The notes beneath the pieces are model-generated. The model saw nothing but the letters and a program-made list of their open reading frames with translations, did no database searches and was not told the origin of the DNA. This document shows positions 1 through 37,623 of a stretch of 37,623 nucleotides of DNA, piece by piece (the stretch's first letter is position 1; the number at the start of each line of letters is the position of its first letter). The stretch lies in assembly GCA_002709295.1 (NCBI GenBank), contig PAQL01000002.1:74835-112457 (forward strand). Reading direction: 5' to 3'. A program made the position numbers and the translations under genes. The stretch is from Phycisphaerae bacterium. GTDB taxonomy: Bacteria; Planctomycetota; Phycisphaerae; Phycisphaerales; SM1A02.

Positions 1-31
1 GGATCCGCGTTTCCGCCTCTTCGGAGTGATA

Positions 32-895
32 ATGAGACCCATGTCCGATCGACATCGCTTCCACCGTTTCAGAGCCTGTGACGGGGGGTGGATGATCCTC
101 GCCCTGTTGATGGGGGCCGGCTGCGATGAGGTATCGGACCATCCTCCGGGCCCATCGGCCAGTGATCGGACGGTCTCGCCACCGCCGCCGCTGGATGACC
201 GTCGGATGGACCTGGGATTGCAGCTCCTCGACCGCGGCAGCTATCCCGAAGCCCAGGTCGCCTTCGAGGCCGTGCTCGTCGATCATCCCGATCATCCCCG
301 CCCTCGGCTGCTCAGGGCGATCGCGATCCAGAAGCAGGGGAACTACGCGGTCGCACTGGAGGAACTCGAGGAGGTCGGCTCCCGATCGGGCGATTTCAAG
401 GGACGGGACTCCATCGATCACTTCCGAGGGTGGTGCCTGTTCTATCTCGGGCGACCCCGCGAGGCGGAGGCCGCCTTCGCGGCGCATCTGGCATCCACTC
501 CCGGATCCGCGGATTCGGCGTTCGGTCGCGGGGTGTCGCTCCTCGAGCTGGGACGCCCCGATGCGGCGCTCGATGCTCTGGACCTCGCCCTCGAGATCGA
601 GACCGCGGGAGCCGGCCGGAGACGCTCGGTCGGCAAGACCTGGATTCGGCGCGGCGATGCGCTCTGGGAACTCGGACGGACGGAGGAGGCGACCCGCTCC
701 TTCCACAAGGGGGTCATCCAGTTCTCCGATCACTACGAGGGTTGGGCGAAGCTGGGCCGGGGACACGAACGACTCGGTGACGCGGAGAAGGCCGAATGGG
801 CGCGACGCGAGGAACGCCGTGCCCGGATCCGGGTCGGCGCCCCGGTCGATGGCCCGGTCGGTGCCGAAGTCGAGGAAACGGCAGGCGATCGATGA
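32..895 (+). CDS. TPR-repeat lipoprotein
   Basis: A 287-residue protein from the ATG at 32. A GGAG at 23-26 gives good ribosome-binding spacing for that ATG; a GTG at 26 and an ATG at 41 are alternatives. The N-terminus has a basic stretch, then the hydrophobic segment MILALLMGAGC, which looks like a lipoprotein signal with a lipobox-like Cys, although the residue at -3 is Gly. From about residue 55 onward the pattern of small and aromatic residues (for example GLQLLDRGSYPEAQVAFEAV, GWCLFYLGRPREAEAAF, GDALWELGRTEEATRSF) is that of tetratricopeptide repeats, at least five of them. TPR proteins are protein-interaction scaffolds. The stop overlaps the start of the next gene by ATGA, so the two are translationally coupled. 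A periplasmic or surface scaffold partner of the FG-GAP protein is likely; the exact job is unknown. Confidence 0.8.
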   Translation: MRPMSDRHRFHRFRACDGGWMILALLMGAGCDEVSDHPPGPSASDRTVSPPPPLDDRRMDLGLQLLDRGSYPEAQVAFEAVLVDHPDHPRPRLLRAIAIQKQGNYAVALEELEEVGSRSGDFKGRDSIDHFRGWCLFYLGRPREAEAAFAAHLASTPGSADSAFGRGVSLLELGRPDAALDALDLALEIETAGAGRRRSVGKTWIRRGDALWELGRTEEATRSFHKGVIQFSDHYEGWAKLGRGHERLGDAEKAEWARREERRARIRVGAPVDGPVGAEVEETAGDR

Positions 896-2580
896 CCGCC
901 CGCATGAGCCTCGGTCTCCTCCTCGTGCTTCTGGGATGCGGTGATCCTTCCACGGAACGGAATGCGACGCCGGAGGAATCGGAGTCCGCTGATGCCGTGC
1001 CGGTCCGGCTCGTACGGATCGACGAGGCGGCGGGGCTGGCGACGATCGACATCACCACGGGTGAGGATCCCGCGACCACGATCCTCGAGGTGAAGGGGAC
1101 CGGTCTCGGAGTCCTGGATGCCGACGGCGACGGAGACCTCGATCTCGTGGTTCCCAACGGGTCGACCCTCGACCGGCCGGCCGCCGGTCCCGGAGCGATC
1201 TACCTCCGCAATCTGCTGGTCGAGAACGGGCGGCTCGAGTTCGAGGACGCGACCGCGGGCTCGGGGCTCGAGTCCCATCGAGACTGGAGTTTCGGCGTGG
1301 CGTCGGGCGATGTCGACGGCGATGGTCATCAGGACCTGGTGATCGCGACCCTGGGTCGGGATCGACTCTGGCTGGGGAGCGGGGACGGGACCTTCGAGGA
1401 TGCCAGCGATCGATGGGGTCTTCCCGAGGAGGAGTCGGGATGGACCGCCACCGCCGGCCTCGGCGACCTCGATGCGGACGGCGACCTCGATCTGGTGACC
1501 GTGGGTTACCTCGACATCGATCCATCCGATCCTCCGGGCACCTCGACCTTCCGAGGGATCGAGGTCCTGTCGGGGCCGCGCGGTCTGGAGCCGAGAGCGG
1601 ATCGCTGGTTCGAGAACGTCGGAGACCGCTTCGAAGTCCGCGAGGTCCCCGCCACCGCCCGTTACGGATTGAACCTCGTCATCCTGGATGTCGATGGGGA
1701 TGGACGGCAGGACGTGATCGTGGGGAACGATTCGCATCCGAACCAGTACCACCGCAACCTCGGGGACTGGAACTTCGAGGAGATCGCGGTGCGCACCGGG
1801 ATCGCGATGAACCGGGAGGGCGATGCCCAGGCGACCATGGGGATGGCGGTCGCCGACGTCGACGGGGATGCGCGCCCCGATCTCTTCAGCACGAACTTCT
1901 CCAGCGACACCAACACCCTGCACGTGAACCGGGAGGGCTTCTTCGACGACCTGACCCGTCCGATGGGACTCGCGGAAGGTTCCCGTCCGATGCTGGGCTG
2001 GGCGACGGAGTTCGTCGATCTCGACCACGACGGTGACGAGGATCTCCTCGCGGTCAACGGGCATGTGTATCCCCAGGCCACGATGGAGTCGATGGACAGC
2101 ACCCACGCCCAGGCTCCGGGGCTCTGGCTGAAGGAGGGCGACCGCTTCCGTTTCATCGATCCGACCGATCCGGATCGCTCGTCCATGGTCGCGGCCAATG
2201 CCTGGTTGACCGAGCCGCGTCACGACCGGGCAGCGGTCTTCGCCGATCTGGACCGGGACGGTGACGTCGACGTGGTGATCGCGGAACGGAACGGATCCCT
2301 CCGCATCCTCGAGAACCGCCACGACCGCACCGACGACTGGATCGTGGTCGAGCCGGTGCCGGCGCTCGGCGCCGAGGTCGAGATAGAGACCGCCCGGGGG
2401 GTCCAGCGACGCTGGATCCGGGGCGGCGGTCCGTTCCAGTCCAACGTCGCTCCCGAGGCCCACTTCGGACTCGGACCGGCGGCCTCCGGTCCGGTCCGCA
2501 TCCGGGTTCGCTGGCCGGACGGCGGGATGGCGGACGTCACCTCGGACCCGGGTCGACGGGTCCGGGTCGAGAGGCCCTGA
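892..2580 (+). CDS. CRTAC1/ASPIC-UnbV family FG-GAP repeat lipoprotein
   Basis: A 562-residue protein starting at the ATG that overlaps the upstream stop by ATGA; the reading frame stays open further upstream, but the overlap and the signal peptide fix this start. The N-terminus MTARMSLGLLLVLLGCGD is a clear lipoprotein signal (lipobox LLGC). At least seven FG-GAP/VCBS-type motifs with Ca-binding DxDxDG cores follow (DADGDGDLDLVV, DVDGDGHQDLVI, DLDADGDLDLVT, DVDGDGRQDVIV, DVDGDARPDL, DLDHDGDEDLLA, DLDRDGDVDVVI), suggesting a seven-bladed beta-propeller. The last 70 or so residues (GAEVEIETARGVQRRWI to VRWPDGGMADVT) match the ASPIC/UnbV domain that ends CRTAC1-like proteins. TPR plus CRTAC1 pairs are a known planctomycete arrangement. 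Outer-membrane or surface location is inferred; the ligand is unknown. Confidence 0.88.
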   Translation: MTARMSLGLLLVLLGCGDPSTERNATPEESESADAVPVRLVRIDEAAGLATIDITTGEDPATTILEVKGTGLGVLDADGDGDLDLVVPNGSTLDRPAAGPGAIYLRNLLVENGRLEFEDATAGSGLESHRDWSFGVASGDVDGDGHQDLVIATLGRDRLWLGSGDGTFEDASDRWGLPEEESGWTATAGLGDLDADGDLDLVTVGYLDIDPSDPPGTSTFRGIEVLSGPRGLEPRADRWFENVGDRFEVREVPATARYGLNLVILDVDGDGRQDVIVGNDSHPNQYHRNLGDWNFEEIAVRTGIAMNREGDAQATMGMAVADVDGDARPDLFSTNFSSDTNTLHVNREGFFDDLTRPMGLAEGSRPMLGWATEFVDLDHDGDEDLLAVNGHVYPQATMESMDSTHAQAPGLWLKEGDRFRFIDPTDPDRSSMVAANAWLTEPRHDRAAVFADLDRDGDVDVVIAERNGSLRILENRHDRTDDWIVVEPVPALGAEVEIETARGVQRRWIRGGGPFQSNVAPEAHFGLGPAASGPVRIRVRWPDGGMADVTSDPGRRVRVERP

Positions 2581-2592
2581 GCATCGTGTCCG

Positions 2593-4068
2593 TCAGAGCA
2601 GGGGGGAGAGCAGTCCCGCCGCGTTCTCGACGACGGTCCTCGCCCAGTGTCTCCGGTTCCATTCGTCCCTGCTCACCTTGACGCTTCGGTCCATGTACGA
2701 CTGCTGCAGGAACCGAAGGTTGCTGGCGAAGTCGGAGTCGAAGACCAGCACCCCGGCCTCGAAGTTGAGGTCGAAGCTTCGACGATCGAGATTGCTGCTG
2801 GTGACCAGTCCGACCTGCCGGTCGATGGTGATGGTCTTGGCGTGGAGAAGGCCACCTTCGAACTCGAGGATCTTCACTCCGGCGTTCAGCAGCGGAGCGT
2901 AGTTCGCCCGGCTGGCCAGGGCCACCAGATGCGAGTCGTTGCGTTTCGGAACCACCACCGTGACGTCGATGCCCCGGCGGCCGGCGGTGGCCAGGTTCAC
3001 GATCGTGGCCGTGTCCGGCACGAAGTACGGGGTGGTCAGCACGATCTCCCGGTCCGCCTCGTGGATGCAGGACTGGATGAGCTGGGTCGCGGCCTGGTTG
3101 CGGAAGTTGGGCCCGGAGGCCACGACCTGGGCGATGACACCGTCCTCCCGGAGCGGCACTGATTCCCTGAGGAAGTCCACCAGGGATTCGTCGGTGTCGA
3201 GGTACCAGCCTTCGACGAAGAGCAGGTGAAGCTCCTTGGCGACGGGACCCTCGATCCGGACCACGCAGTCGACCCATGGGGCGTACTTCGGTTTCGGTGC
3301 GAAGCTCGCCTCGGCGAGATTCTGACTTCCGGTCCAGGCCAGTTCACGGTCGATCACCGCGATCTTGCGGTGGTTGCGGAGGTCGAGCCTCGCGAAGATC
3401 GCCCGCAGGGCGTTCGCGGGCAGGGCCGCCTGCACCCGGACTCCGCCGGACCTCATGTGTCGGCACAGCGACGACTTGAGGAAGACCTTGCTGCCGACGC
3501 CGTCGACCAGGACCCGGCACTCCACGCCCCGGCTCGCGGCCCGCATCAGGGCCTCCCCGATCCTGGTGCCGGCCTTGTCGTCGAGCCAGATGTAGAACAG
3601 GAAGTGACAGTGCTCGGTGGCACCGTCGATGTCCGCCTCCATCCGCGAGATCACCTCGTCGGTGTCGCCGAAGAGTTCGAGGCTGTTGCCCCGGACGGGG
3701 GCGCCTCCGCTGATCTGCTCGGCGAGCCGGGCGAGGTGGGAGCCCCGGCGATCGAGCTCCGAATGGGCGCGGGCGTCCGGATCCCCGTCGGCGTGGATGT
3801 CGGGACGGTCCAGCGCCTCGAGGATCCGGCGGTGGCGTCGGATCCGGAGGCGACCCAGCCGGGTCTCCCCGACGAGCAGGAAGATGATCGTGCCGAGCAG
3901 GGGGATGCCAAGGAGCAGCAGGATCCAGCCGATCCGGGATTCCGGACTCCTTCGCTGCTGGGCGAGGATCATGATCACGAGGCACAGCCGGAGGATGAAG
4001 TCGCCGAGGAGGATCAGCTCGCCGGCGAGACCGTGGCGGTCTATCAGATGAAGAACTTCACCCATGAT
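2593..4068 (-). CDS. cls: Cardiolipin synthase (phospholipase D superfamily)
   Basis: A 491-residue enzyme of usual length for bacterial cardiolipin synthases, which join two phosphatidylglycerols into cardiolipin and glycerol at the inner membrane. Two N-terminal membrane segments (about residues 14-35 and 45-65) precede a basic linker. Two phospholipase D HKD motifs are present: HRKIAVID followed by GSQN near residue 231, and HAKTITID followed by TSSN near residue 407. They carry the catalytic His and Lys of both half-sites. I chose the ATG at 4068, with a GGAAA about 8 bases upstream; an in-frame GTG at 4095 would add nine residues. It lies 65 bases downstream of greA on the same strand. 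Its 3' end faces the CRTAC1-like gene with only 12 bases between stop codons. Confidence 0.92.
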   Translation of the reverse strand: MMGEVLHLIDRHGLAGELILLGDFILRLCLVIMILAQQRRSPESRIGWILLLLGIPLLGTIIFLLVGETRLGRLRIRRHRRILEALDRPDIHADGDPDARAHSELDRRGSHLARLAEQISGGAPVRGNSLELFGDTDEVISRMEADIDGATEHCHFLFYIWLDDKAGTRIGEALMRAASRGVECRVLVDGVGSKVFLKSSLCRHMRSGGVRVQAALPANALRAIFARLDLRNHRKIAVIDRELAWTGSQNLAEASFAPKPKYAPWVDCVVRIEGPVAKELHLLFVEGWYLDTDESLVDFLRESVPLREDGVIAQVVASGPNFRNQAATQLIQSCIHEADREIVLTTPYFVPDTATIVNLATAGRRGIDVTVVVPKRNDSHLVALASRANYAPLLNAGVKILEFEGGLLHAKTITIDRQVGLVTSSNLDRRSFDLNFEAGVLVFDSDFASNLRFLQQSYMDRSVKVSRDEWNRRHWARTVVENAAGLLSPLL

Positions 4069-4133
4069 GTTTCCGTGGTCGAATCGATCCGTCACCGGGC
4101 GACGAGCCTTTTCCGAGGCCCGCGTCGGGATGT

Positions 4134-4598
4134 TCAGACCAGTTCGAGGACTTCGAACTGGGTCGGGCCCTTCGGAAGATCGACTCGAACCACGTCACCG
4201 ACCCTCGCCTTCATCAGGGACTCGCCGAGCGGACTCGTGCTGGTGACCTCGATGTAGTCGAGCGAGAAGTCGCCGCTGGCGGTGCCGACGATCTTGTAGA
4301 GATCCTCGTCGCCTGTGTCGACCTCGCGAAGCTTCACCGTGGCGCCCACGAAGACCATGTCGTCGGGGATGTCGAGTTCCTCGGTGACCTGGGAATTGGC
4401 CAGCCGGGTCTCGATCTCCTTGATCTTCGCGTTGTTCATGCCCTGATCCTCACGGGCGGCGTGGTACTCGGCGTTCTCCTTGAGATCGCCGAGCGCCCTG
4501 GCTTCCGCGATGCGGACGATGATCTCCTTGCCCCTGGCGTGAAGGTCCTTGAGCTCCTGTTCGAGCTTGTCCTTGTCGGCGCGGGTGAGGAATTCCAT
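4134..4598 (-). CDS. greA: Transcript cleavage factor GreA
   Basis: A 154-residue protein, close to the usual 158. GreA enters the RNA polymerase secondary channel and stimulates cleavage of backtracked transcripts. The N-terminal coiled coil has the family signature: [19 protein letters not shown], then an [20 protein letters not shown] segment holding the acidic tip (D and E of GDLKENAEY) that coordinates Mg. The C-terminal FKBP-like domain follows, with [28 protein letters not shown] split around the typical SP.G.AL.G region. The ATG at 4598 has a GGAG 8 bases upstream; the reading frame continues 15 codons further upstream but that part does not resemble GreA. A hairpin terminator at 4651-4673 separates it from the upstream envelope genes, so greA probably has its own promoter in 4599-4650. 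cls follows on the same strand. Confidence 0.95.
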
Positions 4599-4639
4599 CT
4601 CTCGGTCTCCGGTGGTCTGGGTCGCTCGTCTGGAGCGGG

Positions 4640-4673
4640 TCAAAAGGAAGGCCTCGCCGCTCGGCGGCGAGGC
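4640..4673 (-). terminator. Rho-independent-type terminator after the envelope operon
   Basis: A perfect 10-base inverted repeat (4651-4660 with 4664-4673, loop TCG) is followed on the minus strand by CTTCCTTTTG, a short pyrimidine/T run. It lies 31 bases past the stop of the membrane protein gene (4704) and upstream of greA, so it most likely ends the murC-to-membrane-protein transcript. Confidence 0.7.
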
Positions 4674-4703
4674 GGATCTTCCTGGTTCAACGCGGGTTCA
4701 AGG

Positions 4704-5378
4704 CTAGCGGAGTCCGTCTGGATCCGCCAGTTCACGCCCGGAAATGCGGCCTGCCAGCACCCAGGCCAGGAGGGCCACTGCAGCCGTGACGAGGCCGACC
4801 GACCATGCCCCGGGTGCGACGGGGCCGGGGCCACCGCTGGCGATCGCCCAGATCCGGACGATGGGGCTGGGTGACAGGGCGGGATCGATCGGGATGCTCA
4901 GCGAGACGATCGGAGGAACCACCGCCAGGGCGACCAGGGCGAGCATGAGCAGGGTCGCTCCACGTCGTGTTCCTCCGACCACCGCCAGCAGTCCTCCGAC
5001 CAGCAGGGTGTTGGCCAGGAGATCCAGCGAGACGAGCATCGTCGTGGCGACGGGCCAGGTGGTGACGAGGCGAAGCGGCCAGATCACGATCTGGGTCAGG
5101 ACCGCCAGCGAGATCATGTCGAGGAAGGGGCTCATCAGCGGACGGGTCGGTCGCGTGGTGGAGAGTCTGGCCAGGGGCCATGCGATGAGGATCCCGATCA
5201 TGATCGCGAGGACCAGCATGCGGGCGGCCGGGGTGTAGGCGGTCGAGGTCGGCTGGACGGGGGGGCGGATGCCGATGGAGATCACCCAGGACGCGGCCAG
5301 CCAGGTGCTGGCGCCGAAGACGAGTCCACGAGGGAGCTCGAGCGGTGGCGGCGTGGTTTGCCGGTGGGGTGGACTCAT
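4704..5378 (-). CDS. Polytopic membrane protein of unknown function
   Basis: A 224-residue hydrophobic protein that I do not recognise. After a Pro-rich cytoplasmic start (MSPPHRQTTPPPLELPRG) there are about six likely transmembrane segments, around residues 20-36, 52-70, 88-104, 112-134, 140-160 and 188-208. No catalytic motif stands out. The start codon is 28 bases downstream of the ftsQ-like stop, with no terminator between, so it probably belongs to the murC-murB-ddl-ftsQ transcript, which ends at the hairpin just after this gene. That position suggests an envelope role, but nothing in the sequence proves it. Confidence 0.65.
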   Translation of the reverse strand: MSPPHRQTTPPPLELPRGLVFGASTWLAASWVISIGIRPPVQPTSTAYTPAARMLVLAIMIGILIAWPLARLSTTRPTRPLMSPFLDMISLAVLTQIVIWPLRLVTTWPVATTMLVSLDLLANTLLVGGLLAVVGGTRRGATLLMLALVALAVVPPIVSLSIPIDPALSPSPIVRIWAIASGGPGPVAPGAWSVGLVTAAVALLAWVLAGRISGRELADPDGLR

Positions 5379-5406
5379 CCGATGAGCATAGACCGAAGTC
5401 GGGAGG

Positions 5407-6426
5407 TCACCGGGTGGTGGAGGGCCCGGTGTCCCCGTCGATCGCCATCCACAGGGCGTAGTCGATTCGCAGATCGATCCTGCCGAGGCCGCTGGAAAGC
5501 GAGCACCGGGCGTCGATGCGTCCGAAGTTCCGATCGAAGTAGTCGAGGAAGTCCAGCTTCTGTCGGATGGTCACCTCGCTGGCGTCGATCCGGGCCTCGG
5601 GCGAGGCCCCCCAGACGATCGAGCAGCCCTGGTTCGTGCGGATGACCAGTCCTTCGCTCGAGGACAGGCCGGAGACGTCGATCGAGCTGATCTGGTCGTT
5701 CCAGTCGAACGGAGCGAGGAGTCGATGCAGGGCCAGGGCCGCAAGCACGTCCTCTCCGAAGTCGCCGCCGACTTCGGGGATCGATCCGGCGTCGACGCCG
5801 GTGATCCGGGGGCGTCGGTCGTTGCGTTCCTCCTCCAGAGGAAGTCGTCGGCCGTCGGTGCCGACGAGGAGGTCCAGTTGTCGTCCGCCCCGATCGGCCT
5901 CCACCCACGCCGCGGGCCGTTCCCACTCCCCGTCGACCACGATGGTGCGTGGATCGATCCACCTCAGGCGGTCGATGCGCCGGAACCAGTGGGTGTCGTT
6001 CAATCGCTGGTGGGCCTCGGTCAGTCCGTCGCGGACTCGAGGAGATCGGGAATGGCCGTCCACCGAATCGACCACGAGGCCCTGAAGAGCCCGTCTCACC
6101 TCGGGAAGCGTCCATTCCGGATGCTCCGCATACCAGCCGGGTTCGGGCAGCACGACCTGCAGATCACCGGGAAGGGCCTGGTCCCGGGCCATGGCCCGCT
6201 GTTCGAGTTCGGGAAGGCCCATCACGGTTCCCATCCCGATGCCGACCAGCAGGCCGGTCCATCCCAGGGCCTGGATCGCGATCCGGACCCCGGGCCCGGG
6301 AGTCAGCTGATCGACCATGCGGGTGAGGAAGCCCGGGCCATCGGAGGCCTTGGAACCGGACTTCCTGCCTCCGGCACGACTGGTTCGACGTTTCGCCATG
6401 ACGGGAACATCGACCGACTTCGGCAT
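5407..6426 (-). CDS. ftsQ: FtsQ-like POTRA-containing cell-division protein
   Basis: A 339-residue bitopic protein with a basic Ser/Lys-rich cytoplasmic tail (residues 1-45), one membrane segment (about 50-70, IQALGWTGLLVGIGMGTVMG) and a periplasmic region. Within this, about residues 115-180 have a POTRA/FtsQ layout: a helix-rich part (LTEAHQRLNDTHWFRRIDRL), then RWIDPRTIVVDGEWERPAAWVEA, comparable to the 'wp.tl.V.v.Er.PvA.w' stretch of FtsQ. FtsQ links the FtsBL complex to the divisome at midcell. Similarity is weak at sequence level; the call leans on the murC-murB-ddl-ftsQ gene order, the standard dcw order. The ATG at 6426 has a GGGG 4 bases upstream; an ATG at 6399 is the alternative. 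It starts 24 bases after the ddl stop. Confidence 0.72.
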   Translation of the reverse strand: MPKSVDVPVMAKRRTSRAGGRKSGSKASDGPGFLTRMVDQLTPGPGVRIAIQALGWTGLLVGIGMGTVMGLPELEQRAMARDQALPGDLQVVLPEPGWYAEHPEWTLPEVRRALQGLVVDSVDGHSRSPRVRDGLTEAHQRLNDTHWFRRIDRLRWIDPRTIVVDGEWERPAAWVEADRGGRQLDLLVGTDGRRLPLEEERNDRRPRITGVDAGSIPEVGGDFGEDVLAALALHRLLAPFDWNDQISSIDVSGLSSSEGLVIRTNQGCSIVWGASPEARIDASEVTIRQKLDFLDYFDRNFGRIDARCSLSSGLGRIDLRIDYALWMAIDGDTGPSTTR

Positions 6427-6450
6427 CGGACCCCAGAAACCGGTTCCCGG

Positions 6451-7377
6451 TCAGCCTCGATCGAGGGCCGCCTCGATCAGTCGGCGGCAGAGTTTCGGCA
6501 TCGGGAGTCCGATCCTCTCCGCCCCCATGGGAATCAGGGAGTGGTCGGTCATGCCCGGAATGGTGTTCACCTCGAGGAAGGTGGGGCGGGGTCCGGAGGG
6601 CCCTTCGAAGGGCAGCAGCCAGTCCACGCGGCCGAAATCCCGCACCTCGAAGGCATCGAGAATGCGACGGCTCCAGGTCTCCAGATCCTCCTCGACCCCG
6701 GAGGGGAGGTCCGGGGACACGACGTACCGGGTGTCGTCGCGGAGGTACTTGGCCTCGTAGTCGTAGAAGCCGGTGCTCGGGATGATCTCGATCGGAGGCA
6801 GCATCGCCCCGTCGACCATGCCGACGGTCAGTTCCCGTCCGCGGACGAAGGATTCCGCCATGAGCCGATCGTGATCCGCCTCGAGGGCCGGTCGGACCTC
6901 CGCCAGTTCCTCGGGAGTCGAGGCCATCCGCACCCCCACGCTCGATCCGTCCGCGATCGGCTTGAGAACCAGCGGCAGTGGAATCCCGATCTCCCGCCCC
7001 GGACTGACCGGTTCCGCCGCCGGAGTCGGGATGGCCAGTTCGGCGACCATCGCCTTGGATCGCATCTTGTCCATGGCGAGTTCGGCGGCGGCCTGTCCGC
7101 TTCCCACGAACGGGGTGCCGATCCGCTCGAGTCGCGACTGGAGTGCGCCACCCTCACCCCACGCTCCATGCAGCACGGGGAAGATCACGTCGGCACCGTC
7201 GGACTCGAACATGGCTCGGAGTCCGGATTCCTCCGGCGCATCCACGGGCCGGGCGACGACCGTCAGGTCGTCGAAGGTCTCCAGAGCCGCGACCACCCGT
7301 CCCCCCGAGGCGAGGCTGACCTCCCGTTCGGCATCGGGCCCGCCCATGAGGACGATCACCGTGGTGCTCGACCTCAA
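6451..7377 (-). CDS. ddl: D-alanine--D-alanine ligase
   Basis: A 308-residue ATP-grasp enzyme joining two D-alanines for the peptidoglycan stem peptide. Seen motifs: an N-terminal VLMGGPDAEREVSLASG (family GGxSxEREVSLxSG), VLHGAWGEGGALQ near residue 60-70 (usually HGxxGEDGxxQ, so GEGG here), the ATP-grasp lysine stretch LVLKPIADGSSVGV, ESFVRGRELTVG, and the C-terminal metal and substrate site FLEVNTIPGMT. The start is a TTG overlapping the murB stop as TTGA, with a GGAG 8 bases upstream; the other possible start (GTG six codons later) would cut into the first strand. The rare start and overlap suggest translation coupled to murB. Confidence 0.93.
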   Translation of the reverse strand: MRSSTTVIVLMGGPDAEREVSLASGGRVVAALETFDDLTVVARPVDAPEESGLRAMFESDGADVIFPVLHGAWGEGGALQSRLERIGTPFVGSGQAAAELAMDKMRSKAMVAELAIPTPAAEPVSPGREIGIPLPLVLKPIADGSSVGVRMASTPEELAEVRPALEADHDRLMAESFVRGRELTVGMVDGAMLPPIEIIPSTGFYDYEAKYLRDDTRYVVSPDLPSGVEEDLETWSRRILDAFEVRDFGRVDWLLPFEGPSGPRPTFLEVNTIPGMTDHSLIPMGAERIGLPMPKLCRRLIEAALDRG

Positions 7378-8327
7378 GCCTCGGACTCCATCGATCGACG
7401 CCAGATCACCACTTCGCGGACCAGTTCGATGCCGCGGGCATCGAGGACCCGTCCGATGATCTCGTCTCCCAGGGCGATGGCGTCGTCAGCCCTGCCGCCG
7501 CGGTCGATGGTGATGAAGTTCGCATGCTTCTCCGAGACCGAGGCGGATCCGACCCGCAGACCCTTGAGTCCGGTCTCGTCGATGATCCTGCCCGCGGACA
7601 CCTGTTCCCCGGTGTCCGGGTCCGTCGGATTGCGGAACATGCATCCCGCGGACTTGTCGGCGAGGGGCTGGGTGCTCTTCTTGTAGGCCGCGATCTCCTT
7701 GATTCGTTCGCGAAGGACCACGGGATCCTCCTGCCGGACCTTGAACACGGCCCAGAGCACGATCGGATCGGTGAGGTTGTTCCTTCGGTATCCGAAATCG
7801 AGTTCGGAGGCGGGATAGACCCGCTTCTCCCCGTGGGCGTCGATGCAGGCGACGGCATGGACGGTGTCTCCGATCGCCCCGTAGCGGCCTCCGGCATTCA
7901 TCCGGATCGCGCCGCCGATGGAGGCCGGTATGCCCATCAGGGTCTCGAGTCCGGCGAGACCGCTGCGAGAGAGGTCCAGCAGAGATCGCGAGAGATCCGC
8001 GCCGGCTCCGATCCGGACCAGGTCGACCTCGCCGTCGGCGTTGCGTTCGATGCTTCGGAACGGGGGGGCGTCGAGTCGGATCACGATCCCGCCCACTCCC
8101 TCGTCGGAGACCAGCAGGTTCGCGCCTTCGCCGAGGATCCGGACCGGGGTTTCGGTGCGTCGGCATCGGCGGATGATCTCCGCAAGGGTGTCGGGATCGG
8201 CGGGCCGCAGCAGCACGTCCGCCCGACCTCCGGCGCAGAACCAGCTGTCGGTGCCGATCGGTGCGTCGAGTTCGACCTGCACGTCCAGGTCTCCGAAGAT
8301 CCCCCCCGTGGTCGAACGACCGCTCAT
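7374..8327 (-). CDS. murB: UDP-N-acetylenolpyruvoylglucosamine reductase MurB
   Basis: A 317-residue FAD enzyme that reduces enolpyruvyl-UDP-GlcNAc to UDP-MurNAc. The FAD-binding region shows TDSWFCAGGRADVLLRP, ILGEGANLLVSDEGVGGIVIRL and the GIPASIGGAIRMNAGGRYG loop. FGYRRNNL corresponds to the FGYRxS segment carrying the substrate-binding Arg. The catalytic proton-donor position is a Cys (SAGCMFRNP, residue 229), where E. coli MurB has Ser229; a Cys is found there in some family members. A C-terminal Glu (ELVREVVIW) is in place of the family's PEVR Glu. Lengths and motif spacing are normal. Start and stop both overlap neighbours by four bases (ATGA with murC, TTGA with ddl). Confidence 0.94.
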   Translation of the reverse strand: MSGRSTTGGIFGDLDVQVELDAPIGTDSWFCAGGRADVLLRPADPDTLAEIIRRCRRTETPVRILGEGANLLVSDEGVGGIVIRLDAPPFRSIERNADGEVDLVRIGAGADLSRSLLDLSRSGLAGLETLMGIPASIGGAIRMNAGGRYGAIGDTVHAVACIDAHGEKRVYPASELDFGYRRNNLTDPIVLWAVFKVRQEDPVVLRERIKEIAAYKKSTQPLADKSAGCMFRNPTDPDTGEQVSAGRIIDETGLKGLRVGSASVSEKHANFITIDRGGRADDAIALGDEIIGRVLDARGIELVREVVIWRRSMESEA

Positions 8328-9856
8328 GAATCGCCCCCGTGGAGGTTGCGTGCGACCAGTTCATGGCCGATCTGCCAGACCGGGCCCGCCCCCATGACCA
8401 CCACGAGGTCCTCGTCGCAGAGAACCTCCTCGAGATGTTCGACGATCGCCTGGAACGGATGGGCGTGCATCGCGGTGGTGCCGGTGGCTCGAAGCCGGTC
8501 GACAAGGTCGGAGGCCGAGATTCGTCGACGCTCCTCCTCGCTGTCGCGGACGAAGTGGATCTCCGGAACGATCACCAGATCGGCCCGGCCGAAGGCGCGG
8601 GCGAACTGCTCGAGCAGGAACCGGGTTCGACTGTGCTGGTGGGGCTGGAACACGCAGATCAGACGACGGGGTCGCATCGACGTTCGGATCGCCCGCAGGG
8701 TCGCCTCGCATTCGCTGGGATGATGACCGTAGTCGTCGATGACCACCGCCTTCCCGCCGTCCCTCGTGTCGACGGTGCCCAGACGCTGCATGCGTCTCTC
8801 CACCCCTTCGAAGGTCTCGAGCGCTCCGGCGATCCGGTCCCAGGACGCGCCGAGCCAGTGGGCGAGGATCGCCGCGGCCCCGGCGTTCAGGGCGTTGTGG
8901 TCGCCGGCGAGCATGGTGTCCCAGCCTGCGACGAAGGCGCCGTCCTCCATGATGCCGATTCGTCCCGCGGCGGCGTCGTGCACGATCTGGTGATCGGCCG
9001 ACGGCGCGAAGCCGAAGGTGCGGATTTCGCAATCCAGCCCGCTGCAGATCTCCCGACGGTGTCCACCCTCGTGGGCGATCAGGAGTCGCCCTCCGTCCTT
9101 CGTCGGGGGGAGGAGCCGGGCGAAGTCACGGAAGCTCTCCACGATCTCGTCGATCGATCCGTAGAAGTCGAGGTGGTCCTCCTCGACGTTGTTGATCAGG
9201 GCGATCGTCGGTCGGTGTCGATGGAAGGAACGATTGAACTCGCACGCCTCGGCCACGAAGATGCCGGGACGCGAGTCCTCGCCGGAGCCGAGGTTCGCGG
9301 CGCCTACCCGCCATCCGCCCCCCAGCTGAGGGCATCGGGCTCCCGCGATGTAGCTGGGATCCATGCCGCACTCGACGAGGCAGTGAGCGAGCATCGAGGT
9401 GGTGGTGCTCTTGCCGTGGGTCCCCGCGATCGAGACGCCGGTCCGCCCCTTCATCGCGAGGCCGACCGCCTCCGCGTAGGTCAGGATCCTGAGGTTCGCG
9501 GCCCGGGCCCGTTCCAGGGCGGGGTCGTCGGGTCTGATCGCGGCGCTGCAGACCACGAGTTCGCAGTCCCCCGGGATGTCCTCGGCAAGGGGGTCGTCAC
9601 CGGTGGCGATCCGGATGCCCGAGGATCGCAGGTCGCTGACCACCTCGGACTCCATGGCGTCGGCCCCGCTGGGGACGGCCCCGCGATCCTGCATGATCCT
9701 GGCCAGCCCGCTCATCCCCGATCCGCCGATGCCCAGCAGATGGATGCGGCGACCCCGGAAGGGGTCCGTCCGGTGGCTCCCGGCATCGGCCGGCGTCGGA
9801 TCCGGGTCGGGATCGGGTGAGTCTGGGCGAGTGGGAACCTGACGAGAGGACATCAT
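8324..9856 (-). CDS. murC: UDP-N-acetylmuramate--L-alanine ligase MurC
   Basis: A 510-residue Mur ligase adding L-Ala to UDP-MurNAc. Motifs in order: nucleotide-sugar-binding HLLGIGGSGMSGLA (about 39-52), ATP P-loop GTHGKSTTT (about 144-152), NNVEEDHLDFYGS in the central domain, GDHNALNAGAA, DDYGHHPSE (about 371-379) and FQPHQHSRT in the C-terminal domain. The first 35 residues are a Pro/Asp-rich extension (PDSPDPDPDPTPAD) not usual for MurC. Two adjacent ATGs (9856 and 9853) are possible starts and neither has a strong ribosome-binding site. The frame stays open upstream across the antisense of the regulator gene, but that part is not MurC. It is the first gene of the minus-strand envelope operon, divergent from the regulator with 78 bases between. 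Confidence 0.95.
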   Translation of the reverse strand: MMSSRQVPTRPDSPDPDPDPTPADAGSHRTDPFRGRRIHLLGIGGSGMSGLARIMQDRGAVPSGADAMESEVVSDLRSSGIRIATGDDPLAEDIPGDCELVVCSAAIRPDDPALERARAANLRILTYAEAVGLAMKGRTGVSIAGTHGKSTTTSMLAHCLVECGMDPSYIAGARCPQLGGGWRVGAANLGSGEDSRPGIFVAEACEFNRSFHRHRPTIALINNVEEDHLDFYGSIDEIVESFRDFARLLPPTKDGGRLLIAHEGGHRREICSGLDCEIRTFGFAPSADHQIVHDAAAGRIGIMEDGAFVAGWDTMLAGDHNALNAGAAAILAHWLGASWDRIAGALETFEGVERRMQRLGTVDTRDGGKAVVIDDYGHHPSECEATLRAIRTSMRPRRLICVFQPHQHSRTRFLLEQFARAFGRADLVIVPEIHFVRDSEEERRRISASDLVDRLRATGTTAMHAHPFQAIVEHLEEVLCDEDLVVVMGAGPVWQIGHELVARNLHGGDS

Positions 9857-9934
9857 GCAACTGTATCGGCGAGAAGGGGCCTCCGACGGCACCCCGGATG
9901 GGGCTCCTCGGCCCGAGGACCTACAATCCCCACC

Positions 9935-11338
9935 ATGACCGGATCGACCAGTGTGGAAGCAGACGGCACCCCGCCTCGAGCCCAGGTGCTCATCGTGGAC
10001 GACGAGCCCGAGCACGCCGACGTCATGGCCGAGGCCCTGCGCAAGCCGGGCCACGTCTGCACCATCGTCAACGGTCTGGAGTCGGCGCGGGAGGAGTTGA
10101 TCCACGGGGCCTTCGACGTGGTGGTCACCGATCTGGTGATGGAGCACGAGACGGCGGGTCTCGAGGTGCTCTCCATGGTCCAGGAGCAGCAGCCCGACGC
10201 CGCCACGATCCTGGTCACCGCCCACGGTGACGTCCCGACCGCCAAGGCGGCCCTCCAGGGAGGGGCCTACGACTTCATCGAGAAGCCGCTGGATCTGGTG
10301 GTGTTCAGGAATCTCGTCGATCGTGCCGCGGAGACGGTCCTTCTGAGGCACCGGGCCTCGCGTCTGGAGGGGCAGCTCGATGCGGCCTACGGCGTCGAGG
10401 GGATCATCGGCGAGTCCGCGGGGATCCGAGGCGTGATCAATCAGATCCGCAAGGTCGCACCCAGCACGATTCCCGTGCTGGTGACCGGAGAGAGCGGAAC
10501 CGGGAAGGAACTGGTCGCCGCGGCGATCCACCGACTCAGCAAGCGGGCGAAGCAGCGCTACGCGACCTTCAACACTGCGGGGCAGAGCGAGAGTCTTCTG
10601 GAGGATCAGCTCTTCGGTCACGTCCGAGGGGCCTACACCGGCGCGGACCGCGACCGGGAGGGTGTGTTCGAGTACGCCGACGGAGGCACGCTCTTCCTCG
10701 ACGAGATCGGTGACATGCCGCTCTCGATGCAGCCCCGGCTGCTGCGGGTGCTGGAGAGCGGCGAGGTGATCCGACTGGGATCCAACGACCCCAAGCAGGT
10801 CGACGTCCGATTCGTGAGCGCGACCAATCGCGACCTCCGGCAGGCTTCCGAGGACGGGGCCTTCCGGGAGGATCTGTTCTTCAGGATCCGGGGGGTCGAG
10901 ATCAACATTCCACCGCTCCGCGAACGTCGAGAGGACATCCCGCTGCTGGTGAATCATGCGGCGGGGCGGTTCGCGGCGGAGATGGACCAGCCGATCCCGA
11001 CGGTCTCCGAACCGGCGATGCTTCGACTGGTGGGGTACGAATGGCCCGGCAACGTTCGGGAACTCTTCAACGCCGTACATCGCATGGTGATCGCCTGCGA
11101 GAACGATCGAATCGAGCTCCGCGACGTGCCGGAGGAGATCCGGAGCAGCGATGCCGACGATGATTCCGGAAGCCTCGCCGGCGGTTCGCTCGCAGGGGTC
11201 GGGCTCGACCGTCTGGAGAAGGAGGCGATCCGCCAGACCCTGGCCCTCACCGGAGGCAATCGGGAGCAGACCGCCAATCTCCTCGGGATCGGGGAGCGGA
11301 CGCTCTACCGAAAGCTCAAGGAATACGGACTGCGGTAG
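9935..11338 (+). CDS. NtrC-family sigma-54-dependent response regulator
   Basis: A 467-residue three-domain regulator. Residues about 17-130 form a CheY-like receiver ([14 protein letters not shown]; phospho-acceptor Asp66 in [12 protein letters not shown]; Lys in EKPLDL). Residues about 150-390 are an AAA+ sigma-54 activator domain: GESGTGKE (Walker A, near 185), GAYTGAD (the sigma-54 contacting GAFTGA loop with Phe replaced by Tyr, near 232), [11 protein letters not shown] (Walker B), and the R-finger stretch FREDLFFRI. Residues about 425-467 are a Fis-type helix-turn-helix ([25 protein letters not shown]). Such proteins bind enhancers and remodel sigma-54 polymerase by ATP hydrolysis. No cognate kinase lies next to it. 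The near-consensus -24/-12 element upstream of flgI makes a flagellar role (FlgR/FleQ-like) plausible, but the target is not proven. Confidence 0.93.
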
Positions 11339-11492
11339 GCCTGCGGATCGTCGATTATCGGGGGCTGACCGCCGGTGATCGTGGGCCCGGGGACTCGATC
11401 CGGATTTCGGGGATCCGAGGTGTTCGGCCTGGCCCTCCGGGAATGCGGGGCCATCCTTGAAGTCGAACCCCGGTGGGAGCCCCTGCACAGAG

Positions 11493-14417
11493 ATGTCCCG
11501 TGGATCGTCCATCATAGCGCTGCTGGCCGCCGCATCCTCGGCGCTCGGGTCGACTGCGGCGTTCGCCGAGGACGATCAGGTCGTGCGCAGACTGGTCGTG
11601 GACGGTGGATTCATCGGCGATCTGCCCGAACCCGTCATCGACCATGGAGGCGGCGTCTTCGACGACTTCGGTGGGAACGAGGTCGCCCGCGACGAGCCGG
11701 TGTTCGACGTTCCGCGGACGGCTGGAATGGCCGGCCCCTGGATCGAAGGCGCGGATTCGATTCAATCGGCCACGATGGCGGCGCCGGGATTCTCCCGCGA
11801 CCAGACCGAGCCCAGACTCGCGATCTACGACGGCCAGCGGTTCGAACTCACCATCTGGGGCGACGGCTCGCTCGCGGACGGTCCCCGGCAGCGGTTCGAG
11901 ATGAGGCGGACGATCGGTGGTTCGCCGGTCCCCGATGCGCTGGTCGGCACCCGGTTCGAGCGTTTCGACGCCACCCATCGGATCCGCAGCGGGACGATGC
12001 TTCCCGGTCTTCTGATGGTCCTCATGGAGCAGACCGTCGTGAATCTGGAGGTCGATCCTCCGTCGAGCGCCGTTCGCGGAATCACGATCGGGGCGATGCA
12101 GGAGTCCACGAGCGGCGCGTGGGAATGGGTGTGGGTGGAGGACGTCCCGAACGACGCGCCGCTTCAGGCCGAGGAGCATCCCAGACTCGCGCTCAGTTCG
12201 ATGACCGCCTACTACCCGACGACCCGCGATCCCGGTTTTCTCGAGGCGTTCGTTCCCTTCGTCGACTACATGCAGCACACCTCCCGGGAGTACGCCGTCG
12301 GTGGGCAGTGCGGTCTGGTCCGCGTCCAGCGGTCGGAGGTCGGAGCCGCATGGTCCTTCGGACCGGTGAAGGAGATCGTCTCGAGCTGGGGAACGGTCCA
12401 GGAGCACTACCACGCCGCGGGGTGGACCCCCAACGGTCTGGTGCTCTCGATCGGGGATTCGACCAGAAGTCGGCTGGCACTCCTTCGCTGCGAGGACTGG
12501 GGACGGTACGAGGACTCCGGTCTCTGGACGGCAGTCCCTCGCTGGCAGGGTGGAGCGGGCGAGGATCAGGTCCTGGTCAACCAGTTCTGGGCCGTCGCTC
12601 CCGGCAACGAGCTCAATCAGCTCCTGGTGGGGGGGGACAACGTCGGTGGCGCGATATACGCGGTCGATGTCCCACCGGCGGGTGACGACGATCCCACTGC
12701 GATCCGTCGACTGGGCGGAGTGCAGTCGGCTCTCAACCTCGGGGGCTTCACCGGCAACACCACCAGCTGGATCCACCGGTCACGTCCCGAGGAGAACGGA
12801 CCGGTGATCGCCCGCTTCTCGGCGGAATCCATGGGCTACCCGGACTACTGCCGGACCCTGATGAGCAGGGACGGGACCAACTTCGCCGCGGTGGCGAGGC
12901 TTCCCGAATCAGGCGACCGACTCTCGCTGCCGATGCTCCACGGCGACCGGATACTCCTGCATCGCTTCGATCCCGACGGGATTCCCGGTTTTCGAGGCAG
13001 CCTTGCTCCGGCGACCCTGCCGCTGCGACGCGGTCTGCTGGTGCGACCAGGCGGCTGCGACTTCCTTCGCGACGAGAGCGGCACGCATCGCGCCCCGGAC
13101 TCCCTGGAGGTCGGGCCCGGCTTCTCGGTCGTCCAGGTCCCCGCGGATCAGATCCCCGGGGAGGCGCGCGGATGGGTGGTTCCACCGGATGCGGTGTGCT
13201 ATCGCGTGACCGGTCGTGCTTCGGCGGGGGCCTCGACGATCCTGAACGCACGCATCGAGGATCCAAGGTCGCCATCCTCGATTCCGGATGCGGAGGCGTT
13301 CGGAATGAATCTCATGGTCTGCAACCTGAGACCCAGTCGGGTGATCCTGAGGGGCGAGCTGCTCCTGAACGAGGCTCGATCCTCCCCGGATCCGGGTGGA
13401 GACTGTCTTGCATGCTGTGGACCGTCCACGGAGAAGCGGACGGCGATCGGTGGTGGGAAGTACCTGCATCTCAATTCGATGCTGGACTGGACTCATGCGG
13501 ACGTCTGGGGGCCCACGTTTCCCAGCGGCGGTCGGGATGTGAGATTCACGCTGACCGACCCCACCGGTTCCACGAACGGAACGATCGATGTGCTTCTCGT
13601 GATGCGAAGCCTGGTCTCCGGCGCCGGTCAGCCGTCCTGGACGACGGACCCCGCTCCGGAGCGGGTGGTCCCCGCGGATCGCGTGCACTTCCCCTTGCCG
13701 CTTCGCGGCGACACCTGGGCCGCGGGGATCGAACTGCAGGTCCCGTCCGAGGGACCGGACTTCTCGATCGGATCACGCATGAAAGAGATCCCCCTGTGCA
13801 CCTGGTGGTTCCCGGGGGGTGATTTCATCTCGGTCAGGAACATGTGCAGCACCGGAAGGTTCACGGTGGTCACGGGGGGGGCGGCGGGGGCCTCCGAACG
13901 GACATTCGGCGGCTTCGACCTCAACCGGGAGGACGTGCTGCGTCTCGAGCTCCGTGGAGTCGGACGTGACGTCCGGCTCGCGATCGACACCGGATCCGTC
14001 TCCGCCTCGGAGGTCGCGGAGTGGTCGATTCCCGTGTTCGGCGGCCGGGCACCGGTTCGACTGGCGATCGGAGGCGATGACGGCGAGGTGAAGGGGGCGC
14101 TGGTGGTGAGGGAGGTCTGGACCCGGGTGCCTCGACGGTCCTCGTCACTGGAGATCGTCCCACCCCCGATCCGACCATCCGAGGGCGTCGGTCGCGAAGA
14201 GAGGTCCCGGACCGGAGACCCGGGGATCGACGTCATGAAGGTGCTGCTCGCCCTCGGTCGTCGCGATGTCGATCTGCCCCGTCACCTCGACATCGACGGG
14301 GACGGGGAGGTGACGATCCTGGATCTCGAGTCGGCGATGCGGATCGTGCGTTCGCAGGATGCGTCTCCCGGATCCGGTCGTTCGTTCAACGCTCGACCTG
14401 ACGAACCACTCCGGTGA
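11493..14417 (+). CDS. Large secreted protein with dockerin/EF-hand-like C-terminus
   Basis: A 974-residue protein that I do not recognise as a whole. The chosen ATG gives a clean signal peptide (MSRGSSIIALLAAASSALG to AFA, cleavage before EDD); an in-frame TTG at 11457 would add 12 residues that spoil it. The body is rich in beta-strand-like stretches with repeated Trp/Gly/Asp turns (for example the SSWGTVQEHYHAAGW and HRSRPEENGPVIAR segments), compatible with a beta-propeller or sialidase-like fold, but no catalytic set is identifiable. A Cys cluster CLACC lies near residue 640. At about 910-950 a helix plus DIDGDGEVTILDLESAM looks like one dockerin type I/EF-hand half with full Ca ligands. 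The 3' end overlaps the convergent pseudopilin gene by 32 bases, suggesting co-location with a secretion system that might export it. Confidence 0.7.
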   Translation: MSRGSSIIALLAAASSALGSTAAFAEDDQVVRRLVVDGGFIGDLPEPVIDHGGGVFDDFGGNEVARDEPVFDVPRTAGMAGPWIEGADSIQSATMAAPGFSRDQTEPRLAIYDGQRFELTIWGDGSLADGPRQRFEMRRTIGGSPVPDALVGTRFERFDATHRIRSGTMLPGLLMVLMEQTVVNLEVDPPSSAVRGITIGAMQESTSGAWEWVWVEDVPNDAPLQAEEHPRLALSSMTAYYPTTRDPGFLEAFVPFVDYMQHTSREYAVGGQCGLVRVQRSEVGAAWSFGPVKEIVSSWGTVQEHYHAAGWTPNGLVLSIGDSTRSRLALLRCEDWGRYEDSGLWTAVPRWQGGAGEDQVLVNQFWAVAPGNELNQLLVGGDNVGGAIYAVDVPPAGDDDPTAIRRLGGVQSALNLGGFTGNTTSWIHRSRPEENGPVIARFSAESMGYPDYCRTLMSRDGTNFAAVARLPESGDRLSLPMLHGDRILLHRFDPDGIPGFRGSLAPATLPLRRGLLVRPGGCDFLRDESGTHRAPDSLEVGPGFSVVQVPADQIPGEARGWVVPPDAVCYRVTGRASAGASTILNARIEDPRSPSSIPDAEAFGMNLMVCNLRPSRVILRGELLLNEARSSPDPGGDCLACCGPSTEKRTAIGGGKYLHLNSMLDWTHADVWGPTFPSGGRDVRFTLTDPTGSTNGTIDVLLVMRSLVSGAGQPSWTTDPAPERVVPADRVHFPLPLRGDTWAAGIELQVPSEGPDFSIGSRMKEIPLCTWWFPGGDFISVRNMCSTGRFTVVTGGAAGASERTFGGFDLNREDVLRLELRGVGRDVRLAIDTGSVSASEVAEWSIPVFGGRAPVRLAIGGDDGEVKGALVVREVWTRVPRRSSSLEIVPPPIRPSEGVGREERSRTGDPGIDVMKVLLALGRRDVDLPRHLDIDGDGEVTILDLESAMRIVRSQDASPGSGRSFNARPDEPLR

Positions 14418-14904
14418 CCAGACCGACCTGGAGATGCCGGGTCGATTCGCCATCCCGGATCTCGAAGGCCGGGGGCACGTCGCCGACGATCACTCCACTG
14501 GAATCGAACCGCAGTTCGCGCACCCCGGGTCGATCGGATCTGGACACCAGCATGCCATCGAGCTGTTCCGCGGCGCCCTCGCCCAGTCTGACTCTCCACG
14601 GTGTGCCGTCGTGGCGTTCGATCGGCTGATCCGCGGAGCCGGTCACCAGGGACCATCCCGAATGATCGTCGTCGAGCAGAAGACGAATCGGTCTCTCCGG
14701 GTCGGCGATGGTCCGGTGTCGTGCCTGCTCCAGATCGTCTCGAAGCAGTCCGAAGGTCGCGGCGGAGCGGGATCCGGCATCCCTCTGGAGCATCGGGAGG
14801 GCCAGGGTGGCGATCAACAGCATGATCGCGCCCACCATGGCGAGCTCCACCAGGGTGACGCCTCGACGCGAGGGTCCTGAATCATGCCGCTTCGAAGGCC
14901 TCAT
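14386..14904 (-). CDS. GspH-like pseudopilin
   Basis: A 172-residue protein with a type IV prepilin leader: basic residues (SRRG) followed by the methylation/transmembrane helix VTLVELAMVGAIMLLIATLALP, with cleavage expected after Gly and Glu at mature position 5. The rest has a GspH/FimT-like pattern: a helical spine (FGLLRDDLEQARHRTIADPERPIRLLL) and beta strands ending in an ELRFDSSGVIVG segment, the typical 'i.F.p.G' of GspH. The ATG overlaps the upstream stop as ATGA. It is the last gene of a four-gene operon, and its stop lies inside the convergent secreted-protein gene. GspH proteins are minor pseudopilins of type II secretion or type IV pilus systems. Confidence 0.85.
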   Translation of the reverse strand: MRPSKRHDSGPSRRGVTLVELAMVGAIMLLIATLALPMLQRDAGSRSAATFGLLRDDLEQARHRTIADPERPIRLLLDDDHSGWSLVTGSADQPIERHDGTPWRVRLGEGAAEQLDGMLVSRSDRPGVRELRFDSSGVIVGDVPPAFEIRDGESTRHLQVGLVTGVVRQVER

Positions 14905-16484
14905 CGTCCGCAATCCCCGTCCATGACCCATCGCATCCGACTCCGCTGGGACGGGCCGCGCAGATCGTCTCGCATCCGATCGAGACCGTCCTGGATGCGA
15001 TCCGCCTCCGCCTCGACGGACGACTCGCTGGGATGTGCGATCGAACCCGTGGCACAGACCGCGATGCCCATCGCTTCGGCGATCTCCTGGAGGACGGCGG
15101 CGATCGCACGGTCCGGCGAGGTCAGCATGGGATTCAGGTAGCCCTGCTCGTCGCGGTGGGGGCCGGCGATGGAGGTCAGGCCGATGATTCTTCCGTCATC
15201 GGGACGGGCGTGGAGAAGGGCGTCGTCCCGGAGCTCGACCCGGGAGGCGACCAGTCGTCCGTGCATGATCGAGTCGTCGAGGATCCGCACCACGGCATCC
15301 GGCGCGATGACCGTCCCGGTGAGCAACGAGTCCCCCGAGACCATGATCTCGGCGTCGGGTCGTGCGGTGAGGATGATCCGGCCTGCGGTCGCATCGGCCT
15401 CCAGCGGCAGCATTCCGGTCTCTCGGTGCGACTCCGGACCGAACGCCGAGTCCCCGATGAAGGCATCGTCGATTCGAAGGCGGCGGCCCGCACGGACGAC
15501 CAGTCGCCCCGTGGGACCGACGTGGATCTCCGCGCGGCGGATGTCGAGGTCCCGTTCCGCATCGAGGTGAAGGGTGCCGCCGTCGATCTCGATCCTGGCG
15601 CCGGCCTCGATGTCCAGGTCCCGCTGCACCCTGATCGTTCGATCTCCGCGGAACTGCAGGCGGGCGTTGCGGGGGATGCGGATCGATCGATTGTGGAGAT
15701 CGCCCGAAGGCGTCTCGTCGACCCGGACCACCTGGCGTTCCCGGGAGCGTTCGGCGGTCGGTTCGGGAAGGATCGGCGCTGCGATCGCGGGCAGGGGATC
15801 GGGCAGTTCACGGGTCCGGGCCCGACCACGGGATGCGGTGCGGGCTCGTCGATCGCGGACGAGGATCATCTCCGCGGATGGCAGCAGGGCCTCGGGACCG
15901 AGTTCGATCCGTTCCGGCACGCCATCCAGGGTGCCGAGCACCACCGGACTGGAGTCGGAATCGTCCACCCCTCGCCATGGAAGGACCGCGGCCCGGTCGA
16001 GGATGCGGATCTCGCGTCCGACGACGATGCCGGTCTCGCCGTAGCCCAGATCGACGATCGGGGTCTCGGGTTCGAACTCCATGAACCCCTCGCAGGTCGC
16101 GGCGATGCCGTCGATCGTCGCCCGTGAACGGATCGTGACCCGCAGGGTGTCGGTGTCGATCGGGCCTCCGTGGTCGGCATCGTTCAGCTCGAAGCCCAGC
16201 GTGGCGTCCTCGAACTCGAACGAACCGTCGAGCCGACCGGTCTCGATCGCCTCCCTCCAGTCGTCCTCCGCATCGAGCGTCGCCTTCACCAGTTCGAGTC
16301 CGCCGGCTGCGGCATGACGGGCGGAGGTGGCGTCGGAGACCCGCTGTGCGACCGGCACCGACTCCCGACGTCCATCCAGCCAGGTCGCGGTCAGAAGCAG
16401 TCCGATCGCCAGCGCGACCAGCACCAGCACGAGGGCGGCCCCACGGGCCGGCGCAGGGCCGCGGTTCGTGAAAGACCTCGTCAT
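14901..16484 (-). CDS. PilX/GspK-like pseudopilin with a beta-helix domain
   Basis: A 527-residue protein with a GspK/PilX-type N-terminus: ARGAALVLVLVALAIGLLLTA, a prepilin-like helix lacking Glu5, as in GspK. The region after it (about 40-130) carries a helical spine with a disordered Arg/Pro-rich linker later (about 215-260). From about 270 to 450 short beta-strand repeats appear (RSIRIPRNARLQFRGDRTIR, GTLHLDAERDLDIRRAEIHV, GTVIAPDAVVRILDDSIMHG), suggesting a right-handed beta-helix like the C-terminal part of some PilX proteins (GxxxAPdaxvxIxdxsxxhGxlva). Canonical GspK has a different large domain. Start: ATG overlapping the previous stop as ATGA, AAGGA 8 bases upstream. It probably caps the pseudopilus tip; binding function is inference. 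Confidence 0.72.
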   Translation of the reverse strand: MTRSFTNRGPAPARGAALVLVLVALAIGLLLTATWLDGRRESVPVAQRVSDATSARHAAAGGLELVKATLDAEDDWREAIETGRLDGSFEFEDATLGFELNDADHGGPIDTDTLRVTIRSRATIDGIAATCEGFMEFEPETPIVDLGYGETGIVVGREIRILDRAAVLPWRGVDDSDSSPVVLGTLDGVPERIELGPEALLPSAEMILVRDRRARTASRGRARTRELPDPLPAIAAPILPEPTAERSRERQVVRVDETPSGDLHNRSIRIPRNARLQFRGDRTIRVQRDLDIEAGARIEIDGGTLHLDAERDLDIRRAEIHVGPTGRLVVRAGRRLRIDDAFIGDSAFGPESHRETGMLPLEADATAGRIILTARPDAEIMVSGDSLLTGTVIAPDAVVRILDDSIMHGRLVASRVELRDDALLHARPDDGRIIGLTSIAGPHRDEQGYLNPMLTSPDRAIAAVLQEIAEAMGIAVCATGSIAHPSESSVEAEADRIQDGLDRMRDDLRGPSQRSRMRWVMDGDCGR

Positions 16485-17086
16485 GGCGACCATCCTTCCG
16501 GAGCCTCGCCCGGCATCAGAAGCGTCGAGCTCCACGGGGCAGGACCGGTCTGCAGATCGAAGCGGACCTCGATTCGGAGGACGCCTCCCTGTCTCTCCGT
16601 GGACAGCATGCCGTCCACCAGTCCGTCGGCGAGGACCAGACGGCGGGTGAATCCGCGGCCGCGCAGCTCCGCGAGGGTGCGTCGATCGTCCTCCCGTTCG
16701 ACGAGTCTTCGATCGAGCAGGGCCCGTTCGAACGGAGGCAGGTCGTCGGGAAACTCGATCGTCTCGAGTCCGAGTTCGCCTCGTTCCCGATCGAGGATCA
16801 GCCAGGCGGCCTCGCTGGCCTCGACCACGCCTCCCGGCACGTCGTCACCGAACCAGACCAGGGCGTCGTCGCCGTCGGCACGGAGGACCACCACCCCGGG
16901 GGTGAGTGATTCGACGAGTCGACGGTGGGTCGACACCGAGGCGAGCATGCCGGTCCTGGTGTCGGCCCCGACGGCGAGGCCGGCTCCGAGTCCGGCCAGA
17001 AGCGACGCCACCCCGGCCGCGACAAGGGCCGTCACCGCCAGCGCGACCAGCAGTTCGACCAGCGTCAGTCCACGACGACGATTCAT
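16481..17086 (-). CDS. GspJ-like pseudopilin
   Basis: A 201-residue protein beginning MNRRRG followed by LTLVELLVALAVTALVAAGVASLL, a perfect type IV prepilin leader with cleavage after Gly and mature Glu5. The downstream part has the GspJ-like layout: a long helix, two small strands, and paired strands with a Trp/Phe-rich edge. I chose the start that overlaps the previous stop as ATGA, with GGAG 7 bases upstream; this also places the basic residues directly before the hydrophobic helix. By analogy with GspI-GspJ-GspK it would be part of a minor pseudopilin tip complex. Assignment to J rather than another minor type rests on gene order and length. Confidence 0.82.
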   Translation of the reverse strand: MNRRRGLTLVELLVALAVTALVAAGVASLLAGLGAGLAVGADTRTGMLASVSTHRRLVESLTPGVVVLRADGDDALVWFGDDVPGGVVEASEAAWLILDRERGELGLETIEFPDDLPPFERALLDRRLVEREDDRRTLAELRGRGFTRRLVLADGLVDGMLSTERQGGVLRIEVRFDLQTGPAPWSSTLLMPGEAPEGWSP

Positions 17087-17535
17087 GATCCCTCTCCATC
17101 CGTCGAGGGCATCCATCGCTGAAGCACCACGAGATCCCGATCCATGCGATCGAAGGCATGGACCCGGACCAGCCGACCCTCGATGGCGGGACCGTCGCCG
17201 AGACGGCGTTCGGCCCTCTCCACCACGACCCTTCGACCGACGTTCGAGGTCATGCCGGGAAGCGGACGCCCCGTGTCGTCGGTCATCGAGCCGGGTGATT
17301 CGTGGTGACCGTTCCAGTCCAGGGGGTCGGTCGACGTGGAGCCGTGGATGATCCGCTCCATCAGGGTCTCGGCCGCCACGCTGCCGGCGAGATCGTCGGC
17401 GGCGACCCGGGCGTGAGCCTGACCCGCGGCGAGGGCGGAGAAGATCGCCGTGACGGCCACCGCCAGCATCGCGGTGGCGATGACGGATTCGATCAGGGTG
17501 AGTCCTCTGCGGCCGCGGGGGCGGTCATCGATCAT
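17083..17535 (-). CDS. GspI-like pseudopilin
   Basis: A 150-residue protein and first gene of the pseudopilin operon. The leader MIDDRPRGRRG is followed by LTLIESVIATAMLAVAVTAIFSALAAGQ, matching the prepilin consensus G|FTLIE with Glu5 present. The body has the short GspI size and a helical spine with a C-terminal strand pair (LVRVHAFDRMDRDLVVLQRW). Gene order I-J-K-H here parallels the minor-pseudopilin sets of type II secretion systems, but no GspD, E, F, G or prepilin peptidase lies in the window. The start region has no obvious strong ribosome-binding site. It diverges from lptF across 228 bases. Confidence 0.85.
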   Translation of the reverse strand: MIDDRPRGRRGLTLIESVIATAMLAVAVTAIFSALAAGQAHARVAADDLAGSVAAETLMERIIHGSTSTDPLDWNGHHESPGSMTDDTGRPLPGMTSNVGRRVVVERAERRLGDGPAIEGRLVRVHAFDRMDRDLVVLQRWMPSTDGEGS

Positions 17536-17720
17536 GTTCGAGCCTCATCATCTCCCTCTCGATCGTCGAAGCCTCCGACGACGGATCCTCATTCATCGCA
17601 TCGGTCGATCCGCGGTGCCCCGGATCCAGGGGTGCGGGAATCGACCTGCAAGGTGGTTTTCGGTCCGTCGGGGAGGTCACAGATCGGGCAATCGGAACCC
17701 CGAACGTCCGAGATCATTCC

Positions 17721-17749
17721 CGGGCGGGTTGCGGCTCGAAGCCCGCCCG
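17721..17749 (+). repeat. Inverted repeat just upstream of lptF
   Basis: A perfect 8-base inverted repeat (17721-17728 with 17742-17749, 13-base loop) ends next to the GAGG block that serves as the lptF ribosome-binding site, with the ATG at 17764. It has no T-tract, so it is not a typical terminator. It may be a leader hairpin or a binding site; function unknown. Confidence 0.4.
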
Positions 17750-17763
17750 AGGACCATGCGGCG

Positions 17764-19356
17764 ATGCCTGGTCTCCTGACCCGCTACGTGGCGGTCGAAC
17801 TTCTCAAGATGATCCTCGTCACCACCGGGGTTCTGGTCACGGTGATCGCCTTCGGGGCGACCGTGAAGCCGTTGGCGAGAAATCTGCTGGGCGGGTTCGA
17901 CATCGTCCGCTACGTCGGTTTCGCCTGCATCCCGATGTTGCAGTACGCGCTGCCCTTCGCGTCGGGATTCGGTGCCACGTTGGTGATGCACCGGATCGCC
18001 TCGGACAACGAGATCATCGCGATGAGCGCCTCGGGGCTGTCCTACCGTCGTGTCCTGAGGCCGGTCATGATCATCGCGACGGCGCTGTTCCTCGTGATGG
18101 TCCTTCTCGTGAACTACGTGGTTCCGATCTTCTTCACGAGGATGGAATCGATGCTCGCCCACGATGTCACCCGCCTGCTCGCGACCTCCGTCGATCGGGG
18201 CGAGGCGTTCGATCTCGGCGACACCCGGATCTATGCCGACCAGGTTCAGATCGAGGAGGATCCCGAGGGGGACGGTGTCGAGAGAAGACTCGTCCTGAGC
18301 GGAGTGGCCGCCGTCCAGAGCACCCGCAGGGGGCTCCCCGAAACCGAGTTCACCGCGGAGTACGCGACCCTTGATCTGTACAAGGTCGAGGGCCGATCGA
18401 TTCTCAAGCTCGTGCTCGGGGATGCGACGGTCTTCCGTTCCGACGAGGAGACGCTGGTCCGCATGCCTGCCGCCGAACCGAGGGCGATCGATCTCGGGCG
18501 GCGATTCGAACCCAATCCCAGGATGATGACCCTCCAGCGGTTGCTCGAGGTCCGGTCGAACCCCATCGACTACTGGAAGGTCCGAACTCCCGTGGACGCC
18601 TTGAGGATCGAGCGCGCCAAGGAGGACCTTCGGATGGAGATCAGGCGGAGGATCGCCTCCCGCGGCACGCTGGACCTCGAGGACCGGGGACGCGATCGAA
18701 GCTGGAGTCTTGCAATCACGCGCGAACCGGGTTCCGACGCCGGTCGAGTCTCCACGGTCCGATTCCGCGACCGGCAGAGGGTGCTGGAGTCGGCGGTCCG
18801 GAGCTTCACGTGGTCGGTGACCGAGCGAGACGGCATCCCGGTGGTGGATATCGTCATGGATCAGCAGGACTCCGATGATCCGGACGCGGAACGGATTCCC
18901 CGAAGTGCGCAATCACTGTCCCTGCAGGGTCACGAGTTCGATCCCGACATCGAGGCCGACACCATCCTCGACTGGGCGTCGTCCGGGGAGGAGACCATCT
19001 CCAACCCCGACGTCGCGGCAAGGGTCCGCAGACTTCTCGATCGATACGTGGACGAGAGCAACCATCTTCGCTGGAACATCGATGCGAGGATCCAGCAACG
19101 AACCGCCCAGTCGATGACCGGTCCACTGCTGCTGATCCTCGGTGCGATCCTTGCCATCCTCCTGCGGCGATCGACGCCCTTGATGGTCTATCTGGCGGCA
19201 TTCATCCCCGCGATCGCGGACATCCTTCTCATCTCCGGTGGAGAGCAGACCCTGCTTCAGGGACCATCCGTCACCGGGTACCTGCTGATCTGGTCCGGCA
19301 ACCTCCTGCTCCTCGTCCTCTGCCTCGTGGCATGGCGGCGGCTGGTCCGCAACTGA
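17764..19356 (+). CDS. lptF: LptF-type permease (YjgP/YjgQ family)
   Basis: A 530-residue inner-membrane protein of the LptF/LptG family, the transmembrane subunits of the LptB2FG ABC transporter that extracts LPS for export. The N-terminal half has membrane segments beginning LLTRYVAVELLKMILVTTGVLVTVIAF, then PMLQYALPFASGFGATLVMHRIASDNEIIAMSASGLSYRRVLRPV, the conserved coupling helix region (E.IAM.ASG.S..R). A periplasmic beta-rich domain and C-terminal membrane segments (GPLLLILGAILAILLRR to VLCLVAWRRL) follow. The periplasmic part is longer than the usual 350-400-residue total, with about 150 extra residues. The start was placed at the ATG where similarity begins, with GAGG upstream. The stop overlaps the lptG start by about 25 bases. 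Confidence 0.85.
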   Translation: MPGLLTRYVAVELLKMILVTTGVLVTVIAFGATVKPLARNLLGGFDIVRYVGFACIPMLQYALPFASGFGATLVMHRIASDNEIIAMSASGLSYRRVLRPVMIIATALFLVMVLLVNYVVPIFFTRMESMLAHDVTRLLATSVDRGEAFDLGDTRIYADQVQIEEDPEGDGVERRLVLSGVAAVQSTRRGLPETEFTAEYATLDLYKVEGRSILKLVLGDATVFRSDEETLVRMPAAEPRAIDLGRRFEPNPRMMTLQRLLEVRSNPIDYWKVRTPVDALRIERAKEDLRMEIRRRIASRGTLDLEDRGRDRSWSLAITREPGSDAGRVSTVRFRDRQRVLESAVRSFTWSVTERDGIPVVDIVMDQQDSDDPDAERIPRSAQSLSLQGHEFDPDIEADTILDWASSGEETISNPDVAARVRRLLDRYVDESNHLRWNIDARIQQRTAQSMTGPLLLILGAILAILLRRSTPLMVYLAAFIPAIADILLISGGEQTLLQGPSVTGYLLIWSGNLLLLVLCLVAWRRLVRN

Positions 19357-20474
19357 GCCCCGACGTGAGTCTCCTCGACCGACACATCTTCGTCCGGTAC
19401 CTCGTGAACTTCTGGCTGTTGTTCGGGATCCTGTTCGTGTTCGCCATCTCCATCGACGTGGTGGTCCAGTTCGACCGATTCGCCGAGGCCGCTCGTCGGG
19501 TTGCCGAGGAGGACGGGAGATCGTTCGTCGTGGTGCTGATCCAGGGAATCCTGGATTTTCACGCCCCCCGGGTCTTCCAGTTCTTCGCCTTCATGACCGG
19601 ACTGGTCGGCATCGCGGCGGCGGGCTTCACCATCGTGCAGATGCACCGCTCCCGGGAACTGGTCGCGATCATGGCGGCGGGCATCCCCCTTCACAGGGTC
19701 GCGGCGGTGATCCTCACCGCCCAGTTCGGACTCGTCATCCTGCAGCTCGTGGATCAGGAGTTCGTGCTGCCACGTGTGGCGTCGAGACTGATGCGGGAGC
19801 ATCGGTCCATCCTCGCTCCGGGGATCAGGACCTTCGAGATACCCCTGATGCGGGATTCGGATGGCGATCTCATGTACGCCTCCTCCTTCGATCCCCGGAC
19901 CGGGGAGCTCGATTCACTGCTGGTGCTTCGTCGTGACGATTCGGGGACCGCGGTGTCCCGGCTGGTCGCCGGTTCCGCGGTCTGGAACGAGGCCGACGAG
20001 TGCTGGGTTCTCGAGGACGGCCGGGAGATGGACATCGTCGGGGGCGAGGACGAGATCGCCGCTCGTCGGGAGGTGGAGACCTGGTCCACCGATCTCTCTC
20101 CCAGGATGCTGCTCGCCCGCTACAGCCTGAACTTCGCCCAGATGCTCTCGCTCTCGCAGCTTCGAGATCTCCGCGAACAGGGCGGGGCCGCGAGTGCGAG
20201 GATCGAGCGGACGATCTTCGGTCGGTTCTCCGGGGCTCTCGTGAATCTGATCGTTCCGGCGATCGTGATTCCGTTCTTTCTCATCCGGTCCCCCGGGCAG
20301 GGGATGCTGGTCCAGAGTCTCAAGGCCGCCGCCACCGGGATCCCCCTGCTGGTCGGGACCCTGGTTGCGATGACCCTCGCGATACCGGGGCTTCCACCCG
20401 GCGTCGGTGCATTCATACCCGTCGCGTTGCTGCTTCCGGTCGCCACGGCACGACTGGTCTATCTGCGAAGTTGA
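19332..20474 (+). CDS. lptG: LptG-type permease (YjgP/YjgQ family)
   Basis: A 380-residue partner of LptF, normal length. It begins with the family's LLDRHIFVRYLVNFWLLFGILFVFAISIDVVVQF, then a segment (MHRSRELVAIMAAGIPLHRVAAVIL) equivalent to the ELTAMRAAGIS coupling-helix signature of LptG, a periplasmic domain, and C-terminal membrane helices with a RFSGALVNLIVPAIVIPFFL stretch. The ATG at 19332 lies 25 bases inside lptF; a GTG at 19365, nine bases after the lptF stop, would still keep the whole first helix and is a real alternative. Its 3' end overlaps the convergent PpiC-like gene by 16 bases. Together with lptF it implies LPS-type lipid export in this organism. Confidence 0.85.
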   Translation: MAAAGPQLSPDVSLLDRHIFVRYLVNFWLLFGILFVFAISIDVVVQFDRFAEAARRVAEEDGRSFVVVLIQGILDFHAPRVFQFFAFMTGLVGIAAAGFTIVQMHRSRELVAIMAAGIPLHRVAAVILTAQFGLVILQLVDQEFVLPRVASRLMREHRSILAPGIRTFEIPLMRDSDGDLMYASSFDPRTGELDSLLVLRRDDSGTAVSRLVAGSAVWNEADECWVLEDGREMDIVGGEDEIAARREVETWSTDLSPRMLLARYSLNFAQMLSLSQLRDLREQGGAASARIERTIFGRFSGALVNLIVPAIVIPFFLIRSPGQGMLVQSLKAAATGIPLLVGTLVAMTLAIPGLPPGVGAFIPVALLLPVATARLVYLRS

Positions 20475-21418
20475 GTCGAGGGATCGCCTTCGAGGCTCCA
20501 CCGGAGGGAGGGATCGAGCGGTTCGATCCCGGCCTCGGGAACCAGGCGACGGGCGAGGCGGTCCATCAGGAGCCTTTCCGCCGCGAGTCGCGCGGACCGT
20601 TCGGCCGCCGCGCGTCCCTGCTCGAAGGTGATCTCGTCCCCGGGGAGTTCCTCGAGGACCTCCATGATCAGCATCCGACCCTCGACGGGGAACGATTCCG
20701 ACAGGGCTCCCGGTTCCAGTTCGAAGAGAGCCCTGCGGAATCCGACCGGCCACGAGGGATCGAGGCGACTGACGGGTGCGAGACGTCCACCGCGCGGGGC
20801 GCTGGCATCGATGCTCGTCTCCACCGCGACCACGGCGAAGTCCTCTCCGGCGAGGATGCGGCGCCGAACGCCTTCGGCGCTGCGGAGATCCCGCAACGCG
20901 ATCACCCGGCAGACCCGTCGGGGCCCGTGCGCCTTGTCCCAGGCGCCTCGGACGACATCCTCGTCGAGCACGACATCGTCGGCGACGAGCAGACGCAGGA
21001 GCGCATTGCGGCGGAGGAGCGAGGCGAAGCGGACGGGGCCGAGGCCTCTGGACCTCCGGAGTTCGGTCAGCAGCAGCTCCGCGCGATCGGGATCACCCGC
21101 CGACAGCGTCTCGACCAGAAGGGCCCGCTCGCGGGCGATCGCGGCCTCGTCGACCTCGATGTCCCGGCGGGCCGCCTCTCGCGCGATCGCTCGATCAAGG
21201 GCACGCTCCCGGACGATGACCGCCCCGGCGGCCTCGAGGAGACCGGCACGGACGTCGTCGAGGTTCATCCGGGTCCGGTCGACGACCGCGATCGGTCGAT
21301 CCGAAGCGATCTCGGTCACGGTCGCGGGGGTGGCGGGAGGCGGGGTCTCGCAGCCGACGATCGCCGGCGAGGATGTGGCCAGCAGCAGCAGAAGTCCCGG
21401 TACGCGTTGATGGATCAT
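20459..21418 (-). CDS. Parvulin-type (PpiC/SurA-like) peptidyl-prolyl isomerase lipoprotein
   Basis: A 319-residue exported protein. The N-terminus MIHQRVPGLLLLLATSSPAIVGC has a lipobox-like IVGC, so it is probably lipid-anchored. After a Pro/Thr linker, residues about 45-165 form an SurA/PrsA-like helical chaperone part (charged helices such as DRAIAREAARRDIEVDEAAIARERALL). Residues about 165-260 fit a parvulin domain: CRVIALRDLRSAEGVRRRILAGEDFAVVAVE, an APRGGRLAPVSR stretch (family GGdLG), FRRALFELEPGALSESFPVEGRMLIMEVLE. Parvulins catalyse proline isomerisation in secreted-protein folding. The ATG overlaps the upstream GT39-like stop as ATGA, indicating one operon. Whether it is catalytically active cannot be seen from sequence. 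Confidence 0.78.
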   Translation of the reverse strand: MIHQRVPGLLLLLATSSPAIVGCETPPPATPATVTEIASDRPIAVVDRTRMNLDDVRAGLLEAAGAVIVRERALDRAIAREAARRDIEVDEAAIARERALLVETLSAGDPDRAELLLTELRRSRGLGPVRFASLLRRNALLRLLVADDVVLDEDVVRGAWDKAHGPRRVCRVIALRDLRSAEGVRRRILAGEDFAVVAVETSIDASAPRGGRLAPVSRLDPSWPVGFRRALFELEPGALSESFPVEGRMLIMEVLEELPGDEITFEQGRAAAERSARLAAERLLMDRLARRLVPEAGIEPLDPSLRWSLEGDPSTQLRR

Positions 21419-23577
21419 GGTGTGGAAGGCTCCTCGATCGCGAGGAGGATCCCATCATCGGGGAGGCGGTGCACGATCCGTGTTCCATCGACCTCCGAGA
21501 GGGCTCGGATGCGCTCGGGCGTGATCGTCGGATCGAGCCAGCCGCTTCTCGACCACACCTCGAGCATGGTGGGGGAGACGATCAGGTGGGTGGTGCCCCG
21601 TTCCCGCAGTCGGTCGATCGCGGCTTGTGCGGCGGTCCCGGCTCCGGTGCCTTCGGGCAGCTTCGCCCAGGTCCGCTCGACCGGGCCGCGAGTCCACACC
21701 GTGGTGTATTCGAGTCGGCCCTCACCATCCTCCGGCCAGGGAAGGTGCCAGGGGTCGGAGACGCCCATCATCACGACCCTCGATCCGGGGGGAAGTTCTC
21801 CCAGCACGAACGCGAGGCCGGCATCGCGACGAAGCTCCTCGGCGGTCGCGGGATCCGCGGTCCGGATCATCTCCGCCACCAGACTGCCGTCGAAGGCTCC
21901 ACGGGCATCGATCGCCCGAGCCGGTCGCCCGTCACGCTCGGTCACGTGGATCGCGAGGGGACCGATCGTCACGCCCCACGCGAGGATGACGATCACGATC
22001 CGACCGGTCCGCGTCGAGGACGAGGAGGCCAGGGCCGCGCCCACCAGTGCGGCCAGCAGGGGGGCAGCGGGCAGCAGGAATCTCGCCTTCCCGTGGGTGC
22101 CGAAGGTCCAGGCGACGAGGATCGTCACGAGGGCGGTGGCCATCGCGATCACCACCCGACGGCGGTGCTTCCGGTCGACCAGCAGCCAGCCCAGGCATCC
22201 GAACCCGATGATCGGGAGCCACAGCCACTGTGGTCGACGGGATTCACCGGCGGGGAGTTCCCCGAGGAGGTCGTCGAACAGGAACTCTCCGAGAAGGCTT
22301 CCGAGGTTCGTGGCGATCGACGGTTCCCTTCGATGGGCGGCCGCGAATCGAGCCATCTGCTCCTCGGTCCAGTCGCCTCGGCCGAAGAGTCCGGCGGCGA
22401 ATGGAAAGACCGGGTTGCCGGTCCATGCGAGGTTTCGCAGCAGCCAGGGCAGGCAGGCCGCGGCACCGACGATCGCGGTCGCAAGGGCGATGGCCGGCCA
22501 CCGTCGGGGGGGGAACAGGACCATCGCGGCCGCGCCGAGGGGGATGACCGCGAGGATGCCGGAGGAGGCCTTGGCCATCACCGCGGCGCCGAGCAGCAGT
22601 CCGACGAGGGCGCCGATCGCGGGGTCGGGAAGCGTGGTGGATCCGACCGACCCTCGAACCAGCCAGTTCGCGGCCGCCGCGGTCAGGAGCATCACCGCGG
22701 CCTCGTCGTAGGCCAGCGAGCCGGTGACCACGACCCAGGGGGTCGAGAGGAGGGCGATCATGCCGATGGCCCGCGCGGACCGCGAGTCCTCGCCGAGCAC
22801 CGCGGTCACCAGATCGGCGGTCGCGAGTGCGGCGATGATCGTCATGCCCGCCACCAGCAGCTGACTGGACACCCCCGTGGAGGCGGGATCTCCGGTCAGC
22901 GACATCAGGTGGAGGAAGGCGGCGGACACCGCTCCAGGCAGTGATCCGTAGGCGTTGTGAGGGGTGTCCACGATCCCACCCGCGTACCACCACTCGCGCG
23001 GAAGCTGCAGGTGGTAGCTGAGGGCGTCGTATCCACCGAACTCGCTGGCCCAGAGCCAGCCGGGGGTCGAGGCGGCCGCGGTGAGCAGGACGCCGATCGG
23101 CACGGCAAGGGCGAGTCCCGGCATCAGCGGACCGGTCCGGTCGCAGGTGGCCCTGAGCGCCCGGACCAGGACGATCAGCCCCGGAATGCCCGCCGCCAGC
23201 ACCGTCGTCCAGGCCACCAGTCCCCGATCCCGACCCAGCAGACCGAGGTCTCCAAGAGTCGCATCGAGGATCAGCAGCACGGCGATGCCGAGTGGCCACG
23301 CGATCCGAATCCCGCCGCATGGTTCGGCATCGAGCCGGCCCCCGGAGCGGGGCAGGAGTCGGATCAGTCCGGTTCCCAGCCCCAGAGCGGCCAGAAGCCA
23401 CGCCATGGCGGGCCAGCCTTCCAGCAGGAGGATGCGGAGAATCGCCGGTCCGCGAGCATTCTCGCCGGGGGCGACGAGGGTACCGAGCAGCAGGATCACT
23501 CCTCCGGCAATCGCGGCTCCGAGGATCGGGCCGGCCGGGATGGAGGAGCGGTTGGGGGCTGGATCCGCCTTCGCCAT
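21415..23577 (-). CDS. GT39/PMT-like polytopic glycosyltransferase
   Basis: A 720-residue membrane protein with about 12 or more hydrophobic segments over residues 15-560 and a hydrophilic, probably periplasmic C-terminal domain (about 590-720). The loop ASEFGGYDALSYHLQLPREWWYAGG resembles the first periplasmic loop of ArnT/PMT/RgtA-type lipid-linked sugar transferases, where an Asp (here in GYDALSYH) is catalytic. Later segments such as LLGAAVMAKASSGILAVIPLGAAAMVL and HGKARFLLPAAPLLAALVGAAL are typical of GT-C membrane cores. These enzymes transfer sugars from polyprenyl-phosphate donors; the acceptor is unknown. It diverges from flgI with an 85-base gap that carries the sigma-54 element on the other strand. 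Confidence 0.75.
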   Translation of the reverse strand: MAKADPAPNRSSIPAGPILGAAIAGGVILLLGTLVAPGENARGPAILRILLLEGWPAMAWLLAALGLGTGLIRLLPRSGGRLDAEPCGGIRIAWPLGIAVLLILDATLGDLGLLGRDRGLVAWTTVLAAGIPGLIVLVRALRATCDRTGPLMPGLALAVPIGVLLTAAASTPGWLWASEFGGYDALSYHLQLPREWWYAGGIVDTPHNAYGSLPGAVSAAFLHLMSLTGDPASTGVSSQLLVAGMTIIAALATADLVTAVLGEDSRSARAIGMIALLSTPWVVVTGSLAYDEAAVMLLTAAAANWLVRGSVGSTTLPDPAIGALVGLLLGAAVMAKASSGILAVIPLGAAAMVLFPPRRWPAIALATAIVGAAACLPWLLRNLAWTGNPVFPFAAGLFGRGDWTEEQMARFAAAHRREPSIATNLGSLLGEFLFDDLLGELPAGESRRPQWLWLPIIGFGCLGWLLVDRKHRRRVVIAMATALVTILVAWTFGTHGKARFLLPAAPLLAALVGAALASSSSTRTGRIVIVILAWGVTIGPLAIHVTERDGRPARAIDARGAFDGSLVAEMIRTADPATAEELRRDAGLAFVLGELPPGSRVVMMGVSDPWHLPWPEDGEGRLEYTTVWTRGPVERTWAKLPEGTGAGTAAQAAIDRLRERGTTHLIVSPTMLEVWSRSGWLDPTITPERIRALSEVDGTRIVHRLPDDGILLAIEEPSTP

Positions 23578-23616
23578 GAGGAAAGCCTACCGCCCAGGCC
23601 CGGGGTCCCGGCCGAT

Positions 23617-23631
23617 TGGCACGCGGCGTGC
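23617..23631 (+). promoter_or_regulatory. Sigma-54 (-24/-12) promoter of the flagellar cluster
   Basis: TGGCACG-CGGC-GTGC matches the sigma-54 consensus TGGCACG-N4-TTGC at 10 of 11 defined bases, with the invariant GG at 23618-23619 and GC at 23630-23631 spaced by exactly ten bases. Transcription would start near 23643, giving a leader of about 20 bases before the flgI ATG at 23663. The window also encodes a sigma-54 activator (9935-11338). Confidence 0.75.
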
Positions 23632-23662
23632 CTCTGTCAGGGGTCTCCCACGGAGGATCCGT

Positions 23663-24829
23663 ATGAAGACGCACTTTCTGCGCATTCGAAGCATTGTTCC
23701 ACTCATGATCGGCGCATGGACCGCGCTGGTCGGTCTCCTTCTCGTCAATCCGGCCCACGCCCAGGACGTCCGTCTCCAGGATCTCCTGCAGTCGGAGTTC
23801 GAGCGACCGTTCACCATCACCGGATGGGGTCTGGTGACCGGGCTCCAGGGCACCGGCGACACCGGCGGCAACTACGCCGCAGCGCTCAACTACATCGAGC
23901 GGATGAAGCGAGCCGGGTTCGTCGACTCGGGAACCCTTCCCCAGGCGATTCTCGACGAGGGCTCGATCGCCGTCGTCCAGGTCTCGGCCACGGTCCCCAA
24001 CCTCTTCGGTTCGGGCCAGTCCTACGAGTGCCGGGTCAACGCCCTCGGCGGTGGAGCCGAGTCGCTCGCGGGTGGAACCCTGCTGATCACGCCGCTGCGT
24101 CGATCCGACGCCAGCATCGACGACACCATCGAGAGCATCGATCTCATCGACGTCATCGGGTTCGCCGAAGGGGTGCTCGAGGTCGAGCCGGGGTCCCCGA
24201 CCCGGGGTCGCATCTCGCTCGGTGCCCGACTGGCCACAACCTCCGCTCCAATCTGGGAGGAGGTCCGAGGCTGGAGGTCCATCACCTTCGACGTGAAGAA
24301 TCCCGCCCATCGGACCATGATGAATCTCGGACGACTCGTCGACGCGGTCAACGAGGAGATGCTCGAGGACGGCTTCGTGGATCTCGCCACGGTGATCAGC
24401 GGCGGGCAGATCAAGGTGATGCTTCCGGAGTCCGAGACCGATTCATTCCGCTTCGCGGGACGGGTGCTCGGCATGTCCGTGGACTTCCGCAACGTCGAGC
24501 CTCCGGCGGAGATCCGCTGGAACGAGTCCGCGGGAGTCCTGGTCATCACCGGCAACACCACGATCCGCGACGCGACGGTGAGCATCGACGGCTTCTCGAT
24601 CCAGAAGATCACGCCGGAGCGGGTCTTCACCCGCGAGAGCCCGAAGATCGAGATGGAGCCGTTCATCGCGATGACCGGGCGGGAGGAGCTCTCCATCAGC
24701 CTGCACACCCTCAAGAAGCAGCTCGACATGCTGAAGGTCCCGGTGCGATCGCAGGCCCGGGTGCTGCAGGAGCTCTGCAACACCGGCCAGTGCAACGCCA
24801 TGTTCATCAGAGCGGGGGCGGACGGATGA
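23663..24829 (+). CDS. flgI: Flagellar P-ring protein FlgI
   Basis: A 388-residue protein of usual length, forming the P-ring bushing in the peptidoglycan layer around the rod. The Sec signal peptide ends ...LLLVNPAHA|QD. Conserved features follow: RLQDLLQ, the signature GWGLVTGLQGTGDTGG, NVAV-type AIVQVSATVP strand, FRVNALG-like CRVNALGGGAESLAGGTLLITPL, and the C-terminal GLDM-like L.KKQLDML and QELCNTGQC end. The start follows CACGGAGGA at 23649-23657, six bases before the ATG. The gene begins a plus-strand cluster driven by the sigma-54 element and overlaps flgJ by ATGA. Its presence implies an outer membrane plus a peptidoglycan wall; flgA and flgH are not in the window. Confidence 0.95.
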   Translation: MKTHFLRIRSIVPLMIGAWTALVGLLLVNPAHAQDVRLQDLLQSEFERPFTITGWGLVTGLQGTGDTGGNYAAALNYIERMKRAGFVDSGTLPQAILDEGSIAVVQVSATVPNLFGSGQSYECRVNALGGGAESLAGGTLLITPLRRSDASIDDTIESIDLIDVIGFAEGVLEVEPGSPTRGRISLGARLATTSAPIWEEVRGWRSITFDVKNPAHRTMMNLGRLVDAVNEEMLEDGFVDLATVISGGQIKVMLPESETDSFRFAGRVLGMSVDFRNVEPPAEIRWNESAGVLVITGNTTIRDATVSIDGFSIQKITPERVFTRESPKIEMEPFIAMTGREELSISLHTLKKQLDMLKVPVRSQARVLQELCNTGQCNAMFIRAGADG

Positions 24830-25329
24830 TGATCGACACTCCGACCAGTCCGATCCTCGTCGATCGGCAGTTGAACATGCCCGGCATGGAACCGGGACGC
24901 GTCGTGGACGCCTCGAGCCGCCGGTTCGAGGGTCCGGGGGGCGTCGAATCCGCCTCGCCCGACCAGGCCGCCTTCCTCAAGCAGATGGCCGGACGGCTCG
25001 GGGCCGATCCCACCGACGCCCGAGCCGGGACCCCGGAGGGGCTCGCCCGCCTGGGCGCAGAGCGGATGGTCTCCACCGCCCTGATCGAACCACTGGTTCG
25101 AGAGGCTCGGGAATCCTCGGCCTCGACCGGGATGTTCGCCCCCGGTCCGGGTGAGAAGCGCTTCGGCCATCTGATGGATCGAAGCATCGCCGACTCCATC
25201 GTGGCCTCGCCGGGATTCGGCGGGGTGGTCTCGATCGAACGAAGGCTGCTCGAGCGGATCAACATCTCCCTCGGCATCCACGAGTCTTCCGGCGCGCAGG
25301 TGTCCGGATCAACGGAGGAACGTTCATGA
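24826..25329 (+). CDS. FlgJ-type rod-binding protein (single domain)
   Basis: A 167-residue protein resembling only the N-terminal rod-binding half of FlgJ. Residues about 85-155 (RMVSTALIEPLVREARESSASTG to FGHLMDRSIADSIVASPGFGGVVSIERRLLERI) match the pattern of the rod-binding domain (F....L..M.KSMRE...GLFG...E....MLDQ..A..IA...G.GLA..I). The muramidase half of enterobacterial FlgJ is absent, as in many non-enteric bacteria where a separate enzyme does the job. Residues 1-80 are Pro/Gly-rich and probably disordered. The ATG overlaps the flgI stop as ATGA. It likely acts as a rod cap or scaffold during rod assembly. Confidence 0.82.
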   Translation: MMIDTPTSPILVDRQLNMPGMEPGRVVDASSRRFEGPGGVESASPDQAAFLKQMAGRLGADPTDARAGTPEGLARLGAERMVSTALIEPLVREARESSASTGMFAPGPGEKRFGHLMDRSIADSIVASPGFGGVVSIERRLLERINISLGIHESSGAQVSGSTEERS

Positions 25330-25865
25330 CCGCCACGGCATCGACACGACCGAGACCATCGGCGGCGACCCTCGCGGCGCTGCGTGGTCTGCAGGAGATC
25401 CTCGACACGCAGGCCGAGGGATATCGCAGGCTGCTCGTCACCATCGACCGGCAGCGTGACGCGATCCGCAACGCCGAGCTGGCCTCGGTGCCCGAGATCG
25501 CGGAAGTGCAGCAGAAGATCGTGGGCCGTCTCCAGATGCTCGACGAGCGACGCGAGGCGGCCGGCCGGGAGCTCGCGACGGCGATGGGCATCGATCCCGA
25601 TTCGAGCGTCTCGACCATCGCCGCGGTGCTTCCCATCGCGGCCGCGGACCGACTGGAGGTCCGGGCTGCGGAGCTTCGGGAGCTCGTGGAACGATCACGT
25701 CGCGAACAGTCCCTGCTGAAGTCGGCGGGGGAGGCGCTTGCCAGACACATGGCAGGCATCGTGCAGAGCGTCACTGGGGCGCTCTCCGGTACCGGGGTCT
25801 ACGGACGGCGAGGTCGGCTTCGCGAGGGTGCTCCCCTCGTCGCCGGCATCGACCTGACCAGCTGA
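25326..25865 (+). CDS. flgN: FlgN-like export chaperone for hook-associated proteins
   Basis: A 179-residue, almost fully helical protein, size and position of FlgN, the chaperone that escorts FlgK and FlgL to the export apparatus. Residues about 15-145 form the helical core with the FlgN-like spacing (LAALRGLQEILDTQAEGYRRLLVTIDRQRDAI then LVERSRREQSLLKSAGEALARHM), and the C-terminus (GALSGTGVYGRRGRLRE) resembles the conserved Gly/Tyr-rich tail 'YgpdG'. Homology at sequence level is weak, but flgK and flgL follow immediately. The ATG overlaps the flgJ stop as ATGA and has AACGGAGGA 7 bases upstream. Confidence 0.8.
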   Translation: MTATASTRPRPSAATLAALRGLQEILDTQAEGYRRLLVTIDRQRDAIRNAELASVPEIAEVQQKIVGRLQMLDERREAAGRELATAMGIDPDSSVSTIAAVLPIAAADRLEVRAAELRELVERSRREQSLLKSAGEALARHMAGIVQSVTGALSGTGVYGRRGRLREGAPLVAGIDLTS

Positions 25866-25875
25866 GGAGCTCACC

Positions 25876-27582
25876 ATGGGACTCAACGGCGCCCTTCAAA
25901 TCGGCCGATCGGCCATGCTCACCAGCCAGGCCGCCATCAGCGTGGCCGGCAACAACATGGCGAACGCCGCGACTCCGGGATATCACCGGCAGATCGCGAA
26001 TCTCTCCCCGAGTCGATCCGATGCGATCGGACGGAACCAGTTCGTCGGCACCGGTGTCTCGCTGGTCAGCGTGAACCGTGCTATCGACTACGCGCTGCAG
26101 TCGCGGCTCCGTGACGCGATCAGCGACGAGAACGCGGCGGGGGTCGACGAGCGATTCCTCTCCGCGGTCGAGACGATCCAGAACGAACTCTCCGATGACG
26201 ATCTGTCCTCGAGACTCTCCGCGTTCTTCAACGCCTTCAGCGAGCTGGCCAACAACCCTCTGGACGACGCGGTCCGGACCGTGGTGCTCCAGCAGGGCGT
26301 CAGCGTCGCGGATCACGTCAACATGATCCGCGACGAGTACGTCACGCTCCGAAACGAGGTCGACCGGTCCCTCGGCACCTCGGTGGAACGCGTCGACGGT
26401 CTCCTCGACGAGATCGCGAACATCAACCAGCAGATCGCGACCGCGGAGGGCGGCCAGGGCGGCACCACCGGCGGGGCCAACAGCCTCCGGGATCGTCGCG
26501 ACCAGCTGATCGACGAACTCGCGGGCTACCTCGACGTGACCACGATCGACCAGCCCAACGGCGTGGTCGACGTCCTCGTGGGATCCACCCCCCTGGTGCT
26601 CGCCGGCGAGAGCCGGGGTCTCGAGCTCCGACGGCAGAGCGGTCCCGACGGGGTCGAGGTCACCGTCCGGGTGGGTGACGACGGACGCATCGTGGACATC
26701 CAGTCCGGCTCCATCGGGGCCCTGGTGCGGCAGCGGAACGAGACGGTGGATCCCGCGATCGCCGCCATCGACGACTTCGCCGGTCAGCTCGCGTTCGAGG
26801 TCAACCGCGTGCATTCCCAGGGACAGGGGACCTCGCTTCGCACCGGCTTCACCGGGAGCATCCGTCTCGAGGATCCGGCCGCGAACCTCAACGGCAGCTA
26901 CTCGGGTCTGCCCTGGCCGATCGAGAATGGTTCGTTCCAGATCCACGTGGTCGACCCTGCCAGCGGCAACCGCACCACTCACCAGGTCGTGGTCGATCCC
27001 GCCAACGACAGTCTTCAGGACGTCGTCGACCGGATCAACGTCGAGATCGGCATCCCCGACGTGACCGCCTCGGTCACCGCCGACGGCGAGTTCAGCCTGA
27101 CCGCGGCGAGCGGCCGGGAGGTCGCCTTCAGCGACGACACCAGCGGCTTCCTCGCCGGTGTGGGGGTCAACGGCTTCTTCACCGGCACCGATGCGACCGA
27201 TCTCGCGGTCGATCGGACGCTGCTCGACGATCCGTCGCTCCTCTCCACCTCCGACGACTTCACGCCGGGAGGCAACGGTGCGGCGATGCAGATGGTCGCC
27301 CTCGAGGAGAAGCCGATCGACGCCTTCAACGGCCGCAGTCTCCGCGAGAAGTGGCAGTCCTCGGTCAACGAGCTCGCGGTGCGGACCAGCGCCGCCCGGA
27401 CCAGTCTGGAATCGAGCCGGCTGGTGCGTGCCAACCTCGATGCCCAGAGCCAGTCGGTCAGCGGTGTGAGCATCGACGAGGAGGCGATCGACCTCATGAC
27501 CCTGCAGCGGCAGTTCCAGGCCGCCGCCCGTTTCATCACCGTGATCGACGAGGCGATGGAGACCCTCCTCAGCATCGCCTGA
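25876..27582 (+). CDS. flgK: Flagellar hook-associated protein FlgK (HAP1)
   Basis: A 568-residue junction protein between hook and filament. The N-terminus MGLNGALQIGRSAMLTSQAAISVAGNNMANAATPGYHRQ is the typical rod/hook-family start (Sxxxxl.aqQaaldvtgnNiANanTpGY.Rq), and the C-terminus (SGVSIDEEAIDLMTLQRQFQAAARFITVIDEAMETLLSI) is the matching coiled-coil end (GVnlDEE..nLi.fQqaYqAaaRvi...demld.Ll). The middle is a domain rich in Asp/Gly with low similarity. The ATG has GAGGAG about 8 bases upstream, ten bases after the flgN stop. It lies 19 bases ahead of flgL. Confidence 0.95.
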   Translation: MGLNGALQIGRSAMLTSQAAISVAGNNMANAATPGYHRQIANLSPSRSDAIGRNQFVGTGVSLVSVNRAIDYALQSRLRDAISDENAAGVDERFLSAVETIQNELSDDDLSSRLSAFFNAFSELANNPLDDAVRTVVLQQGVSVADHVNMIRDEYVTLRNEVDRSLGTSVERVDGLLDEIANINQQIATAEGGQGGTTGGANSLRDRRDQLIDELAGYLDVTTIDQPNGVVDVLVGSTPLVLAGESRGLELRRQSGPDGVEVTVRVGDDGRIVDIQSGSIGALVRQRNETVDPAIAAIDDFAGQLAFEVNRVHSQGQGTSLRTGFTGSIRLEDPAANLNGSYSGLPWPIENGSFQIHVVDPASGNRTTHQVVVDPANDSLQDVVDRINVEIGIPDVTASVTADGEFSLTAASGREVAFSDDTSGFLAGVGVNGFFTGTDATDLAVDRTLLDDPSLLSTSDDFTPGGNGAAMQMVALEEKPIDAFNGRSLREKWQSSVNELAVRTSAARTSLESSRLVRANLDAQSQSVSGVSIDEEAIDLMTLQRQFQAAARFITVIDEAMETLLSIA

Positions 27583-27601
27583 CCCCGGATCGGAGCCCGA
27601 C

Positions 27602-29590
27602 ATGAGTGCCATCTCTTCAGTCCTCGGCCGCGTGCCGAACCTGCTCGCATCGCAGACGGTCCTGGGTTCCATCACCCGGAGCAACACCGCGCTGCTCGAG
27701 CTGCAGGTCAAGCTGGCCTCCGGCCGCGAGATCCTCCGTGCGAGCGAGGATCCCGTGGGGGCGGGGACCATCGCGGTCCTCGACGACGTCCTCGAGCGGC
27801 GGGACCAGCGGCTGCGGAACCTCTCCGAGGCGGGCGCGGTGCTGGGCACCCTCGACTCGGCCCTTGGAGACGTCAACGACCTTCTTCTGGAGGCCAAGGG
27901 AGTGGGGCTCTCGCAGATCGGCGTCGGCAGCGATGCCGAGACCCGACGGAACCAGTCGCTGGTGATCGACTCGATCCTCCAGAGCCTGCAGGGCATCGGC
28001 AATCGCGAGCATCGCGACCTCCACCTCTTCGGGGGGAGCGCGGTCGGCACCACGCCGTTCGAGGGTCTGATGGGCGGCATCCGCTACGCCGGATCGGGCG
28101 ACGGCCTGGTCAACGACATCGGGCTCGGGGCCTCGACGCCCATGACCATGTCGGGTGAACGGGCCTTCGGCGCGGTCAGCGCCCGGCTCGAGGGGGATCG
28201 GGATCTGAATCCCGACGCCACCGCGGCCACCAGACTCTCGGATCTCGATGGCGCCCGGGGACTGGGCATCGCTCCGGGGACGATCACCGTGACCGTCGAC
28301 GGCACTCCGATCGACGTCGACCTCTCGGATGCCGAGACGGTCGAGGATGTCCGCAGCCGGGTCGAGAATGCGATCCGCACCGTCGATCCCGCCGCGGTGG
28401 TGGATCTGGATCCCGCCACCGGGGATCGATTCCGGATCACGCCCTCGGCGGGGGTCACGGTCGCGATCACCGAGGCCGGGGACACCACCACCGCCTCCGA
28501 TCTCGGTCTGGATGGAACCTACCCCGGTGGCGTCGCCACCGCCGGTTCCGATCTCCAGCCCCGACTCACCTGGACCACCGACATCGCCTCGCTGGACGGC
28601 GTCTCGGTGCCGATGGGAACCATCCGCATCGGCAACGCGGGCCAGTTCCGCGACCTGGATCTCTCCGGAGTCGAGACGCTTCAGGACCTCAGGAACCGCG
28701 TCGATGAGCTCGATCTCGGGGTGCGGGTGGAGATCGCCGACTCGGGCGATCGGATCCAGTTCCGAAACGAGCTGTCCGGCGGATCGATGTCCATCGGCGA
28801 GGTCGGCGGTGGCGGCACCGCCACCGAACTCGGGATCCGCTCGTTCTCCGGAGCGACCAGACTCGAGGACTTCAACGACGGCCGGGGCGTCGAGATCCTC
28901 ACCGGCGGGGTGGATCCGGTCAACGGGACTCCCGACCCCTCCCGGGACGTGGACTTCTCGATCGAGCTGCACGACGGCCGCACCTTCGATGTCGACCTCG
29001 CCGGATCCGAGACGGTCCAGGACGTGGTCGATGCCATCTCCGCGGCGGCGACCGCCGCCGGCGTGGGGGTGCCCGGCGAGTTCCAGGTGGGTCTGGCGGC
29101 CGACGGGAACGGCCTCGCCCTCGAGGATCTCACCGCCGGGGGCTCCGACTTCGCGGTGGTGGCCCGCAACAACAGCGGGGCGGCCTCGGATCTGGGCATC
29201 CTCGGGTCCACCGACGGCGCAACGATTGCCGGTGAGGACCGCGCAACCGTGGCCGTGGACGGCGTCTTCGCCCATCTGATCGCCCTTCGCGACGCCCTGC
29301 TGGCGGATGACGACTCTGGCATCGCCTTTGCAACCCAGAAGCTGGATGCGGACATCGCCCGCGCCGCCGAGGCTCGTGCCGAGGCCGGCGTGAGGGCACA
29401 ACGGGTCGACGCGGCGTTGACTCGTGAGGAGGACCTTCGAGTGCAGGATCTCTCGCTCAAGTCGACGATTCAGGACCTGGACGTCACCAGTGCCGCGATC
29501 CGCTTCAGTCAGCTGCAGCAGCAGCTGCAGGCCGGCCTCAGCACCGCCGGTCGCATCACGAATCTCACGTTGCTGGATTTTCTCCGGTAG
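27602..29590 (+). CDS. flgL: Flagellar hook-associated protein FlgL, enlarged
   Basis: A 662-residue HAP3, about twice the usual 300-400. N-terminal residues 1-170 match flagellin/FlgL coiled coils (LLASQTVLGSITRSNTALLELQVKLASGREILRASEDPVGAGTI) and the C-terminal 100 form the second coiled coil (DADIARAAEARAEAGVRAQRVDAALTREEDLRVQDLSLKSTIQDLDVTSAAIRFSQLQQQLQAGL). Between them (about 220-545) three roughly 100-residue modules repeat a beta-helix-like unit containing DLSDAETVEDVRSRV, DLSGVETLQDLRNRV and DLAGSETVQDVVDAI, similar to flagellin hook-IN motifs. FlgL links FlgK to the filament. The extra modules would project from the filament base. Confidence 0.9.
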   Translation: MSAISSVLGRVPNLLASQTVLGSITRSNTALLELQVKLASGREILRASEDPVGAGTIAVLDDVLERRDQRLRNLSEAGAVLGTLDSALGDVNDLLLEAKGVGLSQIGVGSDAETRRNQSLVIDSILQSLQGIGNREHRDLHLFGGSAVGTTPFEGLMGGIRYAGSGDGLVNDIGLGASTPMTMSGERAFGAVSARLEGDRDLNPDATAATRLSDLDGARGLGIAPGTITVTVDGTPIDVDLSDAETVEDVRSRVENAIRTVDPAAVVDLDPATGDRFRITPSAGVTVAITEAGDTTTASDLGLDGTYPGGVATAGSDLQPRLTWTTDIASLDGVSVPMGTIRIGNAGQFRDLDLSGVETLQDLRNRVDELDLGVRVEIADSGDRIQFRNELSGGSMSIGEVGGGGTATELGIRSFSGATRLEDFNDGRGVEILTGGVDPVNGTPDPSRDVDFSIELHDGRTFDVDLAGSETVQDVVDAISAAATAAGVGVPGEFQVGLAADGNGLALEDLTAGGSDFAVVARNNSGAASDLGILGSTDGATIAGEDRATVAVDGVFAHLIALRDALLADDDSGIAFATQKLDADIARAAEARAEAGVRAQRVDAALTREEDLRVQDLSLKSTIQDLDVTSAAIRFSQLQQQLQAGLSTAGRITNLTLLDFLR

Positions 29591-29602
29591 CGAAGCAGTA
29601 CA

Positions 29603-29621
29603 CGGACGCCGGATGCGTCCG
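29603..29621 (+). terminator. Weak hairpin after flgL
   Basis: A 7-base inverted repeat (29603-29609 with 29615-29621, 5-base loop) lies 13 bases after the flgL stop, without a T-tract. It could lower readthrough into fliW or merely be a processing site; evidence is weak. Confidence 0.3.
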
Positions 29622-29730
29622 AACCGAGGCCCCTCTACACCGACCGGAGGGTGCCAAGGACAGGAAGTCCCGACCCGGATGATCCGGTGGGAACCAATGG
29701 AATGGAGGTCGGTGGAGCTGGAGCGTTCGG

Positions 29731-30180
29731 ATGAACCTCGAGACCACTCGTTTCGGAAACGTCGAAATCGACGATGATCGCGTCATCAACTTCTCTTCGG
29801 GCCTCCTCGGCTTCTCGAGCTACAGCAAGTTCGTGCTGCTGCAGCCCGACGAGCAGGGGGTGTTCTTCTGGCTGCAGTCGACCGAGGCTCCGGATCTCGC
29901 CTTCGTGGTGACCGATCCCGCCCTCTGGATCACCGACTACCAGGCGAACATCCGGAAGGACCAGATGGAGGAGCTCGGCATGAACGAGCTCGCTGATGCA
30001 CAGGTCCTCGTCATCGTGAACAAGCGTGACGATTCGATCACATCGAACCTGCAGGGTCCGCTGGTGATCAACGTCCAGGGACGCATCGGCATGCAGCTGG
30101 TCCTGGCGGACAAGCGTTGGAGCACCCGCCACGAACTGCTTCAGGTCGGTGAGACGACGGCGAAGGCCGCGTCGGCCTGA
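29731..30180 (+). CDS. fliW: Flagellar assembly factor FliW
   Basis: A 149-residue protein of normal length. Signature residues are clear: TTRFGNVEIDDDRVINFSSGLLGFSSYSKFVLL (family FG.iei.e..vi.FP.GllGFe...rFvll), FFWLQSTEAPDLAFVVTDP (typical F.wLQS...P.laFvv.dP), and MNELADAQVLVIVNKRD followed by SNLQGPLVINVQGRIGMQLVL (typical t.NL.aPivin). In Bacillus, FliW binds flagellin and, when flagellin is exported, FliW is freed to bind and inhibit CsrA. The gene is directly followed by csrA and two flagellins, the order expected for that switch. The GGAG 7 bases upstream of the ATG serves as ribosome-binding site, within a GGAG-repeat-rich leader. Confidence 0.95.
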   Translation: MNLETTRFGNVEIDDDRVINFSSGLLGFSSYSKFVLLQPDEQGVFFWLQSTEAPDLAFVVTDPALWITDYQANIRKDQMEELGMNELADAQVLVIVNKRDDSITSNLQGPLVINVQGRIGMQLVLADKRWSTRHELLQVGETTAKAASA

Positions 30181-30294
30181 CGCGTCTTCGGAGAGTCGAG
30201 TTCGGCGGGTGAGGTGCCCGTCGACGGAACCGCAGCATCGAGACCCGGCCCGCCGGAGCGCGGGCGCACGGGAATCCACGGAAGGAGCCGGCCC

Positions 30295-30597
30295 ATGCTG
30301 GTGCTTTCTCGACAGCGCGACGAGACGATCATGATCGGTGACGACATCGAACTCACGATCGTCGACATCCGGGGAGACAAGGTGAGGGTGGGCATTTCGG
30401 CGCCGAACAGCGTCTCCGTCCACCGCAAGGAGGTCTACGAGGCGATTCGCGTGGAGAACGAGCAGGCCGCCGCATTCCGCGGCGACCTGGACACATTCCA
30501 CTCCGGGGCGTTCCCGAGAGTGGCAAGCGGCGGGACGGTCCCGCCGGCGGCGGCCCAGCTGGCCGCTCGTACCGAGACTAGGCGGGTGACCGCCTGA
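30295..30597 (+). CDS. csrA: Carbon storage regulator CsrA with extended C-terminus
   Basis: A 100-residue RNA-binding regulator. Residues 1-58 are a standard Csr[52 protein letters not shown], including the N-terminal strand residues and the Arg in VHRKEVY that contact GGA-containing RNA. The remaining 40 residues ([17 protein letters not shown] and onward) are an extension beyond the usual 60-70-residue size; in Bacillus CsrA a C-terminal tail contributes to FliW binding. The ATG has AAGGAG 7 bases upstream; an upstream in-frame ATG exists but would add non-homologous residues. The preceding 30277-30287 contains a CACGGAAGGAG block, so autoregulation is possible. Confidence 0.95.
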
Positions 30598-30607
30598 CCC
30601 GATCACC

Positions 30608-30622
30608 GGGACCGGACCATGC
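30608..30622 (+). promoter_or_regulatory. Possible weak sigma-54 promoter of flagellin 1
   Basis: GGGACCG-GACC-ATGC keeps the GG/GC dinucleotides ten bases apart and matches 8 of 11 consensus bases of TGGCACG-N4-TTGC. It sits 57 bases upstream of the flagellin start. In GC-rich DNA such partial matches arise by chance, so this is only a candidate. Confidence 0.3.
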
Positions 30623-30665
30623 CGTGGACACGGCAGTTCGCGACCGGGTGGATTCCAGCCTCAGT

Positions 30666-30674
30666 CACGGAGGA
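30666..30674 (+). promoter_or_regulatory. Ribosome-binding block / CsrA-like site of flagellin 1
   Basis: CACGGAGGA ends five bases before the flagellin 1 ATG. It is a near-perfect Shine-Dalgarno and also contains an ANGGA CsrA-type core. The leader has further GGA triplets at 30609, 30614, 30626 and 30650 that could serve as second sites. Confidence 0.5.
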
Positions 30675-30679
30675 TTCTC

Positions 30680-32140
30680 ATGGCTAGGATCAACACGAAC
30701 GTACCTTCGCTCATCGCCCAGAACAATCTCGGGCGGACCAATGGTGACCTTTCGGTGCGGCTGCAACGCCTCTCCACCGGTCTTCGCATCAATCGCGGCG
30801 CCGACGACCCGGCCGGACTCATCGTCTCGGAGCGACTCCGCTCCGAGATGAAGGGGATCGACCAGGCGATCGACAACTCCGAGCGAGCCAGCTCGGTGAT
30901 CGCCACTGCCGAGGGATACCTCGCAGAGGTCGCCGACCTGCTCAATTCGGTCAAGGGACTCGTGGTCGAGGCCGCCAACACCGGCGGTGTCAGCCAGGAG
31001 GAGATCGAGGCGAACCAGCTTCAGATCGACTCCGCGATCGACTCCATCACCCGGATCTCCAACACCGCCAGCTTCGCCGGGCTCCAGCTGCTCAACGGCA
31101 ACCTGGAGTACACCACCAGCGGGGTCACCGCCGGCGAGATCGCCGGGGTCCAGGTCGATGGCGCCCAGTTCGGGTCGACCGGCGACATCGCGGTCGATGT
31201 CGAGGTGGTCGAGGCCGCCGAGACCGCCGGGCTCTTCATCGACGGTTCGACCGGCACCCCCGGTGAACTCGACGATCCCATCACCGTGGAGATCGCCGGT
31301 CCTCTCGGGGTCCAGTCGGTCTCCTTCGCCTCCGGCACCAGTCTGGACTCGGTCGCCACGGCGATCAACAGTCTGACCCAGACCACGGGGGTCAGTGCCT
31401 CCTTCGTGACCAGCGGCATCCAGGTGAACTCGACCACCTACGGTTCGGACAGCTTCGTCTCGGTCAGGCAGATCGGGAGCAGCTCCACGGACTTCAACGT
31501 GCTCGACGAGGTGGGTGGCACCGCGACCCAGCGGGACGAGGGCGTCGACGTGACCGCGGTCATCAACGGCGTGCTCGCGGTCGGCGACGGTCTCGACGTC
31601 TCCCTCAAGAGCCCGGGACTGTCGGTGGCGCTCGATCTCACCGAGGCGTTCGCGACCGTCGGCGGCAGCACCAGCAGCTTCAACATCACCGGTGGGGGAG
31701 CGAGCTTCCAGCTCGGACCGAGCATCTCCGCCACCCAGTCGGTGGGCGTCGGCATCCAGTCGGTGGCGGCGACCCGCATCGGGGGCACCGACATCGAGGG
31801 AGCCCGATACTTCCTCGACAGCATCTCCGGTGGCAAGGTCAACTCGCTGACCAGCGGCAACTACGCCGAGGCGAGCGAGATCCTCGACAACGCCATCACC
31901 GAGATCTCCGTCATGCGGGGGCGTCTGGGAGCGTTCGAACGGAACACCCTCCAGACCAACGCCCGCAGCCTCCAGATCGGGCTCGAGAACATCACGGCCA
32001 GCGAGTCGAAGATCCGCGACACGGACTTCGCCGCCGAGACCGCGAAGCTCACCCGGGCCCAGATCCTGAACCAGGCCGGCACCTCGGTTCTGGCGACCGC
32101 GAACGCGTCCGCCCAGAACGTCCTGGCCCTGCTCCAGTAG
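30680..32140 (+). CDS. fliC: Flagellin 1
   Basis: A 486-residue filament protein. The N-terminal D0/D1 helices (MARINTNVPSLIAQNNLGRTNGDLSVRLQRLSTGLRINRGADDPAGLIVSERL, to ANQLQIDSAIDSITRISNTASFAGLQLLNG) and C-terminal D0/D1 helices (ENITASESKIRDTDFAAETAKLTRAQILNQAGTSVLATANASAQNVLALLQ) are typical. The 290-residue middle is beta-rich, Gly/Ser/Thr-rich and surface exposed, with flagellin-IN-type DSVATAINSL motifs. The D1 stretch that TLR5 senses reads LLNSVKGLV, lacking the Arg-Val-Arg of enterobacterial flagellin. CACGGAGGA precedes the ATG. A strong hairpin follows the stop, so this gene is probably the end of the main transcript. Confidence 0.95.
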   Translation: MARINTNVPSLIAQNNLGRTNGDLSVRLQRLSTGLRINRGADDPAGLIVSERLRSEMKGIDQAIDNSERASSVIATAEGYLAEVADLLNSVKGLVVEAANTGGVSQEEIEANQLQIDSAIDSITRISNTASFAGLQLLNGNLEYTTSGVTAGEIAGVQVDGAQFGSTGDIAVDVEVVEAAETAGLFIDGSTGTPGELDDPITVEIAGPLGVQSVSFASGTSLDSVATAINSLTQTTGVSASFVTSGIQVNSTTYGSDSFVSVRQIGSSSTDFNVLDEVGGTATQRDEGVDVTAVINGVLAVGDGLDVSLKSPGLSVALDLTEAFATVGGSTSSFNITGGGASFQLGPSISATQSVGVGIQSVAATRIGGTDIEGARYFLDSISGGKVNSLTSGNYAEASEILDNAITEISVMRGRLGAFERNTLQTNARSLQIGLENITASESKIRDTDFAAETAKLTRAQILNQAGTSVLATANASAQNVLALLQ

Positions 32141-32170
32141 TCCGAGCCGGTTCGAATCCAACCACCTCTC

Positions 32171-32207
32171 GAGGCCTCCGTCCATCCGGGCGGGGGCCTC
32201 GTCTCGT
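32171..32207 (+). terminator. Hairpin terminator after flagellin 1
   Basis: A 13-pair stem (32171-32183 with 32188-32200, loop ATCC, two G-U pairs) lies 30 bases after the flagellin 1 stop, followed by GTCTCGT. The T-run is weak, but the long stem and position support termination, isolating flagellin 2 transcription. Confidence 0.65.
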
Positions 32208-32528
32208 CGGGGGTTCCGGCGTCGATCCGCGAAAACGGTTATCGCCACCCCCTTCGGCCCTCCGGAAGTCCGCACTGATCGATTATCGAACCGTGGAAAA
32301 CCCGCCTCGCGACGATTCGCGCAAGAACGACGGGCCCTGGCGGCACTTCACGGGGGAGGCGCCTGAAAAATGCGCTTTTAAGTCCGCCCATACCTGAAGT
32401 GCTGAGCCCGCTCGGTCGATCAAGTTATCCGCGAGGGTCGCACGCGAATCACCTCGCTCGTTCAGGCGGCAGGACGCCACCACTTCATTTCGTTCGCGTC
32501 GGCTGCGGAGGATCCGCCCCGATGACCG
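32208..32528. other. Intergenic region between flagellins
   Basis: About 320 bases without a convincing gene. It includes a local AT-richer patch (around 32360-32385) unlike the surrounding coding DNA, and ATCGATTATCG at 32279-32289. A minus-strand open frame of 84 codons here has no recognisable features. It is presumably the promoter region of flagellin 2, yet I could not find a convincing sigma-54, sigma-28 or sigma-70 element. Confidence 0.45.
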
Positions 32529-32548
32529 GCCCCGCACGGTGCGGGGGC
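32529..32548 (+). promoter_or_regulatory. Leader hairpin of flagellin 2
   Basis: A GC-rich inverted repeat (32529-32536 with 32540-32548, one bulged G, loop CGG) lies about 100 bases upstream of the flagellin 2 start. Downstream the leader carries CAAGGACG at 32565-32572 and several other GGA triplets. It may be a structural part of a regulated leader or a promoter-side binding site. Confidence 0.4.
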
Positions 32549-32633
32549 GTCAATGTGGATCGGCCAAGGACGCCTACTTCAGGGGGGCCGGTCGGAATTC
32601 GGGTGGTTCGGGCACTTCCAACCCGGACCTGTT

Positions 32634-32642
32634 CACGGAGGA
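32634..32642 (+). promoter_or_regulatory. Ribosome-binding block / CsrA-like site of flagellin 2
   Basis: The same CACGGAGGA as before flgI and flagellin 1 ends seven bases before the GTG start. CAAGGACG at 32565-32572 in the same leader resembles a second CsrA site. Confidence 0.5.
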
Positions 32643-32649
32643 CACCACT

Positions 32650-34131
32650 GTGAGTCGTATCAACACCAACGTCGCGAGTCTCATCGCCCAGCGAACCCTC
32701 GGGTCGCAGAACATGGGACTCAACAAGAGCCTTCAGCGGCTCTCCACCGGTCTCGCCATCAATCGTGGCGCAGACGATCCCGCCGGCCTCATCGCCAGCG
32801 AGAACCTTCGCAGCGAGAAGGCGGCCATCAACGCCGCGATCACCAACGCCGAACGGGCCGAGCAGGTCGTGAACGTCGCCGAAGGCGGCCTCCAGGAGGT
32901 CTCGAACCTGCTGGTCGAACTGCAGTCGCTCGTCAGCTCCACCGCCAACGAGGCGGGCGTCTCCGACGAGGAGAAGGACGCGAACCAGCTTCAGATCGAC
33001 TCGATCCTGCAGACGATCGACCGAATCGCCAACGCGACCGAGTTCCAGGGCGAGAAGCTCCTCAACGGCAACTTCGACTACCAGACCAGCGGTGGAAACC
33101 TCGGCGCCGAGCTTTCGGACGTCAAGGTCAACTCCGCCAAGCTCGCCAGCGATGGTACGTCGATGAACGTCAGTGTCGACGTCACGGCCTCCGCGACGAC
33201 CGGTGCTGCTGCAATCCTTGGCAACAAGGACAGCGCCACCGCCGGCCGCTTCGACAACGACGGGAACAGCTACACGATCGAGGTGACCGGCGAAGAAGGC
33301 ACCCAGCAGTTCACCTTCGCCGACAACACCGCGATGTCGGCGGTTCGTGATGCGATCAATTCCTTCAGCGACCAGCTCGGTGTCACTGCGGCCCTCAGTG
33401 CCAACGGCGACGACGTCGTCATCAGCTCTGCGGGCTATGGCAGCGACTCCTTCGTCCGAGTTCGCGAGCTCAATGACGGCGGTTCGGGTGTGGACCTCGT
33501 CGGTGCTGCCGGCACGTTCAGTGCAAGTGACGACTACTCCGACAACGGTACCGACGCGACCGTGCTCATCAACGGCACCCAGGCCACTACGGACGGCCTG
33601 ACCGCCCGCGTCGCGAGCGCTGGTTTCGACGTCGAGATCACGCTCGATGCCGCCACCGGCAACACCGCCGGCAGCTGGAGTTTCGACATCGATGGCGGTG
33701 GTGCGAACTTCAACCTCGCCCCCGACGTGAGCCTCGCCAGCAAGGTGTCGCTCGGCATCGAAACCGTCACCACCGGCAGCCTCGGCTCCAGCGCGTCGGG
33801 CTTCCTCGCCGACCTCAAGTCGGGCGGTGACGCCAACGTCAAGAACGGCGATCTGTCCCAGGCCCAGTCGGTCATCGACGACGCCATCAAGCAGGTCTCC
33901 AGCCTCCGCGGCCGACTCGGCGCGTTCCAGAAGAACGTCGTCGGCTCGACCATCAGCTCGCTGGGCATCGCCCTCGAGAACACCGCGGCGGCCGAGAGCC
34001 AGATCCGTGACACGGACTTCGCCGCCGAGACCGCGGCCCTGACCCGTGGCCAGATCCTGCAGCAGGCGGCCATCCAGTCGCTCTCGCTGGCCAACTCCGG
34101 CCCGCAGGCCGTCCTCTCGCTCCTCGGCTGA
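32650..34131 (+). CDS. Flagellin 2
   Basis: A 493-residue paralogue of flagellin 1, starting with GTG. N-terminal helices (SRINTNVASLIAQRTLGSQNMGLNKSLQRLSTGLAINRGADDPAGLIASENL to ANQLQIDSILQTIDRIANATEFQGEKLLNG) and C-terminal helices (LENTAAAESQIRDTDFAAETAALTRGQILQQAAIQSLSLANSGPQAVLSLLG) are intact. The middle aligns loosely with that of flagellin 1 (AMSAVRDAINSF against SLDSVATAINSL; YGSDSFVRVREL against YGSDSFVSVRQI), so the genes arose by duplication. Codon use in the middle is slightly less GC-biased. It has its own 500-base upstream region and a strong terminator downstream. Whether it makes a second filament segment or is differently expressed cannot be read from sequence. Confidence 0.95.
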   Translation: MSRINTNVASLIAQRTLGSQNMGLNKSLQRLSTGLAINRGADDPAGLIASENLRSEKAAINAAITNAERAEQVVNVAEGGLQEVSNLLVELQSLVSSTANEAGVSDEEKDANQLQIDSILQTIDRIANATEFQGEKLLNGNFDYQTSGGNLGAELSDVKVNSAKLASDGTSMNVSVDVTASATTGAAAILGNKDSATAGRFDNDGNSYTIEVTGEEGTQQFTFADNTAMSAVRDAINSFSDQLGVTAALSANGDDVVISSAGYGSDSFVRVRELNDGGSGVDLVGAAGTFSASDDYSDNGTDATVLINGTQATTDGLTARVASAGFDVEITLDAATGNTAGSWSFDIDGGGANFNLAPDVSLASKVSLGIETVTTGSLGSSASGFLADLKSGGDANVKNGDLSQAQSVIDDAIKQVSSLRGRLGAFQKNVVGSTISSLGIALENTAAAESQIRDTDFAAETAALTRGQILQQAAIQSLSLANSGPQAVLSLLG

Positions 34132-34164
34132 TCCGAAGAGCAGGGACAACCCATGAAGTGAACG

Positions 34165-34200
34165 CCGGCGGCTCCCCTCGGGGGGCCGCCGGTTCTTCAT
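34165..34200. terminator. Bidirectional terminator between flagellin 2 and the sulfatase
   Basis: A very GC-rich 13-pair hairpin (34165-34177 with 34180-34192) is followed on the plus strand by TTCTTCAT and on the minus strand by GTTCACTTCAT. It sits 33 bases after the flagellin 2 stop and directly next to the sulfatase stop (34197-34199), serving both convergent genes. Confidence 0.8.
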
Positions 34201-35885
34201 GGTCCCGGTCGAGGATCGGGGGACCGGTCCGCGGCGGGGATCGACACCGAGAGCCGCCGGGGCTCGAACCCGATCCGGTGGGCGAGGAGCTCCAGGGTCA
34301 CCGCCTCGTCGGGCACCGGGAACCCGTCGCCGCCCGGGCGCCAGGTCGAGTCGCCGCGAAGCCGCCACCCCAGCGACGCTCCGGGAGTCGAGCAGGTGAT
34401 CGTGGCGGATCTCGTGCCGCCGCTGGTCCGAAGGGCGAGTTCGGGCACCGCGGTCCGGGGCTTCTCCGCACGTCCGTTCCAGAGACGGGTCCGCACCATC
34501 TCACCCTCGTCCTCGATGAGGCCGAGGTCCCCGGTCCGCTCCATCCAGGCGTCGAGGGCGGCCCGCATCGCGGCGATCCGATCGGCATGGGCCGGATCGT
34601 CGGCGAGGTTCACCACCTCGTGCGGATCGACCGCGGCGTCGTAGAACTCCTCGATCGGCTTGACGGGATCGACCAGCTGCCACTGGGCCTCGGTCGCGTC
34701 CCCGGAGGCCCGCAGGGCGTGGACGTCCGCCATCATCGGGATGTTCTCCGAATAGGCGACGTTGTAGAGGCGGGGGCGACCGGGCATCAGGTTCCGCACG
34801 TACCGGTACCGACCGTCGGTGACCGATCGCGTCCGGTCGCGGATCGCGTCCATGCGGTCGGCGTGGATGTAGGCCAGACCGTCGTCCTCCCGTTCGTGGA
34901 TGCCTGCGAACGCGACCCCGTCCATCCAGTCCGGTGGCTCGACCCCGAGGATCGAGAGGGCGGTGGGAGCGAAGTCCTCGAAGCTCACCACCCGTTCCTC
35001 CACGCCGCCGGCCCTTCGCCCGGTGGGCCACCGGACGATCAGCGGCACGCGGGTGCCGGAGTCGTAGACGCATCGTTTGCCACGGGGAAGTCCCACGCCG
35101 TGGTCGCTGAACACCATGATCGCGGTGTCGTCGAGCCGGCCGGCCTTCTCCAGTTCGGCGAGCAGGGTGCCGACCTGCCGGTCCATCGCGGCGATGTTGT
35201 CGTAGGTCCGGGCGATGTCCGCCCGGGTCGCGGGGGTGTCGGGCAGGTAGGGGGGGACGATCACGTCGCCGGGATCGCACACCTTCCGGGGCGCCCGACG
35301 CGAGGCGAAGGTGCCGCTCTCGTGGGTCACGCCGAGATTGAACACCGCGAAGAACGGTCGATCGGGATCGGAAGCCTGACGCCAGTGGGCGCGACCGCCC
35401 GATCGGTCCCACGTCGTGCCCGGGGCCTGGAACTGGTAGTCGGTCTTCGAACGATTCGTGCAGAACACGCCGCGCTCCCGAAGCAGTTCGGGAAAGCAGC
35501 GGACCTCCGGCGGGGGGACCGCCTCGTAGTTCGGTATCCCCGCGTACGCCTCGGGGTCCCGGGCGAGGGCGGCCCCGCTGGGGTTGCCGGTCCGCATGTG
35601 CATCGAACCGATCCGGGGCGCCCAGCATCCGGTGATCAGCGTCGAACGACTCGGGGCGCAGACCGGCGTGGTCGCGAACGCGTTGACGTATCGCACGCCC
35701 TCCGAGGCGATTCGATCGAGGTTCGGGGTCGGCACCGTGTCGTCCCCGTAGCAGCCCAGCCAGGGACTCATGTCCTCGATCGAGATCCAGACCAGATTCC
35801 GCGGTCGGTCGTCGGGCGCCGGGTCGGGGGTGGAGGCCCCGCCGAGCATGACCACGAGCATGAGGGCCGGGAAGATCGTCTTCAT
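34197..35885 (-). CDS. Secreted S1-family sulfatase
   Basis: A 562-residue sulfatase. The chosen ATG starts a signal peptide (MKTIFPALMLVVMLGGAS); upstream in-frame codons give no leader. The catalytic motif VCAPSRSTLITG has the Cys that is turned into formylglycine. Other ligands: an N-terminal ISIEDMSPWLGCYGDD metal region (Glu-Asp rather than Asp-Asp), MVFSDHGVGLPRGKRCVYDSGTRVPLIV with the Asp-His and Lys residues, as in sulfamidase-like planctomycete sulfatases. A C-terminal beta domain (about 480-560) follows the catalytic part. Likely substrate: sulfated marine polysaccharides, exact target unknown. No strong ribosome-binding site precedes the start. It diverges from the fucosyltransferase-like gene across 79 bases. 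Confidence 0.93.
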   Translation of the reverse strand: MKTIFPALMLVVMLGGASTPDPAPDDRPRNLVWISIEDMSPWLGCYGDDTVPTPNLDRIASEGVRYVNAFATTPVCAPSRSTLITGCWAPRIGSMHMRTGNPSGAALARDPEAYAGIPNYEAVPPPEVRCFPELLRERGVFCTNRSKTDYQFQAPGTTWDRSGGRAHWRQASDPDRPFFAVFNLGVTHESGTFASRRAPRKVCDPGDVIVPPYLPDTPATRADIARTYDNIAAMDRQVGTLLAELEKAGRLDDTAIMVFSDHGVGLPRGKRCVYDSGTRVPLIVRWPTGRRAGGVEERVVSFEDFAPTALSILGVEPPDWMDGVAFAGIHEREDDGLAYIHADRMDAIRDRTRSVTDGRYRYVRNLMPGRPRLYNVAYSENIPMMADVHALRASGDATEAQWQLVDPVKPIEEFYDAAVDPHEVVNLADDPAHADRIAAMRAALDAWMERTGDLGLIEDEGEMVRTRLWNGRAEKPRTAVPELALRTSGGTRSATITCSTPGASLGWRLRGDSTWRPGGDGFPVPDEAVTLELLAHRIGFEPRRLSVSIPAADRSPDPRPGP

Positions 35886-35964
35886 GACCGGAGCATACGC
35901 CGGAGCGATGGAAATCCCGTTTTTGAATCGTCGGAGACGCCGCGAGGAGCGATCCTGATGGGAG

Positions 35965-36939
35965 ATGTCCCTGGAATGCGGCACCATCTTCACGCGGGAG
36001 CAGGATCTGAGGGAGGGTCTCTTCGGAGGCGTGTTCCTCTTCATGCTCGAAGTGCTTCCCCTGCTCCATGAGCGGGGGATCCGGCCTCACTGGCGGATCG
36101 ACACCGCCTGCTACGGCAACGTGGTGCCGGACGTGCTGGAGCCGGTCGATCCCGACGAGGCGGTGCTGCCCGAGATCCCCCTGACGTCGCTCCGCGACCT
36201 CGACCGTCGGGCGATGGGTGGCGACTTCGAGGGGATATCGAGACTGTGGTCCTCCTACTTCCGGCCCGCTCCCGCGGTTCTGGAGGAGGCCGACCGGGTC
36301 GATCCCGGTCTCGACCGGGCGCTCGGCATCCACTACCGCGGCCGGGACAAGCTCAAGGCGTCATGGGACACGAATCCCATCGATCGCGAGGACTTCGTGT
36401 CCATCGTGGTGGACCGCATCGCGGCCGACCCGGTCTTCGACCGGTGTCTGATCGCCGGTGACGATCAGGTGTTCATCGACCTCGCACGTCGGCGGATCGA
36501 CCTGCCGGTGACCGTCCTCGATGCGGGAGAAGGGCACAAGTCCCCACGCTCGGCCGTTCGTTCCGGGGCTCGCGGGCTGATGGCGTTTCGAGATGCGATC
36601 CTGCTGTCCCGCTGCCGCTCCATCCTCCAGACCTCTTCGGCTCTGCCCTCGTTCGCCAGGGTCCTGCGTCCGGAGGTCGACTGTCGGCGCTGCGCAGCGT
36701 CGAAGTGGTTCGGTGAGATCCCGTACTTCCCGGTGGCCTACATCCCCCCGCACCAGCCGGAGGATCCTCGGCTCCGTTCCGTGGTGGAGAAGGCGATGCA
36801 GGACGACTGGTCGGTCGCGGCCGGCGTGGAATCGAGCGTCTGGGATTCCGCCCACCTCCCACGGTCCGCGATCGCCCGGCCCGTCGCGAGAAGGCACGGG
36901 TGGCGACGGTTTCTGACCCGCGGCCCGAGGTCTTCCTGA
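35965..36939 (+). CDS. Putative fucosyltransferase-like glycosyltransferase
   Basis: A 324-residue cytoplasmic-looking protein. The motif ALGIHYRGRDK near residue 120-130 resembles the HxR-x-(T/G)DK loop of GT-B fucosyltransferases (NodZ/FUT8/O-FucT type), and CLIAGDDQVFIDLARRR near 160 the nearby 'f.atDd..v...l' strand and helix. A later FRDAILLSRCRSILQTSSALPSFA fits the donor-site helix (D...ls.cd.li.t.sS.fs..a). The N-terminal part begins MSLECGTIFTREQDLREGLFGGV. An in-frame stop at 35956-35958 limits the start to 35965 or later; the GGGAG directly abuts the ATG and is badly placed, so a later start is possible. Family level is reasonable, substrate unknown. Confidence 0.55.
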   Translation: MSLECGTIFTREQDLREGLFGGVFLFMLEVLPLLHERGIRPHWRIDTACYGNVVPDVLEPVDPDEAVLPEIPLTSLRDLDRRAMGGDFEGISRLWSSYFRPAPAVLEEADRVDPGLDRALGIHYRGRDKLKASWDTNPIDREDFVSIVVDRIAADPVFDRCLIAGDDQVFIDLARRRIDLPVTVLDAGEGHKSPRSAVRSGARGLMAFRDAILLSRCRSILQTSSALPSFARVLRPEVDCRRCAASKWFGEIPYFPVAYIPPHQPEDPRLRSVVEKAMQDDWSVAAGVESSVWDSAHLPRSAIARPVARRHGWRRFLTRGPRSS

Positions 36940-36982
36940 TCCGGCGAGGTCGTGATCCCGGGGACGGGTGGAATCCAGCTGG

Positions 36983-37024
36983 TCGCAAAAGGACGACGAC
37001 CCCGCCCGAAGGCGAGGTCGTCGT
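36983..37024 (-). terminator. Rho-independent-type terminator after rplL
   Basis: A 13-pair hairpin with one C-A mismatch (36993-37006 with 37011-37024, loop CGAA) lies 41 bases beyond the rplL stop. On the minus strand it is followed by CCTTTTGCG, a short T-run. It faces the fucosyltransferase-like gene and could stop both. Confidence 0.8.
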
Positions 37025-37065
37025 GATTTCCGATCGAGTCGGTCGCGGACGAGGTCCGCGTCGGC

Positions 37066-37476
37066 TCACTTGAGACCGACGGTGGCGCCGGCTTCCTCGA
37101 GAGCGGTCTTGAGGGCTTCGGCTTCCTCCTTGGAAGCCTTCTCCTTGACCGCCTTGGGAGCGCTGTCCACGATCTCCTTGGCCTCCTTGAGACCAAGGCC
37201 GGTGGCCTCGCGGACCGCCTTGATGACCTGGATCTTCTTGTCGCCGGCGGCTTCGAGGATGACGTCGAACTCGGTCTGCTCGGCGGCTTCGCCGGCGTCG
37301 TCACCACCACCACCACCGGCCATCATGACGGCGCCACCGGCGGCGGGCTCGATGCCGTAGGTGTCCTTCATGTAGTCGGCGAGGTCAACGGCCTCCTTGA
37401 GGGTCAGGCCGGCGATCTCGTCGCCCATCTTGGTGATCTTCTCGTCGAAGGTCTTGGTTTCGGTCTCTTCGGACAT
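37066..37476 (-). CDS. rplL: 50S ribosomal protein L7/L12
   Basis: A 136-residue protein, slightly longer than the usual 120-125 because of its start ([42 protein letters not shown]) and a Gly-rich hinge. The C-terminal domain is typical: EKTEFDVIL-like [71 protein letters not shown]7/L12 forms the ribosome stalk that recruits translation GTPases. The ATG has GGAG 6 bases upstream; 15 more open codons upstream have no homology. Usually it follows rplJ; the 147 bases left in the window upstream show no gene end. Confidence 0.97.
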
Positions 37477-37513
37477 TGGAAACTCCGTTCCTCTTGTGGT
37501 GCCCCCCGAGAGG

Positions 37514-37529
37514 GACCGCACTCGCGGTC
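37514..37529. repeat. Small hairpin upstream of rplL
   Basis: A perfect 6-base inverted repeat (37514-37519 with 37524-37529, loop of four) lies 38 bases upstream of the rplL start; on the plus strand TTTAA follows it. It could be an attenuator or processing site in a longer rplL leader. Bases 37530-37623 hold no recognisable gene. Confidence 0.35.
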
Positions 37530-37623
37530 TTTAACCCTGGGGCCAGTCGGGGCGGCGGGAATGGGACTGAATGAATCTTGAAACGTGTGAACTCTGAACT
37601 GATCGAATCGAACGGGGATCGGC

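Follow-up and report, generated by a model that had tools for sequence, protein, structure and literature searches.

What switches on the flagellar genes that begin with flgI in this member of the Phycisphaerae is the question raised by a short element lying just before that gene. The window, by which is meant the whole stretch of 37,623 nucleotides that was analysed, carries TGGCACGCGGCGTGC on the + strand at 23617-23631, which the initial annotation took for a sigma-54 promoter heading the late flagellar cluster, with an NtrC-class activator encoded 12 kb away as its suggested FlgR/FleQ-like regulator. The answer depends on whether the element is a promoter at all and on which activator would serve it. 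The best explanation of the whole, to which a probability of about 0.8 was assigned, is that flgI-flgL are transcribed from a sigma-54 promoter opened by a FlgR-like regulator encoded on contig C29, which would itself be phosphorylated by a kinase.

The element and the flgI operon

A strict GG-N10-GC pattern can be read directly from the sequence, with GG at 23618-23619, GC at 23630-23631 and a spacer of ten bases, as in the -24/-12 consensus. The element agrees with TGGCACG-N4-TTGC at 10 of 11 letters and with TGGCAC-N5-TTGCW (W being A or T), likewise of 11 letters, at nine. The ATG of flgI at 23663 lies 32 positions past 23631, leaving 31 bases in between. The consensus letters, the exact spacing and the distance to the ATG claimed by the initial annotation all held when the sequence was reread.

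The genes from flgI to flgL, including the flgJ-like frame, flgN and flgK, overlap or stand 10-19 bases apart (Table 1); gaps of 140, 114, 82 and 398 bases precede fliW, csrA, the first flagellin and the second flagellin, respectively. The site is best explained, as far as gene order can tell, as the head of a flgI-(flgJ-like)-flgN-flgK-flgL operon. The earlier description of a late flagellar cluster suits this tight run, but "late" is a loose term, and fliW, csrA and the flagellins come only after the gaps.

Table 1. Features of the window discussed in the text.
Feature	Positions	Strand	Evidence or remark
Sigma-54 activator 1	9935..11338	+	Receiver, sigma-54 AAA+, Fis HTH; GAYTGA loop; near-universal in family
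Divergent 720-aa ORF	21415..23577	-	Without Pfam match; start 40 bases upstream of element
Predicted sigma-54 (-24/-12) promoter element of flgI operon	23617..23631	+	TGGCACGCGGCGTGC; sequence and conservation in 30/30 family genomes with strong FlgI
flgI, flagellar P-ring protein, first operon gene	23663..24829	+	Pfam PF02119, E 4.1e-32
167-aa ORF in flgJ position	24826..25329	+	Without Pfam or NCBIfam match; named by position only
flgN, hook-junction chaperone	25326..25865	+	Pfam PF05130
flgK, hook-associated protein	25876..27582	+	Pfam FlgK_D1
flgL-like hook-filament junction protein, end of tight run	27602..29590	+	Flagellin N/C slightly below Pfam cut-offs; position after flgK
fliW	29731..30180	+	Pfam PF02623; 140-base gap before it, operon membership not shown
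csrA	30295..30597	+	Pfam PF02599
Flagellin	30680..32140	+	Pfam flagellin N and C
Second flagellin	32539..34131	+	Flagellin domain from residue 41 of open frame; start uncertain

Conservation before flgI

Taken by itself, the match is weak evidence, because sites with one mismatch number 108 genome-wide, fewer than the 273 found for the same pattern read backwards, and the window shows no excess (81 matches with at most three mismatches against 75.8 expected). These counts are what a chance match to a degenerate consensus would lead one to expect, and it is the position and conservation of the site before flgI within the family that make it more than chance.

When 201 genomes of the order were searched for FlgI, 186 yielded a match at E <= 0.001. 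Sixty-seven of the genomes searched belong to the family of the window (f1), and all 30 of those with a strong FlgI (E <= 1e-14) were used; their flgI stretches consist of nine loci from the initial FlgI search and 21 further stretches. Start codons in the relatives were set by rule (the Shine-Dalgarno-like motif nearest the expected start) and not by annotation. A strict GG/GC site matching at least eight of 11 letters was found within 100 nt of the flgI start in every one of the 30 genomes and in all 16 genera, and one matching at least nine in 26; 300 dinucleotide shuffles gave means of 1.6 (maximum 7) and 0.34 (maximum 4), respectively. The GG/GC pair is thus kept in relatives, a check that the initial annotation had named, and the chance reading is hardly credible, since the site recurs before flgI in 30/30 genomes against a shuffle maximum of seven.

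Letters outside the score point the same way. The published sigma-54 consensus, as quoted in a part of PMC3352281, is YTGGCACG-N4-TTGCWNN; 28 of the 30 family sites have Y before TGG, 25 have G after CAC and 23 have T after the -12 element. The distance from element to ATG is identical to the window's in four genomes of the nearest genus. Ten-base blocks over the element are 75-83% identical to the window, whereas those in the 100 bases before it reach 18-45%. The footprint has a sharp edge on this upstream side only, because identity stays fairly high (55-90%) in the leader that runs on to the ATG.

A matrix was built from the family flgI sites, the window site included. The flgI site is the top-scoring site of the upstream stretch in all 30 family genomes, although f1 offers no independent test of a matrix made from its own sites; leave-one-genus-out scores of the family sites range from 3.7 to 22.2. 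In 234 kb of the genome's own sequence the flgI site ranks first with this matrix, at 20.9, the runner-up scoring 17.8.

The gene arrangement differs between families. In f1, 26 of the 30 genomes have a divergent gene upstream of flgI and the other four have no called gene there; none was called on the same strand. In f3-f6 a same-strand gene stands directly upstream in 18 of 20 loci, and a matrix score of at least 9 within 120 nt of the FlgI match was reached in only one of the 20 (L047, where the upstream gene is uncalled); L048 is an exception, as the near upstream gene is absent and yet there is no site. Family f2 is mixed, with a same-strand upstream gene in 15 of 20 loci and a site of matrix score at least 9 in nine of 20. 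By the simple score (at least eight of 11 letters within 200 nt) sites occur in seven of 20 f2 loci and three of 20 f3-f6 loci. It was also observed that 25 f1 genomes lacking a strong FlgI match FlgI weakly (E roughly 1e-4 to 1e-8), and that the window's own genome (G000) holds a second FlgI match; these weak matches possibly represent a FlgI-like family.

The bases around the element (23617-23632, + strand, TGGCACGCGGCGTGCC) include GGCACGC-G-GCGTGCC, a perfect 7-1-7 palindrome, which raises the alternative that the element is an operator or an RNA hairpin. The window has all seven symmetric pairs, and the four nearest genomes have six of them. However, the mean for all 30 family sites is 3.8 of 7 pairs, equal to the column-shuffled mean of 3.81, and it falls to 3.3 when the five near genomes are left out. 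This reading was rejected because the family symmetry does not exceed the shuffled level; the -24/-12 pattern is kept in the family and the symmetry is not, and an operator or hairpin is very improbable. Two points tell against the preferred reading: the divergent 720-aa ORF starts only 40 bases upstream of the element, and no activator-binding dyad above shuffles was found in the 30 stretches upstream of flgI, a search that a degenerate or distant site would escape.

Other candidate sites in the genome

The condensed family pattern with at most one mismatch occurs at 53 places in the genome, compared with 117 for the pattern read backwards. There are two perfect matches, namely the flgI site and a minus-strand site at C37:47330-47347 (L073:6330-6347). 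The latter falls within the 5' end of a ComEC-like open frame, a label read from the translation without a family search, about 60 bases before an internal ATG. Gene context was set for 30 of the 53 sites, and among these one other was intergenic and at most 200 bases before a called gene. This minus-strand sigma-54-like site (C12:200984-201001, L289; matrix score 20.2) lies 39 bases before the gene of a repeat protein that, on a reading of its sequence, is EF-hand/dockerin-like, and it may possibly mark a second member of the regulon.

No strong sigma-54 site was found before flagellar operons other than flgI in the stretches of the genome that were scanned, and flgB has a weak one only (8/11, matrix score -1.4), which counts against a broad circuit. 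Good sites precede flgB in some other lineages (18.4 in L088 and 14.8 in L105). The flgB scan covered 30 loci, of which four gave no flgB start by the rule and L107 was left out, its regulator stop not being placed. Sites lying within the flgB and flgL coding sequences and recurring in relatives were left uncounted, as they look protein-constrained.

Two sigma-54 activators

The genome encodes rpoN on contig C29 with the activator-interacting, core-binding and DNA-binding domains all present, as the initial annotation had asked to be checked. Two full sigma-54 activators were found, scoring 221-238 bits; three further matches reach only 20-29 bits. The predicted sigma-54 promoter at the head of a flagellar operon stands in a genome that holds both the sigma factor and activators for it, and the remaining issue is which of the two activators would act there.

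Activator 1, the one in the window, could drive the same promoter, alone or together with the FlgR-like protein. It is one of only two full activators found, and several relatives (e.g. G054, G114, G102 and G199) carry its orthologue on the flgI contig, about 9-22 kb from that gene. In the window its ORF ends 12.3 kb before the element. Nevertheless, its conserved role does not appear to be flagellar. FlhA was found in 46 of the 67 f1 genomes and rpoN in 65, including all 21 that lack FlhA; an activator 1 orthologue (at least 66% identity) is present in 65 of the 67, the remaining two genomes being 88-89% complete, and in each of the 21 genomes without FlhA, so that its distribution is not that of a flagellar gene. 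It is transcribed divergently from a neighbouring Mur ligase gene, outside any flagellar operon, and no kinase was recognised among the window neighbours searched. (A called + strand gene at 8339-9820 is a caller artefact opposite the Mur ligase gene, and its matches were disregarded.) Activator 1 would seem to have a role apart from flagella, which allows for a flagellar side role; it is probably not the flagellar activator of flgI, and control of the promoter by it is unlikely. As a separate observation, GAYTGA replaces GAFTGA in seven of 30 activator 1 orthologues, the window's among them.

Activator 2, on C29, has a receiver, an AAA+ domain with a GAFTGA loop and a Fis HTH. Directly before it lies a HisKA-HATPase kinase gene, and after it follow flgB, flgC, fliE, a fliF match, fliG, fliH, fliI, fliJ, a fliK-like gene, flgD and flgE (flgB was named by weak NCBIfam matches below cut-off). 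Relatives of the kinase, FlgB, FlgC and FliE stand beside activator 2 at 30 of 30 loci in 30 genomes (24 from f1 and six from other families), so kinase and regulator belong together to a flagellar cluster, as in pairs of the FlgSR/FleSR/FlrBC type. The sigma-54-contacting loop expected of that type is GAFTGA in 29 of the 30 and GSFTGA in one. The kinase has no obvious transmembrane segment (best 19-residue hydropathy 1.5). Upstream of the pair and of a FlgN-like gene (a weak match, below cut-off), C29 also encodes an 888-aa protein without Pfam or NCBIfam match (L068:8294-10960).

Distribution follows the flagellum. Activator 2 (E < 1e-150, at least 59% identity; next matches at 7e-103) was found in 33 of the 67 f1 genomes, that is, in 33 of the 46 with FlhA and none of the 21 without, an occurrence with flagella and not without them as in the FlgSR/FleSR/FlrBC type. 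All 30 genomes with a strong FlgI carry it; three others carry it without a strong FlgI (G135, G191 and G193). The Fisher values of 5e-16 and 1e-8 were computed without regard to the relatedness of the genomes, which confounds the co-occurrence. A further 13 genomes (G008, G138, G023, G120, G171, G189, G165, G066, G078, G093, G144, G150 and G156) have FlhA with neither activator 2 nor a strong FlgI, and may possibly have reduced flagella, another export system or divergent parts. Together with gene order, this distribution suggests activator 2 as the natural partner for the promoter of flgI.

The name FlgR-like is used for activator 2 because it stays below the curated cut-offs for both Campylobacter FlgR (293 of 750 bits) and Caulobacter FlbD (350 of 750 bits), and it is thus neither of these proper. 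Regulator and kinase alike fell below the curated cut-offs of the NCBIfam models shown, the other models reaching at best 25 of 120. Searched against named genomes, the regulator gave, among the matches listed (L180-L259), three Phycisphaerae loci at 58-62% identity (L180-L182), followed by matches in other phyla at no more than 51%; the label Phycisphaerae-type is used because these nearest named loci, among the matches listed, are Phycisphaerae assemblies.

FleQ has its own type of N-terminal domain instead of a receiver. A FleQ/FlrA master regulator was considered and rejected, as both activators carry Response_reg and the FleQ-type domain is absent among the Pfam matches. The genome also encodes FlhF, an FlhG-like MinD/ParA ATPase and, after flhA, a FliA/WhiG sigma. 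A FliA/WhiG-type sigma gene on C26 (L077:7606-8646) carries, by its called start, an N-terminal extension of about 100 residues ahead of the sigma domain.

The initial annotation therefore needs correction in its regulator. Its element is real, conserved and at the head of a flagellar operon, whereas the link drawn to the window activator is not supported, given the presence of that activator in nearly all f1 genomes, those without FlhA included. The proposal of a controller lacking a neighbouring kinase gives way to a better candidate, which has a histidine kinase beside it and flgB-flgC-fliE-fliF-fliG after it. Of the FlgR/FleQ-like circuit proposed for a planctomycete-type genome, the FlgR-like part is supported, through the pair in the C29 flagellar cluster, and the FleQ type and the window activator as its regulator are not.

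A predicted flagellar circuit

In the preferred reading, control of flgI by the C29 pair, sigma-54 RNA polymerase would bind the flgI element as a closed complex, which the NtrC-type FlgR-like regulator would open once phosphorylated by the histidine kinase whose gene directly precedes its own. By analogy with FlgSR and FlrBC/FleSR, the kinase may signal that MS ring, rotor and export apparatus have been assembled, and would in this way time the production of P-ring and hook-junction proteins. The observed basis consists of the element, its conservation, its position at the operon head, rpoN, the gene order of kinase and regulator, and the co-occurrence with flagella; from these we infer promoter activity, the choice of activator, phosphotransfer and, by analogy, the assembly signal. 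Judged on genome sequence, a FlgS/FlgR-type (FlrBC, FleSR) circuit in a Phycisphaerae-type planctomycete is the best reading.

Circuits of this kind have been described elsewhere. According to the relevant part of PMC7064773, FlgSR, FlrBC and FleSR of Campylobacter, Vibrio and Pseudomonas depend on MS ring, rotor and export apparatus for switching on the sigma-54 promoters that serve rod, ring and hook genes; these bacteria carry FlhF and FlhG, and the Vibrio targets of sigma-54 and the two-component system include flgFGHIJ and flgKL. As described there, FlgSR of Campylobacter jejuni and Helicobacter pylori resembles the present case in having a kinase without an obvious membrane segment, an NtrC-type regulator, sigma-54 promoters of ring and hook genes, and FlhF with an FlhG-like protein; it differs in that here the kinase and regulator genes directly precede flgB-flgC-fliE-fliF-fliG. 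Unlike Campylobacter FlgR itself, the regulator here scores far below the curated cut-off, and an assembly signal would be assigned to it by analogy. FlrBC of Vibrio and FleSR of Pseudomonas likewise combine a two-component pair with sigma-54 for rod, ring and hook operons, but in those species a FleQ/FlrA master regulator stands above the pair, whereas the two full activators here both have receivers.

Nearer relatives have been touched on in print. In the freshwater Phycisphaerae 'Nemodlikiaceae' a FlrB-FlrC pair was annotated beside the flagellar apparatus and linked to surface affinity (PMC6461901, in part); these bacteria belong to the same class as the genome studied here, and no promoter is treated in that portion. 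Computed sigma-54 regulons, in the portions of PMC12316311 and PMC3162934 that concern them, contain motility genes in many classes, P-ring COG1706 included, and mention Planctomycetia; those portions do not report a Phycisphaerae flagellar circuit, the one naming of Phycisphaerae in PMC12316311 being for a chaperone cluster. This promoter appeared in no title or abstract found in the literature on planctomycete or Phycisphaerae sigma-54, flagella and two-component control.

Implications for the Phycisphaerae

The conserved element supplies evidence at the level of the promoter for a flagellar circuit of sigma-54 and a two-component pair in a class of planctomycetes for which only the annotated FlrB-FlrC pair was found in print (PMC6461901, in part). 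The kind of control is already known, and the Phycisphaerae case is judged solid rather than surprising. It also changes which regulator should be tested: the window neighbour is near-universal with a non-flagellar distribution, and the likely activator is encoded with basal-body genes. The two sigma-54 branches can be separated because the family has flagellated and non-flagellated members, nearly all of which keep the housekeeping activator.

It may tentatively be suggested, with the odds slightly against it, that Phycisphaerae-type planctomycetes share the assembly-checkpoint logic of polar-flagellated proteobacteria. By this analogy a soluble kinase-regulator pair, encoded just before the fliF and fliG whose products it would sense, would release the P-ring and hook-junction genes via sigma-54 without a FleQ-type master. 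If so, work on proteobacteria would have underestimated the age or the mobility of the checkpoint, and this lineage, with perhaps no more than two full sigma-54 activators (one for housekeeping, one for flagella), would offer a natural example of it in minimal form.
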